A DNA stretch of 51,011 bases from Actinomycetota bacterium (GTDB lineage Bacteria > Actinomycetota > Actinomycetes > S36-B12 > GCA-2699445), in contig JAGQTY010000015.1 in NCBI GenBank assembly GCA_020438795.1, positions 1-51,011 of the forward strand, given 5' to 3'. Numbering within the stretch: the first letter of the stretch is position 1; every line of letters begins with the position of its first letter. The position numbers and the translations under genes were made by a program. The notes beneath the pieces were generated by a model, which was given only the letters and a program-made list of their open reading frames with translations, was not told the origin of the DNA and searched no databases. Shown in pieces: positions 1 through 51,011 of the stretch.

Positions 1-102
1 GTGAGCGAACTCTACGACGTGGCGGTGCTGAATCACACGCATCGGCCCATGGCTCTCGGGCTGCAGACCGACGAGATTCAGCGACTGGTCTCGTTCGAGT
101 GA
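1..102 (+). CDS. C-terminal end of an unidentified protein (partial)
   Basis: Frame 1 is open from the first base to a TGA at 100-102 and encodes 33 residues ending in DEIQRLVSFE. The window starts inside or exactly at the beginning of this gene; the GTG at base 1 may be an internal valine. I do not recognise the family from so short a piece. It converges on the hemerythrin-like gene, and a strong hairpin lies between the two stop codons, which supports this being a real gene end. Confidence 0.55.
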   Translation: MSELYDVAVLNHTHRPMALGLQTDEIQRLVSFE

Positions 103-112
103 GCAAGCATCC

Positions 113-151
113 GCCTGCCGGCCACTTCCTCCCGCGCACGGGCCGGCAGGC
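113..151. terminator. Bidirectional hairpin between convergent genes
   Basis: Perfect 11-bp arms (GCCTGCCGGCC and GGCCGGCAGGC) enclose a 17-nt loop. The hairpin sits 10 bases after the first gene's stop and 5 bases beyond the hemerythrin-like gene's stop, so it could end both transcripts. It has no U-tract, which is common in high-GC actinobacterial terminators. Confidence 0.55.
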
Positions 152-156
152 AGCAG

Positions 157-837
157 TCATGCGGACGAGAGGCTGAGCCCCGCGTCATAGTCGGCGAACA
201 TGCCGGACCCCGTCTCGGCCCACCCGGCCGCGACCGGAGGTGGCACCTTCCCGAGCATGATGGCCCGCTCATCCTCGGGCATCCACTTGAGGATGTAGCC
301 GAGCACGAGCATCGAATTGCGTTCGCCCAGGATCTCAGCCGCTTCTGCCGGCAGTGCCGCCCACTCCTCCTGGGTGAGCACACCAGGGACCAGAGGCAGC
401 AGCCGTTCCTCTTCATCGTCGAGATGTTTGCGGAGCTCGGTGAGCATGACGGCGAACATCTCGTCACAGTCCCCGGCAAGCAGGTCAAGGTCGCCGGTGC
501 CACCGTCTCGCGCCTCGTCAAGCTGGCGCACCTGGGCGTTCACGTCCTCGAGGAGCTGATGCAGCGTGTGGTGCTCGGTCTGCATCGTCGTGATGATGTC
601 GTGCTGCTCTGGGAGACGCTGGTTGAGCACCGGCCAGAGCAGGTCATCCTCACCCGTATGGTGTTCCACCAGGAAGTCGTACATGAGCGTCCAGTGCGTC
701 AGGTACCGGGACCAGGCTGCCGGATCGGACCCCGCAAACGCGCTCAGCTCACTGCGGAGCCTCTCGAACTCTCCTCGCAGGGCATTGTGCACCCACACCA
801 TGTCTCGCGTGTCCACCACGTCGGTTGCTTCAGTCAT
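157..837 (-). CDS. Hemerythrin-like HHE domain protein
   Basis: Protein of 226 residues when started at the ATG at 837 (MTEATDVV). An upstream in-frame start would add 32 residues with no family-like character. The body is a helical bundle with spaced His/Glu motifs: VEHHTGEDD near residues 58-65, TEHHTLH near 88-93 and KHLDDEEERLLP near 137-148. These match the metal-ligand pattern of HHE cation-binding proteins, which bind a di-iron centre and sense or handle oxygen, NO or iron. It lacks a signal peptide and so is probably cytosolic. It is divergent from the PAP2 gene with a gap of about 130 bases that must hold both promoters. The ligand is not predictable. Confidence 0.85.
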   Translation of the reverse strand: MTEATDVVDTRDMVWVHNALRGEFERLRSELSAFAGSDPAAWSRYLTHWTLMYDFLVEHHTGEDDLLWPVLNQRLPEQHDIITTMQTEHHTLHQLLEDVNAQVRQLDEARDGGTGDLDLLAGDCDEMFAVMLTELRKHLDDEEERLLPLVPGVLTQEEWAALPAEAAEILGERNSMLVLGYILKWMPEDERAIMLGKVPPPVAAGWAETGSGMFADYDAGLSLSSA

Positions 838-968
838 GGTCCAGAGGATGCTGCACGGCTGCAGCCTCCGCAACCCCTGCGGGAGAGCGCCACCCGGTTG
901 CCGGGAGAGACCGTAGGTCGAGATCGGTAGCATGGGGCAGACTGCGGAACCATCGGCGGAGGTGTGCG

Positions 969-1658
969 TTGCAGCCCGAACGATCCCGCTGGTCCAGCAC
1001 GACCCTGCTGGTGGCGATGCTGCTCACGGCACTCGCGGCAGCGACCCTGACCGCACTGGTGATCGGCAACGGGGAGGCGCCTTTCGGCGTCGATGAGCAC
1101 GTGCAGCAGTTCACGTCGTCCTGGACCGAGCACACCACCGGACTGCTGGTCGCCCTGGAGGCCATCGCAGCGGCGACGGGCCCGATCCCCGCGGCGGCCA
1201 CTGCTCTTGTGGTCGTCGTGGCGCTCATCATTGCCGGACGGTGGCGACTCAGCGCGTTCGTGGCCACGAGCAGCCTGGTCGGAGTGGCGCTGGTGGAGGT
1301 GGTCAAGGTCGCCGTTGCGCGGCCCCGGCCACCGGGAGCATCGGTCTACGTGAGTGACCTTGACAAGTCGTTTCCCAGTGGCCATGCCGCGGTCGGCATC
1401 TATATGTTCGTGGGCTTCGGGGTGCTACTGATCCTGGCCGGCCGCGCTGATCGCGCGCGCTGGCTGCAACTGGTTGGCGTGGCGGTGTTCATCTTCGGTG
1501 TCACCTTGGGGCTGACACGCATCATTCTCGGCGTCCACTGGACCACCGACGTCCTGGCTGGCTGGTTCTATGGGAGCACGGCACTGCTGCTCGCGACCGT
1601 GTGGTGGCGTCCCGACGATGTGATTCTGACACAGCCCGAGCAGGCCGACCCCGTCTGA
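969..1658 (+). CDS. PAP2-superfamily membrane phosphatase
   Basis: A TTG start at 969 is preceded by GGAGG at 958-962 with a 6-nt spacer, giving 229 residues; longer in-frame starts would run over the divergent gene. Several hydrophobic segments are present. The PAP2 signature is readable in order: KVAVARPRPP (KxxxxxxRP), then SFPSGHAAVGIY (PSGH), then TRIILGVHWTTDVLAG (SRxxxxxHxxxD-like, with T for S). Family members dephosphorylate membrane lipid phosphates such as undecaprenyl pyrophosphate, phosphatidic acid or phosphatidylglycerol phosphate, with the active site facing outward. The substrate cannot be chosen from sequence. It ends 11 bases from the convergent RecQ gene. Confidence 0.85.
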   Translation: MQPERSRWSSTTLLVAMLLTALAAATLTALVIGNGEAPFGVDEHVQQFTSSWTEHTTGLLVALEAIAAATGPIPAAATALVVVVALIIAGRWRLSAFVATSSLVGVALVEVVKVAVARPRPPGASVYVSDLDKSFPSGHAAVGIYMFVGFGVLLILAGRADRARWLQLVGVAVFIFGVTLGLTRIILGVHWTTDVLAGWFYGSTALLLATVWWRPDDVILTQPEQADPV

Positions 1659-1669
1659 AGCAGCACTCC

Positions 1670-3775
1670 TCAGGGCAGCAGATGAACCACCAATGGGTGG
1701 ACCTCCCCAGCCCCCGAGTCGGCGAGCAGTTGTGCGGCAACCGTGATCGTCCAACGGGTCCGAGCACTCGGGGTGACCAGCAGCACCCGCTGCGGCAGCG
1801 GCTCGGGGCGCTCCCACGTCAGACTCGCCTCGACGTGACTGACGTGGGTACCGCTGGCCGCGGCATCCGGTGGTGGAGTCCCGGTCCAGGTGAAACCACC
1901 CAGTGCAGGAATCCGGTATCGGTCTGACAGCGTCGCCACGATCGGCTGCCAGGCAGCGGCGTGGCCGCGACCGTCGGGGACGAACACAATGGCATCAGGA
2001 GCGGCTGGTCGCCACGCGGCGAGTGTCTCGTTGATCGCGCTGCTGACGAGTTCCTCATCGATCCGGTCCGACCCGAGCGTCTGCAGCAATGAGGGCCAGC
2101 CAGGGTCGGCCGCAAAGGCCACCGCCCTGCCAGGCTGCAGCGCAGAGGTGATGGCTCCGGATCGTGTCACGCCCTTCGGCCAGCGCCTGCGGGGCTGCAA
2201 TTCCCGTGGCCGGCTGCGCAGCACCTTTGCGGCCGCTGCGACCCGGTCCGGATCCACGACGGTTCCGGGCGACGGCTGGTGACCGGTGCAACCGGTGCAA
2301 CGGCCACACGGAGTCGGGTCGGGGTCGTCCAAGGCGTTGACGAGGATGCTCATCAGGCAACTGTCCGCGGCGCAGTAGTGTCGCATCTGGTCCGCCTCGG
2401 CTGCCCTGGTGGCCAGCAACGACTCGTACTTGTCGTGCGGATAACTCCAGGCGACCCCCGTGGACAGCCAGGCCGACCCGTCCTTGTCGACGGCGCCGTC
2501 GACCCGCAGCTGTTTCAGCGCGAACTCCAGGCGGCCCCTCCGGGCACCTGTGGCCGACTCCAGCTCCACGAGGGAGAGTGGGCCCTCGGCGAGAGCGCCG
2601 AGGACGGCATCCACGAGCGCCGGATCGGGAATGGTGGCGGACGCGAAGTAGTCCCAGAGCCGCTCATCACTCTCGGCAGCAGGCAGCAGCACAGCCTCCG
2701 CCGACTCCAGCGCGCGTCCGGCCCGACCGGCCTGCTGGTAATAGGCCACAGGGGTCGCCGGCGAGCCCACATGGACAGTGAAACCGAGGTCCGGCTTGTC
2801 ATAGCCCATGCCGAGCGCCGATGTGGCGACCAGAGCCTTCAGCTCGTTGTGTTTCAGTTGCCCCTCCAGCTCGAGGCGCCGCTCTGGATCGGTCTGCCCC
2901 GTGTAGGCCGCGACCGCGTGGCCCTGGCCCCGCAGGAACTCAGCGAGTGAGTGGGCCACGTCGACGGTCGGGGCATAGACGATTCCCGATCCGGGCAGGT
3001 CCGCAAGAGCCTCATCCAGCCAGGCGTAGCGCTGCAGGGGATCGAGACCGGGCACGACACTGAGTCGCAGAGAACGTCGGGCGAGCCGACCACGCTGCAC
3101 GAGCGTTCCTTCGCCGAGCTGGGATGCGACGTCCTTGGTCACGCGCTCATTGGCGGTCGCCGTGGTGGCGAGGACGGGAGCATCGGGGGCCATATGCAGC
3201 AGCAGGGCGGAGATGCGCTGATAGTCCGGCCGGAAGTCCGACCCCCAGTCGGATACACAGTGCGCCTCGTCGATGACCAGCATCCCTGCCCGCCGAAGCA
3301 GCGGCAGCGCCTGATCCGCGAAGCGTGGGTTCGCCAGGCGCTCCGGCGATACGAGCAGCGCGTCGACACTGTCCGCCCGGAGTTGCTCGAACACCGCCTG
3401 CCAGTCGTCGTAGTTGGCTGAGTTCACCGTGACGGCACGGACGCCCGCTGCCTGCGCGGCCTCTATCTGGTCCCGCATCAGGGCCAGCAGCGGCGAGATC
3501 ACCACCGTCGGCCCTTCGCCCTGTGAGCGCAGAGCCCGGGTGGCGGCCCAGTAGATGGCGCTCTTGCCGAACCCCGTCGGCTGCACCACAAGGACCCGGC
3601 CACGGCGGTTCAGCAGCGTCTCGACAGCTTCGAGCTGACCCGGTCGCGGCCTGGCCTGCGGCCCGGCCATCGCAGTGAGGGTCCGTTGCAGTGCATCTTC
3701 GGCCAGACCCACCGACGCCGGGCTCTCCGACGCCTCATCGGATGGCGCCGCTTCAGTGGTTTCTATGGTCGTCAT
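1670..3775 (-). CDS. RecQ-family ATP-dependent DNA helicase with C-terminal extension
   Basis: A 701-residue protein. The superfamily 2 helicase core has Walker A QPTGFGKSA (residues 65-73), motif Ia ISPLLALMRDQ, and DEAH in VIDEAHCVSDWG (169-172), where the CVSDWG continuation is typical of RecQ. Motif III is LATTATA and motif VI is YQQAGRAGR. A cysteine set (CAADSC, then CGRCTGC) marks the RecQ zinc-binding region. The roughly 180-residue C-terminal part, with FVPDGRGHAAAW and VLLVTPSARTRWT, looks like the phosphoribosyltransferase-like region of actinobacterial RecQ relatives rather than an HRDC domain. It likely unwinds recombination or repair intermediates. It stands alone and converges on the PAP2 gene. 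Confidence 0.9.
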   Translation of the reverse strand: MTTIETTEAAPSDEASESPASVGLAEDALQRTLTAMAGPQARPRPGQLEAVETLLNRRGRVLVVQPTGFGKSAIYWAATRALRSQGEGPTVVISPLLALMRDQIEAAQAAGVRAVTVNSANYDDWQAVFEQLRADSVDALLVSPERLANPRFADQALPLLRRAGMLVIDEAHCVSDWGSDFRPDYQRISALLLHMAPDAPVLATTATANERVTKDVASQLGEGTLVQRGRLARRSLRLSVVPGLDPLQRYAWLDEALADLPGSGIVYAPTVDVAHSLAEFLRGQGHAVAAYTGQTDPERRLELEGQLKHNELKALVATSALGMGYDKPDLGFTVHVGSPATPVAYYQQAGRAGRALESAEAVLLPAAESDERLWDYFASATIPDPALVDAVLGALAEGPLSLVELESATGARRGRLEFALKQLRVDGAVDKDGSAWLSTGVAWSYPHDKYESLLATRAAEADQMRHYCAADSCLMSILVNALDDPDPTPCGRCTGCTGHQPSPGTVVDPDRVAAAAKVLRSRPRELQPRRRWPKGVTRSGAITSALQPGRAVAFAADPGWPSLLQTLGSDRIDEELVSSAINETLAAWRPAAPDAIVFVPDGRGHAAAWQPIVATLSDRYRIPALGGFTWTGTPPPDAAASGTHVSHVEASLTWERPEPLPQRVLLVTPSARTRWTITVAAQLLADSGAGEVHPLVVHLLP

Positions 3776-3821
3776 CCCCCCAGGCTACGAGGCGGCCACG
3801 ACAGGCGATGACCGGCGGCAC

Positions 3822-5681
3822 TCAGCCTCTGACGCCCCAGGTGCGCTGCCACTTGGAACGACTCAGGGCGACGTCCTCTGCCACGATCGTCACCCTGACG
3901 GTGATCCCCTTGGCAGAACTGGGCCTAACCTTCACTGATCCCTGCTTCTTGTCCACCTGGAACTGGCAGGACTTCCGCTTGGCGGCGCCCTTCAGCACCT
4001 TGCCCTTCTTGAGGCACTTGGGACGGATGCTCACCTTGGCATTGCTGTTGACCCTGGACACCGCTGTCCGCCACTTTCCCGCTCTCAGGCTGCTCTTCTC
4101 AGCCCGAGCTGAGACCCGCAGCCGGGACTTGCGCACTGGGAGGTTCAGCGCGCCGAACACCTGGTTGCCCCTACCGGGCCAGGTGTATGCCAGCACAGAG
4201 AAGCGGGGGTTCGCCGCCACCACTGGCGACGCCCTGTTCTGCCAGTCGAGCAGATCGTCGTGGGAGTAGCTGATCCCCTTGATGACACTGTCCGACCAGG
4301 ACCCTCCGGCATCGGGACTCGTGAGCAGCCCGCCTGACGCCGGAGCAGCCAGGTGACCGTCGACCCCGGCAGCCAGGTAGCAGAGCGGGCCTGCGTTCGG
4401 CTGCTCCCGCCAGGTGTGCCCGGCATCGGCACTGGTGACCACCGCCGCTGCGCGGTGTTGCACGAAATCGCACTTGGCGAAGGCGAGTTGTCGGCCCCCT
4501 GCGCCGACATGGAGCGACGTGGCGTAGTAGGGCGAGCCGTAGCCCCCACCGAAGGATGTCCATTCGAACGGCATTGCCCAGGTCTTGCCCCCGTCCGAGG
4601 TGCGCCACACCTGCACAACCCAGGCAGGCTTGAGCGAAGACCCGATGCCGAATGCCCCCGATGCCAGGACGGTTCTCCCGTCCTCGCTGATCGCCATGTA
4701 CGAGCCGCCGGTGGGTCCGCTCCTGCTCACCCAGTCGGCAGAGGAACGGATATCGATCCAGGGCGTCGGCTTGGCCCCGGGAGCATCGGCGTCGTCCGGG
4801 ACCGTCTGCCAGGCGAACGTCATGGTGTCACCGTCGGCGCTGACAGAGACGTTCGTGCTCTCGGATTTCTGGTTCGCCGGTCCCAGCGCCCGCGTGGTCC
4901 AGCTCCGACCTAGATCGTCGGTGTAGGCCGCTCTGGCACGGTTCCGTTCTGTGTAGCCGACAGCCAGCGAGTGTCCGTCGGCACTGAGGTCCAATGCACT
5001 GACGGGCCCCTGGGTCACGCGGTTCCTGCTGGACCAGGACCTGCCATTGTCAGTCGAGGCCTTCATGGCCACGCCATGTGCCCCACGATTCGAGAACCCT
5101 GCGGCAGCGACGATCCGCCGTCCGTCCGCGGAGACTCGGACCTGGGGATCATCCAGGCGAGCAGCGTCCTCGCGAAGGCTGGAGTGCCGCCAGGATTCGC
5201 CTGCATCGCGTGACACCGACAGCGTCGGCGTCAGGGCAGAGTCCCGTGCCGGCCCCCCCTGGAGCCACCCGACCGCGATCGTGCGGCCATTCCTGCTCGT
5301 GGCCACGCTCCAGTAGCCACGAGGATTACTGCCCAACGTGCGTCGGCGCCAGCTACGGCCCCGGTCGCTACTGCTGCGGAAGACCAACCGTTCATCGAGC
5401 CGGTTCTTTGCCACTTCACGGAACACGAATCCGACCAGTTGCGCATTCGGACTGACGAAGGCGGCAGACACTGCTTCATCTGGGGCGCCCCCGAGCTCGC
5501 CCAGTTTCCAGCTGTACCACCGGGAATCGGCCGCGCTCGCTGGGGTCAGCGATGGCAACCCGGAGACGACCAGCCCGGAGACCACAAGCATTGCGGCCAG
5601 GCGGAGCAGGCCCACTCTGTGTCGGCGCAGTCGCGAATACGGTTCGTGCTGCAACAGTGAGTGCGGAAAACGCTTGGTCAT
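3822..5681 (-). CDS. Exported Asp-box (BNR/sialidase-like) beta-propeller protein
   Basis: A 619-residue protein with an Arg-rich N-terminus, a hydrophobic stretch near residues 24-45 and a cut site near ASAADS, so it is exported. At least six Asp-box motifs (SxDxGxxW type) are visible: SSDRGRSW, SRDAGESW, STDNGRSW, TDDLGRSW, TSDGGKTW and SPDAGGSW. These mark the turns of a sialidase-like beta-propeller. Catalytic sialidase residues (FRIP, Arg triad) are not evident, so glycosidase activity is doubtful and a binding or adhesion role is equally possible. The last 100 residues are Lys/Arg-rich and probably a separate beta domain. It lies just downstream of the DOMON gene on the same strand (23-base gap). 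No convincing Shine-Dalgarno precedes the ATG. Confidence 0.8.
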   Translation of the reverse strand: MTKRFPHSLLQHEPYSRLRRHRVGLLRLAAMLVVSGLVVSGLPSLTPASAADSRWYSWKLGELGGAPDEAVSAAFVSPNAQLVGFVFREVAKNRLDERLVFRSSSDRGRSWRRRTLGSNPRGYWSVATSRNGRTIAVGWLQGGPARDSALTPTLSVSRDAGESWRHSSLREDAARLDDPQVRVSADGRRIVAAAGFSNRGAHGVAMKASTDNGRSWSSRNRVTQGPVSALDLSADGHSLAVGYTERNRARAAYTDDLGRSWTTRALGPANQKSESTNVSVSADGDTMTFAWQTVPDDADAPGAKPTPWIDIRSSADWVSRSGPTGGSYMAISEDGRTVLASGAFGIGSSLKPAWVVQVWRTSDGGKTWAMPFEWTSFGGGYGSPYYATSLHVGAGGRQLAFAKCDFVQHRAAAVVTSADAGHTWREQPNAGPLCYLAAGVDGHLAAPASGGLLTSPDAGGSWSDSVIKGISYSHDDLLDWQNRASPVVAANPRFSVLAYTWPGRGNQVFGALNLPVRKSRLRVSARAEKSSLRAGKWRTAVSRVNSNAKVSIRPKCLKKGKVLKGAAKRKSCQFQVDKKQGSVKVRPSSAKGITVRVTIVAEDVALSRSKWQRTWGVRG

Positions 5682-5704
5682 CGTAGTCAGTACCCCCAGG
5701 TTGA

Positions 5705-7669
5705 TCAGAACCCCCAGGTGTCGGCCCCGTACGCGGTGTGCGAAGGCTGTTGTGCGTTGTACTGAGGGTTCCAGGGCAGTTTAGCGTTGTAGGCGGATAC
5801 GACGTGGAAGAGCTGATCCGGGAAGATCTGGAAGTCGAAGATATCCTCGGTCACCAGGGCCCGCTGACAGGTAATACTGACGATGCCGTTGGCGTTGGAG
5901 AAGTTGTCCACCGAGACGTTGTCCACGTTGTCGTAGGGATCGTCGTTGGACAGCTTCAGAATGGGGTTGGTGTCCTGCAGCGGGGCCGGGAAGTTCGGAA
6001 TCGTGGGAATTCCCGGGTTGTAGAGGTCGAGACACTGGCCCTCGCCCCCTTCTGGGCTGCCGTCCCACCAGGCCACGATCGAGTCGCCGGGGAACATGAA
6101 CTCGTGGAAGGTCAGTCCCATCCACCCGTTGTTGCCGTTGAGCAGCGTGAAGGTCAGGAACATCGTCTGGGTGGGCGCCTGGACGAAGTACCGGATCTGG
6201 AAGTTGTTGTCGACCACCCAGTACTCCCCGCCGTAGGCGACGGAGTTGGTGGAGTCCATGAAGAAGTACGCGGAGCTGAGGTCGAGCTGCTTGCCGTACT
6301 GCTTCTTGAACAGTCTCAGGCTGTCGCGGGAGGGCATGACGTCCCCGGCGAAGGGCCGGATTCTGCTCTGCCACCTGCCGGTGGCCTTGTTACGTGTCGG
6401 GCGGGACTGCTCGAACTCGAGCACCTGGGTCTGCTCACCCTCCTGCCACAGCAGGGCACTGTTGGGATTCACATCGCCGAACAGTTCCGTCCACTGCTTG
6501 CGGCTCGGCAGCAGCGCGGGATCGACAGCTCCGGTGAACCTGGCCTGGCATCCTGTTCCCTCGCTCAGGAACCAGTTGAAGAATGCCGGGTCATCCGATT
6601 CGAGGACCAGGTACTTCTTGCCTGGCTTGGCCGTGACCGTGGTGTCCCGCAGGTCGCCGATGAAGTCGGCACCGTTGGGGACGAACTCATCGTCAACCTT
6701 GATGCAGGTGTCAGGATCGGGGTCGGCCACGGGCAAGGGATTCGCGAAGAACACGAGATTGTTGCCGGCGACCGCCTTGCGGTTCAGAGTCCGGCCACCC
6801 GGGAAGCTGACTTGCGATCGGTACCGACCGGACGCCACTGCCTTCGGTCTGCGCAGTTTCGTGGTCACCAGCTCGGTGGACCCCTCGACCGCCATCTCGA
6901 CCCTCGGCACCTTGTCGCCGAAGACCTGCTGCCAGCGGGACTTCTTGACCAGATCGACGAACTCGACCGACTTGCTCTGGCGTTCAGGCCGGTCCTGGAA
7001 GAACGACAGTGAATCGGCCGAGAAGGTGAGATCGGCCTTCTTGTTCAGTATCCGGCTGAGGCTCGCGTCGGCAAGGACGCCGGTCAGCAGCTGGTTGGCA
7101 CCGTCGGCCTTCCGGGTCCTTCGGTGCAGCTCCACACAACTGTTACCGTGCTGCGCGGCACGGGCCTGCTGACTCTTGGGAATCCGCGCGCCGTCGGCGC
7201 TCATCGCAGTCACTTTCTGGACGCACATCAGCATCGATTGCCCCATCGGAATCTTCTCCGCGACTGGGTGGAGCTCGGACCACGGCACAGACCCGCTGAA
7301 TTCCGTACCGGATGTCCCTCGCGAGGACGGGGACAGTGCCACAGGGTCCAGTTTCAGCAGCGGCTTGCGCGTTCGCGTGCCGCCCACCGAATCGTATTGA
7401 GCCAGCCGGACCGAGACCTGCGCTGCTGCGGCGGTGCCGACCTCGGCGGCCGCACGGGTCATCGCTCGGAGCCGCAGCGCCCGGTGGCCCTGATCGGTGT
7501 CAGCATTGACGTTGATGCCCGAGTTGTTGCTGATGCCAGCGGACACCAGTACTCTGCTCGGACGGTCCCCGGCGCCCTGCTGCTCGACCTCAGGATCGGC
7601 GGCGGCAACACCAACTAAGGAGACGATGGTTGCGGCAACCGCGACCCCCACCACGACAGACTTCACCAT
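5705..7669 (-). CDS. Exported protein with C-terminal DOMON-like domain
   Basis: I start it at the ATG at 7669 (MVKSVVVG), which has GAGGTGA about 8 bases upstream; upstream in-frame ATGs at 7678 and 7708 would only lengthen the signal peptide. The 654-residue product has a clear signal peptide ending near GVAAADPE. The central part is unrecognised and contains a few isolated cysteines. The last 180 residues read like a DOMON domain: NNGWMGLTFHEFMFPGDSIVAWW, then a conserved C-Q-R followed by TEDIFDF, then FHVVSAYN and a terminal His-containing stretch. DOMON domains bind heme or sugars in extracellular redox proteins; the ligand here is unknown. It is probably co-transcribed with the Asp-box protein. 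Confidence 0.75.
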   Translation of the reverse strand: MVKSVVVGVAVAATIVSLVGVAAADPEVEQQGAGDRPSRVLVSAGISNNSGINVNADTDQGHRALRLRAMTRAAAEVGTAAAAQVSVRLAQYDSVGGTRTRKPLLKLDPVALSPSSRGTSGTEFSGSVPWSELHPVAEKIPMGQSMLMCVQKVTAMSADGARIPKSQQARAAQHGNSCVELHRRTRKADGANQLLTGVLADASLSRILNKKADLTFSADSLSFFQDRPERQSKSVEFVDLVKKSRWQQVFGDKVPRVEMAVEGSTELVTTKLRRPKAVASGRYRSQVSFPGGRTLNRKAVAGNNLVFFANPLPVADPDPDTCIKVDDEFVPNGADFIGDLRDTTVTAKPGKKYLVLESDDPAFFNWFLSEGTGCQARFTGAVDPALLPSRKQWTELFGDVNPNSALLWQEGEQTQVLEFEQSRPTRNKATGRWQSRIRPFAGDVMPSRDSLRLFKKQYGKQLDLSSAYFFMDSTNSVAYGGEYWVVDNNFQIRYFVQAPTQTMFLTFTLLNGNNGWMGLTFHEFMFPGDSIVAWWDGSPEGGEGQCLDLYNPGIPTIPNFPAPLQDTNPILKLSNDDPYDNVDNVSVDNFSNANGIVSITCQRALVTEDIFDFQIFPDQLFHVVSAYNAKLPWNPQYNAQQPSHTAYGADTWGF

Positions 7670-7829
7670 AGTTACCATCACCTCACCACGACCACCTTCG
7701 TCCCTCAACCTTCAGATCGGGGCACTGGCGTTGCAACCCTGGCGCTCGAACGGAGCAGCCCGGACACGATCGGGAATGCCGCCGTCTAGCCCTTTCGGCT
7801 GGCCCAGCACGAGCGGCGAGGACAACCCT

Positions 7830-8162
7830 GTGAACGCAGCGCACACTGACCCTATGAACGAGCGGATGCAGCTGACGACCGTCTGGATACTGCTTGCGGT
7901 ATTCGGCATCGCCATCCTCGTCGGGATCGTCTCAACCCTGAACCGTGCCAGAAGCACAGGCGCGTTTGACGCCGATCCCACCAAGGCGATGAACGATGTC
8001 GCTGCCTTCTCCGCCGACAACGACTACTCCATCGACTACAGCCTGGACGGCAACTACGCCAGATTCAGCCTCAGTCTCCCGGAAGGACAGAACGGCGGGA
8101 TGAGCATGTGCTTCAACACTGATGTGTATCCGGCAGACTGCGTCACTTCGTATTCGCAGTAG
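7830..8162 (+). CDS. Small single-pass membrane protein, unknown function
   Basis: A GTG at 7830 has GAGG 8 bases upstream and gives 110 residues; an ATG at 7854 (MNERMQLTT) would give 102 but has no Shine-Dalgarno. One transmembrane helix (VWILLAVFGIAILVGIV) lies near the N-terminus, followed by a soluble tail of about 70 residues with two cysteines near the end (MCFNTD, ADCVTS), a spacing that could form a disulfide outside the cell. It is divergent from the DOMON gene and ends at a hairpin shared with the convergent exported paralogue. No family is recognised. Confidence 0.6.
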   Translation: MNAAHTDPMNERMQLTTVWILLAVFGIAILVGIVSTLNRARSTGAFDADPTKAMNDVAAFSADNDYSIDYSLDGNYARFSLSLPEGQNGGMSMCFNTDVYPADCVTSYSQ

Positions 8163-8196
8163 CTGCTCCCTGGCTCAGTCGACCCAGGCAGCGGGC

Positions 8197-8218
8197 GGGG
8201 CCTGTTCCCAAAGGCCCC
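8197..8218. terminator. Hairpin between convergent genes
   Basis: GGGGCCT and AGGCCCC form a perfect 7-bp stem with an 8-nt loop, placed between the stop of the small membrane protein (8162) and the stop of the exported protein (8229). It is GC-rich with no long U-run. Confidence 0.5.
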
Positions 8219-8228
8219 TCAACAGGGC

Positions 8229-9551
8229 TCAGCCTGGGCGAACCACGGACGTGTGGGTACCCGGCTCCACACGTATGGTCCGGGCATTCGCCCACGTGCC
8301 GTCACTGCCGACCCATTGGGCCGTCATGCCGCGCTCGAACGCGACCTTGAAATCGTGGGGGTCACGAAAGAAGTAGGTCTCCTCCATGGCTGGGACCGAG
8401 GGCCAACCGTTGAAGATGTCGCAGTAATCCACCCACGGACGGGTGTCAGCCCCGACCGCACGGGGAGGCGTCTGCGACGAAGCGCTCAAGCAGAGGGCCA
8501 TGGTGCCTTCGCCTCGAAGGGTGAGCGCTCCCCAGTCGCGGGAGGCGGAGCGACCCGGACGAAGCCGTAGGGTCTCTTCCTCACGGGACGGGTTCAACAG
8601 ATCATCCCCATCGCTACTTCTGGTTCCAGACTCCGGCCACCAGGGCAGGTCCAAGCCCAGGGAATGGTTGAGCTTGGCCCCCTGCCTGTCGGCCAGCACC
8701 CATCGACGCGCCCTGATCCGGTAGTCCGCGTCGTCGTCGGAAGTGGAACACTTGAAGCCGCGACGAGGCTCCTCCCACCGCAGGCAGACAGAGTAGCCGG
8801 GTGCTCCGGTACTTCCCGACACAGTGACCGGTTTGGCTCGCACCAGGGACAGCACTTGCACGTCATGTCGCTGGCCAGGGTCGAACTCGCCGACGAATCC
8901 GGCAGCCTCGTACGGGTCGCGGTCCCTGGGCATGAAGCGTTTGTCCCAGACGTAAAGCTCACCGGATGCAGCTACGGGGATGCGGTACCGTCCACCGTTG
9001 CGGGTATCGCGGCAGATCATGTCCGGTTGTGGACGGCCCAGCTTCTGATCGTCTGCGCTCCAGTTACCGTCGGCACAGATCTGCACTCCCTTGACGGGCT
9101 TCCCGTGCTTGCCGAGCACGTGTCCCCTGACGGTCTTGCGCCGCTTGAGCTCCGTTCGGACATCTCGCCCCCAGTCAGTTCCCAATGACTGGGGCTGCCA
9201 TTTGCTGTCCTGCCAGTGCCGACCGATGGTGACGCGGGGCCATTCCGGCACTGTGGTGTCCCAACATGTGCTAATACATTCCTGGGCGTAGGACTGAGTC
9301 AGTCGTAGTCTGTACCGGCCCCGTGCATCAGTTTCCGTTGGACAGCCACTCTGGGTGTCGGCCTCGATACAGATGGGCAGGCCCGCCAGCGGGCGACCGG
9401 CTTTCGACACCGCGGTGCCCGAGATGTCTGTGGACTGCAGGCTGGGAGCTTCCTGGGCTTGAGCGAACGATGGCGTGGCGACGAGCATTGCGCACGCCAG
9501 GCCAACAGCCAATCCGAGGACCATCAACGGCTTCCGGTACGATCGCGTCAC
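8229..9551 (-). CDS. Exported protein with carboxypeptidase-regulatory-like segments (paralogue A)
   Basis: I place the start at the GTG at 9551, which has GGCAGGG six bases upstream and opens directly onto an Arg/Lys n-region (TRSYRKP) and a hydrophobic core ending near PSFAQAQ; this gives 440 residues. Two segments look like transthyretin/carboxypeptidase-regulatory folds: ISGTAVSKAGRPLAGLPIC with GRYRLRL, and VRGHVLGKHGKPVKGVQIC with GRYRIPV. Each carries paired cysteines. The C-terminus ends in YFFRDPHDFKVAFER and a WVGSDGTW stretch. It is clearly homologous along its length to the next gene upstream. The function is unknown; such domains usually mediate binding at the cell surface. It has no catalytic motif that I can see. 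Confidence 0.75.
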   Translation of the reverse strand: MTRSYRKPLMVLGLAVGLACAMLVATPSFAQAQEAPSLQSTDISGTAVSKAGRPLAGLPICIEADTQSGCPTETDARGRYRLRLTQSYAQECISTCWDTTVPEWPRVTIGRHWQDSKWQPQSLGTDWGRDVRTELKRRKTVRGHVLGKHGKPVKGVQICADGNWSADDQKLGRPQPDMICRDTRNGGRYRIPVAASGELYVWDKRFMPRDRDPYEAAGFVGEFDPGQRHDVQVLSLVRAKPVTVSGSTGAPGYSVCLRWEEPRRGFKCSTSDDDADYRIRARRWVLADRQGAKLNHSLGLDLPWWPESGTRSSDGDDLLNPSREEETLRLRPGRSASRDWGALTLRGEGTMALCLSASSQTPPRAVGADTRPWVDYCDIFNGWPSVPAMEETYFFRDPHDFKVAFERGMTAQWVGSDGTWANARTIRVEPGTHTSVVRPG

Positions 9552-9649
9552 GCTATGCCCTGCCACGACCCAAGGGTAGGCGCAGAGACGAGTATGGGCG
9601 AAATCGCCATGGGCGTGGCCGCACGAGCACACGGGGGTGTAACGTCAGC

Positions 9650-10918
9650 TCAGCCGATGACCACGGTGCGATGCCGACCGGGCCCGATCGTGATCTCCTT
9701 GGCATCGGACCACATACCGTTGTCTCCCACCCAGATGGCCTGATAGTTCCGCTCGAAGGCCACTTTGACTCTGTGCTCACCGCGGAAGAAGTAGGACTGT
9801 TCCGTCTTGGGGAAGCTGGCCGGAAACCCCTTGAAGACTTCGCAGTAGTCCTCCCACGGACTGGTATCGATCCCGAAGGTCGTGGGCGGCAGTGCCTGGG
9901 AGGAACTCACACAGAACGCGTAGGTGGGCTGGCCCGGCATGGCGACCGTGAGCGCACCCCAGTTGAGTTCCACGGCCCGTCCGGGATCCAACGAGACCTG
10001 GACCGGTTCGCGCTGACGCGCCCCGATGCCGACCTTGAGGCGGATCGACGACGCACGATCAGGGTCCAGCACCCACGGCCGGATGCGGACCCGGTATTGC
10101 GGCGTACTGGGCTTGGAGCAGACCTTGGCCGAACGCCTGTCCGCCACGCTCACGCAGACCCGGACCCCGGCCTTACCCACGTCACCTCGGATGGTCACCG
10201 CCCTGGTCCTGTGCAGAGGCTTCACCAGGAGCTGGCTTCGCTGCCCGGGCTTCACATCAGCCGGTTCGGACGACCGTTGGGTGGCACCGGCATCGGCCGG
10301 GAGGAAGCGTCGGTCCCAGACGAAAACGTCAGCCGGCGCCGAGACGGGAACCTTGTAGCTGCCGTCGTCATCGGTGGTGCGGCAGATCGCATCAGTGGGT
10401 GTTTCACCACGAGCTGCTCCCCCATCGGGTCGCGCGGCGGCTGCGCAGACCTGCACCCCACCCAGACCGTTCCCGGCCTCGGTGCGAACCTCTCCCGCGA
10501 CGGTCTCGCGCCGATCCAGGACAGTGACAACCTCCGGTCCTTCCACCGTTTCGAGTCTTGCCGTGCGCCACGGGTTGTCGTCCCAGTCGCGTCCGATGCT
10601 GACGATCGGCCAGACCGGTAGCACCGGGAAGCCGATCGTCGGCGCCGGATAGAACTTGTCAACCTTGATCTCGTAGCGGCCCTGGTCGTCAGTGACCGCC
10701 AGGCAGGTCGTGTCTGCGAACAACTCGACACATACCGGCTGACCCTCGATCGGATCACCATCTGGCGAGACGACCCGCCCACTCATGATCCTGGATTCGG
10801 GCCCAGCGGCAACGCCTCGAGCGGGAATGAGCAACAGGCTGGCCAGCACCAGCAGCATCAGGCCGACCACGACCGTCCGCGGCGCGCGCGGTTGGGACTG
10901 GTGCACTGAGAGGGGCAT
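9650..10918 (-). CDS. Exported protein with carboxypeptidase-regulatory-like segments (paralogue B)
   Basis: The ATG at 10918 (MPLSVHQSQ) opens a 422-residue protein with a signal peptide (VVVGLMLLVLASLLLIPA, cleavage near GVAAG). It shares domain order and the C-terminal block with its downstream neighbour: YFFRGEHRVKVAFER, AIWVGDNGMW, and an ending of PGRHRTVV. The repeated segments are MSGRVVSPDGDPIEGQPVC with GRYEIKV, and VAGEVRTEAGNGLGGVQVC with GSYKVPV. The pair looks like an old tandem duplication, about 98 bases apart. Both genes belong to the block of exported proteins spanning 3.8-10.9 kb. No enzymatic residues are apparent and no function is assigned. Confidence 0.75.
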   Translation of the reverse strand: MPLSVHQSQPRAPRTVVVGLMLLVLASLLLIPARGVAAGPESRIMSGRVVSPDGDPIEGQPVCVELFADTTCLAVTDDQGRYEIKVDKFYPAPTIGFPVLPVWPIVSIGRDWDDNPWRTARLETVEGPEVVTVLDRRETVAGEVRTEAGNGLGGVQVCAAAARPDGGAARGETPTDAICRTTDDDGSYKVPVSAPADVFVWDRRFLPADAGATQRSSEPADVKPGQRSQLLVKPLHRTRAVTIRGDVGKAGVRVCVSVADRRSAKVCSKPSTPQYRVRIRPWVLDPDRASSIRLKVGIGARQREPVQVSLDPGRAVELNWGALTVAMPGQPTYAFCVSSSQALPPTTFGIDTSPWEDYCEVFKGFPASFPKTEQSYFFRGEHRVKVAFERNYQAIWVGDNGMWSDAKEITIGPGRHRTVVIG

Positions 10919-11066
10919 CGAATCCCACGTTACCGGGGGCCGGCAAGGCCGTTCAAACCCCGAACGGCCCAAACCACCAGAAACCTGGGCTCGCGATCGG
11001 GACCGACTCCCTGGCAATGACCGCCAGTCCTGCGTCTCGAGGGCCACCGTGGCCTACGCTGGCGGC

Positions 11067-12782
11067 GTGAGACCGGTTGATGTCCCGCCAGCCGACCCGG
11101 GACTGCCACGCCCCCGGCTACTGGAACGTGTCCGCGCCGGGGTGATCGGACACGATACGGCAATGCCCGGCCCGTTCGGCCCCAGACGGATCACCTATGC
11201 CGACTACACCGCGAGCGGTCGGGCGCTCGACTTCATCGAAGATGTGATCCGTTCTCGCGTGCTGCCCGCCTACGCGAACACCCACACGGAGAGCAGCGGC
11301 ACCGGACTGCAGACGACCCGGCTGCGTGAGGAGGCGCGCGCCACGATCGCGCGGTGCCTGAACGCCGACGAGGACTACGTCGTACTGTTCACCGGCGCCG
11401 GGGCGACAGTCGCCATCAACGAGCTCGTGAATGTCCTGAACCTGCGGATTCCCAACGACCTGGACCGCCGCTACCACCTGCGCGAACAGATCCCGCAGGT
11501 GCAGCGCCCGGTGGTCTTCATCGGCCCCTACGAGCACCACAGCAACGAGTTGCCCTGGCGGGAGTCCATCGCAGACGTGGTCACGATCCCCGAGACACCC
11601 GACGGCCACATCGATACGAAGGTGCTCCGCGAACAGCTCGAGAACCATGCCGAGCGCCCCCTCAAGATCGGCTCCTTCTCCGCAGCCAGCAACGTGACCG
11701 GCATCCTGTCGGACACGCGGGGAATCGCGGCGCTCCTGCATGAACACGGCGCCTGGTCCTTCTGGGACTTCGCCGCCGCTGCACCGTATGTGCCGATCTC
11801 GATGCGAGGACCCCAGCCGGACTCCGATCTGGATGCGGTATTCATCTCCGCACACAAGTTCATCGGTGGCCCGCAGACACCCGGTGTTCTGGTGGCCAAA
11901 CGTGCGCTGTTCACCAACGCCGTGCCTGCCTCGGTGGGAGGCGGCACGGTGATGTTCGTGAACCCCGATGAACATCGCTACCTGGACTCGATCGAGCACC
12001 GGGAGGAGGCGGGCACGCCAGCCATCGTGGAAGCGATCAGGGCCGGTATCGTCTTCGAACTGAAGCAGGCGGTGGGGCCCTCAACCATCGCACGCCTGGA
12101 ACAGGACTTCGTACGGCGGGCGATGGCGGCCTGGGAACCGTTCGAGGGCATTGAGGTGCTCGGAAACCGCTCTGCCGATCGGCTCTCGATCATCAGTTTC
12201 GTGATCCGGTCACCCCGGCGCAACTACCTGCATCACAACTTCGTGGTCGCTGTCCTGAACGATCTCTTCGGTATTCAGTCGCGTGGGGGCTGCTCCTGCG
12301 CCGGCCCGTACGGGCACCGGTTGCTGGGCATCGATCTCGAAACCAGCCACGAGTTCTCCGATGAGATCGCCCGGGGCTGCGAAGGCATCAAGCCGGGCTG
12401 GGTCCGGGTCAACTTCAACTACTTCCTGTCCGAGGCGAACTTCCAGCACATTGTGAGATCCGTGGCCCTGGTCTCCGAACTGGGCCATCGGCTGCTGCCC
12501 CAGTACCGGTTCGACCCGGCAACCGGGCTGTGGCACCACCGCGACGGCTCTGTCGACCCGCCGATGCACCTGAGCGATGTGAGCTTCGCCGACGGCGAGG
12601 TGCATCTGCCCGAGCCGCTGCCCAGGGCCCCGGAGTCGGAGCTTGTCGAATACCTCCGAGCGGCCGAACACCTGCTCATGTCGCTTCCGGAACCCTTGGA
12701 GGATCCCGCACCGGGCTCGCTGCGCCAGGACTTCGAGGCACTGCGGTGGTTCGAACTTCCGCCGCAGAGCCTGCTGGGTTGA
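11067..12782 (+). CDS. PLP-dependent class V aminotransferase-fold enzyme (cysteine desulfurase-like)
   Basis: A 571-residue protein from a GTG at 11067; the site lacks a clear Shine-Dalgarno, so the exact start is uncertain. The fold-type I PLP enzyme pattern is complete: FTGAGATVAINE (cofactor phosphate loop), GPYEHHSN (155-160), WDFAAAAPY with the cofactor Asp, and SAHKF with the Schiff-base Lys264. A Cys pair lies in SRGGCSCAGPYGH (409, 411), where cysteine desulfurases carry their catalytic Cys, but the surrounding loop differs from SufS or IscS. It is longer than typical desulfurases because of a C-terminal extension of about 120 residues. No Suf, Isc or thiolation partner lies beside it, so a sulfur role is only a guess. 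Confidence 0.8.
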   Translation: MRPVDVPPADPGLPRPRLLERVRAGVIGHDTAMPGPFGPRRITYADYTASGRALDFIEDVIRSRVLPAYANTHTESSGTGLQTTRLREEARATIARCLNADEDYVVLFTGAGATVAINELVNVLNLRIPNDLDRRYHLREQIPQVQRPVVFIGPYEHHSNELPWRESIADVVTIPETPDGHIDTKVLREQLENHAERPLKIGSFSAASNVTGILSDTRGIAALLHEHGAWSFWDFAAAAPYVPISMRGPQPDSDLDAVFISAHKFIGGPQTPGVLVAKRALFTNAVPASVGGGTVMFVNPDEHRYLDSIEHREEAGTPAIVEAIRAGIVFELKQAVGPSTIARLEQDFVRRAMAAWEPFEGIEVLGNRSADRLSIISFVIRSPRRNYLHHNFVVAVLNDLFGIQSRGGCSCAGPYGHRLLGIDLETSHEFSDEIARGCEGIKPGWVRVNFNYFLSEANFQHIVRSVALVSELGHRLLPQYRFDPATGLWHHRDGSVDPPMHLSDVSFADGEVHLPEPLPRAPESELVEYLRAAEHLLMSLPEPLEDPAPGSLRQDFEALRWFELPPQSLLG

Positions 12783-12859
12783 GCGCTGCTCCGATGTACG
12801 GGCGGGCAACCGCTGCGGTGGAGTATGTGTGACCTCGCAGCCGATCTGCGGCGGGGAGC

Positions 12860-13834
12860 TCAGTCGTCCGCGCGCCAGTAGGTCGCCTCGATCAGGTTGT
12901 TCAGCTCGGTGAGCGCGACCGCCAGCGACTCAAGGAACTCCGGCAGGTCCGCGCGCCAGTTGTCGGCGGGGACACCGCGCGCCTGCTCCTGCACCGCCAG
13001 TGCCGCAGCCGCGATGGGTTCACCGTCGGGCAGCGTGGCAGCGAGATCCGCGAGCACGGACATGCAGTGCTGCACCGAGCGGGGGAACCTCGGGTTGGTG
13101 AGCAGGAACCCGATCGCGTCCTCGGCGGTGACCCGGGCACCGGCCGACATCCGGTAGATCTGATTCGCCACCAGGGCCTTCAGCAGGCTCATCCACTCGA
13201 TGTCGTCGAAGGCCGACTCGGACTTGGGATCGCGACTGCTGAAGGCATCCGCCTTGATCTGGACCGCCCTCACCGTCATGCCCGCCTGTTCGATGGCCCG
13301 TCCCATCTGCCAGAAGGCGAATGCCTCACTGCGGCTCAGGTCCTCCGACATCACCGCGACGAGCCGCGAGGTGTCGGAGATGACGTTGAGCAGGAAGTCG
13401 TAGCGGGCGGGCCGGCTGGGCAGGCCGTCGGCTGCTGCGACAGCGGTCTGGTTGATGGAACTGGCGGACTCCCAGATCTCGGGCGGCGCCACGAACCAGC
13501 AGCGTCGCAGGTTGGTGCGGGCATTGCCGAGCAGGGTGACCACACCGTCGAGGTTGTCCGGATCGACGAGCAACCAGTCGAGGGCCTTGTCCTCGCTGGG
13601 GTTCTCAGTCCACGGGGCACCCTCGGGGGGTGCGGTGAGCAGGAGCAGCGGACGCCACGGTATCTCGTGGGCGTCGGGGAGGTCCATGTTGACGTCCAGG
13701 TACTGCAGAACGATGCGCGAGGTTGACTCGGCGCGTTCCAGGTAACGGGCGCCCCAGTACAGCGACTCCGCCACTCCGGTGAGCAGCCTCATGCTGGTTC
13801 CTTCCCTCAGGATGTCGTCGCTGGGAATCCTCAT
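12860..13834 (-). CDS. Alpha-E domain protein (DUF403 family)
   Basis: The family signature VAESLYWGARYLERAE opens the protein, followed by an all-helical body (324 residues). The ATG at 13834 overlaps the upstream ATP-grasp stop as ATGA and has AAGGAGG about 8 bases before it. A second ATG at 13792 (MRLLTGV) has its own AAGGA and matches where relatives usually begin, so either may be used. Alpha-E proteins are nearly always encoded next to circularly permuted ATP-grasp ligases, as here, and are thought to work with them in making or attaching small peptides. The transglutaminase-like and Anbu-type peptidase genes that often complete such loci are absent from the window. Confidence 0.85.
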   Translation of the reverse strand: MRIPSDDILREGTSMRLLTGVAESLYWGARYLERAESTSRIVLQYLDVNMDLPDAHEIPWRPLLLLTAPPEGAPWTENPSEDKALDWLLVDPDNLDGVVTLLGNARTNLRRCWFVAPPEIWESASSINQTAVAAADGLPSRPARYDFLLNVISDTSRLVAVMSEDLSRSEAFAFWQMGRAIEQAGMTVRAVQIKADAFSSRDPKSESAFDDIEWMSLLKALVANQIYRMSAGARVTAEDAIGFLLTNPRFPRSVQHCMSVLADLAATLPDGEPIAAAALAVQEQARGVPADNWRADLPEFLESLAVALTELNNLIEATYWRADD

Positions 13835-15291
13835 GACTGCCCCCTCCTTGCCGCGCCGGACACGTGCTGAGAGTCGACGATCCAGGTGTCCTTGCTGCCT
13901 CCTCCCTGTGAGGAGTTGACCACCAGCGAGCCAGCTTCCAGCGCTACCCGGGTCAGACCGCCGCTCGTCACGTAGGTGGACTCACCACTCACGATGAAGG
14001 GCCGCAGATCGACATGTCGTGGTGCAAGGCCCTCGTTGGTCAGTGTGGGGACCGTCGAGAGCTGCAGCACCGGCTGGGCGACCCAGCCGTCAGGGTCGTC
14101 CAGGATCTTCTGCCTGGCGACCTCGAGCTGGCGGGCGCTGGCTCTCGGCCCGATGGTGATGCCATGACCACCGCCCTCCGCCGCCGGTTTCGTGACGAGG
14201 TCCCCGATGTTGGCGAGCACCTCGCGACGCTGCGCGGGGTCGCCGCACCAGTAGGTCTCCACGTTCGCCAGGATGGGTTCCTCACCGGAGTAGTAGCGGA
14301 TGATGTCGGGGACGAATGGGTAAAGCACCTTGTCGTCGGCCACTCCCGCGCCGGGCGCGTTCACGATGGCGACGTTGCCGCTCTTCCACGCCCGCATGAG
14401 TCCGGGCGTGCCGACCATGGAGTCGGGATTGAAGACCTCCGGGTCCAGGAACTCGTCGTCGACACGACGGTAGACCACATCGACCTGCGTCGGCTCCCCG
14501 ATCGTCTTCATGTAGACCTTGTCATCATCATCGACGAACAGGTCGCGGCCCTCCACCAGGTGCACGCCGAGCTGCTGCGCGAGGTAGGCATGCTCGTGAT
14601 AGGCAGCGTTGTAGACGCCGGGGGTCAGGATGCAGACCGTAGCTTCTTCCCGCGGTGACAGCGACCACAGCGTCTGGCTCAGATTCTCGATATAGCCGTC
14701 CATGGGGCGCACCCAGGAGTTGTGGAACAGGTCCCCCATCACGCGCTTGCTGACGAACCGGTTCTCGAGCATGTAGGCGACCCCGGACGGCACGCGCAGG
14801 TTGTCCTCGAGCACGAACCAGCGGCCCTCATCAGCGCGCACCATATCGAGCCCGGCGATGTGGGCCCACACCCCGAACCTCGGATGCATCCCGCGGGCTT
14901 CCGGTCGGTAGTTCGCGGAGTTCAGCACAAGGTGTTCGGGAACCACGCCATCGCTGAGGATGCGTGCATCGGAGTAGACATCCTCGACGAAGGCGTTCAA
15001 CGCATTGGCACGCTGACGCAGCCCTGCGTCGATCTCATCCCATTCGTCACCGGGGATCGCTCGAGGCACCACGTCGAAGGGCCAGGCACGGTCGAGGCCG
15101 CTGTCGGGCAGCGAGAAGGTGATGCCGAGCTTCTCCACCTCCCGGTCGGCGCGTACCTGGCGCCGGTCCAGCCTCTTCGCGCCGAGGTCCTCGAGTTGCC
15201 GGACGATGCTGAGCACACCACTGCGCCAGCTGTCCTTGCCTTCGACATACTCGTCCCAGTAGGGGGTCAGTTCATAGTCATCCCAGGGCAT
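13831..15291 (-). CDS. Circularly permuted ATP-grasp amidoligase (DUF404/DUF407 type)
   Basis: From the ATG at 15291 (MPWDDYELTPYWDEY) the product is 486 residues, the usual family size. Signature stretches include FVEDVYSDARILSDGVVP, RFFVLEDN-like RWFVLEDNLRVPSG, GVYNAAYHEHAYLA, and TKPAAEGGGHGI (nucleotide loop). The family uses ATP to activate a carboxylate and join it to an amine; substrate and product are unknown. It is translationally coupled to the alpha-E gene downstream. No Shine-Dalgarno is evident; instead a perfect palindrome occupies bases 15292-15310 directly before the ATG. Reading further upstream to 15456 adds a Cys-rich stretch unlike the family, so I reject that start. Confidence 0.85.
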   Translation of the reverse strand: MPWDDYELTPYWDEYVEGKDSWRSGVLSIVRQLEDLGAKRLDRRQVRADREVEKLGITFSLPDSGLDRAWPFDVVPRAIPGDEWDEIDAGLRQRANALNAFVEDVYSDARILSDGVVPEHLVLNSANYRPEARGMHPRFGVWAHIAGLDMVRADEGRWFVLEDNLRVPSGVAYMLENRFVSKRVMGDLFHNSWVRPMDGYIENLSQTLWSLSPREEATVCILTPGVYNAAYHEHAYLAQQLGVHLVEGRDLFVDDDDKVYMKTIGEPTQVDVVYRRVDDEFLDPEVFNPDSMVGTPGLMRAWKSGNVAIVNAPGAGVADDKVLYPFVPDIIRYYSGEEPILANVETYWCGDPAQRREVLANIGDLVTKPAAEGGGHGITIGPRASARQLEVARQKILDDPDGWVAQPVLQLSTVPTLTNEGLAPRHVDLRPFIVSGESTYVTSGGLTRVALEAGSLVVNSSQGGGSKDTWIVDSQHVSGAARRGQS

Positions 15292-15310
15292 GCTGAACAG
15301 TCTGTTCAGC
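15292..15310 (-). promoter_or_regulatory. Perfect palindrome directly before the ATP-grasp start codon
   Basis: GCTGAACAG and CTGTTCAGC are 9-bp perfect arms around a single central base. The element abuts the ATG, in the place a Shine-Dalgarno should occupy. It could be an operator on a leaderless or short-leader transcript, or an RNA hairpin over the ribosome entry site. It resembles but does not match the actinobacterial SOS box (GAAC-N4-GTTC), because the spacing here is five. Confidence 0.5.
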
Positions 15311-15506
15311 CGTCGACCCTGATGCGACCCGAGCGCCCGGTTGTCGCCCGATCCGGGGATCAATGGTCCGAAGAGTTCACCGCCACGAAACACGGCCTGC
15401 CCGGAATGCGTGCTACAACGTCCGGCGCAACAGAGGGGACACGAGCCACACACCACCGTAGGCTGCGCGTGAAACCGGCCCGTGCCGGAGGTTGAGAGGT
15501 TGCCGG

Positions 15507-16889
15507 ATGCAGGACTTCGATGTGATCGTCATCGGCATGGGACCGGGCGGGGAATACCTCGCAGAGGCGCTGGCCGGCAAGGGACTCTCAGTGCTCGGAC
15601 TCGATCACTGGCTCGTCGGAGGCGAGTGCCCCTACTACGGGTGCGTGCCGTCGAAGATGATGCTGCGCGCAGCAGGGCCGCTGGCCGAGGCGGCGCTTAT
15701 CCCGGACCTGTCCGGGCGCGTCAGCGAGATCACCCCCGACTGGAGCATCCTCGCCTCCCGCATCCGCGATGAGGCCACCGACGACTGGAACGACCGCGCC
15801 GCCGTCGACCGGTTCGAGAAGCTCGGTGGCACGTTCATTCGCGGCACTGGACGGTTGACCAGTGACACGAGCGTGAGCGTCAGCCCCAACGATGGGAGCG
15901 CCGAGCAGGAGTTCCGGGCCCGTCGGGCGATCGTCGTGGCGACCGGTTCCTCAGCAGTCGTTCCCCCGATTCCTGGGCTGGCCGATGTTGACTACTGGAC
16001 CAATCGCGGGGCAGTGCAGGCCACTGAGGCACCACAGTCGATGGTGGTGCTCGGGGGCGGTGCGATCGGGTGCGAGATGTCGCAGGCCTTTGCACGATTC
16101 GGCACCGAAGTGACCCTTGTTGAGGGCACAGACCGGCTGCTGCCACCTGAGGAACCCGAGGCCAGCGCGATCCTGGAGTCCGTGTTCACCGACGCGGGCA
16201 TCAACGTGATCACCGGAACCAGGGCGCAGCGGGTGTCGCAGTCAGACGGCGTGATTCACGTCGAGCTCAGCGACGGGCGGACCGTCTCCGGCCAGCGCCT
16301 GCTTGTCGCCACCGGTCGTCGTACCGATCCGGCCGCGGCAGGGCTGGCCAGTGTCGGCGTCCCCGAGGACGCCAGAGTCGCCCCGATCAACGAGCGGTGC
16401 GAGGTGGTCCCGGGTGTCTACGCGATCGGCGACATCACGGGCAAGGGAGCCTTCACCCACATCGCGATGTATCAGGGAGGCATCGTCACAAAGGAGATCC
16501 TGGGCGAGGAGACTTATACGGCCGACTACACCGCCGAGCCGCACGTCACCTTTACCGACCCGGAGGTGGGCAGCGTCGGGCTGACGGAGGCGGCCGCCCG
16601 GGCGCAGTACAGCAATGTGGCCGTCGGTACCGCGGCGATCCCGGACACCTCCCGCGGCTGGATCCAGAAGTACGACAACGCAGGGCTGCTCAAGCTGGTC
16701 GCCGACATGGACCGCGGCGTCCTGGTGGGCGGCACCGCGATGGGGCCGGCGGGTGGCGAGATGCTCAGCTACCTCGTGCTCGCTGTGCACGCGCAGGTGC
16801 CGATCGCGACGCTGCAGTCAATGATCTACGCCTACCCGACCTTCCACCGCGGCTACGAGACCGCACTACAGGATCTGGTCGACGGCTGA
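15507..16889 (+). CDS. NAD(P)/FAD-dependent pyridine nucleotide-disulfide oxidoreductase
   Basis: The ATG at 15507 has GAGAGG seven bases upstream and gives 460 residues. The FAD-binding start VIVIGMGPGGEYLAE is followed by the redox disulfide ECPYYGCVPSK (Cys41, Cys46), then a second dinucleotide-binding site VVLGGGAIGCEMSQAF and the FAD loop YAIGDITG. A C-terminal dimerisation domain completes the class I layout of lipoamide dehydrogenase, glutathione/mycothione and mercuric reductases. The catalytic His-Glu dyad of those enzymes (HPTLSE) is replaced by YPTFHR, so Tyr443 and Arg448 stand in the dyad positions. The true substrate is therefore unlikely to be lipoamide. The gene stands alone between divergent and convergent neighbours. 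Confidence 0.85.
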   Translation: MQDFDVIVIGMGPGGEYLAEALAGKGLSVLGLDHWLVGGECPYYGCVPSKMMLRAAGPLAEAALIPDLSGRVSEITPDWSILASRIRDEATDDWNDRAAVDRFEKLGGTFIRGTGRLTSDTSVSVSPNDGSAEQEFRARRAIVVATGSSAVVPPIPGLADVDYWTNRGAVQATEAPQSMVVLGGGAIGCEMSQAFARFGTEVTLVEGTDRLLPPEEPEASAILESVFTDAGINVITGTRAQRVSQSDGVIHVELSDGRTVSGQRLLVATGRRTDPAAAGLASVGVPEDARVAPINERCEVVPGVYAIGDITGKGAFTHIAMYQGGIVTKEILGEETYTADYTAEPHVTFTDPEVGSVGLTEAAARAQYSNVAVGTAAIPDTSRGWIQKYDNAGLLKLVADMDRGVLVGGTAMGPAGGEMLSYLVLAVHAQVPIATLQSMIYAYPTFHRGYETALQDLVDG

Positions 16890-16909
16890 GCCACGACGAT
16901 CCTCAGCCG
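16883..16909. terminator. Hairpin built across two convergent stop codons
   Basis: CGGCTGAG and CTCAGCCG form an 8-bp perfect stem with an 11-nt loop. The left arm contains the TGA of the flavoprotein and the right arm contains the reverse-strand stop of the hydrolase, so one symmetric element could end both transcripts. Confidence 0.5.
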
Positions 16910-17859
16910 GACTGCAGGAACCGCGACACGATCCCGGCCACCTTGTCGGGCTTCTGGAACAGGAACGAGTGACCCGTGTCGGCCAGCAGTCGTAGCTGCG
17001 CCTTCGGCAACCGAGTGGTCAGCAACCGGCTGTTGGCCGGTGGTGTGACCACATCCTTGCGCCCGGTGATCACCAGCGTCCGCTGCTCGACCCGGGCGAG
17101 CTGTCTGCAGTTGCGGCTCGACCGCAGCCACGGGTCCTCGGCCTCGACCATCTGGTTGTAGGTCCGTGCCGGGACCGTGTCCGGCGGATAACGTCCGGAA
17201 GTGATCGCGTCGTTGATGCGCGCCACTGCTCGCCGTCCGGCACGTTGCGCTGCGACCCGCAGCGGGTAGTTGGTCCGCAGGTAGCCGCGAAGTCCGGCAT
17301 CGGGGTCGCTGTCGATCCGCTGGGCCCAGCGCGGGCCGAGCTTCGTCTTGGCCGATCCCGGGTTCGTGCCCGCCAGGATCAATCGGCCCACCAGTTCAGG
17401 ATGGCGGCGAACCAGGTTCTGGGCCACGAAACCGCCCATGGACCAGCCGAAGACGTCGACCCTGCTGAGCCCGAGCTGGCGCAGCAGTTGCGCGGTCCAG
17501 TTGGCCAGGCGTGGGAAGGTGATACGTTTCGGCGCCGCACCGGATACACCCAAGCCTGGGTAGTCGAACACGATCACCCGGCGCTGATCGGCCAGCGCAG
17601 CCAGCCACTTCGGATCCCACTGCGACATCGGCGAACCGGTGCCGTTGAGCAGCAGGAGCGGCCGGCCTTCACCGAGCTCAGCCCATGCGATCGTCGTACC
17701 CGCGATCCGTGCGTAGTTGGGCGTGAGCCGTACCGCATCAGCAGCACTGGCTGCCTCAGCCGTTGCTGAAAGACCGGTGACACCCGCGCTGGGAGCGACA
17801 AGCAGCGCCGCGAGTGCGAGCAACAGCGTCAGGCCGTTTCGAAGAAGCACCGCCCACAT
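16903..17859 (-). CDS. Exported alpha/beta-fold hydrolase
   Basis: The ATG at 17859 is preceded by GGGGAGGTGA with a five-base spacer, an excellent start; the protein has 318 residues. A signal peptide (NGLTLLLALAALLVAPSAG) is followed by the alpha/beta hydrolase core: LLLNGTGSPMSQW (oxyanion region), FDYPGLGVSG, and the nucleophile elbow GWSMGG with its Ser. The acid is probably in ITGRKDVVTPP, and the His in ADTGHSFLFQ. The pattern resembles haloalkane/haloperoxidase-type and lipase-like hydrolases. Export suggests an extracellular ester or lipid substrate. The specific substrate is unknown. Confidence 0.85.
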   Translation of the reverse strand: MWAVLLRNGLTLLLALAALLVAPSAGVTGLSATAEAASAADAVRLTPNYARIAGTTIAWAELGEGRPLLLLNGTGSPMSQWDPKWLAALADQRRVIVFDYPGLGVSGAAPKRITFPRLANWTAQLLRQLGLSRVDVFGWSMGGFVAQNLVRRHPELVGRLILAGTNPGSAKTKLGPRWAQRIDSDPDAGLRGYLRTNYPLRVAAQRAGRRAVARINDAITSGRYPPDTVPARTYNQMVEAEDPWLRSSRNCRQLARVEQRTLVITGRKDVVTPPANSRLLTTRLPKAQLRLLADTGHSFLFQKPDKVAGIVSRFLQSG

Positions 17860-18007
17860 GTGACTCACCTCCCCCGAGCTTCCTATGACGTCACCCAACG
17901 TTCGCACGATCAAGGGGGCCAGGACGGGGACTTCACCCAGGCAGCCGAACCGACCCGGTACTCGTCATTGATCGGCAACCGCAGCACGGATCCGCAAAGA
18001 TGTCCCT

Positions 18008-19552
18008 GTGAAACGGCTCGGTTGGATACTCACCGCTCTGATCCTGGCCGAGGCGGTGGCGAACCTGAACCTCACGGTTGCACTGGTGGCGTTGCCGGCG
18101 ATCGGGGACGCCTTCGAGGCCTCGCAGGTGCAGCTGAACCTGGTAGCGGTCGGCTACTCGCTGGGCCTGGCGGGATCGGTGCTGTACCTGGGCGCGGTCG
18201 GGGACCGCTACGGCCGCAAGCCGCTGCTGCTGATCGGCACCATCGCAGCGATCCCATGCTCGCTGCTGGCGGCCTATGCCCCTTCGGTCGAGTTCCTGGC
18301 GGTGGCCCGGGTGCTCGGTGGTGTCGCTGCCGGAGCTGCCTATCCCACCACGTTGTCGCTGATCTCCGCCGTCTGGCCCGCGGGTGCCTCGCGAACCCGC
18401 GCCATCGCCCTGTGGTCCGCGCTGGGTGGGGCCTCCGCAGCGCTCGGGCCGCTGGTGGGCGGCGCCCTGCTGACGACCTTCTGGTGGGGGTCGGTATTCC
18501 TGTTCACCATCCCCCTGGCGGTACTGGCCGTCATCCTCGTCTGGATCTTCGTGCCCAGCGGAGTCAACCAGGGGACGGAGCCTGTCGATCACCTCTCCGG
18601 GGTGCTCTCGATCCTCACCATCGGCACACTGATCCTGGCCATCAATCTGCTGCCGCAACCTGGCAGCACCACGATCGCACTCAGCCTGCTCGGCGCGAGC
18701 ATCGTCCTGGCAGCCCTGTTCGTCTGGCGACAGCTCGCTGGCCGCTATCCCCTCTACGATCTGCGCGTCGCAGCGCGGCGGACCTTCTGGGTCGCGGGCG
18801 TGGCAGGCATCATCGTGTTCGGCGCGTTCATGGGTGCGGTCTTCATCGGCTCCCAGTACGTCCAGGACGTGCTCGGCTACTCCGCCCTCGAGAGCGGCTT
18901 CACCACCGTGCCCTTCGCTCTGTTCATGGTGATCGCAGCGCCCATGTCGGCCCGGCTCATCTCGCGGTATGGCTCCAGGACGACCCTGCTCTGCGGCTAC
19001 CTCGCCTTCTTCCTGGGCTTCCTCATCATGCTGCTGTTCTGGCGGGAGAACACCGCGCTCTGGGTGGTCCTGGCCGCCTACGTGATCCTCGGCGTCGGCA
19101 CCGGGCTTGCCGGGACCCCGGCGGCACGGTCGCTCACCGGGTCGGTGCCGGTGGAGAAGGTCGGCATGGCCTCGGGTACCGCGGACCTGCAGCGCGATCT
19201 CGGCGGCTCGTTGCTGCAGTCAGCGATGGGGGCCCTGCTGACGGCCGGATACGCCTCGGCCTTCGCCGGCGTGATTGCCAGCCAGGGGGACAAGATCTCC
19301 AGCCAGGTGCAGTCGATGCTGCTGGAGTCGTACTCGGGCGCCGAGGCTGTCGCACAGCGATACCCGCAGTATGCCCAGCAGATCACCGACGCTGCCCGGC
19401 AGGCGTTCCTCACCGGGGATCAGTGGGCCTACGCGCTTGCCATCCTGGCGGTCGTTGCTGGTGCAGCCCTGGTGTTCTTCGCTTTCCCCCGGCACAAGCG
19501 CGAGATCGATCTGCTGGAGCAGTACGAGAAGGTGGACAGCCGCAGCAGCTGA
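18008..19552 (+). CDS. MFS multidrug exporter, DHA2 type (EmrB/QacA-like)
   Basis: A 514-residue, very hydrophobic protein from a GTG at 18008. It shows the 14-helix layout of the DHA2 branch, with the motif A loop LGAVGDRYGRKPLLLIG between helices 2 and 3 and the motif C-like LGGASAALGPLVGGAL in helix 5. The N-terminal helix (AEAVANLNLTVALVALPAIG) contains the conserved VALP stretch of proton-drug antiporters. It likely exports drugs or hydrophobic metabolites using the proton gradient. No regulator is adjacent. The neighbouring gene on the other strand is a broken MFS transporter of a different branch. Confidence 0.88.
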   Translation: MKRLGWILTALILAEAVANLNLTVALVALPAIGDAFEASQVQLNLVAVGYSLGLAGSVLYLGAVGDRYGRKPLLLIGTIAAIPCSLLAAYAPSVEFLAVARVLGGVAAGAAYPTTLSLISAVWPAGASRTRAIALWSALGGASAALGPLVGGALLTTFWWGSVFLFTIPLAVLAVILVWIFVPSGVNQGTEPVDHLSGVLSILTIGTLILAINLLPQPGSTTIALSLLGASIVLAALFVWRQLAGRYPLYDLRVAARRTFWVAGVAGIIVFGAFMGAVFIGSQYVQDVLGYSALESGFTTVPFALFMVIAAPMSARLISRYGSRTTLLCGYLAFFLGFLIMLLFWRENTALWVVLAAYVILGVGTGLAGTPAARSLTGSVPVEKVGMASGTADLQRDLGGSLLQSAMGALLTAGYASAFAGVIASQGDKISSQVQSMLLESYSGAEAVAQRYPQYAQQITDAARQAFLTGDQWAYALAILAVVAGAALVFFAFPRHKREIDLLEQYEKVDSRSS

Positions 19553-19591
19553 GAGTCAGTCCGCGCTCGCAACCGTCGCTGCGCGAAACCT

Positions 19592-20285
19592 TCAGTCGAG
19601 CCCTGCGCGGCGTGTGAGGGCGAGCCCGAGCATCAGCACCAGAACCACCACGCCCACAAGCATTGTGCTGGGGTCGACGCCCAGGTGGGTGAAGAGGACT
19701 CCGAGCAACAGGGCGCCGAGAGCATTCACACCGAGTGTGACCAAGTAGTAGAACCCGACCATTCGACCGGCGATCGCCTCGGGGACGTGCAATTGCAGTG
19801 AGTTGCCCCTAGCCACGGTTCCCCACTCCCAGCCCGCACCCAGGAGCATCAGGATCGCGAAGTCGGTCACCAGTATCTTCGAAACGCCAAGCAGCACAGC
19901 CGAGACTGAGGCAGCAAAGAGCCCCGCCAGCATCGTCGTGGTGTTCTGCCGGGGCGAGCGCAGGCGGCCTCGCAGTGCAACGTTGCCGATGATCGCACCC
20001 ACTCCGATCCCCGCCAGGAGGGTGCCCAGAGCAAGTGACCCTTCGCTGTGCGCACCGGCCAGGGTGGGCATCTGGGCCTCGATCGGAGCGATGAGGCAGA
20101 AGAAGATCGTGATGGGTGAGGTTGAAGATGAGCCAGCCGGAGGCGACGAACTGCATGAAGTTGCCGGCCCTGGTGAGCAGCAACGCGACCACGAGGCGCC
20201 GGAACGTGGCATGCCGCAGCGCGCCACCACGCTGCGGCGTGAACCCATCCTCAGGCGCATCGGACACGAACTCGAAGATAGGCAC
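19592..20285 (-). pseudogene. Broken MFS transporter (MFS_3/EntS-like), internal deletion and frameshift
   Basis: The first frame, from a GTG at 20285, encodes ALRHATFRRLVVALLLTRAG and a first transmembrane helix (NFMQFVASGWLIFNLT). It then runs into non-membrane sequence. A different frame resumes near 20115 with IFFCLIAPIEAQMPTLAG and continues through about six helices, including LHVPEAIAGRMVGFYY, to the stop at 19592. In intact relatives that second part is helices 7-12. So roughly helices 2-6 (about 450 bases) are missing and the two ends lie in different frames. Both pieces keep family-like sequence, which suggests recent decay. A sequencing or assembly error could explain the frameshift but not the missing helices. 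Confidence 0.7.
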
Positions 20286-20489
20286 TCACGGCCACTGCTG
20301 CAGGCGCGGCGAAGGACGCCGCCTGGGCTAGCCGTTCCGGGACCATGGATCTCCACACAGAACGTGGACTCCGCGACCACAGCAAGGACCAAAGCCCCCA
20401 GCTCCCATGCACTGATCGGTGCAACCTCAGGACTCGCCGAGCCGCCCAGCGCAACAAGGTCGATAATGGGGCTCGGGAGGCGAACAGAC

Positions 20490-21059
20490 TTGTTCCAGAT
20501 CCGAATCCACGGCAGGGGTGGCCAGGGCGTCGTGACCGCGGCGGAACTGCTGAGCGTCGCCGCCTTCCAGGCCGGCCGTCACGCGCAGGCATTCCCCAGT
20601 TTCGGCTCAGAACGCACCGGCGCTCCGGTGGTGTCCTACTGCCGGATCGATGATCGGCCGATCCGGCTGCGCGAGCCGATCTCCGATCCGGACGCGCTGA
20701 TCGTCCAGGACGCAAGCCTCATCGCCCAGATCAACGTGTTCTCCGGGGTACGCGAGGGCGCCACCATCCTCATCAACAGTGAACGCACCCTCGCCGAACT
20801 CGGGATCGAGGACACCGGCAGCGCCACGTTCGTGGTCCTGCCCGCCACCCAGATCGCACTGGCGCACATCGGGCGACCGGTCCCGAATGCGGTGCTGCTC
20901 GGCGGCTTCTCCGCGGCCACCGACCAGCTGAACATCGAGGACGTGATCGAGGCGATCACCGAACGGTTCCCAGGACGGATCGCAGCCGGGAACATCGAGG
21001 CGGCTCGCGAAGCGGCCTCCCTGGTCGGCGAGATGCTGACGGAGGCCCGTGATGGCTGA
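20490..21059 (+). CDS. 2-oxoacid:acceptor oxidoreductase, gamma subunit
   Basis: A TTG at 20490 preceded by GGGAGG nine bases upstream gives 189 residues starting with the family's usual opening, FQIRIHGRGGQGVVTAAELL. An ATG at 20466 is possible but would add eight unlike residues. Further landmarks are QAFPSFGSERTGAPV and PNAVLLGGF. The gamma domain of pyruvate, 2-oxoisovalerate and phenylglyoxylate oxidoreductases joins the thiamine-dependent alpha/beta core. It is the first gene of a four-gene operon. The 200 bases upstream (20286-20489) hold no gene I can support, so the promoter probably lies there. Confidence 0.85.
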   Translation: MFQIRIHGRGGQGVVTAAELLSVAAFQAGRHAQAFPSFGSERTGAPVVSYCRIDDRPIRLREPISDPDALIVQDASLIAQINVFSGVREGATILINSERTLAELGIEDTGSATFVVLPATQIALAHIGRPVPNAVLLGGFSAATDQLNIEDVIEAITERFPGRIAAGNIEAAREAASLVGEMLTEARDG

Positions 21060-21108
21060 GCGTCCTGGCTCACCGCAGCACTCAGCAGCGCCGGGGTACG
21101 GCGTGGCC

Positions 21109-21149
21109 AGGTGCACCAGAATCGCCCCACGACAGGAGAGGTGCACCAG
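21109..21149 (+). repeat. Two direct 11-bp repeats over the alpha-subunit ribosome site
   Basis: AGGTGCACCAG occurs at 21109-21119 and again at 21139-21149, exactly 30 bases apart (about three helical turns); each contains the palindrome GGTGCACC. The second copy ends at the first base of the GTG start of the alpha subunit. It may be a regulatory pair or chance. Confidence 0.35.
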
Positions 21150-22417
21150 TGCTGCAACAGCTTGAGGGCTCCCAGGCGATCGCACGGGCCGTGGCGCTGG
21201 CCCGGCCGCAGGTGATCTCCGCCTACCCCATCTCGCCGCAGACCCACATCGTGGAGACGCTGAGCCGGATGGTGAAGGACGGTCACCTGCAGGGCTGTGA
21301 GTACCTGAACGTCGAGAGCGAGTTCGCCGCGATGAGCGCGAGCATCGGCGCCTCCGCGGCCGGCGCCCGCTCCTACACCGCGACCGCGAGTCAGGGCCTG
21401 CTGTTCATGGTCGAGGCCGTCTACAACGCCTCCGGCCTGGGCCTGCCGATCGTGATGACGGTGGCGAACCGGGCGATCGGCGCTCCCATCAACATCTGGA
21501 ACGACCACAGCGACGCGATGAGCCAGCGGGACTCCGGCTGGATCCAGCTGTACGCCGAGGACAACCAGGAGGCACTCGACCTGCACATCCAGGCGTTCCG
21601 GCTGGCCGAGGAGGTCTCGCTGCCGGTGATGGTCTGCATGGACGGCTTCATCCTCACCCATGCCTTCGAGGAGGTGGCGCTGCCGACCCAGGAACAGGTC
21701 GATGAGTTCCTGCCGCCGTTCGACCCACAGCAGGTGCTCGACCCGGCAGAACCGGTCTCGATAGGCGCCATGGTCGGCCCGGAGGCCTTCACCGAGGTTC
21801 GCTACCTGGCACACGCCAAACAGATGCAGGCACTCGATACCATTCCACGCATCTCCGAGGAGTACGCCCGGATCACCGGCAGGCACTCCGGAGGTCTGGT
21901 CGATGAGTACCTGACTGACGACGCGGACACGATCATCATCGCTCTCGGCTCGGTGCTCGGCACCCTGAAGGACGTCGTCGAGGGATTGCGCGCGCAGGGC
22001 CAACCGGTCGGCGTGCTCGGGCTGAAGTCCTTCCGGCCCTTCCCCAGTCAGGCAGTCCGCGATGCCATCGGTTCGGGCAAGCGCGTGGTCGTGCTCGAGA
22101 AAGCGCTCGCGGTCGGCATCGGCGGCATCGTGAGCGAGAACGTCCACACCGCCCTGGCCGGCCTGCCCGGTACCACGAGCACAGTGATTGCCGGGCTCGG
22201 CGGGCGCCCCATCACCCAGGACTCCTTGCGGGACATGATCACCGCCGCGCGCAACGATGAGTTGCCCCAGCTGAGCTTCCTGGACCTCAAGGTGGAGCTC
22301 GTCGAGCGGGAACTCGAGCGGGCACGCGAGCAGCGCCGCAGTGGTCCCACCCCTGAGAATCTGCTGCGGGACATCGGCCAGGTCAGCGGCCCCGAGGCCT
22401 TCGGAGCGACCCCATGA
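21149..22417 (+). CDS. 2-oxoacid:acceptor oxidoreductase, alpha subunit
   Basis: A 422-residue protein from the GTG at 21149, with AGGAGAGG upstream. It opens with EGSQAIARAVALARPQVISAYPISPQTHIVE, of which the AYPISPQT loop is diagnostic of the pyrimidine-binding domain of this thiamine-diphosphate family. ESEFAAMSASIGASAAGAR supplies the conserved Glu region and TATASQGLLFM follows. The C-terminal half (VGVLGLKSFRPFP) is the transketolase C-terminal-like domain. Together with beta it decarboxylates a 2-oxoacid to an acyl-CoA. Sequence style is closer to the pyruvate/phenylglyoxylate type with separate subunits than to single-chain PFOR. The end overlaps the beta start as ATGA, implying coupled translation. 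Confidence 0.88.
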   Translation: MLQQLEGSQAIARAVALARPQVISAYPISPQTHIVETLSRMVKDGHLQGCEYLNVESEFAAMSASIGASAAGARSYTATASQGLLFMVEAVYNASGLGLPIVMTVANRAIGAPINIWNDHSDAMSQRDSGWIQLYAEDNQEALDLHIQAFRLAEEVSLPVMVCMDGFILTHAFEEVALPTQEQVDEFLPPFDPQQVLDPAEPVSIGAMVGPEAFTEVRYLAHAKQMQALDTIPRISEEYARITGRHSGGLVDEYLTDDADTIIIALGSVLGTLKDVVEGLRAQGQPVGVLGLKSFRPFPSQAVRDAIGSGKRVVVLEKALAVGIGGIVSENVHTALAGLPGTTSTVIAGLGGRPITQDSLRDMITAARNDELPQLSFLDLKVELVERELERAREQRRSGPTPENLLRDIGQVSGPEAFGATP

Positions 22418-23415
22418 ACGATCGGCTCAAGTTTTACCAGGTCGGCTCCTTCGCCGTCGGCAACCGGCTGGCCGAGGAGGGGCAGAAGGTCCAGTCCCGG
22501 CCCGACAGAACCAACGCGCTGAACAGCGGCCACCGTGCCTGCCAGGGCTGCGGCGAGGCACTGGGCGCCCGCTACGCCGTGGATGCCGCGGTGGCGGCCG
22601 CCGACGGCAAGCTCGTGGCGGTGAATGCGACCGGCTGCCTGGAGGTCTTCTCCACCCCGTATCCGGAGACGAGCTGGCGCATCCCCTGGCTGCATTCGGT
22701 GTTCGGCAACGCTCCCGCGGTCGCGGCCGGGGTCGCCGCGGCGATGCGGGCCAAGGGCACCCCTGAAGTCCGCGTCATCGGCCAGGCCGGCGACGGTGGC
22801 ACCGTTGACATCGGCTTCGGGACACTGTCGGGGATGTTCGAGCGCAACGACGACGTGCTGTTCATCTGCTACGACAACGAGGCGTACATGAACACCGGGG
22901 TGCAGCGATCGGGCGCCACCCCGCCCGCCGCGCGCACCATGACTACGCAAGCTGTGGGCCCGCACCCGGGCCAGCCGTTCGGTCAGGGCAAGGACATGCC
23001 CCGGATCGCGATGGCCCACGACATCCCCTATGTGGCTACCGCTTCTGTCTCGGACCTGCACGACCTCGAGCACAAGGTCACCAAGGCGATGTCCATGCAC
23101 GGCGCCCGCTACCTGCACGTCTTCGTGCCCTGTCCGCTGGGCTGGGGTGCGGCCAGTAAGGACACGATCCGCATCGCCAGGCTGGCGGTGCAGTCGGGCC
23201 TGTTCCCGTTGTTCGAGGCCGAGCATGGTCACATCACCTCGGTCACGAAGATCCGAAAACAGGCCCCGGTCGAGGAGTACCTGAAGCTGCAGCGCCGCTA
23301 CAGCCACCTGTTCGGTGAGCATCCCGACACCGAGACGATCGAGCACATCCAGCGGATCGCCAACGGCAATATCGAACGCTACGAACTGCTCCCGGATGCG
23401 GAGGACGACCGATGA
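22414..23415 (+). CDS. 2-oxoacid:acceptor oxidoreductase, beta subunit (TPP and Fe-S)
   Basis: A 333-residue protein whose start overlaps the alpha stop by four bases. The thiamine-diphosphate motif is clear: GQAGDGGTVDIGFGTLSGMF (GDG) through YDNEAYMNTGVQRSG. Cysteines in HRACQGCGEALG, NATGCLEVF and VFVPCPLGWG fit the ligands of the [4Fe-4S] cluster carried by beta subunits. It forms the active site with alpha and passes electrons to the ferredoxin domain of the next protein. The end overlaps the next start as ATGA. Confidence 0.9.
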   Translation: MNDRLKFYQVGSFAVGNRLAEEGQKVQSRPDRTNALNSGHRACQGCGEALGARYAVDAAVAAADGKLVAVNATGCLEVFSTPYPETSWRIPWLHSVFGNAPAVAAGVAAAMRAKGTPEVRVIGQAGDGGTVDIGFGTLSGMFERNDDVLFICYDNEAYMNTGVQRSGATPPAARTMTTQAVGPHPGQPFGQGKDMPRIAMAHDIPYVATASVSDLHDLEHKVTKAMSMHGARYLHVFVPCPLGWGAASKDTIRIARLAVQSGLFPLFEAEHGHITSVTKIRKQAPVEEYLKLQRRYSHLFGEHPDTETIEHIQRIANGNIERYELLPDAEDDR

Positions 23416-25061
23416 AGGACGAACCGTTCGCGATCACACTCGACGTCGGCTCCAGCCTCGCCAACAAGACCGGCACCTGGCGCACCGAGCGTCCCGTCTA
23501 CCTGAACCGGATGCCGCCCTGCAACGCGGGCTGTCCCGCCGGGGAGAATATCCAGCAGTGGCTGTATGACGCCGAGGACGGCGACTACGGGCGGGCCTGG
23601 CGCACGATCATGGCCGACAATCCGCTGCCCGCTGTGATGGGCCGGGTCTGCTACCACCCGTGCCAGAGCGCCTGCAACCGCGGCCAGCTCGACGAGGCCG
23701 TCGGGATCAACTCCGTGGAGCGCTTCCTCGGCGACCAGGCCCTGGCCAGCGGCTGGTCCGTACCGCCAGCCGAAGTTGACTCCGGCAAACGCGTGCTCAT
23801 CATCGGTGCGGGGCCCTCGGGTCTCTCCGCGGCCTACCATCTGCGCCGGCTCGGACACGAAGTCGTGATCCGCGAGGCGGGTCCGCATGCCGGTGGCATG
23901 ATGCGGTTCGGCATTCCGAGCTACCGGCTGCCCCGGGATGTGCTCGACGCCGAGATCGACCGGATCCGCGCCATGGGCGTGGCGATCCATCTGAACAGCC
24001 ATGTGCCCGACGCCCTGACGGCGATGCGCGATGGCGACTTCGACGCCGTGTTCCTGGCTGTCGGAGCTCACATCGGCAAGCGCGCCTATATCCCGGCCGG
24101 GGAGTCGGCGAAGATTCTCGATGCCGTGACGTTGCTGCGCGACACCGACGCCGAGGATCCACCGCAGCTCGGCCGCCGCGTCGTCGTCTACGGCGGCGGG
24201 AACACGGCCATGGACGCTGCCCGCACAGCCAAACGACTCGGTGCGGAGGAGGCGGTCGTGGTCTACCGGCGCAACCGGGACAAGATGCCCGCCCACGACG
24301 AGGAGGTACAGGAGGCTCTCGAGGAGGGTGTCCTGATGCAGTGGCTGTCCACCATCAAGCAGGTGGACGAGGGCTCGATCACTGTGGAGAAGATGGAGCT
24401 GGACGACAACGGCTTCCCCCAGCCCACCGGCGAGACCGAGACCCTGGACGCCGACTCGGTGGTCCTGGCCCTGGGCCAGAACGTGGATCTGAGCCTGCTC
24501 GACGAGGTCCCCGACCTCGAGATCGAGGATGGTGTCGTCAAGGTCGATGAGCACATGATGACCGGCTACCCCGGCATCTTCGCCGGCGGCGACATGGTGC
24601 CGAGCGAACGGACCGTGACCGTCGCCGTGGGACACGGCAAGCTGGCGGCCCGTTGCATCGACGGCTGGCTGCGTGATGAGCCCTATGTCCGGCCAGTACG
24701 GCCAGAACCTGCCCTGTTCGAGGACCTGAACACCTGGTATTACACCGATGCCCCCCGCACGCACCGGCTGAAGCTCGATGCCATCCGCAGGACCGACGAC
24801 TTCGCTGAGATCCGGGAGGGCCTCGACGAGGTGACTGCGATGTTCGAGGCCCGGCGCTGCCTCTCCTGCGGAAACTGCTTCAACTGCGACAACTGCTTCG
24901 GCGTGTGCCCGGACAACGCCGTGCGTAAGTTCGACCTGCACTCAGCCGCCGGGGACAACGGCAGGGACTACGCCTTCGACCTCGATTACTGCAAGGGCTG
25001 CGGCATCTGCGTCAGCGAATGCCCATCCGGAGCTATCAGGATGGTCCCCGAGGAGACCTGA
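23412..25061 (+). CDS. GltD-like NAD(P)/FAD oxidoreductase fused to a 2[4Fe-4S] ferredoxin (delta) domain
   Basis: A 549-residue protein. The N-terminus has a GltD-type Fe-S region (Cys37, 41, 80, 84, 88 in PCNAGCP and VCYHPCQSAC). Next come an FAD site VLIIGAGPSGLSAA (128-140), an NAD(P) site VVVYGGGNTAMDAARTA, and a flavin loop FAGGDMV. Residues 483-549 form a bacterial two-cluster ferredoxin: CLSCGNCFNCDNCFGVCP and CKGCGICVSECP. In effect it joins the delta subunit to an electron-transfer flavoprotein, so electrons from 2-oxoacid oxidation can reach NAD(P)+. The layout parallels the PadF and PadH subunits of NAD-linked phenylglyoxylate dehydrogenase, here in one chain. Substrate is unproven. 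Confidence 0.88.
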   Translation: MKDEPFAITLDVGSSLANKTGTWRTERPVYLNRMPPCNAGCPAGENIQQWLYDAEDGDYGRAWRTIMADNPLPAVMGRVCYHPCQSACNRGQLDEAVGINSVERFLGDQALASGWSVPPAEVDSGKRVLIIGAGPSGLSAAYHLRRLGHEVVIREAGPHAGGMMRFGIPSYRLPRDVLDAEIDRIRAMGVAIHLNSHVPDALTAMRDGDFDAVFLAVGAHIGKRAYIPAGESAKILDAVTLLRDTDAEDPPQLGRRVVVYGGGNTAMDAARTAKRLGAEEAVVVYRRNRDKMPAHDEEVQEALEEGVLMQWLSTIKQVDEGSITVEKMELDDNGFPQPTGETETLDADSVVLALGQNVDLSLLDEVPDLEIEDGVVKVDEHMMTGYPGIFAGGDMVPSERTVTVAVGHGKLAARCIDGWLRDEPYVRPVRPEPALFEDLNTWYYTDAPRTHRLKLDAIRRTDDFAEIREGLDEVTAMFEARRCLSCGNCFNCDNCFGVCPDNAVRKFDLHSAAGDNGRDYAFDLDYCKGCGICVSECPSGAIRMVPEET

Positions 25062-25120
25062 CTCGCGAGGCGAGATCGAAGCCAGCGACTGAGACCGCTG
25101 TCCATCCACAGCGAATAGGC

Positions 25121-25186
25121 ACATCAGACATGCTAGCCCTCCTTTGATATCATCAGATATCAAAGGAGGGCTAGCATGTCTGATGT
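25121..25186. repeat. 66-bp perfect palindrome covering vapB operator, Shine-Dalgarno and start codon
   Basis: Two perfectly complementary 31-bp arms (25121-25151 and 25156-25186) flank a 4-nt centre, ATCA. The core, TTGATATC-ATCA-GATATCAA (25144-25163), looks like an ordinary vapBC operator. The arms extend outward to take in AAAGGAGGG and the vapB ATG with the next two codons and more. In RNA the hairpin would bury the ribosome site. The left arm mirrors the same Shine-Dalgarno and ATG toward the other strand. Confidence 0.9.
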
Positions 25187-25394
25187 TCTCGTGCGCGACA
25201 TCCCGGACACGGCCCTAGCAGCGATCGACGCCAAGGCTCGCAGGCTGGGCTTGTCCCGACAGGAGTTTCTGCGGCGCCGGATCGTTGCGGCAGGTGGGGC
25301 GGACGCTCGAGTGACGACTGAGGACCTCGATCGAGTGGGGTCCGTCTTCGCGGACCTTGCTGACGAAGAGCTCATGAACAGAGCTTGGAGATGA
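25176..25394 (+). CDS. vapB: VapB/FitA-like ribbon-helix-helix antitoxin
   Basis: A 72-residue protein starting [21 protein letters not shown], the beta-strand plus helix opening of ribbon-helix-helix antitoxins, followed by [15 protein letters not shown]. The C-terminal part ([16 protein letters not shown]) is the toxin-wrapping segment. The Shine-Dalgarno AAAGGAGG lies seven bases before the ATG but inside the right arm of the long palindrome. It should neutralise the PIN toxin downstream and repress its own promoter by binding the GATATC operator. Stop and toxin start overlap as ATGA. Base composition is a little less GC-rich than neighbouring genes, as is common for mobile toxin-antitoxin pairs. 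Confidence 0.88.
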
Positions 25395-25804
25395 CGCAGG
25401 AGTGGCTCATCGACAAGTCGGCCTTCGTGCGTCTTGGTCAGGCCGCGGACAAGTCCGAATGGCTAGACCGAATCGAACGTGGACTCGTGCACGTCTGTAC
25501 GGTCACATTGCTCGAGATCGGCGATAGCGCCATAAGCAGCACAGCGCTTGAGGCTGAACGTCATCGGCCGCCACTCAGCGCACTGGTCCACGAGTACGCG
25601 ACTCCTGGTATCGAGGACAGAGCGATTCAGGTCCAATCTCTGCTCGCTCAACGCGCCCAGCATCGTGGGCCAGCGATCCCCGACATCTTGGTGGCCGCGA
25701 CCGCGGAACTGATGGACCTGACAGTCTTGCATCTGGACAAGGACTACGACCTGATAGCTGCCATCACAGGCCAACCAACGCAGCGATTGGCTGTTACGAC
25801 GTAG
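25391..25804 (+). CDS. vapC: VapC-type PIN-domain ribonuclease toxin
   Basis: The ATG at 25391 overlaps the antitoxin stop by four bases; the product has 137 residues, normal for the family. PIN-domain acidic residues are in place: Asp8 (WLIDKSAF), Glu42 (VTLLEIGDS), Asp98 ([11 protein letters not shown]) and Asp116 (LHLDKDYD). These bind Mg2+ and cut RNA, often tRNA or rRNA in this family. All four acids are intact, so the toxin is probably active. The target RNA cannot be predicted. Confidence 0.9.
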
Positions 25805-25853
25805 CCGCAGTCACTACTGGTGGGCTCAAGTCCGAGATAGGCGCGGCGACACG

Positions 25854-25882
25854 CATAGGCGGGACGCTCGGCCCGCCGTATG
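25854..25882. terminator. Hairpin between vapC and the convergent zinc-ribbon gene
   Basis: GGCGGG and CCCGCC form a 6-bp stem with an 8-nt loop, extended by CATA/TATG pairing past a one-base bulge. It lies in the 101-base gap between two convergent genes, so it could serve both. There is no U-run. Confidence 0.4.
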
Positions 25883-25905
25883 CCCCGAACAGTTTCAGCG
25901 GTGGT

Positions 25906-26097
25906 TCAGACGCTGCAGCTCATGTCGGAGCCGCAGCACATCGGCGACTTGATCTTGCCGTGGCCGTTGGGGCACTCCGAGATGCGCACGGTGGAGCCGT
26001 CGTCCTTGGTCAGCGTGGCGTCGACCAGGTCGGCGCCACAATGACCGCAGGTGGTGTTCGCGGACATGCCACAATTGGGGCAGGTGTAGGTAGCCAT
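25906..26097 (-). CDS. Small zinc-ribbon protein, unknown function
   Basis: A 63-residue protein rich in cysteine: CPNCG (residues 6-10), CGHCG (17-21), then CPNGHGKIKSPMCCG and a final SCSV. The first two CxxC pairs make a zinc ribbon; the later Cys/His set could bind a second metal. Such small ribbons occur widely in Actinobacteria without a firm role. No operon partner is apparent. Confidence 0.75.
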   Translation of the reverse strand: MATYTCPNCGMSANTTCGHCGADLVDATLTKDDGSTVRISECPNGHGKIKSPMCCGSDMSCSV

Positions 26098-26285
26098 ACC
26101 GCGACGCTATCGCACGCGTCGCCCGGCGCAAGGACTGGCCCAGCCGAAATGACCCATCCGCCCACGACGCTGGGGTGTCCAGGGACTCGTGCTGACCGAC
26201 CAGCGGCTCACAACCAGCCCCTCTCATCGAGCAAAGACCGGCTACAGTCCCCATTAGGCTGAGTAGCGGTCAGGATTGGTGGTCG

Positions 26286-27098
26286 ATGAACCGGTATCAG
26301 GAGTTCGTCTACGAGCACTACCGCGCCATCAACACCTTCAAGGCGGGCGTGGCCGTGCTGCTGGCCATGCTGCTCAACTTCACCCCCCTGCCGGAGGCGC
26401 CCTGGGTGGCGGTCACGGTCATCATCGTCATGTCCACCGCGCCCTACGTCGGCAGCCTGCTGGACAAGGTCGCCCGTCGGACGGTCGGGACGATCGCAGC
26501 AGGCATCTGGGCGACGCTCGTGGTCCTTGCCGGCGGGGCTCCGCACACGCCGCTGACCGTGGCGGCGTGCGTGATCGCCGCACTGGTCGGCTTCTGGTTC
26601 ATCCCTGACAAGCGAGTCGGCTACGCCGCCACCATCTTCGCGGTGACCACCGTGATCCTGCTGTCCTTCCCCGGCTCCACCGAAGAGGCAGTGATCTGGC
26701 GTTCGATCGACATCATCATCGGGGGCTTCATAGCCCTCTTGGTGAGCGTGGTGGTGTTCCCGCACCGGCTGAAGACGACCATCCGAATCCTGAACCGGCG
26801 CACGACCAAGGACTTCGAGATGCTCATCGACCTGGTCGACCGCGGCGCGTCCCGGACCGAGTGCGTACGCGTCGAGGAGGCAGTCGCTGCGGGATTCGTG
26901 GAGCAGCGAACGCTCCTGCCCGACCTCGGCCGGGAGTCCCCGATCCATCACACCGACACTGATGAGCTGCGCGGCCTGATCCAGGAACAGTTGTCCCTCC
27001 TGCGCCGGGTCCACGCCATGCCGGCCGACACCGTGCGTTCCGAATTGGCTGACCTGAACGGCCAGTACACGCACATGCTCAGGCTCGAGACCCAGTGA
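26286..27098 (+). CDS. FUSC/aromatic acid exporter-like membrane protein
   Basis: A 270-residue protein. After an amphipathic start it has about five transmembrane segments: INTFKAGVAVLLAMLL, WVAVTVIIVMSTAP, AGIWATLVVLAGG, AACVIAALVGFWFI and a later pair. These include the FUSC-type stretch SLLDKVARRTVGTIAAG with a conserved Arg/Gly pattern (R-x2-GT-x2-G). A soluble C-terminal region of about 100 residues follows. Fusaric acid resistance and aromatic acid exporters share this half-size layout. The transported compound is unknown. It stands alone, followed by a hairpin. Confidence 0.75.
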   Translation: MNRYQEFVYEHYRAINTFKAGVAVLLAMLLNFTPLPEAPWVAVTVIIVMSTAPYVGSLLDKVARRTVGTIAAGIWATLVVLAGGAPHTPLTVAACVIAALVGFWFIPDKRVGYAATIFAVTTVILLSFPGSTEEAVIWRSIDIIIGGFIALLVSVVVFPHRLKTTIRILNRRTTKDFEMLIDLVDRGASRTECVRVEEAVAAGFVEQRTLLPDLGRESPIHHTDTDELRGLIQEQLSLLRRVHAMPADTVRSELADLNGQYTHMLRLETQ

Positions 27099-27116
27099 TT
27101 CAGCAGTGAGTCCGGC

Positions 27117-27151
27117 CCTGATTCCAGGGCCTTTGGGACACCGGAATCAGG
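27117..27151 (+). terminator. Possible hairpin after the FUSC gene
   Basis: CCTGATTCC and GGAATCAGG are perfect 9-bp arms around a 17-nt loop, 19 bases after the stop. The long loop and the lack of a U-run make this uncertain. Confidence 0.4.
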
Positions 27152-27242
27152 CGTTGCCCCGATCGGGTGAGGCGGGCGTCCGTTTACATTCCTCAAACAT
27201 TCCGCTGACAAGAACCAGATCTTAGGACCCGAAGCTTTCCTC

Positions 27243-29435
27243 ATGAAGAATCTGGATACAGACAGTAGCTACGCCCACAGAACGCTCTCGAAAGGGAACG
27301 CAGCACTGCTGGCATCCGTCGCCAGCGCCGCACTCGCGGTGAGCCTGGTGATGGCACCAGACCCGGCCTCCGCCGACCCCGAGTACCAGTCGCTGGACGG
27401 TACCGGCAACAACCTCGGCAACCCTGCTCTGGGCGCCGCCAACACGAGGTATCCGCGACAGGTCAAAGCCTGGTACAAGGACGGGATCGGCGAACCGGTC
27501 GACGGCCCGAACACGCGCCGGGTCAGCAACCGGGTCTTCAGCGACCTCAGCCAGAACGTCTTCTCCCGACGTGGAGTGACCCAGTGGGCCTGGGTCTGGG
27601 GGCAGTTCCTGGACCATACCTTCGGACTCCGTGAAGAGGGCACTGAAGAGGCCGACATCGGCTTCAACAGCGCCGATCCGCTCGAACGCTTCCAGAACGA
27701 TCTCGGCTCGATCTCCTTCACCCGAAGCGCGGTGGCACCCGGCACCGGAGTGACGACCCCTCGCGAGCAGATCAACACGGTCAGCAGCTTCATCGACGGC
27801 CACGCGGTGTACGGGCCGGACGAGAACCGGCTGGACTGGCTGCGCGCCGGATCACGGGACGGCGATCCGAGCAACAACGACGCCGAACTGCTGATGACGG
27901 ACAACAACTACCTGCCCCCGGCCACGACGCGCGGCAACCCGGGCGACGCCCCGGACATGGCGGTTGAGGGCCGACTGCGCTTCAACCCGACCAGCGTCCG
28001 GGTTGCCGGCGATGTGCGGGCGAACGAGAACATCGGCCTCACGGCAGTACAGACGTTGTTCGCCCGCTACCACAACGAAGTGGTCTCACAGCTTCCCGAT
28101 TCCCTGAGCGAGGAACAGAAGTTCCAGATCGCCCGGCGGGTGGTCTCAGCCACGCAGCAGTGGATCACCTACAACGAGTTCCTGCCCGCCATGGGGGTCA
28201 GGCTTCCGAGGTACCAGGGATACAGGAGCAACGTGGACCCGTCGATCTCCAACGAGTTCGCCACCGTCGGCTACCGCGCCCACACCCAGGTGCACGGCGA
28301 GTTCGAGATCGACGCCGACGCCACTGACTACACCGAGGCGCAACTCGCGGCTTTCGAGGATGCCGGGATCGAGGTGAGCCGCAACGGCGCAGAGGTCGGG
28401 ATCGCTATTCCGTTGAACGTGGCCTTCTTCAACCCGCAACTGCTCGAGGACCTCGGCCTGGGCAATATGCTGGCCGCCCTGGGTGCGGAACCCCAGTACG
28501 CCAACGACGAGATGATCGATGACCAGCTGCGCTCGGTGCTGTTCCAGGTCCCGTCCGAAGGCGTGGCCGACCCGATGGGCTGCCTGGACGGCATCGAGAT
28601 GCCCAACTGCTTCAAGGGTGTTGTCGACCTGGGCGCCATGGACGCCGAGCGAGGCCGTGATCATGGCATGGCCAGCTACAACGAGATGCGCAAGGCCTTC
28701 GGCCTCAAGGCGGTCAAGCGCTTCACTGATGTGACCAAGGAGCGCACCGACCGGTTCCCCCGCCGTCTCAACGGCAACAACCCCAAGATTCTGGACTTCG
28801 TCCTGTTGAAGGATCGCGAGGGCAACGTCCTGCAACGGGGCTCGGACGCCGCCGACACCGAGACGGTCTTCGCCAAGCGTCGCAGCACCCTGGCATCACG
28901 GCTGAAGGATCTCTATGGCTCGGTGAACAAGCTCGGGGCCTTCGTCGGGGGCATGTCCGAGCCAAGCCGTAGGAACAGTGAGCTCGGACCGCTGCAGTGG
29001 GAAATCTGGCGCGACCAGTTCACCCGCCTGCGCGACGGTGACCGCTTCTTCTACGCCAACGATCCCGAACTTGCCAGGATCGGGTCCGAGTACGGCATCG
29101 ACTTCCGGCAATCGCTTGCGCAGGTGATCACCCTCAACTCCGATGCCGACGGCCTGAACGCCAACGTCTTCATGAGCCAGGAGGGGGCCCCGGCTGCCGA
29201 ACGTCCCCGGCAGCGCAATCCGCAGAACCGGAAACCCAACAAGGACAGGAAGGACAACGGCAATCAGAACGGTCGCAACTCAGGGAACGGCAATCAGAAC
29301 GGCCGCAACCAGGGGAACGGCAACCAGAACGCGCGGAACCCGCAGAACGGCAACCAGAACGCGCGGAACCCGCAACGCCAGTCCGGCCAGTCCGACCGGC
29401 CACGGCACAAGAAGAACAAGAAGAAGAAGTCGTAA
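27243..29435 (+). CDS. Exported animal-type heme peroxidase with repeat tail
   Basis: A 730-residue protein with a signal peptide (LLASVASAALAVSLVMA, cut near ASADPE). The heme peroxidase core of the animal (peroxidase-cyclooxygenase) superfamily is recognisable: WGQFLDHTF with the probable distal His125, SFIDGHAVYG, RANENIGLTAVQTLFARYHN, and GYRAHTQVHGEF near the expected proximal His. It also has the late motif MDAERGRDHGMASYNEMR. Such enzymes oxidise halides or organic donors with peroxide outside the cell. The C-terminal 70 residues are Asn/Gln/Arg-rich decapeptide repeats followed by a Lys-rich end (KKNKKKKS), perhaps binding the cell wall or nucleic acid. No Shine-Dalgarno is visible before the ATG. 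Confidence 0.88.
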   Translation: MKNLDTDSSYAHRTLSKGNAALLASVASAALAVSLVMAPDPASADPEYQSLDGTGNNLGNPALGAANTRYPRQVKAWYKDGIGEPVDGPNTRRVSNRVFSDLSQNVFSRRGVTQWAWVWGQFLDHTFGLREEGTEEADIGFNSADPLERFQNDLGSISFTRSAVAPGTGVTTPREQINTVSSFIDGHAVYGPDENRLDWLRAGSRDGDPSNNDAELLMTDNNYLPPATTRGNPGDAPDMAVEGRLRFNPTSVRVAGDVRANENIGLTAVQTLFARYHNEVVSQLPDSLSEEQKFQIARRVVSATQQWITYNEFLPAMGVRLPRYQGYRSNVDPSISNEFATVGYRAHTQVHGEFEIDADATDYTEAQLAAFEDAGIEVSRNGAEVGIAIPLNVAFFNPQLLEDLGLGNMLAALGAEPQYANDEMIDDQLRSVLFQVPSEGVADPMGCLDGIEMPNCFKGVVDLGAMDAERGRDHGMASYNEMRKAFGLKAVKRFTDVTKERTDRFPRRLNGNNPKILDFVLLKDREGNVLQRGSDAADTETVFAKRRSTLASRLKDLYGSVNKLGAFVGGMSEPSRRNSELGPLQWEIWRDQFTRLRDGDRFFYANDPELARIGSEYGIDFRQSLAQVITLNSDADGLNANVFMSQEGAPAAERPRQRNPQNRKPNKDRKDNGNQNGRNSGNGNQNGRNQGNGNQNARNPQNGNQNARNPQRQSGQSDRPRHKKNKKKKS
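29256..29375 (+). repeat. Four tandem 30-bp coding repeats in the peroxidase tail
   Basis: Four consecutive 30-base units, each starting AACGGCAA, encode the decapeptides NGNQNGRNSG, NGNQNGRNQG, NGNQNARNPQ and NGNQNARNPQ. The last two units are almost identical in DNA, suggesting recent expansion by slippage. Confidence 0.85.
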
Positions 29436-29457
29436 CGGGGGGAAGTCCGCTGCTGAA

Positions 29458-29495
29458 CTGCGGGGTTCACTGTCACCGGGCAGTGGACCCCGCAG
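29458..29495 (+). terminator. Strong hairpin after the peroxidase gene
   Basis: Two 15-base arms pair with a single T/G wobble (CTGCGGGGTTCACTG against CAGTGGACCCCGCAG) around an 8-nt loop, 22 bases after the stop codon. It lacks a U-run but is the most stable hairpin near any gene end here. Confidence 0.6.
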
Positions 29496-29612
29496 CTGCC
29501 TGCGGTGCCGGCACCTCGGGGACCTTGGGCACCCATCCTTCGACCGCGACGCCGGAGCCCGACGGCATGATTGAGCCGCCATCGCAGCGCCGCTCATGGC
29601 AGACTGCCAGTC

Positions 29613-30605
29613 ATGCCAGAGGTTTCCGAACTCTATGAGGCTCATGTCCGCTTCGAGATCGAGGCGCACACCGGAGAAGGTCTCAGAGAATCCGTCGAGA
29701 CCGAGATGGCGGCGATCTACCGATGGCTCGACGGCTTGGAGATCGAGGATGTCATCAGCATCCCAGAGGCTGCCGGACTGGTGCATGAGCGACTGCTGGA
29801 GCTTGAACTCGACGATCAGGCACGCGAATCGATCACCGAGATTCTGCTGTCGATCCGGCAGTCCGCCGAGGCCGACACCACCCGGTTCAACGAGCTGGTC
29901 TCCAAGGAATCGTTCGACGAGCTGGTCGACATGGCCGTGCAGATGCAGGATCTGAAGGCCGCACTGATCCAGCAGATCACGACGAGCGAGGCCTATTCCG
30001 AGCTCATCGCCCACGTGCTCTACCGGGGCATCAAGAACTACGCGATCGAGGACGGCGGCATCGCGCGACGGGTCCCCGGCGCCGGGTCGTTCATGAAGCT
30101 TGGGCGGGCGGCTCTCTCCTCGGCCGCGCCCGACCTGGAGCGGGGTCTGGACCAGCAGTTGCTGGCCTTCGTGCACGCGAACATCTCCGACAGCATCCGT
30201 GAATCGCGGCACTATCTGGAGGATGCGCTGGACGAGGAGCTCCTGCACAAGGTCGCCGACGAGGCCTGGACCGTCAACTCCGACGCCTCGGTGGGCGAGG
30301 CGGCTGCGATGATCAGGCCTGAGGCGATCGAGAAGGGCGTGGACTTCGCCAGCCAGACCTGGGACAACCTGCGGCACAATCCTGTGGTCCAGGATGCTGC
30401 CACCAACGTGATCACGAGCTTCATCGAATCGAGGCGTGGTCGCAGCATCGGTGCCCAGCTCGCAGAGGTGGGGCTCACCGAGGAGCGCGCGGTGGAGCTC
30501 TTCCTCACTGCCTTCGGACCGTTCTTCCAGCGAGCCCACGACGACGGCTTCCTCGAGGAGCGCGTCAGGGCGCGGCTGAGCGCGTTCTACGATCAGTACC
30601 TCTGA
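29613..30605 (+). CDS. Unrecognised 330-residue helical protein
   Basis: The ATG at 29613 (MPEVSELYEAHVRFEIEAH) gives 330 residues; an earlier in-frame start would add an unlikely basic stretch. The protein is acidic, has no signal peptide or transmembrane segment, and is predicted mostly helical by eye (long Glu/Leu/Ala runs). The stretch AIEDGGIARRVPGAGSFMKLGRAAL in the middle is the only Gly/Pro-rich, conserved-looking part and may be a membrane-touching or hinge element. It sits alone between the peroxidase and the P450 gene. I do not recognise a family and assign no function. Confidence 0.75.
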   Translation: MPEVSELYEAHVRFEIEAHTGEGLRESVETEMAAIYRWLDGLEIEDVISIPEAAGLVHERLLELELDDQARESITEILLSIRQSAEADTTRFNELVSKESFDELVDMAVQMQDLKAALIQQITTSEAYSELIAHVLYRGIKNYAIEDGGIARRVPGAGSFMKLGRAALSSAAPDLERGLDQQLLAFVHANISDSIRESRHYLEDALDEELLHKVADEAWTVNSDASVGEAAAMIRPEAIEKGVDFASQTWDNLRHNPVVQDAATNVITSFIESRRGRSIGAQLAEVGLTEERAVELFLTAFGPFFQRAHDDGFLEERVRARLSAFYDQYL

Positions 30606-30626
30606 GCGAGCCTCACCGTCCCGCCC

Positions 30627-32087
30627 CTACCGCCGGCTGACGATCGCCGGAATTCCGCCCCTGGGGCGCAGCGTCACCCGAGGCATCGGGACTGCCGCCG
30701 CCGGGTCCGCGGGCGTCAGCTCGAAGCGCCGTCCGATGATGGCCAGCGCGAGCGTGGCCTCAGTCAGCGCGAAGTGGTCACCGATGCACTTGCGGCCCGC
30801 GAAGCCGAACGGGAACCAGGCGCCGCGCGGGACTCCCGGCACCTTGTCGCCGAACTCCCCCTCGCGGGTGAGCCAGCGTTGCGGCCAGAATCGCGAGGGA
30901 TCGTTCCAGAACCTCTGATCACGATGCATCCAGTACTGGGAGGCCACCAGGATGGACCCTGCCGGTATCTCATAGCCGCCCAGCTCCAGATCGACCGTAG
31001 GCTCTCGGTCGAAGGCCCAGGCCGGCGGATACACTCGCAGCGATTCGTTCAGCACGGCACGCGTGCGAGGCAGTTCGGCCATCGAGGCCATGGACAGCGA
31101 CGAGTCCTGCGGGACGACCCGGTCCCACTCCTCCTGGACCCAGTCCTTGACGGCCCTGTTCTGCGACAGCGCCAGCCAGGTCCACGACAGCAGCATGGCG
31201 GTGGTCTCGTGCCCGGCCATCGCCAGGGTGATCACCTCGTCGTGGATCTGCTGGGCAGACATGCCCAGACCGGTCTGCGGGTCACGGGCGCGCAGCAGCG
31301 TCGCAAGGGCGTCAGCAGGGTCCTCGCCCCGATCCAGCTGCTCCTGCTTGCTGGCGATGTGGCTGGCGATGACCTGCTGCAGGGCCTCGACGTTGGAGAC
31401 GATCCGGCGCCGAGCGCGGGAGGGATACCTGCTTTGCAGCGCCCAGAGCGGCGACATCGAGGTCTGGAAGGAGTCGAGCACGGCCGACAGCGGCCGGGCG
31501 ATGCGCTCGGCATCCTGACTGAAGTCCGTGCCCAGGATCGTGTCGCCGACGATCTCGAGGGTGAGCTCGGACATCTCGTCGGCGACGATGATGCGGGGAT
31601 CGTCACGCTCCTCCCAGCGCTGCACCAGTTCATTGCTCCTGCGCACCATGGCATCGGCATACCCCGCGATCTGCCGCCGGGTGAAGGCGGGTTGCACCAG
31701 GCGGCGGTGCTCCCGGTGCGCCTCCCCCTCGCTGGTGAGGATGCCGTCACCCAGCAGTGGCCGCGTGGATCGCAGCGCGAAGCCCTTGTGCATGTCTGCG
31801 GCCCGGGTCACGAAGACCTCCCAGACCAGGTCTGGGTCGGCCAGCCCGTACACGACCCGGTCGGGAAACTGTGCACAGCCGACCGAGCCGACGCTCAGCA
31901 TCGCATTCGTGAACTCCAGGGACGGCACCTTCTTGCGCAGTAGCATGCGCAGGGTCTGGCTGGTGCTCAGCCCGGGCGGGAGCACTTCTGCTGTTCGATA
32001 GCGACGGCGTCGATCCAGCGCATCTCTGCGATTCTCGTGGATCCGCTCGAGTGCCGGGGTGAGGGTGGGGGCCGGTGCTGCGGTCAT
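30627..32087 (-). CDS. Cytochrome P450 monooxygenase
   Basis: A 486-residue P450. The I-helix oxygen-binding motif is AGHETT (291-296), the ExxR is ESLR (348-351), and the heme loop is FGFAGRKCIG with Cys434. The usual Gly at the fourth heme-loop position is Ala. Its length and the N-terminal pattern (HKGFALRSTRPLLGDGILTSEG, HREHRRLVQPAF) resemble P450s that hydroxylate fatty acids or terpenoids rather than the shorter CYP153 alkane hydroxylases. No ferredoxin or reductase is nearby. The ATG at 32087 has GCAGGAG upstream, inside a palindrome. It shares an operator with the AlkB gene at 42 kb, so a hydrocarbon or lipid substrate is a reasonable inference. Confidence 0.92.
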   Translation of the reverse strand: MTAAPAPTLTPALERIHENRRDALDRRRRYRTAEVLPPGLSTSQTLRMLLRKKVPSLEFTNAMLSVGSVGCAQFPDRVVYGLADPDLVWEVFVTRAADMHKGFALRSTRPLLGDGILTSEGEAHREHRRLVQPAFTRRQIAGYADAMVRRSNELVQRWEERDDPRIIVADEMSELTLEIVGDTILGTDFSQDAERIARPLSAVLDSFQTSMSPLWALQSRYPSRARRRIVSNVEALQQVIASHIASKQEQLDRGEDPADALATLLRARDPQTGLGMSAQQIHDEVITLAMAGHETTAMLLSWTWLALSQNRAVKDWVQEEWDRVVPQDSSLSMASMAELPRTRAVLNESLRVYPPAWAFDREPTVDLELGGYEIPAGSILVASQYWMHRDQRFWNDPSRFWPQRWLTREGEFGDKVPGVPRGAWFPFGFAGRKCIGDHFALTEATLALAIIGRRFELTPADPAAAVPMPRVTLRPRGGIPAIVSRR

Positions 32088-32137
32088 CGCGACTCCTGCT
32101 TTACATTCTTAGGTCTAATGTAAAGCAGGAGTCGCGA
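32087..32137. repeat. Inverted repeat with 21-bp perfect arms over the P450 ribosome site
   Basis: Arms at 32087-32107 and 32117-32137 are perfectly complementary, with a 9-nt centre. The left arm begins at the A of the P450 ATG and includes its Shine-Dalgarno, so the transcript could fold over the ribosome site. Inside lies the operator at 32099-32125. Confidence 0.85.
32099..32125 (-). promoter_or_regulatory. Operator CTTTACAT-N11-ATGTAAAG upstream of the P450
   Basis: Perfect 8-bp half-sites with an 11-base spacer, 11 bases before the start codon. The same half-sites at the same spacing occur before the AlkB gene (41998-42024). A TetR-type dimer is the likely binder; the TetR encoded after alkB is the obvious candidate. 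Confidence 0.65.
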
Positions 32138-32285
32138 GCCGTCAATGCCGGCACCCGAATGCGCACAGGGTGACCCGGCCCCAGTGCCCCCGCCTCTGCC
32201 CCTGTATGGCATTGCTGGGCTCGCCGCTGGGAGTCAGAGCGAAAGGACCCCAGCAGCGCCTTGACAGGACGCCGGGCAGACCGGG

Positions 32286-33056
32286 TCAGGGCCGGAACCG
32301 CTTGGTGAGCACCGTCGAGACCCGGGCGGAGAGCCGGGGCGGGGACATCTGCGCGGATGCGAGGAGCACTCTGTTGGCCAGCCCAGGAGTCGAGGAACGC
32401 CGGCCCTTCTTCAGGTCCGTGAGAGCCTGGCGCACCACTGCCTCGGGTTCGAGCCACAGCCAGGACGGCACCGAGGACCGCGAGACCCCGGCGCGATCAT
32501 GGAACCTGGACAGGGTGTAGCCGGGGTGCAGCGCCATGACCGTGATCCCGCTGTCCGCAACCTCGTCGGCGAGCGCATAGCTGAAACTGGTCACGAACGC
32601 CTTGGTTGCGCCGTATACGGCCTGGAACGGCATCGGTTGGCCGGCAGCCGTCGATGACACGTTCACGATGGAGCCGTTCCCGCGGGCCACCATGCCGGGC
32701 AGTGCGGCATGAGACAGCGCCACCACGGCCGTCACGTTCACATCAACCTGACCGGTGTCGTAGTCCGGGTCCTGCTCCAGGAATGCGCCGTAGGTGCCGT
32801 ATCCCGCGCTGTTGACAAGCAAGGTGACGTCGTCGTCCCGAAGCCGTTCACTCACCTGTGCCTGACCGGCCGGGCCCGACAGGTCAGCGGCGAGCGTGTC
32901 CACCTGAACACCAGTGGCCCGCGACAGCCCAGCTGCGACGGTGGCGAGCTCCTCCCTGCTGCGCGCCACGAGCACGAGCGACTCACCCAGAGCACTGAGC
33001 GCTTCGGCGAATGCCAGACCGATGCCACTGGTCCCGCCTGTGATGACCGCCGTCAC
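32286..33056 (-). CDS. Short-chain dehydrogenase/reductase (SDR)
   Basis: A 256-residue classical SDR from a GTG whose first bases overlap the upstream amine oxidase stop (GTGA). The cofactor loop is ITGGTSGIG at the very N-terminus, NSAGYG follows (NNAG-type), and the catalytic residues are Ser in VNVSSTAA and YGATK (Tyr-x3-Lys). LHPGYT is the usual loop after the active site. A His/Arg near the cofactor 2-prime position (VARSREEL) suggests NADP(H) preference. Coupling with the amine oxidase suggests the two act on related substrates, for instance an amine-derived aldehyde or ketone, but this is inference. Confidence 0.88.
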   Translation of the reverse strand: MTAVITGGTSGIGLAFAEALSALGESLVLVARSREELATVAAGLSRATGVQVDTLAADLSGPAGQAQVSERLRDDDVTLLVNSAGYGTYGAFLEQDPDYDTGQVDVNVTAVVALSHAALPGMVARGNGSIVNVSSTAAGQPMPFQAVYGATKAFVTSFSYALADEVADSGITVMALHPGYTLSRFHDRAGVSRSSVPSWLWLEPEAVVRQALTDLKKGRRSSTPGLANRVLLASAQMSPPRLSARVSTVLTKRFRP

Positions 33057-34414
33057 GACCGTCCCTCCATGGCAGAGTCCTGGTCAGCCATGATCTCGGC
33101 CACGACCCGCTCCCCTGATTCGATGGCACCCTCCATGAAGCCACAGAAATCTGCAGCAGTCTCGGTGCCAGCCCAGTGGATGCGACCCACCGGCTCCCGC
33201 AGCGCGGGAGCGAACTCGGCGAAGACGCCCGGCCCGAAGTTCCCGGTGGGACAACCGCGGGTCCAGCGTTCGGCCTGCCAGTCCTGGCTGTGGAACTCCT
33301 GGGGGGACGCTGCCCGGGGCCCGAATGCCTCCACGAATGCGGACAGCACTGCCGATCGTTGCTGCTCCGGGGTGAGCTTGGCGAGATTGCGGGCCTGCTG
33401 CCCGACACAGAACCCGACCAGTGCCGCCACCGAGCCGTCGGCGCTGGAGTTGTCGAAGGTCACCGAGATCGGCCCGCGGGTGAGCACCGCCTCGCCGGAA
33501 AGACCATCAGCACGCCAGAACGGCTCGGAGTAGAACGCAAGACACTTGGTTGTGGCACCCATGGGCATGCGCTGGGTCAGCTGCGCCCGGCGACCGGGCA
33601 GCCCCGGATCGAACCGGATCCCGGCGGCGAGTGCTGGTGGCAGCGCGACGATCACCCGCCCGGCTCGTACCGACTTCCCGCCGGTGGTGACGCTCACCCC
33701 GTGCGCAGCGGAGGCGATCTCATGAACCGGTGAACCCAGACGCACACGGGCACCGAGTTCCACGGCGATGGCCTCACTCAGCGACTGGGCCCCCGCAACA
33801 AAACGGGTGTCCTGAGCGCCGCCCTGCGTGTCGAGCAGGTTCATGATGCCACCGCTCTGCCTGATGTACTCCAGCGCCCAGAGCACGGACAGCTCCTGGG
33901 CCTCCGCACCGAACACCACGCGCAATCCCGCGAACATGATGTCCCTGGCATCGCGTGACGGGACATTGCGAACGGCCCACTGCTGCAGCGTCATGGCATC
34001 GAGGTCGGCGATGCGCGAGTCCGGGTTGCCCGGATCCGTACTGCGCGCCAGAGCATCCACCGCCCATGCGGCCCGCTGCATCATCGCGAGCTTCAGGGGA
34101 CTGATGCGGGGAATGGTCCCCCGGTACTCCTGTCGTCGCCCGCCAACACTCAGTACCGACTTGCCCTCGGTATGGGTCTTGAACGTCGACAACCCGTACT
34201 CGTCCACGAGTCGCAGCATCCGGTGCTGCGCGGGACCCAGCCACTGCCCGCCCACGTCGAACGTCGCGCCTTGGAAGGACTTGGACCAGGTCCTGCCTCC
34301 CACGCGATCCCGGGCTTCCAGGACCAGCACGTCCAGCCCGGCACGCGTGAGCTCCCGAGCCGCGAACAGGCCGGCCAACCCGGCTCCCACAACCACCACG
34401 TCGACGTCAGCCAA
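33053..34414 (-). CDS. Flavin-containing monoamine oxidase-like enzyme
   Basis: A TTG at 34414 with GGAGG five bases upstream gives 453 residues, opening directly on the FAD motif VDVVVVGAGLAGLFAARELT; a longer reading upstream is Cys/Ser-rich and overlaps the divergent gene. Also present are LEARDRVGGRTWS, GGQWLGPAQHRM, WALEYIRQSGG, and the C-terminal FAD clamp IHWAGTETAADFCGFMEGAIESGERV, which matches amine oxidases. These enzymes oxidise primary or polyamines to aldehydes with release of ammonia and peroxide. The substrate is unknown. It lies in an operon with the SDR and is divergent from the MDR oxidoreductase. Confidence 0.9.
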   Translation of the reverse strand: MADVDVVVVGAGLAGLFAARELTRAGLDVLVLEARDRVGGRTWSKSFQGATFDVGGQWLGPAQHRMLRLVDEYGLSTFKTHTEGKSVLSVGGRRQEYRGTIPRISPLKLAMMQRAAWAVDALARSTDPGNPDSRIADLDAMTLQQWAVRNVPSRDARDIMFAGLRVVFGAEAQELSVLWALEYIRQSGGIMNLLDTQGGAQDTRFVAGAQSLSEAIAVELGARVRLGSPVHEIASAAHGVSVTTGGKSVRAGRVIVALPPALAAGIRFDPGLPGRRAQLTQRMPMGATTKCLAFYSEPFWRADGLSGEAVLTRGPISVTFDNSSADGSVAALVGFCVGQQARNLAKLTPEQQRSAVLSAFVEAFGPRAASPQEFHSQDWQAERWTRGCPTGNFGPGVFAEFAPALREPVGRIHWAGTETAADFCGFMEGAIESGERVVAEIMADQDSAMEGRS

Positions 34415-34520
34415 GGCAACCTCCGCGGTCAGCCTATGCCGCCCGGACAGTCCTCGCTGCCCCGGCACACGACTGCCCGAGCATCTTCGGCCGACAGGCC
34501 CGTCCGATAGGTTGGGGACC

Positions 34521-35507
34521 ATGACCGAATCCGCACAAGTGACCCTTGCCGAAACTCCGACCGACAAGCTCGCACTGTCGCACTTCGCCCACGGAACCGC
34601 GATCCTGCCCGAACTCGAGGACGGCCAGTTCCTGGTCGAGGTCAAGTACCTGTCGGTGGACCCGACCATCCGTGGCTGGGTGGCGCATGACACCTACCTG
34701 CCCAAGATCGCTGAGGGTGAGGTCATCCGGTCGCTGGGGGCCGGTGAAGTCGTGGCCAGCCGCAATGATGCCCACCCGGTCGGCTCACGGGTCTCCGGGC
34801 TGACCGGCTGGCAGTCCATGGTGATCATGGACTCTGCGTTCCCGATCCCCGACGGCGTGAGCTACGAGGACGCCCTGTCGGTCTTCGGAATGACGGGACT
34901 CACCGCCTACGTAGGCGTGCTGGACATCGGCAAGCCCGAACCCGGGCAGACCATGGTGGTCTCCGGCGCGGCAGGCGCAGTCGGGTCAGTGGCCGGTCAG
35001 ATCGGCAAGATCCTCGGTGCCCGCGTCGTCGGAGTGGCGGGCACCCCTGAGAAGTGCGCGTGGGTCACCGACGAGCTCGGCTTCGACGCATGTATCAACT
35101 ACCGCGACGGCAGCATCGCTGCACAACTGCGGGAGGCGTGCCCCAAGGGGATCGATGTGTATTTCGACAACGTCGGTGGCGAGACGCTGAATGCCGTCCT
35201 CGGGCAGATCCGGGACCACGCCTGCATCGTGATGTGCGGCGCGATCGCCAACTACGACACCGGCAAGCTGCCTCCCGGTCCGGCCAACATCGTCAACGTG
35301 ATTCCGCGCCGGGCGCGACTGCAGGGGTTCATCGTCCTGGACCACTACGACCGCGCCAGGGACGCCGCGGCCGCGATGGCCAGATGGATCGGCGAGGGAA
35401 GGATCAAGACGCGCTTCACGGTCACGGAAGGACTGGACAGCGCGCCGGAAGCGTTGCTCGGCCTGTTCTCCGGACAGAACACCGGCAAGACCTTGGTGCG
35501 GCTCTGA
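34521..35507 (+). CDS. NADP-dependent MDR oxidoreductase (leukotriene B4 dehydrogenase-like)
   Basis: The ATG at 34521 (MTESAQVTLAETPT) yields 328 residues. VKYLSVDPTIRGWV is the diagnostic opening of zinc-free medium-chain reductases of the prostaglandin/leukotriene reductase type. VVSGAAGAVGSVAGQIGKILGARVVGVAGT is the NADP-binding segment, and YFDNVGGETLNAVL follows. Such enzymes reduce the double bond of alpha,beta-unsaturated ketones and aldehydes. No zinc ligands are seen. The gene is divergent from the amine oxidase with a gap of about 106 bases. Confidence 0.9.
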   Translation: MTESAQVTLAETPTDKLALSHFAHGTAILPELEDGQFLVEVKYLSVDPTIRGWVAHDTYLPKIAEGEVIRSLGAGEVVASRNDAHPVGSRVSGLTGWQSMVIMDSAFPIPDGVSYEDALSVFGMTGLTAYVGVLDIGKPEPGQTMVVSGAAGAVGSVAGQIGKILGARVVGVAGTPEKCAWVTDELGFDACINYRDGSIAAQLREACPKGIDVYFDNVGGETLNAVLGQIRDHACIVMCGAIANYDTGKLPPGPANIVNVIPRRARLQGFIVLDHYDRARDAAAAMARWIGEGRIKTRFTVTEGLDSAPEALLGLFSGQNTGKTLVRL

Positions 35508-35575
35508 ACTCAGAGCATCACCGTGACCGCTGAGACTCAAGCGCCAGCGGGCCCTGCCCCGATCCTGAGCAGGAC

Positions 35576-36217
35576 TCAGCCCTGCGCAGTCGTGGTGTGA
35601 ACATCCTGTGGCCCAGCCACGGCGAGTGCGGCATCGACCACGGTACGGATCCAGGCGGCATCCACAGGCCGGCGCGTCACCACGGACCTGAACCAGACCG
35701 GTGCCACCGAGAGTTCGACCAGCTGCCGGGCGTCCGACCCCTGCGGCAACTCTCCCCGGTTGATCGCCCGCGCGACAACCTCCGCCGTGTCCGCGAAGCG
35801 CCCCTGCCAGAATTCATCGGCCACCTGCTGGATCTGCGGATCGTCCGCCTGACCCACGATGGTCTGGGCGAGCGCCCGGCCCAGCGGGGACTCCAGATTC
35901 CGCGCCACGGAGGTCGCCACCGCGATGAGGTCGTCGCGCAGAGTGCCCGTGTCCGGGACCGGAACATTGGCGCTGCCCTGAGCGGCCAGCGCGGCCGCGA
36001 CCAGACCTTCGCGGGAGCCCCATCGGCGATAGACGGTCGTCTTGTGCACCCCGGCACGTTCGGCCACCTCCTCCACCGTCATGGCGGCATATCCACCCTC
36101 GGCGAGGAGTTCCAGCGTGGCCGTCAGCACCGCAGCACCGCCGCGGGCGGTCCGACCGCCCGGGCGCCTGCGGGGGGCCCGAGCGGAAGATACAGCAGAG
36201 GCGGAACGGTCACTCAT
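35576..36217 (-). CDS. TetR-family transcriptional regulator
   Basis: A 213-residue protein with an N-terminal helix-turn-helix: MTVEEVAERAGVHKTTVYRRWGSREGLVAAAL, preceded by a basic tail with several Arg. The C-terminal ligand domain is diverse, as usual. Its ATG overlaps the SRPBCC stop as ATGA, so it is translated with that gene and probably represses the shared promoter, where inverted GCAAC/GTTGC half-sites lie. The ligand is unknown; the SRPBCC partner hints at a hydrophobic compound. Confidence 0.88.
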   Translation of the reverse strand: MSDRSASAVSSARAPRRRPGGRTARGGAAVLTATLELLAEGGYAAMTVEEVAERAGVHKTTVYRRWGSREGLVAAALAAQGSANVPVPDTGTLRDDLIAVATSVARNLESPLGRALAQTIVGQADDPQIQQVADEFWQGRFADTAEVVARAINRGELPQGSDARQLVELSVAPVWFRSVVTRRPVDAAWIRTVVDAALAVAGPQDVHTTTAQG

Positions 36218-36648
36218 AGCGACTCTGCACGCTCCTTCAGCGCCCGGTTCATGGCGTGGAAGCCCTCAGTCGTGCCACCGTCCAGGTTCTTCCTCATGAG
36301 GCGGACCAGTACCCCACTGAAGTACTCATCCTGGCGCAGCAGCGTGCCGTTGCCCGCTGCCTGAAGCTCGAATCTGTGGCGGCCGTCGAACAGCCCAGGT
36401 ACCCCGAGGTGGCCGAGCCACTCGAAGACGGCACCATCATCGACCTCTGTCACCTTCGGCTTGAATGTCATGGCCCGCCCACCCGGAGGCTGCATCCGGT
36501 TGACCAGGGTCTCTCCCTGTCGTAGCTCTCCACGGGAGGAGACGATGAAGGGGTTCCAGTCGTGGTAACGCTCCAGGTCGGTGAGAACCTTCCACACGAC
36601 ATCCGGTGACGCATCGATCTCGATCTGGGAGTGCAGTTCGTACTTCAT
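36214..36648 (-). CDS. SRPBCC (START-like) family protein
   Basis: A 144-residue protein from an ATG with GAGGAG close upstream. It opens ELHSQIEIDASPDVVWKVL and continues LERYHDWNPFI, the standard entry into the polyketide-cyclase/START-like fold, with a long C-terminal helix (GFHAMNRALKERAESL). Members bind hydrophobic ligands in a deep cavity. It is the first gene of a two-gene operon with a TetR regulator, a common pairing for ligand-responsive autoregulation. Confidence 0.85.
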   Translation of the reverse strand: MKYELHSQIEIDASPDVVWKVLTDLERYHDWNPFIVSSRGELRQGETLVNRMQPPGGRAMTFKPKVTEVDDGAVFEWLGHLGVPGLFDGRHRFELQAAGNGTLLRQDEYFSGVLVRLMRKNLDGGTTEGFHAMNRALKERAESL

Positions 36649-36675
36649 GATCTCCTCATTCCACAGAGCCTTATT

Positions 36676-36733
36676 GCAATCTTCGTTGCTCTAGTGAACC
36701 ACGGCCCCCATTCTTAATGCAACATGAGTTGCA
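36676..36733 (-). promoter_or_regulatory. Two inverted GCAAC/GTTGC repeats upstream of the SRPBCC-TetR operon
   Basis: The distal site at 36718-36733 is TGCAAC-ATGA-GTTGCA (perfect 6-bp arms). The proximal site at 36676-36689 is GCAA-N6-TTGC. They share the same half-site and lie 28-85 bases before the SRPBCC start, a suitable place for the TetR dimer encoded in this operon. Confidence 0.5.
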
Positions 36734-36792
36734 CTATTTCCCTCGGGAGTCTGCCGATACTGCACCGGACCCTGGCGCTCGCTACGCAACCG

Positions 36793-37731
36793 TCAGGAGC
36801 GTGGAGCCGTTCGGTCGCCCACTCGTGTCACACCAGGCACCTCGTAGGTGTCGGAACCGGGTCGAAGCACGTCAGCGAATTCCCGCATGAAGCCACGCAC
36901 CGCTGAGGAGTCCCGCCAGAACAGGGCGATCCTGCGGAACGGCACTGGGTCCACGAACGGCAGGAGCGTTATGTCGGGGTTGTCCGGCACCGGCGCCGAG
37001 ACGGCGAGCCGGGGCAGGAGCGTGATACCCGACCGTGCCGCCACCATGGACCGTAGGGTCTCCAGGCTGCTCGCGCGGAACTCCGCTTCGTTGGCCCCTG
37101 ACTGATGGCACACAGCCAGGGCCTGATCGCGGAAACAGTGCCCGTCATCGAGCAGCAGGATCCGTCGGCCGAGCAGCGCACTCTGTTCCACCCGCTCGGA
37201 ATGCTCGAGCTCGTGTTCGCTGGGCACCGCGAGCAGGAACTCCTCGTCGAAAAGGGCAACCGACTGGAACCCCCGGTCATCGACGGGTTGCGCCAGAACC
37301 GCGGCGTCCAGATCGCCGTCCCGCAGTTGTCCGAGCAGTGTTTCGGTCTTCTCCTCCACCAGCTGCAGCCGCAGTCGCGGGTAGCGGTCCCGGATCACGG
37401 GAATCACGTGGGGCAGCAGGTAGGGACCCAGGGACGGGAAGAAGCCCAGCGACAGTCGACCACTGGCAGGATCGATGCCATCACGGGAGATGTTCTCGAT
37501 CGCCTCAGCTTCGGCCAGAATGTTGCGGGCACGCTGCACGACCTGGGATCCGGCATCGGTCAGCAGGAGCGGGCGGGTGCCCCGCTCCACCAGTTCGACC
37601 CCGAGGCTGGCTTCCAGTTTGCGCAGCTGTGCCGACAGTGTCGGCTGGCTGACGCCACATGACTTGGCTGCGAGGCCGAAATGACCTGCGTCGGCAAGCG
37701 CCACGAGATACTCGAGGTCCCGCAGGTTCAT
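36793..37731 (-). CDS. oxyR: OxyR, peroxide-sensing LysR-type regulator
   Basis: A 312-residue LysR-type protein starting [40 protein letters not shown] (helix-turn-helix in the first 40 residues). The redox pair is intact: [14 protein letters not shown] places cysteines at residues 199 and 208, the same numbering as E. coli OxyR. Peroxide forms a disulfide between them and switches the protein to an activator. The ATG overlaps the ahpF stop as ATGA, so sensor and effectors form one operon (ahpC-ahpF-oxyR). A textbook ATAG-N7-CTAT site lies upstream of ahpC. Confidence 0.95.
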
Positions 37732-39311
37732 ACGGCGACCGTTTCGCCCTCCGGCGCTGAGGTCCTGATGAGGTGGTCGAAGGCGCTGAGAGACGCAGTG
37801 GCCCCGGCCCCCATGGACACCACGATCTGCTTGTAGGGAACGGTCGTGGCGTCCCCGGCGGCGAACACTCCCGGCACGGAGGTGGCGCCGCGTTCGTCGA
37901 TGACGATCTCGCCGGTCGCGGACAGCTCCAGGGCACCCTCGAGCCATTCACTGTTGGGCAGCAGCCCGATCTGGACGAACACACCGTCGAGATCGAGCTC
38001 GTGCTCCGTCGAATCCCTGCGCCTCTCGTAGCGCATGCCGGTGACCTTGCGACCGTCACCGAGGATCTGGGTGGTCGCCGTACCGGTCATGACATCCACA
38101 TTCGTGAGGCTGCGCAATTTGCGCTGCAGAACGTCGTCGGCGCGCAACTGGTCCATGAACTCGACGAGAGTCACATGACCGACGATCCCGGCAAGATCGA
38201 TCGCCGCCTCGACCCCGGAGTTCCCGCCGCCGATCACCGCCACACGCTTGCCTTTGAACAATGGCCCGTCACAGTGCGGGCAGAAGGTCACGCCGGCGTT
38301 CCGGTACTCCTGCTCGCCGGGGACGCCGAGCTGACGCCAGCGCGCGCCCGGGGACAGGATCACCGATCGTGCCCTGACGGTGGCGCCGCTGGCAAGCTCG
38401 ACCTCGGCAAGGCCCCCCGGCTGCTCGGCGGCTCGCAACTGCACCGCGCGCTGCGGCGTCATGACCTCGACGTCATACTCGTGGACGTGCTGCTCGAGCG
38501 CGGTAGTGAGCTTGGGACCCTCGGTGTAGGGAACGGAGATGAAGTTCTCGATGGCCATGGTGTCGAGCAGCTGTCCCCCGAAGCGCTCAGCGACGATGCC
38601 GGTCCGGATCCCTTTGCGGGCTGCGTAGACGGCCGCTGATGCTCCTGCCGGGCCACCCCCGACCACGAGCACGTCGAAGGGCTCGGCCTCCGCGATCCGT
38701 TGCGCTGCGGCTGCCGCTGCGCCGGTGTCCAGCTTGGCGACGATCTCCTCGAGGGAGACCCGGCCCTGCTCGAACTTCTCGCCGTTCAGGAAGACTGAGG
38801 GCACCGCGAGCACCTCGCGCTGATCGACCTCGTCCTGGAACAGGGCCCCGTCGATCGCCTGGTGGCGGATACGCGGGTTGATGACGCTCATGGCGTTCAG
38901 CGCCTGCACTACGTCCGGGCAGTTCTGGCAGGACAGCGACATGAATGTCTCGAAGTGGAAGTCGCCGACGAGATTCTGGATCTGCTCGATGGTGTCCGGG
39001 GAGGCTTTGACGGGATGGCCTCCGACCTGCAGCAGAGCGAGGATCAGGGAGGTGAACTCGTGGCCGAGGGGCAGGCCGGCGAAGGAGACGGAGACGTCGG
39101 TGCCGGGCCGGGCGATGACGAACGACGGCCGCCGCGCATCCTCACCGTCCAATGAGACGGTGATCCGTTCGGAGAGTGCGGCCAGTTCGGCGAGCATCTC
39201 TGCGAGCTCGGCGGACTTGGGTGAATCGTCCAGCGACCCGATCAGCACCACCGGGTACTGGATCTTGTCGACGTGGGACCTGACCTGTTCGAGAACATTG
39301 GCGCTGAGCAT
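37728..39311 (-). CDS. ahpF: AhpF, alkyl hydroperoxide reductase flavoprotein
   Basis: The ATG at 39311 with AGGGAG upstream gives 527 residues, the full AhpF length. It has an N-terminal double-thioredoxin module with Cys128 and Cys131 ([11 protein letters not shown]), followed by the thioredoxin-reductase-like part: FAD site [18 protein letters not shown], disulfide [11 protein letters not shown] (Cys344, Cys347), NAD(P) site [14 protein letters not shown], and FAAGDATTV. It passes electrons from NADH through the N-terminal disulfide to AhpC. A 139-base gap separates it from ahpC and contains no hairpin I could confirm. Confidence 0.95.
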
Positions 39312-39450
39312 GATGCACTCCCTGGGGCAGCTGAGCTTAACTGGGTCTTCGAATCCTTGTTGTGTAACGGAGGGGCTGCAGCCGGTCTCGAAGTCCCGGC
39401 CAGGCATGCGCCGTGCGGGAGGCGTGGACCTCCCGCACGGACAGGCGGTG

Positions 39451-40014
39451 TCAGATCTTGCCGACCAGATCAAGTCCGGGCTCGAGGGTGTCTGCGCCCT
39501 CTTCCCACTTGGCCGGGCATACCTCGTTGGGGTTCTCGCGAACGTACTTGGCGGCCTTCACCTTGCGGAGCAGCTCGGCGGCGTTGCGGCCGACGCCGTC
39601 AGCGTTGATCTCGACGAGCTGGATGATCCCGTCGGGGTCGATCACGAACGTGCCACGATCGGAGAAGCCCTCGTCCTCGATCAGGACGTCGAAGTTCCGG
39701 CCGATCCGTCCGGTCGGATCCCCGAGCATCGGGTAGGTGACCTTGGCGATGGCCTCGGAGGCGTCGGCCCAGGCCTTGTGGACGAAGTGGGTGTCGGAGG
39801 ACACAGAGTAGATCTCGACGCCGAGCTTCTTGAACTCTTCGTAGTTGTCGGCGAGGTCCTCAAGCTCCGTGGGGCACACGAACGTGAAGTCCTTCGGGTA
39901 GAAGAAGACGACGGACCAGCCGCCACGCAGGTCCTTGTCGCTGACCTCGATGAACTCGCCATTCTGGTAGGCGTGGGCCTCGAAGGGAAGCACCTCGGTG
40001 CCGATGAGGGACAT
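39451..40014 (-). CDS. ahpC: AhpC, two-cysteine peroxiredoxin
   Basis: A 187-residue typical 2-Cys peroxiredoxin. The peroxidatic Cys47 is in [12 protein letters not shown] and the resolving Cys166 in [11 protein letters not shown], positions equivalent to E. coli AhpC 46 and 165. Thr and Arg of the active site (PTE, and TFVIDPDG region) are present. It reduces H2O2, alkyl hydroperoxides and peroxynitrite and is recycled by AhpF encoded next. The start is decided by AAGGAG six bases upstream. It heads the operon that ends with oxyR. Confidence 0.96.
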
Positions 40015-40044
40015 CTATTACTCCTTGTTTGGGGTTGTGTCTCA

Positions 40045-40073
40045 AATCTATCCGGCACCCTTCGATAGATCAA
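40045..40073 (-). promoter_or_regulatory. ahpC promoter, -35 and -10
   Basis: On the minus strand TTGATC (40068-40073) and TAGATT (40045-40050) are separated by exactly 17 bases, a good vegetative promoter about 30 bases before the ahpC ATG. The OxyR site lies just upstream of the -35, as expected for an activator touching RNA polymerase. Confidence 0.65.
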
Positions 40074-40087
40074 CGCAGCCATATCTA

Positions 40088-40118
40088 AAGGATTCATAGA
40101 TTCTGTCTATGAATCCTT
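40088..40118 (-). promoter_or_regulatory. OxyR operator (ATAG-N7-CTAT) in a 13-bp-arm palindrome
   Basis: The core ATAGATTCTGTCTAT fits the OxyR consensus ATAG-N7-CTAT. The symmetry extends to 13-bp perfect arms around a 5-nt centre. Further CTAT/ATAG half-sites occur at 40048-40069. The element ends 15 bases upstream of the ahpC -35. It could also fold as a terminator for the alkB-tetR transcript arriving on the same strand. Confidence 0.7.
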
Positions 40119-40159
40119 GAGCACGATCGGGACTGATCCCGAATCCCACGTGCGTCGGC

Positions 40160-40747
40160 TCAGGAATCGGAGAGGGACTCCGGAAGCTCCGAGAGCAACG
40201 AAGCCGCCACCCAGGCGATTGCTTCCGCAGCCCTCCCGGTGCTGATGGTGGGAGCGGTGATGTGACTCATCACCAGCCGCACGATCGACTCCACAGCGAC
40301 GAGCAATTCGTCCTGTGGAATCGGCTGGTCGGGATGCTCAGTCTCGATGCGAGCGACAATCATGTCCCCGGCAGAATCGATGATCGGCTGCGCCTGGGTG
40401 GTCAGCAACGGCAGCAGGTCGGAGTTGGCACCGTGCACCGAGGAGAGTACTGCGCGCATCAGGACGTTCTCATCTGCCATCGTGAGCACCCGGCTCACCG
40501 CCCTCTGGATGCCGAGCACCCGGTCGTCAGTCGAGGACAGTTCCTCCTCGACAGCGGCCAGGAACTTGGCGAGCTCCTGCGCGACGATCGCGTCGGCGAG
40601 TGCCGGCTTGCTCCCGAGCTCGTTGTACACCGTCTGCCGCGAAACCCCCACGCGCTGCCCGAGCTTGGCCATCGTCAGGGAGGCCCAGCCGTTCTCCGCA
40701 GTGAAGACGGCGGCCTCGTCAAGCAGCCGTTGCCTCAGATCGGTCAT
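40160..40747 (-). CDS. TetR-family regulator linked to alkB
   Basis: A 195-residue protein from the ATG at 40747. The helix-turn-helix reads LTMAKLGQRVGVSRQTVYNELGSKPALADAIV. The C-terminal domain is all-helical. It lies directly downstream of the alkane hydroxylase gene on the same strand (57-base gap), the arrangement found in other actinobacterial alkB loci where the TetR protein senses fatty acids or alkane-derived compounds and represses alkB. It is therefore the best candidate to bind the CTTTACAT-N11-ATGTAAAG sites before alkB and the P450. Confidence 0.85.
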   Translation of the reverse strand: MTDLRQRLLDEAAVFTAENGWASLTMAKLGQRVGVSRQTVYNELGSKPALADAIVAQELAKFLAAVEEELSSTDDRVLGIQRAVSRVLTMADENVLMRAVLSSVHGANSDLLPLLTTQAQPIIDSAGDMIVARIETEHPDQPIPQDELLVAVESIVRLVMSHITAPTISTGRAAEAIAWVAASLLSELPESLSDS

Positions 40748-40804
40748 GCATCCCACCCAACACCAGGCCCGGTCGCATACTATCCGGCCCGCCGATGGCA
40801 GCAA

Positions 40805-41974
40805 CTACCGCACTTGGTTGTTCTGATCCCGCTGCGCCACACCGACCATCGCATTCGCGCGTGACAGGTCCCCCTCGTAGTGCGCAGCGACCCGCGGGTC
40901 CATGACACGGAACCAGAGGGGCGGGCACAGCGCGAGGGTGATCATCCCCGCATATCCGGTCGGCATGACCGGCGCCTCAGCGAAGTCCCGCAGCGCCTGG
41001 TAGCGGACCGTTGGATTGGCGTGATGGTCGGAGTGGCGCTGCAGGTGATAGAGGATCACGTTGGTTGCCACGTTGTTGCTGTTCCAGGAGTGCCGGGGCG
41101 CCACCTTCTCATAACGACCCCCGTTCACCCGTTCGCGCAACAGGCCATAGTGCTCGATGTAGTTGACCAGTTCCAACAGCAGAATCCCGACCGCCGCCTG
41201 GATCACCAGGTACGGGATGACTGCGAAGCCGAGGACGAATATCACCGCGAGCCAGAGAACCGCGGTCAGCAGCCAGGCGTTGAGGACATCATTGCGAATG
41301 CTCCACACCGACTTGCCGCGGCGCCGGAACCGCGGCTGTTCCAGGCCCCACGCATGCCTGAGGCTCCCGAGGACCGTGCGCGGCACGAACCGGTAGAAGC
41401 TCTCACCGAAGCGGGCGCTTGCGGGATCCTCAGGTGTCGAGACCCTGGTGTGATGGCCCCGGTTGTGCTCGACGTAGAAGTGTCCGTATCCGGACGGCGC
41501 CAGCGCGACCTTGGACAACCAGCGCTCCAGGGTCTCCCGCTTGTGACCGAGTTCGTGGGCGGCGTTGATGCCCAGGCCCGACACCATGCCGACCGACAGG
41601 GCCAGACCGATGCGACCGAACCAGCTGAGACCGCCGTCGACCCAAAGATAGGCGCCGAGCAGCAGAGCCGCGTACTGCACCGGTATGAAGGCGTATGTGA
41701 GCCAGCGGTAGTAGCGATCTGCCTGCAGAGCGGCCAGCACCTCCTCCGGAGGATTCTCCTTGTCGAGTCCTGCGACCAGATCGATCACGGGCACGACGAC
41801 GAACAGCATCAGCGGACCGAGGTAGTAGAAGGCCTCCCACCCGGTCCAGCTGGCAAGCCCCCATGCCAGGAACGGCAGAGCGGGCATCACGAGACCGGTG
41901 AGCCATAGGTAACGCTTGGGATCACGCCAGGAGGCAATGACCTCCCCGGAGCTCGATGTTGCCACATACTCCAC
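40805..41974 (-). CDS. alkB: AlkB-type membrane alkane 1-monooxygenase
   Basis: A 389-residue integral membrane protein from a GTG at 41974 with GAGGAGG just upstream. The eight-histidine di-iron signature is complete: HELGHK (140-145), EHNRGHH (169-175), NYIEHYG (271-277) and LQRHSDHH (311-318). The flanking text (TPEDPASARFGESFYRF; NSNNVATNVILYHLQRH) matches alkane hydroxylases rather than fatty-acid desaturases. It inserts oxygen at the terminal carbon of alkanes, using electrons from rubredoxin. No rubredoxin or rubredoxin reductase is encoded nearby or fused, so these must be elsewhere. A TetR regulator follows and a perfect operator precedes it. Confidence 0.92.
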   Translation of the reverse strand: MEYVATSSSGEVIASWRDPKRYLWLTGLVMPALPFLAWGLASWTGWEAFYYLGPLMLFVVVPVIDLVAGLDKENPPEEVLAALQADRYYRWLTYAFIPVQYAALLLGAYLWVDGGLSWFGRIGLALSVGMVSGLGINAAHELGHKRETLERWLSKVALAPSGYGHFYVEHNRGHHTRVSTPEDPASARFGESFYRFVPRTVLGSLRHAWGLEQPRFRRRGKSVWSIRNDVLNAWLLTAVLWLAVIFVLGFAVIPYLVIQAAVGILLLELVNYIEHYGLLRERVNGGRYEKVAPRHSWNSNNVATNVILYHLQRHSDHHANPTVRYQALRDFAEAPVMPTGYAGMITLALCPPLWFRVMDPRVAAHYEGDLSRANAMVGVAQRDQNNQVR

Positions 41975-41997
41975 GGTTCCTCCTCAGACTGCGTCTA

Positions 41998-42024
41998 CTT
42001 TACATCTAGAGCATATATGTAAAG
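41998..42024 (-). promoter_or_regulatory. Operator CTTTACAT-N11-ATGTAAAG upstream of alkB
   Basis: Perfect 8-bp half-sites with an 11-base spacer, 23 bases before the alkB GTG. Half-sites and spacing are identical to the site before the P450 at 32099-32125, although the two 11-base spacers differ. This points to one regulator for both hydroxylases. Confidence 0.7.
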
Positions 42025-42153
42025 CAAGTCGAAAGGCTCCGAAAGCAGACACCCACCCCGTATTCCGACCTTGGTCAGCAAACGGGTGAAACCGAGGGTG
42101 ACCGCGGGTCGCAGACAGTAGATTCTCGTGCAAGCAAAGCGAGGATCAACCCA

Positions 42154-43971
42154 ATGAAGAAGCTTGCAGTTTCAGTCATCGCCGTCGGAGTGGCAGCCAT
42201 CGGCATGTCAGCCCCCGCCATGGCCCAGGACGAAGTCACACCCGCGCCGTCAGACACTGTGACCGCCCAGGCCGGCGACGGCATCAAAGTGAAATGGGAC
42301 TGGTCGATGCCGTCCGGCATGATCGACGACATGACGTTCGTGCCCACCACTGACGAGAGCGATCCTGACTTCTGGGAGGGTGGAAGCTACGTTCCGGGGC
42401 CCGATGGCATCCCCGACGACATGATGCGGATACCCGGCCACTACCCGGATGCGCTGCAGTCGGTGTACGGCAAACTGCCCAAGAACGACAAGTTCAAGGT
42501 CGTCCTGGATGCGTCCGGCACCTCAGGGGGTCATGGCAGACTGACCTGCCATTGGAAGGTCACCGCCGACAAGACGTACAAGGCCAAGAAGGCGTGTTCC
42601 AAGACTGTTTCCATGAAGCTGCCCGAGGGCAAGCAGAAGCTGCGACTGAAGGTGACCGACAAGGAGGGTCACAGCAAGACGGTGGCCTCACACGTCAGGG
42701 TGAAGAACACCCTGATCGCCATCATGGGAGACTCCTTCGCCTCCGGTGAGGGCATCCCGCCCTTCACGAATCCCGATATCCGCACCAACCCGAACGCTCG
42801 GCAGGTCGCCTGGGACATGGGTGGCTGCAACCGGACCCGTTGGAGTGGATTCGTCAGGTCAGCCCAGGCGCTCGAGAGCGTTGACAACCGCAGCAACGTG
42901 ACGCTCGTCGACGTTGCCTGCGCGGGCGGCGAGGTCCAGAAGGGACACATCACCAGCCTGCAGAAGGACGGTGGCAGCTACAAGGTCGTCGAGTATGAGA
43001 CAGGGGGAATCCTGTATCCCCAGTCATGGGTGGGCTACGACGGCCTGCCACGGCAGACCGAGTTCCAGCCGCCCCAGATCGACCAGGTCAACGCGATCAC
43101 CCGTGGCAACACGGTGGACCTGACGTTGCTTAGCATCGGAGGCAATGACGCCGGACTCTCCGACATCGCACTCACCTGCACGATCTATGACTACGTGATC
43201 CCCCTGACGCTCAAGACTCCGTCGAACTGCTACGACCAGATTCCGCTGAATCTGGATGGCAAGCCCAACGCCCGACCGCTCTACGAGGTGGCCAACGACA
43301 ACCTGGAAGACCTGCAGCAGCGCTACGACCGGATGGCTCCCTGCTTCGGCGCCGGCTCCGGTCCGTGCAAGACCTGGAAGCTCACCAGCAGCGGACCGGC
43401 CACCGAAGCCACGAACGCTCAGCCGGTCTACGTGAGCAAGCCCAAGAACCTGGTGCATGCGGTCTATCCGGACCTGACGACGACCACTGATGCAGGCGCC
43501 ATCGTCCCCTGTTTCATCGGCGCCCTTCCCCAGTCCCCGATGAACCAGATCGACAATACCTGGGCCTGGGACTCGCTGTACGTCGGCCAGCCGGGCACGA
43601 CGATCACGTTGCCGACGCAGTACTCTCCGCCACTGAAGACGCCCAGCCCCGCCTCCTTCACCCAGACCGGCAGCGGTCTGGTCCCGCTGATCGAGCGCAA
43701 CCACGAACTGTTCGGCTGGACCGCCGCCAGCAGCTTCCTCGAAGCGTCCCGGGGTCACGGGCTGTGCGCGGGCGACGAGGCCTGGGAGTACGGCGTTACA
43801 GAGTCCGCACTCCCCCAGGACAAGGTCGTCAATCTCAACTCGACACTGCACCCGAACAACTCGGGCCAGGAGGGATACGAGGAGATGCTCAGCGGGATCG
43901 GCCTGAAGCGGACCCGACTGCCCGTCTCGAAGCCGAAGACCATCGTGGTTCCCAAGAAGGGACTCGGCTGA
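42154..43971 (+). CDS. Exported SGNH/GDSL-type lipase or esterase
   Basis: A 605-residue protein with a signal peptide (LAVSVIAVGVAAIGMSAPAMA). Residues 110-185 look like an Ig-like or PKD-type beta domain with paired cysteines. The SGNH hydrolase follows: block I IAIMGDSFASGEG (Ser194), block III SIGGNDAG (329-332), and the His block LHPNNSGQEGY (His566, three residues past the usual Asp position, which here is not obvious). Such exported enzymes cleave lipid or carbohydrate esters. The chain is longer than simple GDSL lipases because of insertions between the blocks. It is divergent from alkB, which makes a role in lipid use plausible but unproven. Confidence 0.85.
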   Translation: MKKLAVSVIAVGVAAIGMSAPAMAQDEVTPAPSDTVTAQAGDGIKVKWDWSMPSGMIDDMTFVPTTDESDPDFWEGGSYVPGPDGIPDDMMRIPGHYPDALQSVYGKLPKNDKFKVVLDASGTSGGHGRLTCHWKVTADKTYKAKKACSKTVSMKLPEGKQKLRLKVTDKEGHSKTVASHVRVKNTLIAIMGDSFASGEGIPPFTNPDIRTNPNARQVAWDMGGCNRTRWSGFVRSAQALESVDNRSNVTLVDVACAGGEVQKGHITSLQKDGGSYKVVEYETGGILYPQSWVGYDGLPRQTEFQPPQIDQVNAITRGNTVDLTLLSIGGNDAGLSDIALTCTIYDYVIPLTLKTPSNCYDQIPLNLDGKPNARPLYEVANDNLEDLQQRYDRMAPCFGAGSGPCKTWKLTSSGPATEATNAQPVYVSKPKNLVHAVYPDLTTTTDAGAIVPCFIGALPQSPMNQIDNTWAWDSLYVGQPGTTITLPTQYSPPLKTPSPASFTQTGSGLVPLIERNHELFGWTAASSFLEASRGHGLCAGDEAWEYGVTESALPQDKVVNLNSTLHPNNSGQEGYEEMLSGIGLKRTRLPVSKPKTIVVPKKGLG

Positions 43972-44026
43972 CCCCCGATCGGGTTCGCAACAGGACGATC
44001 CGCCACGTGCGCAATACCGTGGAGAT

Positions 44027-45064
44027 GTGAGGAAACTGCGTTCCCTGGCCGTCGTGGCGTTCGCGGGTCTGCTCCTGCTCACCGCCTGCGGCGGTGGCAG
44101 CGAGCCGAGTCCGTCCGCGACGCCGGCCGCTTCGACCCAGGCGGAGATCTTCCTCGCTGCGGCTGACGACCCCATGGCGGACCCGTTCACCACTGACACC
44201 GCCATCGACGTGGGGACGGCCAACCAGACGCCGACCGCTTCGCCCACCAATACCGCCGCTAGCGAGGTGACCGCCAGGACCGGGACGGACCCCGAACTCT
44301 ACGCGGCCGCGGACAGACCCGCGTGCGATGTCGAAAAGCTCATCTCCGACCTGCAGGCGAATCCAACGGCACGCGGCGCCTGGGCAGACATCCGGGGAAT
44401 CCAGGAGTCGGAGATTCCGGAGTATCTGCGTGGTCTGGCCCCGGTGGTATTGCGATACGACACCAGAGTCACCAACCACCGCTACACCGACGGGTCAGGC
44501 TTCGCGTTCCAGGCCGTCCTGGAGGCGGGCACGGCGGTACTCGTCGACAACACCGGGATGCCGGTGGTCCGCTGCGCCTGCGGCAACCCACTGCTTGCCC
44601 CGAAAGCAGCGACAGACGGCGCCACCTACCAGGGCACCGCCTGGCCCGGTTTCAGCCCTGACACTGTCATCGTGGTCACTCCGGGCGCAACCGTCACGGT
44701 GATTGTCTGCATCAGGATCAACACGACGGTCACCATCGACGTGCCGGTCTCTTCCGGACCCGGCGACGGCTCCGCGACGCCCAGCAGCGGCGGCTCAGGC
44801 ACCGCCGGCGCTACGGCGACCGCAACGGCCACCGCACCCACCGGGGCTCCTGCCAGCGGCGACTACACCAGTTGCGCACGCCGATACGGCGAACTCGTGC
44901 GCGACCTGACCCTCAACGGCGGCATGGATGCGGGCCAGGCCGAGCAGTGGGCGGCCAAGGCGAAGCAGGCCGCAGCGCTGGCCAGCTCCGGCGATCTTGC
45001 CGGCGCCTACGCGATCTGCTGGGAGAGCGTCAGCGAGATGGAAGCCGAACTGGCCACTCGCTGA
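44027..45064 (+). CDS. DUF6777-type exported lipoprotein
   Basis: A 345-residue protein starting with a lipoprotein signal (LRSLAVVAFAGLLLLTAC, lipid-carrying Cys21) and a Ser/Thr/Pro-rich linker. The body, with EIFLAAADDPMADPFT, RGAWADIRGI, LRYDTRVTNHRYTDG and MPVVRCACGNPL, matches what I recall of the DUF6777 family of actinobacterial surface proteins; its function is unknown. A second low-complexity linker (GATATATATAP) leads to a helical C-terminal piece with two cysteines (CARRYGEL, AICWESV). The GTG start has only a weak, close Shine-Dalgarno. It follows the SGNH gene after 55 bases on the same strand and may be co-transcribed. Confidence 0.75.
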   Translation: MRKLRSLAVVAFAGLLLLTACGGGSEPSPSATPAASTQAEIFLAAADDPMADPFTTDTAIDVGTANQTPTASPTNTAASEVTARTGTDPELYAAADRPACDVEKLISDLQANPTARGAWADIRGIQESEIPEYLRGLAPVVLRYDTRVTNHRYTDGSGFAFQAVLEAGTAVLVDNTGMPVVRCACGNPLLAPKAATDGATYQGTAWPGFSPDTVIVVTPGATVTVIVCIRINTTVTIDVPVSSGPGDGSATPSSGGSGTAGATATATATAPTGAPASGDYTSCARRYGELVRDLTLNGGMDAGQAEQWAAKAKQAAALASSGDLAGAYAICWESVSEMEAELATR

Positions 45065-45093
45065 GCGACGACCGGCACCGAGGCAGGGAACCT

Positions 45094-45109
45094 GGCGCAG
45101 GCCCGCGCC
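45094..45109. terminator. Short hairpin between convergent genes
   Basis: GGCGC and GCGCC pair around a 6-nt loop in the 52-base gap between the lipoprotein gene and the small acidic protein gene. The stem is only five pairs, so this is a weak call. Confidence 0.3.
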
Positions 45110-45116
45110 GGCGGCT

Positions 45117-45266
45117 TCACCCGTCGTCGAGCCCCGCGTCGCGGGTGCGCTTCTCGATCAGTCCCTGATCCTCATGAGCATCACGCTCCGAGACATGCTC
45201 CTCCATGCGCTCGATGGCTTCGTCCACCGAAGCCTTCTCCTGCAGTTCCTCATCGGGGTCAATCAT
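45117..45266 (-). CDS. Small acidic protein of 49 residues, unknown
   Basis: The ATG at 45266 is preceded by AGGAGG with a six-base spacer, close to ideal, which is the main reason to believe it. The product begins MIDPDEELQEKASVDEAIE and is very acidic, with a central helical stretch (EAIERMEEHVSERD) and no hydrophobic core. It may be a partner or regulatory peptide. It stands alone between two convergent/codirectional neighbours. No family is recognised. Confidence 0.6.
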   Translation of the reverse strand: MIDPDEELQEKASVDEAIERMEEHVSERDAHEDQGLIEKRTRDAGLDDG

Positions 45267-45383
45267 TGCGGGCCTCCTGCGACTGATTCTCCCCCGCCAG
45301 CGCACCGGACGCAGCGTCAGCGGCGAAGCTGGGCCGACCGGGTCAGCCATATGCCGCGGGCGCGGCGCTGGTGCTACACGGTC

Positions 45384-45962
45384 TCACTGCGGCCAGCCAC
45401 GCTCACCTCGCGCCGCTGCCTCGACGATTCGCTCGATCCGATTCGCCCTGGTCGCCGGACGCTTGGCACTGACGACCCACCAGAGCGCCTGCTTCCTGGC
45501 TGAGGGCGGGTAGGCGTCGTAGCCCTGCTGCGCACCTGGGAGACCGGCCAGCGCGGCGGCCAGGTCAGCAGGAACCTCCAGCCGCTCCACGGCGTCCAGC
45601 ACGGTCCAGCTTCCGTCAGCCTTGGCCCTGCGGATCGCGGCCAGACCAGCAGCCTCGATGAGCCCCTGTTCCTGCAATCGCGCGACGCGCTGCTTGTTCG
45701 AAGCCGACCACGTGGACCCGCGCTTGCGTGGCGTGAGCAACTGCATGCCGCGTTGCTCATCGAGTCTGCGCACCGTGGAATCGATCCAGCCGAAGCACAG
45801 CGCCTCCTGCACGACCTCGTCGTAGCTGATGTTCGCCAGCCCGGACCGCTGCTTGTAGGTGACCAGCCAGATGCCGGGCGATTCGTCGGCATGCGCGATG
45901 AACCATTCGCGCAGCTCCCTTCTGCTGTTCACGAAGACCTGCTCAAGATCCGCCAGACCCAT
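45384..45962 (-). CDS. YdeI/OmpD-associated family protein
   Basis: From the ATG at 45962 (MGLADLEQVFVNSRRELREWF) the product is 192 residues, a normal family length. Conserved stretches include SPGIWLVTYKQRSG, SYDEVVQEALCFGWIDSTVRRLDE, TPRKRGSTWSASNKQRVARL, and the C-terminal SARKQALWWVVSAKRPATRANRIERIV. Relatives are called YdeI/OmpD-associated or bacteriocin-protection proteins, but their biochemical role is not established. It is cytosolic (no signal). An upstream in-frame ATG region reads like antisense sequence of the neighbouring methyltransferase and is rejected. Confidence 0.85.
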   Translation of the reverse strand: MGLADLEQVFVNSRRELREWFIAHADESPGIWLVTYKQRSGLANISYDEVVQEALCFGWIDSTVRRLDEQRGMQLLTPRKRGSTWSASNKQRVARLQEQGLIEAAGLAAIRRAKADGSWTVLDAVERLEVPADLAAALAGLPGAQQGYDAYPPSARKQALWWVVSAKRPATRANRIERIVEAAARGERGWPQ

Positions 45963-46029
45963 GACACCAGTCTGGCCGGTGCGCCTTCTCAGTACAGCAC
46001 GAACCCGCAATCCCCGCACTGAGCCGTCC

Positions 46030-48096
46030 TCAGGGTGGTTTCGGGCCGACCTGCCCGAGCCACCAGTCACGCACATCGCGTCGCGGCTCACAGGCTTTCG
46101 CGAAGTCGGCCAGCAGCCGCGACCGCCTGGCCCCATGGTCCAGCGCGCTGTCGTCGACAGCTGCAATCTGCTGTCCGCCGGACGACGCGAGCTGCAGCCG
46201 GGCGAACTGCTCGCCTGCGGCCACCAGCGCGATCGGCAGGCTCACCAACTGCCTGGCTGTGAGCCGGATGCTCGTGGCGGTCAGTCCGGCACCAGCGGCA
46301 TGGGTTGCTGCGTAGGCGCTCGCACCGGGCGATGAGAGGCTGGCCGCGGCAGTCCACAGCAGGTCGGTGTCCGCGACCGTAGCGGTGATCACCGGCACCG
46401 ACGGCAGCCAGCAGCCCGCCTCGTCGACCACGACCTCGATGACCCTGCCCTGGGCGGCGACCAGGATCTTGGGAACCAGCCTGGTATCGGCCCATGCCCC
46501 GAGTCGCGGGTCCCGCTCCCGCAGCGCGGCGAGGTCGACCCGGGGAGCCCGCCAGGCCCGCTTGCCGAGCCTCGTGCTTCGTCTGCCCCAGCGCAGCTCA
46601 CCGGCTCCGATCAGCCCGGCGGTGATGATCGGAGGGTATTCGTCGTCGGACATCCCCGGTTCGTGCTCCACGATGTGCGGCAGCAGGCCGTAGTACTGGT
46701 CCCGGAAGTCCGCGGTGGCGCTGAGCAATCCACTCAGATCGCTGTCCCGGGGCCCAACTCTGGGCACACCGCGCAGGTCTGCCCATAACCCCGACCAGGT
46801 GGGCAGGTCCTGGCCACTGCTCCATCCGTTCGAGGTCGGTGGGTTTCCGGTGTAGCGCTCCACCTTGTCGGGCTCTGAGCGCCTGGGTGGACACCGCCTC
46901 CAGACGAAGGCGCAGGTATCCACCGCAGCTTCGAAGTCCATGCCCTGCGAGAGCCACAAAGACCGCAGGCGCCCGCTTTCGGTGAGCGCACTTCGGACCG
47001 CACGTGCATGGCTCGCGGCCAGGAACGCCTGTGGCATCACGAGTCCGACGGTTCCACCATTGCGGACGAGTCGCCCGCAGAGTGCGGCGAAGACCGCGCT
47101 GGTATCGGTGAAGGCACCGATCGGATATCCGTTGTCGCGCAAGACTCGCCCGCGCGCCTGCGACCGGGCTGTGTGGCGACGTGTCCCGGCCAGGAAGGGC
47201 GGGTTGCCGATACAGGCGTCAAAGCCACGCTGGGCCTGGTGGGGGAACTCCAGTGGCCAGTGCAACGGTGCGGCATCCACGGGGACACCCCGCCCGGACA
47301 GCCAGTCCGTCGCAGCACTGCGTCCATGGAAGTCCATGTCCATCGGAGCGTGCAGAAGCGAATCACCCACCCTGACGTTGGGCGCGGCCTGAACCAGCGA
47401 CAGCGTCTCGTCGCCGAGCTCGAGCCAGATCGCCATCCGGGTCAGCTCGGCCGCCACAGGATCGATATCGACGCCGTGCAGGTTCGACGCGAGCACCCGG
47501 GGATCGGTCTGCGGTTCTGCTGCCCCGCGCAGGAACCGCAGAGCAGCCGTGAGAATCACGCCCCCGCCACAGGCGGGATCGCAGACGAGCAGAGCCTCGG
47601 GCCGGCGATCGAGCACCTGAGCAGCCAGGCACTGCTCCACCAACCACGCCGCGAGCGGGGGCGGGGTGTAGAAGGCGCCCTGCTGCCGACGACGATTGCC
47701 GACCGGAGTCGCGGTCTCTTCGTCGGACACGAATCCGACGGGGACCAGCTGGTCGGCGAGCAGTACTTGATGGAGACCAGCAAGGTCGTCAACGGTTCCG
47801 GGCAGTGCCGACTCCGGCAGCAGGGCCAGCGCTGCCAGCAGGTCCTCGTCCTGCAGCGAAGGCGCGTCCCCGAAGACGTGCCCCCAGGCCTGCTCGGAAG
47901 ACCGTTCGCCGAAGAGCCCCCGGCGCTGCAGGAGCAGCAGGAAGCACGCCCGGACCAGCGCAAGGTGAGCAGCGGGGCTGGCCCAACCGAACTCTTCCGG
48001 GCTGGGCGACTCGCCGGGGCCCCTGGTTCCGGTCTTCAGCAGAGACGCCACGGTCGGGTCCGTCAGCAGCGCCACACCGCCCCTGCGGTCAGCCAT
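46030..48096 (-). CDS. Orphan N6-adenine DNA methyltransferase (Eco57I-like)
   Basis: A 688-residue protein from the ATG at 48096. FYTPPPLAAWLVEQCL leads into the SAM-binding motif I DPACGGG (173-179), and the catalytic motif IV is NPPF (298-301) in ACIGNPPFLAGTR, as in gamma-class N6-adenine methylases such as Eco57I and type I HsdM relatives. VGLVMPQAFLA and a late target-recognition-like region follow. No nuclease motif (PD-ExK or HNH) is seen in the chain, and no restriction gene is adjacent. The start overlaps the HIT gene end by eight bases, so the two are probably one transcript. Roles in restriction, phage defence or gene regulation remain open. Confidence 0.85.
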   Translation of the reverse strand: MADRRGGVALLTDPTVASLLKTGTRGPGESPSPEEFGWASPAAHLALVRACFLLLLQRRGLFGERSSEQAWGHVFGDAPSLQDEDLLAALALLPESALPGTVDDLAGLHQVLLADQLVPVGFVSDEETATPVGNRRRQQGAFYTPPPLAAWLVEQCLAAQVLDRRPEALLVCDPACGGGVILTAALRFLRGAAEPQTDPRVLASNLHGVDIDPVAAELTRMAIWLELGDETLSLVQAAPNVRVGDSLLHAPMDMDFHGRSAATDWLSGRGVPVDAAPLHWPLEFPHQAQRGFDACIGNPPFLAGTRRHTARSQARGRVLRDNGYPIGAFTDTSAVFAALCGRLVRNGGTVGLVMPQAFLAASHARAVRSALTESGRLRSLWLSQGMDFEAAVDTCAFVWRRCPPRRSEPDKVERYTGNPPTSNGWSSGQDLPTWSGLWADLRGVPRVGPRDSDLSGLLSATADFRDQYYGLLPHIVEHEPGMSDDEYPPIITAGLIGAGELRWGRRSTRLGKRAWRAPRVDLAALRERDPRLGAWADTRLVPKILVAAQGRVIEVVVDEAGCWLPSVPVITATVADTDLLWTAAASLSSPGASAYAATHAAGAGLTATSIRLTARQLVSLPIALVAAGEQFARLQLASSGGQQIAAVDDSALDHGARRSRLLADFAKACEPRRDVRDWWLGQVGPKPP

Positions 48097-48457
48097 CGAG
48101 CGAGGGCAACCGGGAGAGCGCACTGAGCAGATCGTCGCCGGCACGCCTGGGCACCATGTGCATGTGCGCGTGCGGAACGGTCTGCCAGGCCGCCGCGCCA
48201 CAGTTCCACAGCAGGTTGAATCCCTGGATCGCCGGGTCGTCCGCCTGTAGTCGCTGCGACAGCTCGGCCGCGACATTCTTGGCCTGGCTGGATTCCTCAT
48301 CGCTGAAGTCGAGATAGGTCTCGACATGACGTGCCGGGATCACGAGGCTGTGCCCGGGTACCACCGGATTGATATCGGCGATCGCCACCGTACCGCCGTC
48401 ACGGGCCAGCACCTCGGCGCGCTCGGCGATACCGCAGAAGACACAGAACCCACTCAT
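48089..48457 (-). CDS. HIT-family nucleotide hydrolase/transferase
   Basis: The ATG at 48457 gives 122 residues. CVFCGIAERAEV carries the paired cysteines (zinc) of many bacterial HIT proteins, and the histidine triad is HAHMHMVPR near the C-terminus, with FNLLWNCGAAAWQTVPH before it. HIT proteins hydrolyse AMP-linked compounds or dinucleoside polyphosphates through a His-AMP intermediate. It is upstream of, and overlaps, the methyltransferase. The pairing has no obvious functional logic. Confidence 0.9.
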   Translation of the reverse strand: MSGFCVFCGIAERAEVLARDGGTVAIADINPVVPGHSLVIPARHVETYLDFSDEESSQAKNVAAELSQRLQADDPAIQGFNLLWNCGAAAWQTVPHAHMHMVPRRAGDDLLSALSRLPSLDG

Positions 48458-48521
48458 GCAGTCACTGTATCCCCGCAGCCACGCCGCCGGTTGGTCCGCG
48501 GCCGCGTCGGCCGGGCCGCGC

Positions 48522-49166
48522 TCAGCCCTGCAGTGACCGGAACGCCTCGAGGTGATGCTCACTGGCGGCGCGCAGGTTCGTCAGCACCCGTTCCACATCC
48601 CAGGGCAGCTCGTCGGCGAGCGTCCCGGTCAGATCCCGGATGTCACGACGTTCCACGGCCACCCCGACGGCCACGGCCTCCTCCTCAGAAGTCATGATGC
48701 GCTCAGCGAGTCCGTCGTAGAGATCCTGCAACTCGGCGGACTCGAACTCACCGGGGGTCCCCAGCTCGAAGGTGTCACCCAGGTCGTAGCGGGTCACGAT
48801 GCGGTTCATCGCATCCAGATGCCTCGACTCCGCCCCCTGGATGTTGGCGAAGGTCTGGATCCCGTAGGTGTCGTAGGCCAGCGCGTACAGATCGTGGGCG
48901 ACCTTCTCCTCCTCTGCCAGGACGAGCAACTGCGCCGCGGTCGTGTCGCTCAGTTCGGAGCTGCTGGCACTGCGCTGACCGCCGCCCTGGCCCCATCTCC
49001 CGCCCTGACCTCCGCCGTGAGCCTGGCCAGCCGCGTGCATCTGCGACGCAGCAGGTGTCGCCGTAGTGGCCGAGACGCCCTCGGTCGTGCATGCGGTCAG
49101 TATCAGTCCGGCGGTGGTCGCGACGATGATCGCCGGGACCAGGGTCGAAGTCCTTGAGTTCCTCAT
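48522..49166 (-). CDS. DUF2202 ferritin-like exported lipoprotein
   Basis: A 214-residue lipoprotein (signal IIVATTAGLILTAC, Cys26) with a Gly/Gln-rich linker containing several His (MHAAGQAHGGGQGG). The DUF2202 domain follows: LAEEEKVAHDLYALAYDTYG, FANIQGAESRHLDAM, and a late SEHHLEAFRSLQG, the Glu/His pattern of a ferritin-like four-helix bundle. Family function is undefined. The start is set by GGAAGGAA upstream. An ATACCC-N4-GGGTAT element 29 bases before the start looks like a copper-repressor (CsoR) site, so this may be a metal-responsive surface protein. Confidence 0.85.
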   Translation of the reverse strand: MRNSRTSTLVPAIIVATTAGLILTACTTEGVSATTATPAASQMHAAGQAHGGGQGGRWGQGGGQRSASSSELSDTTAAQLLVLAEEEKVAHDLYALAYDTYGIQTFANIQGAESRHLDAMNRIVTRYDLGDTFELGTPGEFESAELQDLYDGLAERIMTSEEEAVAVGVAVERRDIRDLTGTLADELPWDVERVLTNLRAASEHHLEAFRSLQG

Positions 49167-49194
49167 GATGCTTCCTTCCCTTGCGTTCTAGTCC

Positions 49195-49210
49195 ATACCC
49201 TAGGGGGTAT
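49195..49210 (-). promoter_or_regulatory. CsoR-like operator ATACCC-TAGG-GGGTAT
   Basis: A 16-bp perfect inverted repeat with G-tract arms, like the TACCC-N4-GGGTA sites of actinobacterial CsoR-family copper repressors. It lies between the DUF2202 lipoprotein and the divergent Nudix gene, nearer the former (29 versus 50 bases). No csoR gene is in the window. Confidence 0.5.
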
Positions 49211-49259
49211 ATATGTCAGGACGGTTCGAACAGTGTGAAGGGGAAGCTAAAGTCGAACA

Positions 49260-49736
49260 ATGGACCAGCCCGTGGTGCGCGTCAGCGCCGCAGTGATGCT
49301 CAATGAGCACGACGAGGTACTGCTCGCGACGCGGCCTGCGGGGCGGTCGATGGCCGGGCTCTGGGAATTCCCTGGCGGCAAGATCGAACCGGGCGAGAGC
49401 CCGGGGGAAGCGCTCGTTCGGGAGCTGCGCGAGGAGTTGGGTATCGACACCTCAGCGTGGCCCTGGCAGCACCTCACCACGGTGAAGTACCGCTATCCGG
49501 AATTCAGGTTGGTGATGGACGTGCTGATCGCCGACTACGCCTCGCAGCAGCAGGCCCATCCGGCCGAGGGCCAGGAGCTGCGGTGGGTCTCCCGCCTGGC
49601 ACTGGCTGATTATGAGATGCCGCCTGCTGATGGGCCGGTCCTTGTGGCGCTTTCCAACAGGCTCGGGGCAAGCCACGCTGACGACCCGATTGCCCTATCC
49701 GGATCAACCCGGCAATCCCGCGACAGTCAGCCGTAG
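49260..49736 (+). CDS. Nudix hydrolase, MutT-like
   Basis: A 158-residue protein from an ATG at 49260. It opens VVRVSAAVMLNEHDEVLLATR, and the Nudix box reads GGKIEPGES through RELREELGI with all catalytic Glu residues. ELRWVSRLALADYEMPPAD matches the C-terminal part of MutT/8-oxo-dGTPase relatives, which clean oxidised nucleotides from the pool. About 25 extra residues at the end are Ser/Asp-rich. Its end overlaps the convergent PrsW gene by 10 bases. Confidence 0.9.
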   Translation: MDQPVVRVSAAVMLNEHDEVLLATRPAGRSMAGLWEFPGGKIEPGESPGEALVRELREELGIDTSAWPWQHLTTVKYRYPEFRLVMDVLIADYASQQQAHPAEGQELRWVSRLALADYEMPPADGPVLVALSNRLGASHADDPIALSGSTRQSRDSQP

Positions 49737-50863
49737 CGCGCATCGTGAAGGTCCGACACCAGGACCTCCTCGGTCTGCCGGTCGATCGGCACCGGTCGGG
49801 CGTGCAGTACCGCCAGTCTGGCCAGTGCGGCGTGTACGGCGTCGAAGCGCTTGCGCTGTGCTCTGGGAAGGCGGCGCCGGTAGGACAGCATCACGCGCCA
49901 GTTCACGAAGAGCATGACCTCGTTCTCCGTCAGTCCGTATCGCTGAGCCAGCCACGGCACAGCCGCGCTGAACAGCCGTTGCTGACGTCGTCTTGCGATG
50001 ATGAGCGCGGTCACCACGATCGCGAACAAGCACACGAAGACCAGAATGCCCACCAGTACGATGCCTTCATTCACCAGTTCCGACAGCACGAGCGTGCCGT
50101 TCCAGGTCATGTGCGTGAGCACCGCCAGGGCATACCCCCACAGGAAGTATGGGAATACGGATCTCCCCCGGGCGATGGCAAGCCCGACCGCGAGCCCGAT
50201 CCAGAAGGTGAACAGCGGATGCGCGAAGGGTGTGAGGAGCACGCGGAGGATGAACACCACAAGCAGATCACCGGTCTCGCCCCCATCTGCCAGGTACACC
50301 ATGTCCTCGACCACCGCGAAGCCGATGGCGACCCAGCTCGCGTAGACGATGCCATCGATGACCCCGTCGATCTCGCGCCGCCGGACGATGAACAGCACAC
50401 CGAGGCCTTTGGCGGCCTCCTCCACGATCGGCGCGGAGAACACGGCTGCCACCTCGTCGCCGAACGCGAATCCCACGGCGGAGTTGATGATGAACGCGAT
50501 GCTCACCGCTACCGTAGCCCCCCACAGAACCGCGTGATAGCGACCGGAGAGCGGTTCCGGCTCCACGCGGTCCAGCCACCCGAGGACCGGCAGCACGATG
50601 AGGAGCGGGATCAGGCCCAGCGGAATGGCGATGAAGGAAGTGATGGCCGTCAGGATGAGCAGGAGCACCGTGATCGGTGCGGCCACCAGGACGGGAACGC
50701 TGAGCCACCCCGGGAGGAAAGGCTTCTTCCGGGGGCTCGCCGCGAGCTGGCCCGTCCACGCCCGGCCGTCCCACCAGCGCCAGTCGGCCTGCTGCCAGGG
50801 ATCCGGGTACCAGCCGGGATTGGCGGTGTGCCAGGGCACCGGCGAGAGGAACGGATCTGACAC
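49727..50863 (-). CDS. PrsW-family intramembrane metalloprotease with N-terminal DUF2510
   Basis: A 378-residue protein. NPGWYPDPWQQADWRWWDG near residue 15 is a DUF2510 domain, common at the N-terminus of actinobacterial membrane proteins. About eight transmembrane segments follow. PrsW active-site motifs are visible: APIVEEAAKG (EExxK), AVVEDMVYL (ExxxY), and His in TPFAHPLFTFW and LTHMTWNG. PrsW in Bacillus cleaves the anti-sigma factor RsiW; here no anti-sigma gene is adjacent and the substrate is unknown. A soluble, basic C-terminal tail of about 80 residues is an addition to the core. Confidence 0.88.
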   Translation of the reverse strand: MSDPFLSPVPWHTANPGWYPDPWQQADWRWWDGRAWTGQLAASPRKKPFLPGWLSVPVLVAAPITVLLLILTAITSFIAIPLGLIPLLIVLPVLGWLDRVEPEPLSGRYHAVLWGATVAVSIAFIINSAVGFAFGDEVAAVFSAPIVEEAAKGLGVLFIVRRREIDGVIDGIVYASWVAIGFAVVEDMVYLADGGETGDLLVVFILRVLLTPFAHPLFTFWIGLAVGLAIARGRSVFPYFLWGYALAVLTHMTWNGTLVLSELVNEGIVLVGILVFVCLFAIVVTALIIARRRQQRLFSAAVPWLAQRYGLTENEVMLFVNWRVMLSYRRRLPRAQRKRFDAVHAALARLAVLHARPVPIDRQTEEVLVSDLHDARYG

Positions 50864-50979
50864 GACCTCAGACTATCCAGCGCATGCACCAGGATGAGTT
50901 CCCAGAACTCGCATCAGTGCAGGGGATTCACTCACGCGAAAGGGATAGATTCACATCATCCACCACCGACAGGAGCGGC

Positions 50980-51011
50980 ATGATTCAGCTGACCGCCAGC
51001 CTGCGGACGCG
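50980..51011 (+). CDS. Start of a gene cut by the window end
   Basis: An ATG at 50980 follows AGGAG by four bases and opens MIQLTASLRT before the window ends. Too little remains to identify it. The 116-base gap from the divergent PrsW gene must carry its promoter. Confidence 0.5.
   Translation, partial: MIQLTASLRT

Follow-up and report, generated by a model that had tools for sequence, protein, structure and literature searches.

A 66-bp perfect palindrome over the vapB start: a predicted operator-promoter core whose right flank was probably copied inversely, with possible sealing of read-through RNA

In a draft genome of the Actinomycetota, a perfect 66-bp palindrome covers the predicted operator, the Shine-Dalgarno (SD) sequence and the start codon of a vapB antitoxin gene. 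We consider it reasonably probable that this palindrome arose when the right flank of a predicted vapBC operator-promoter core was inversely copied leftward, and that the sealing of vapB in read-through RNA is a side effect of the copying; we infer both origin and effect from the comparisons and folding predictions given below. In the mechanism that we propose, a DNA polymerase would have folded back on the inverted repeat of the operator and copied its own new strand to give the left arm. The right flank, with the ribosome site, the ATG and 8 bases of vapB, would in this way have come to be mirrored on the left side without a mismatch. Transcription of vapBC would start in the right half, so that its mRNA has an open ribosome site, while RNA from the co-directional upstream gene would form a 31-bp hairpin in which the vapB ribosome site and start codon are both sealed. 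The copying event, however it was fixed, would thus also insulate vapB translation from read-through.

Results

A 66-bp perfect palindrome takes in the vapB operator-like core, ribosome site and start codon

The window, that is, the whole stretch of DNA analysed (51,011 nucleotides), is one entire contig (C66) of a 3.58-Mb draft genome with 212 contigs and 88.1% completeness. The first-pass annotation of this DNA had described a 66-bp palindrome with mismatch-free 31-bp arms and a 4-nt centre, and inverted-repeat analysis of the window confirmed this: the two arms of 31 nt are 100% complementary and flank the spacer ATCA (Table 1). It had also placed the vapB operator-like core, SD and ATG inside the palindrome, and all three were indeed found there, namely the core TTGATATC/GATATCAA, the SD AGGAGG and the ATG (25176-25178, inside the right arm), followed by 8 further bases of the arm. 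On the minus strand, the left arm yields a mirrored SD and ATG that open a 31-codon frame at 25131; the consensus scan found no promoter for this mirrored frame.

Table 1. Positions of the features in the window, with the basis of each assignment
Feature	Position	Strand	Basis or remark
Oxidoreductase gene, co-directional, upstream; possible read-through source	23412..25061	+	Pfam
Left arm of 66-bp palindrome, likely the copied arm	25121..25151	.	25-nt pairing past half-site
Predicted promoter CAGACA-17-TATCAT, TG before -10	25125..25153	+	Consensus scan; -10 at 25148-25153
Operator-like core GATATC-N4-GATATC common to vapB family	25146..25161	.	Comparison of vapB promoters
Palindrome centre ATCA, 4 nt	25152..25155	.	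T25153 is final base of predicted -10
Right arm, likely template: half-site, SD, ATG + 8 bases of vapB	25156..25186	.	
Predicted vapBC transcription start	25159..25162	+	6-9 nt past -10, from promoter scan
vapB Shine-Dalgarno AGGAGG	25164..25169	+	Sequence
vapB antitoxin gene, ribbon-helix-helix, 72 aa	25176..25394	+	NF050181, 96.4 bits, cut-off 60
vapC PIN-domain toxin gene, 137 aa	25391..25804	+	PF01850, 29.4 bits, cut-off 23.6
Cytochrome P450 gene, 486 aa	30627..32087	-	PF00067
Second palindrome, 21-nt perfect arms, 9-nt centre	32087..32137	-	Covers SD + A of P450 ATG
Predicted P450 promoter TTGACG-17-TACATT, -10 in inner left arm	32117..32145	-	Consensus scan
TetR gene after FA_desaturase-domain gene	40160..40804	-	Pfam (PF00487, PF18556, PF00440 for the pair)
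FA_desaturase-domain gene	40805..41974	-	Pfam PF00487, PF18556, PF00440 for 40160..41974 pair
Other copy of operator-like core CTTTACAT-N11-ATGTAAAG	41998..42024	-	Arms not extended

Base composition predicts 4.7e-12 occurrences of 31-nt arms (spacer 0-20) in the window and 1.7e-10 in 1.83 Mb. Our survey covered 121 stretches including the window, in all 1.83 Mb or about half of the genome, and found 85 perfect inverted repeats with arms of at least 11 and a spacer of at most 20. The vapB palindrome is the longest, followed by one with arms of 21, also in the window, and then by arms of 18. Length by itself is not unique to this genome, because control loci of other genomes (173 loci, 1.09 Mb) reach perfect arms of 29 (L136) and 26 (L005), neither repeat spanning an SD and a start. 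The former (L136:354-411) has a zero centre and the latter (L005:2924-2990) lies within a G-rich repeat. An assembly error in this draft of 212 contigs is an unlikely source of the left arm.

The palindrome lies at the start of a vapBC pair with a conserved core

VapB matched the ribbon-helix-helix antitoxin model NF050181 above its cut-off and scored 20.6 bits against PF01402 (cut-off 20.5); its nearest solved chain is 3h87_C. The ATG of vapC overlaps the vapB stop. VapC matched PF01850, and the NCBIfam VapC model scored 21.3 bits on it, under its cut-off of 80. Residues D8, E42, D98 and D116, which we take to be the catalytic acidic residues, are invariant in a 30-sequence alignment that includes VapC itself; the PF01850 match and these four residues mark the protein as a PIN-domain VapC with an acidic active site. 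Listings give 23 contigs with an identical VapB, the longest of 315,018. Plasmid relatives of VapC amounted to 15 records with at best 64% identity, and a search of viral contigs for the left-arm pattern gave no hit. The four neighbours examined were oxidoreductase, FUSC and haem peroxidase genes and one small ORF with no Pfam match; none was a transposase by Pfam, so this is not the setting of a transposable element. The end of the oxidoreductase gene lies 59 bases from the left arm.

To compare vapB promoters, we used the best 80 of 272 VapC relatives in named genomes, plus further genomes. A total of 144 loci were scripted, duplicates included, and eight loci fetched by operator pattern were left out. 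This gave 93 distinct vapB starts with a core, our own included, 89 with a 4-nt spacer and four with 3 nt. The first-pass annotation had suggested aligning orthologous promoters, and across these 93 the alignment showed that the core GATATC-N4-GATATC alone is shared; as the script seeks GATATC-like halves, the half-site conservation is partly selected, the spacer letters being left free. An earlier, smaller count of 74 cores in 80 called loci held four loci from a pattern fixing the T, and its start motif, which missed several loci, was widened for the count of 93. On this core, vapBC is predicted to be repressed as usual by VapB(C).

The spacer is asymmetric. Of the 89 promoters, 79 have T at spacer base 2 but only 8 have A at the mirror position, with 72 discordant pairs versus 1 when relatedness among loci is ignored. 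This conserved asymmetry reads as a -10 box, TATC[A/G]T, directed at vapB. A consensus scan of 24950-26000, a kind of evidence that is weak in organisms of this kind, found a single promoter-like site, with its -10 in the left half-site and spacer. No -35 box was enriched in the family at spacings of 12-23, so vapBC may have an extended -10 promoter. The position of the -10 implies a transcription start within the right half-site (Table 1), and the gene's own mRNA would therefore lack the left arm.

Folding predictions separate read-through RNA from the gene's own mRNA

As RNA, the 66-nt palindrome was predicted to form the full stem at -58.3 kcal/mol (z -14.9 versus shuffles), and a 150-nt read-through RNA gave a z of -10.5. 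The gene's own mRNA from 25159 folded no better than shuffles (z -0.1). The predicted probability that the SD is unpaired was 0.65 in RNA from 25156 versus 0.0007 in read-through RNA. RNA from 25153 was shuffle-like overall, but a pairing between its initial 8 bases and the region of the ATG is possible and would leave the SD looped; with a start as early as 25153, the vapB ribosome site would therefore not be fully open. The first-pass annotation had proposed that an mRNA hairpin hides the ribosome site. The full hairpin over SD and ATG was recovered in read-through RNA, whereas the own mRNA was predicted to be open. A hairpin in the vapB mRNA itself is doubtful, given the predicted start in the right half and the shuffle-like RNA from 25159, with the pairing of the ATG region in RNA from 25153 as the point in its favour. 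The 31-bp hairpin would come into play only in read-through RNA or in transcripts begun further upstream, where the scan of 24950-26000 showed no promoter.

We found no terminator-like site in 24950-26000. Read-through from the oxidoreductase gene is plausible because that gene is co-directional and no terminator-like site precedes vapB. The palindrome itself was ruled out as the intrinsic terminator of the upstream gene, as its stem has no T run, and a known leader RNA or riboswitch was ruled out by the lack of Rfam matches at gathering score in 24900-25500.

Sealing was also evaluated across the family, in 58 of the 69 other orthologues in the set, the remainder having no SD found by the script. 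For their read-through RNA the probability of an unpaired SD was 0.344, compared with 0.333 (sd 0.015) after flank swapping; values below 0.1 occurred in 7 orthologues, versus 2-11 in flank swaps, with no excess. Sealing is thus not conserved in the orthologues, which counts against an old, selected insulation function.

A second palindrome at a P450 gene has the same layout

The second palindrome lies 7 kb from the vapB one, at the start of a cytochrome P450 gene, and its layout is the same (Table 1). The promoter scan of 31950-32350 found 1 site versus a shuffle mean of 0.0. A dehydrogenase gene in the same direction as the P450 gene ends 148 bases ahead of this palindrome. Two such palindromes within 7 kb are odd for a purely random mutational event. 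Among P450 orthologues (28 with enough upstream sequence, of 29 others), no arms longer than 10 were found near the start; at 38-50% identity these are too distant, and we do not count the result as evidence.

We then surveyed start-covering repeats more widely. A loose SD test flagged 9 of the 85 repeats of this genome (arms of at least 11): the vapB and P450 palindromes and seven that were set aside. Only at vapB and P450 does a strong SD stand at the usual distance from where a recognised gene begins. Among the others, L175:12982-13019 (arms 16) has AAGGAG 12 nt from an ATG and no scored promoter, L263 (arms 18) has GGAG only and TTG starts, and L169, L250, L257, L260 and L262 (arms 11-12) have weak SDs or GTG/TTG starts. 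The repeat at L175:12982-13019 holds a TTGACAA/TTGTCAA core just before a gene for an HTH_20 regulator, presumably ArsR-like, which is paired with a gene for an AHSA1 protein. A stricter survey returned 1 of 2,081 starts in this genome (P450; vapB is under its length limit) and 0 of 1,006 in the controls.

Arm extension fits a proposed copying seeded at the operator

Pairing past the core half-sites runs for 25 bases in our palindrome and for at most 9 in the 92 other vapB promoters. Four of these have in-register extensions of 9 (L047), 7 (L097), 6 (L005) and 5 (L082) bases, and the other 88 of at most 3. The 5-base extension in the L082 promoter takes in AGGAG. Four of 92 promoters with at least 5 bases compare with a swapped-flank mean of 0.31, and only 4 of 20,000 swaps produced as many as four; we set the threshold of 5 bases after the long arms had been seen, and P values ignore relatedness among loci. 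The result was weaker in a smaller first set, where 2 of 73 had extensions of at least 5, a count that 1.6% of swaps attained, and where flank pairing was 0.300 versus a swap range of 0.254-0.294. Because 224 of 20,000 swaps yield a single extension of at least 9, the evidence is the number of extended loci and not the longest of the four. The excess of short in-register extensions fits template switching seeded at the operator.

The arms are centred exactly on the dyad of the core. At both vapB and P450, the perfect repeat is in register with a pre-existing one, the centre being the spacer of the core. Orthologues carry the core only, and all are too distant to be the ancestor. Copying from right to left may be the simpler direction, because the arm with the vapB start fits the family and the other arm does not. 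Of the origins that the first-pass annotation had considered, a recent one agrees with these data: the palindrome looks recent or lineage-specific, its long arms having no counterpart in orthologues.

Discussion

Alternative explanations

The left arms could instead have evolved, or been kept, to seal read-through RNA, as in the transposase genes of IS10 and IS50, the two palindromes then being regulatory design. This explanation overlaps with ours in effect and differs in cause, and we regard it as unlikely. It would account for the features that vapB and P450 have in common, namely a -10 in the inner left arm, a predicted start in the centre or right arm, an SD in the right arm and a co-directional upstream gene, and for the finding that none of the 41 control repeats with arms of at least 13 (1.09 Mb, 173 loci) holds an SD and a start. 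Against it, sealing is not conserved among vapB orthologues, just two of the nine repeats flagged by the loose test combine a strong, normally spaced SD with a recognised gene and the stricter survey yielded a single start, and the perfect identity of the arms exceeds what sealing requires.

The model of the first-pass annotation, in which the whole hairpin forms in vapB mRNA and the folding of this RNA or the rate of its transcription governs how much antitoxin is made, is improbable. A start upstream of 25121 would place the -58.3 kcal/mol hairpin over SD and ATG, but the sole promoter-like site of 24950-26000 sits inside the palindrome, the family preserves the direction of the -10, and orthologues with this promoter core show nothing equivalent to the long left arm.

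We give still less credence to an extended operator, with the long arms providing extra VapB(C) or TetR sites or a cruciform that tunes repression. The arms share their register with the dyad of the operator, as this would predict, yet they contain no further GATATC, 88 of the 92 other operators extend by 3 bases or fewer, and the operator copy at 41998-42024 is unextended. Least credible is an artefact, a left arm produced by assembly or library fold-back, since, draft assembly notwithstanding, the arms lie mid-contig with abrupt ends, the left flank leads straight into the upstream gene, and a second case is in register with another operator-like core.

Relation to known systems

In IS10 and IS50, the end repeats hide the ribosome site of the transposase mRNA in RNA from outside, while the element's own promoter lies inside and its own mRNA is open. 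The vapB palindrome would resemble this arrangement in having a predicted promoter inside, its own RNA open and outside RNA sealed, according to the folding prediction. It differs in that the vapB and P450 palindromes lie on chromosomal antitoxin and P450 genes. Antisense and Hfq control are mentioned for IS10 in PMC8450116.

Inverse copying as we propose it has a described counterpart in E. coli, where template switching at quasipalindromes makes imperfect repeats perfect (PMC7202029). As there, an imperfect inverted repeat would have become perfect, in register and in one step; the difference is that the seed at vapB is a predicted repressor operator and that the copy reaches the ribosome site and the start of the coding sequence. 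Template switching has also been put forward as a way in which RNA stems arise (PMC8794818), and inverted repeats are described as enriched near regulatory regions in bacteria (PMC10434271). By title or abstract start, our literature search returned no palindrome of a vapB or other operator that extends over the ribosome site.

The locus is like other VapBC pairs of the NF050181 group (nearest solved chains 3h87) in its ribbon-helix-helix antitoxin, PIN toxin and overlapping genes, and in the operator-like core before the SD, as in the 92 other vapB promoters. It differs in its arms, which run 25 nt beyond the core half-sites.

More generally, and only tentatively, bacterial operators may seed template switching in which the 5' leader is mirrored onto the far side of the promoter. 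In one step, this would turn ordinary autoregulated genes into read-through-proof cassettes whose ribosome-binding site is open only from their own promoter. Operators are short inverted repeats beside the ribosome site, where replication fold-back can have most effect. If they do seed template switching, one mutation can create a regulatory hairpin, and a gene can be insulated from its neighbours without a terminator. The two cases in the window, together with the partial ones in a few vapB promoters, make operator seeding testable.

A further copy of the P450 operator-like core

The P450 core CTTTACAT-N11-ATGTAAAG has one other copy in the genome (at most 3 mismatches over 18 fixed bases). 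This copy likely belongs to the adjacent pair of an FA_desaturase-domain gene, which we take by its motifs to be AlkB-like, and a TetR gene (Table 1). The operator copies at the P450 and AlkB-like/TetR genes may possibly form a small regulon that links the AlkB-like gene and the P450. With at most 3 mismatches, the pattern was found in four of eight family genomes, versus one of eight for the reversed control. Near the site in G007 (L306), no protein match to AlkB-like, TetR or P450 proteins was found. In G003 (L303) and G005 (L304), sites with 3 mismatches lie 77 and 94 bases, respectively, before the matched start of FA_desaturase-gene homologues that are 63-65% identical.
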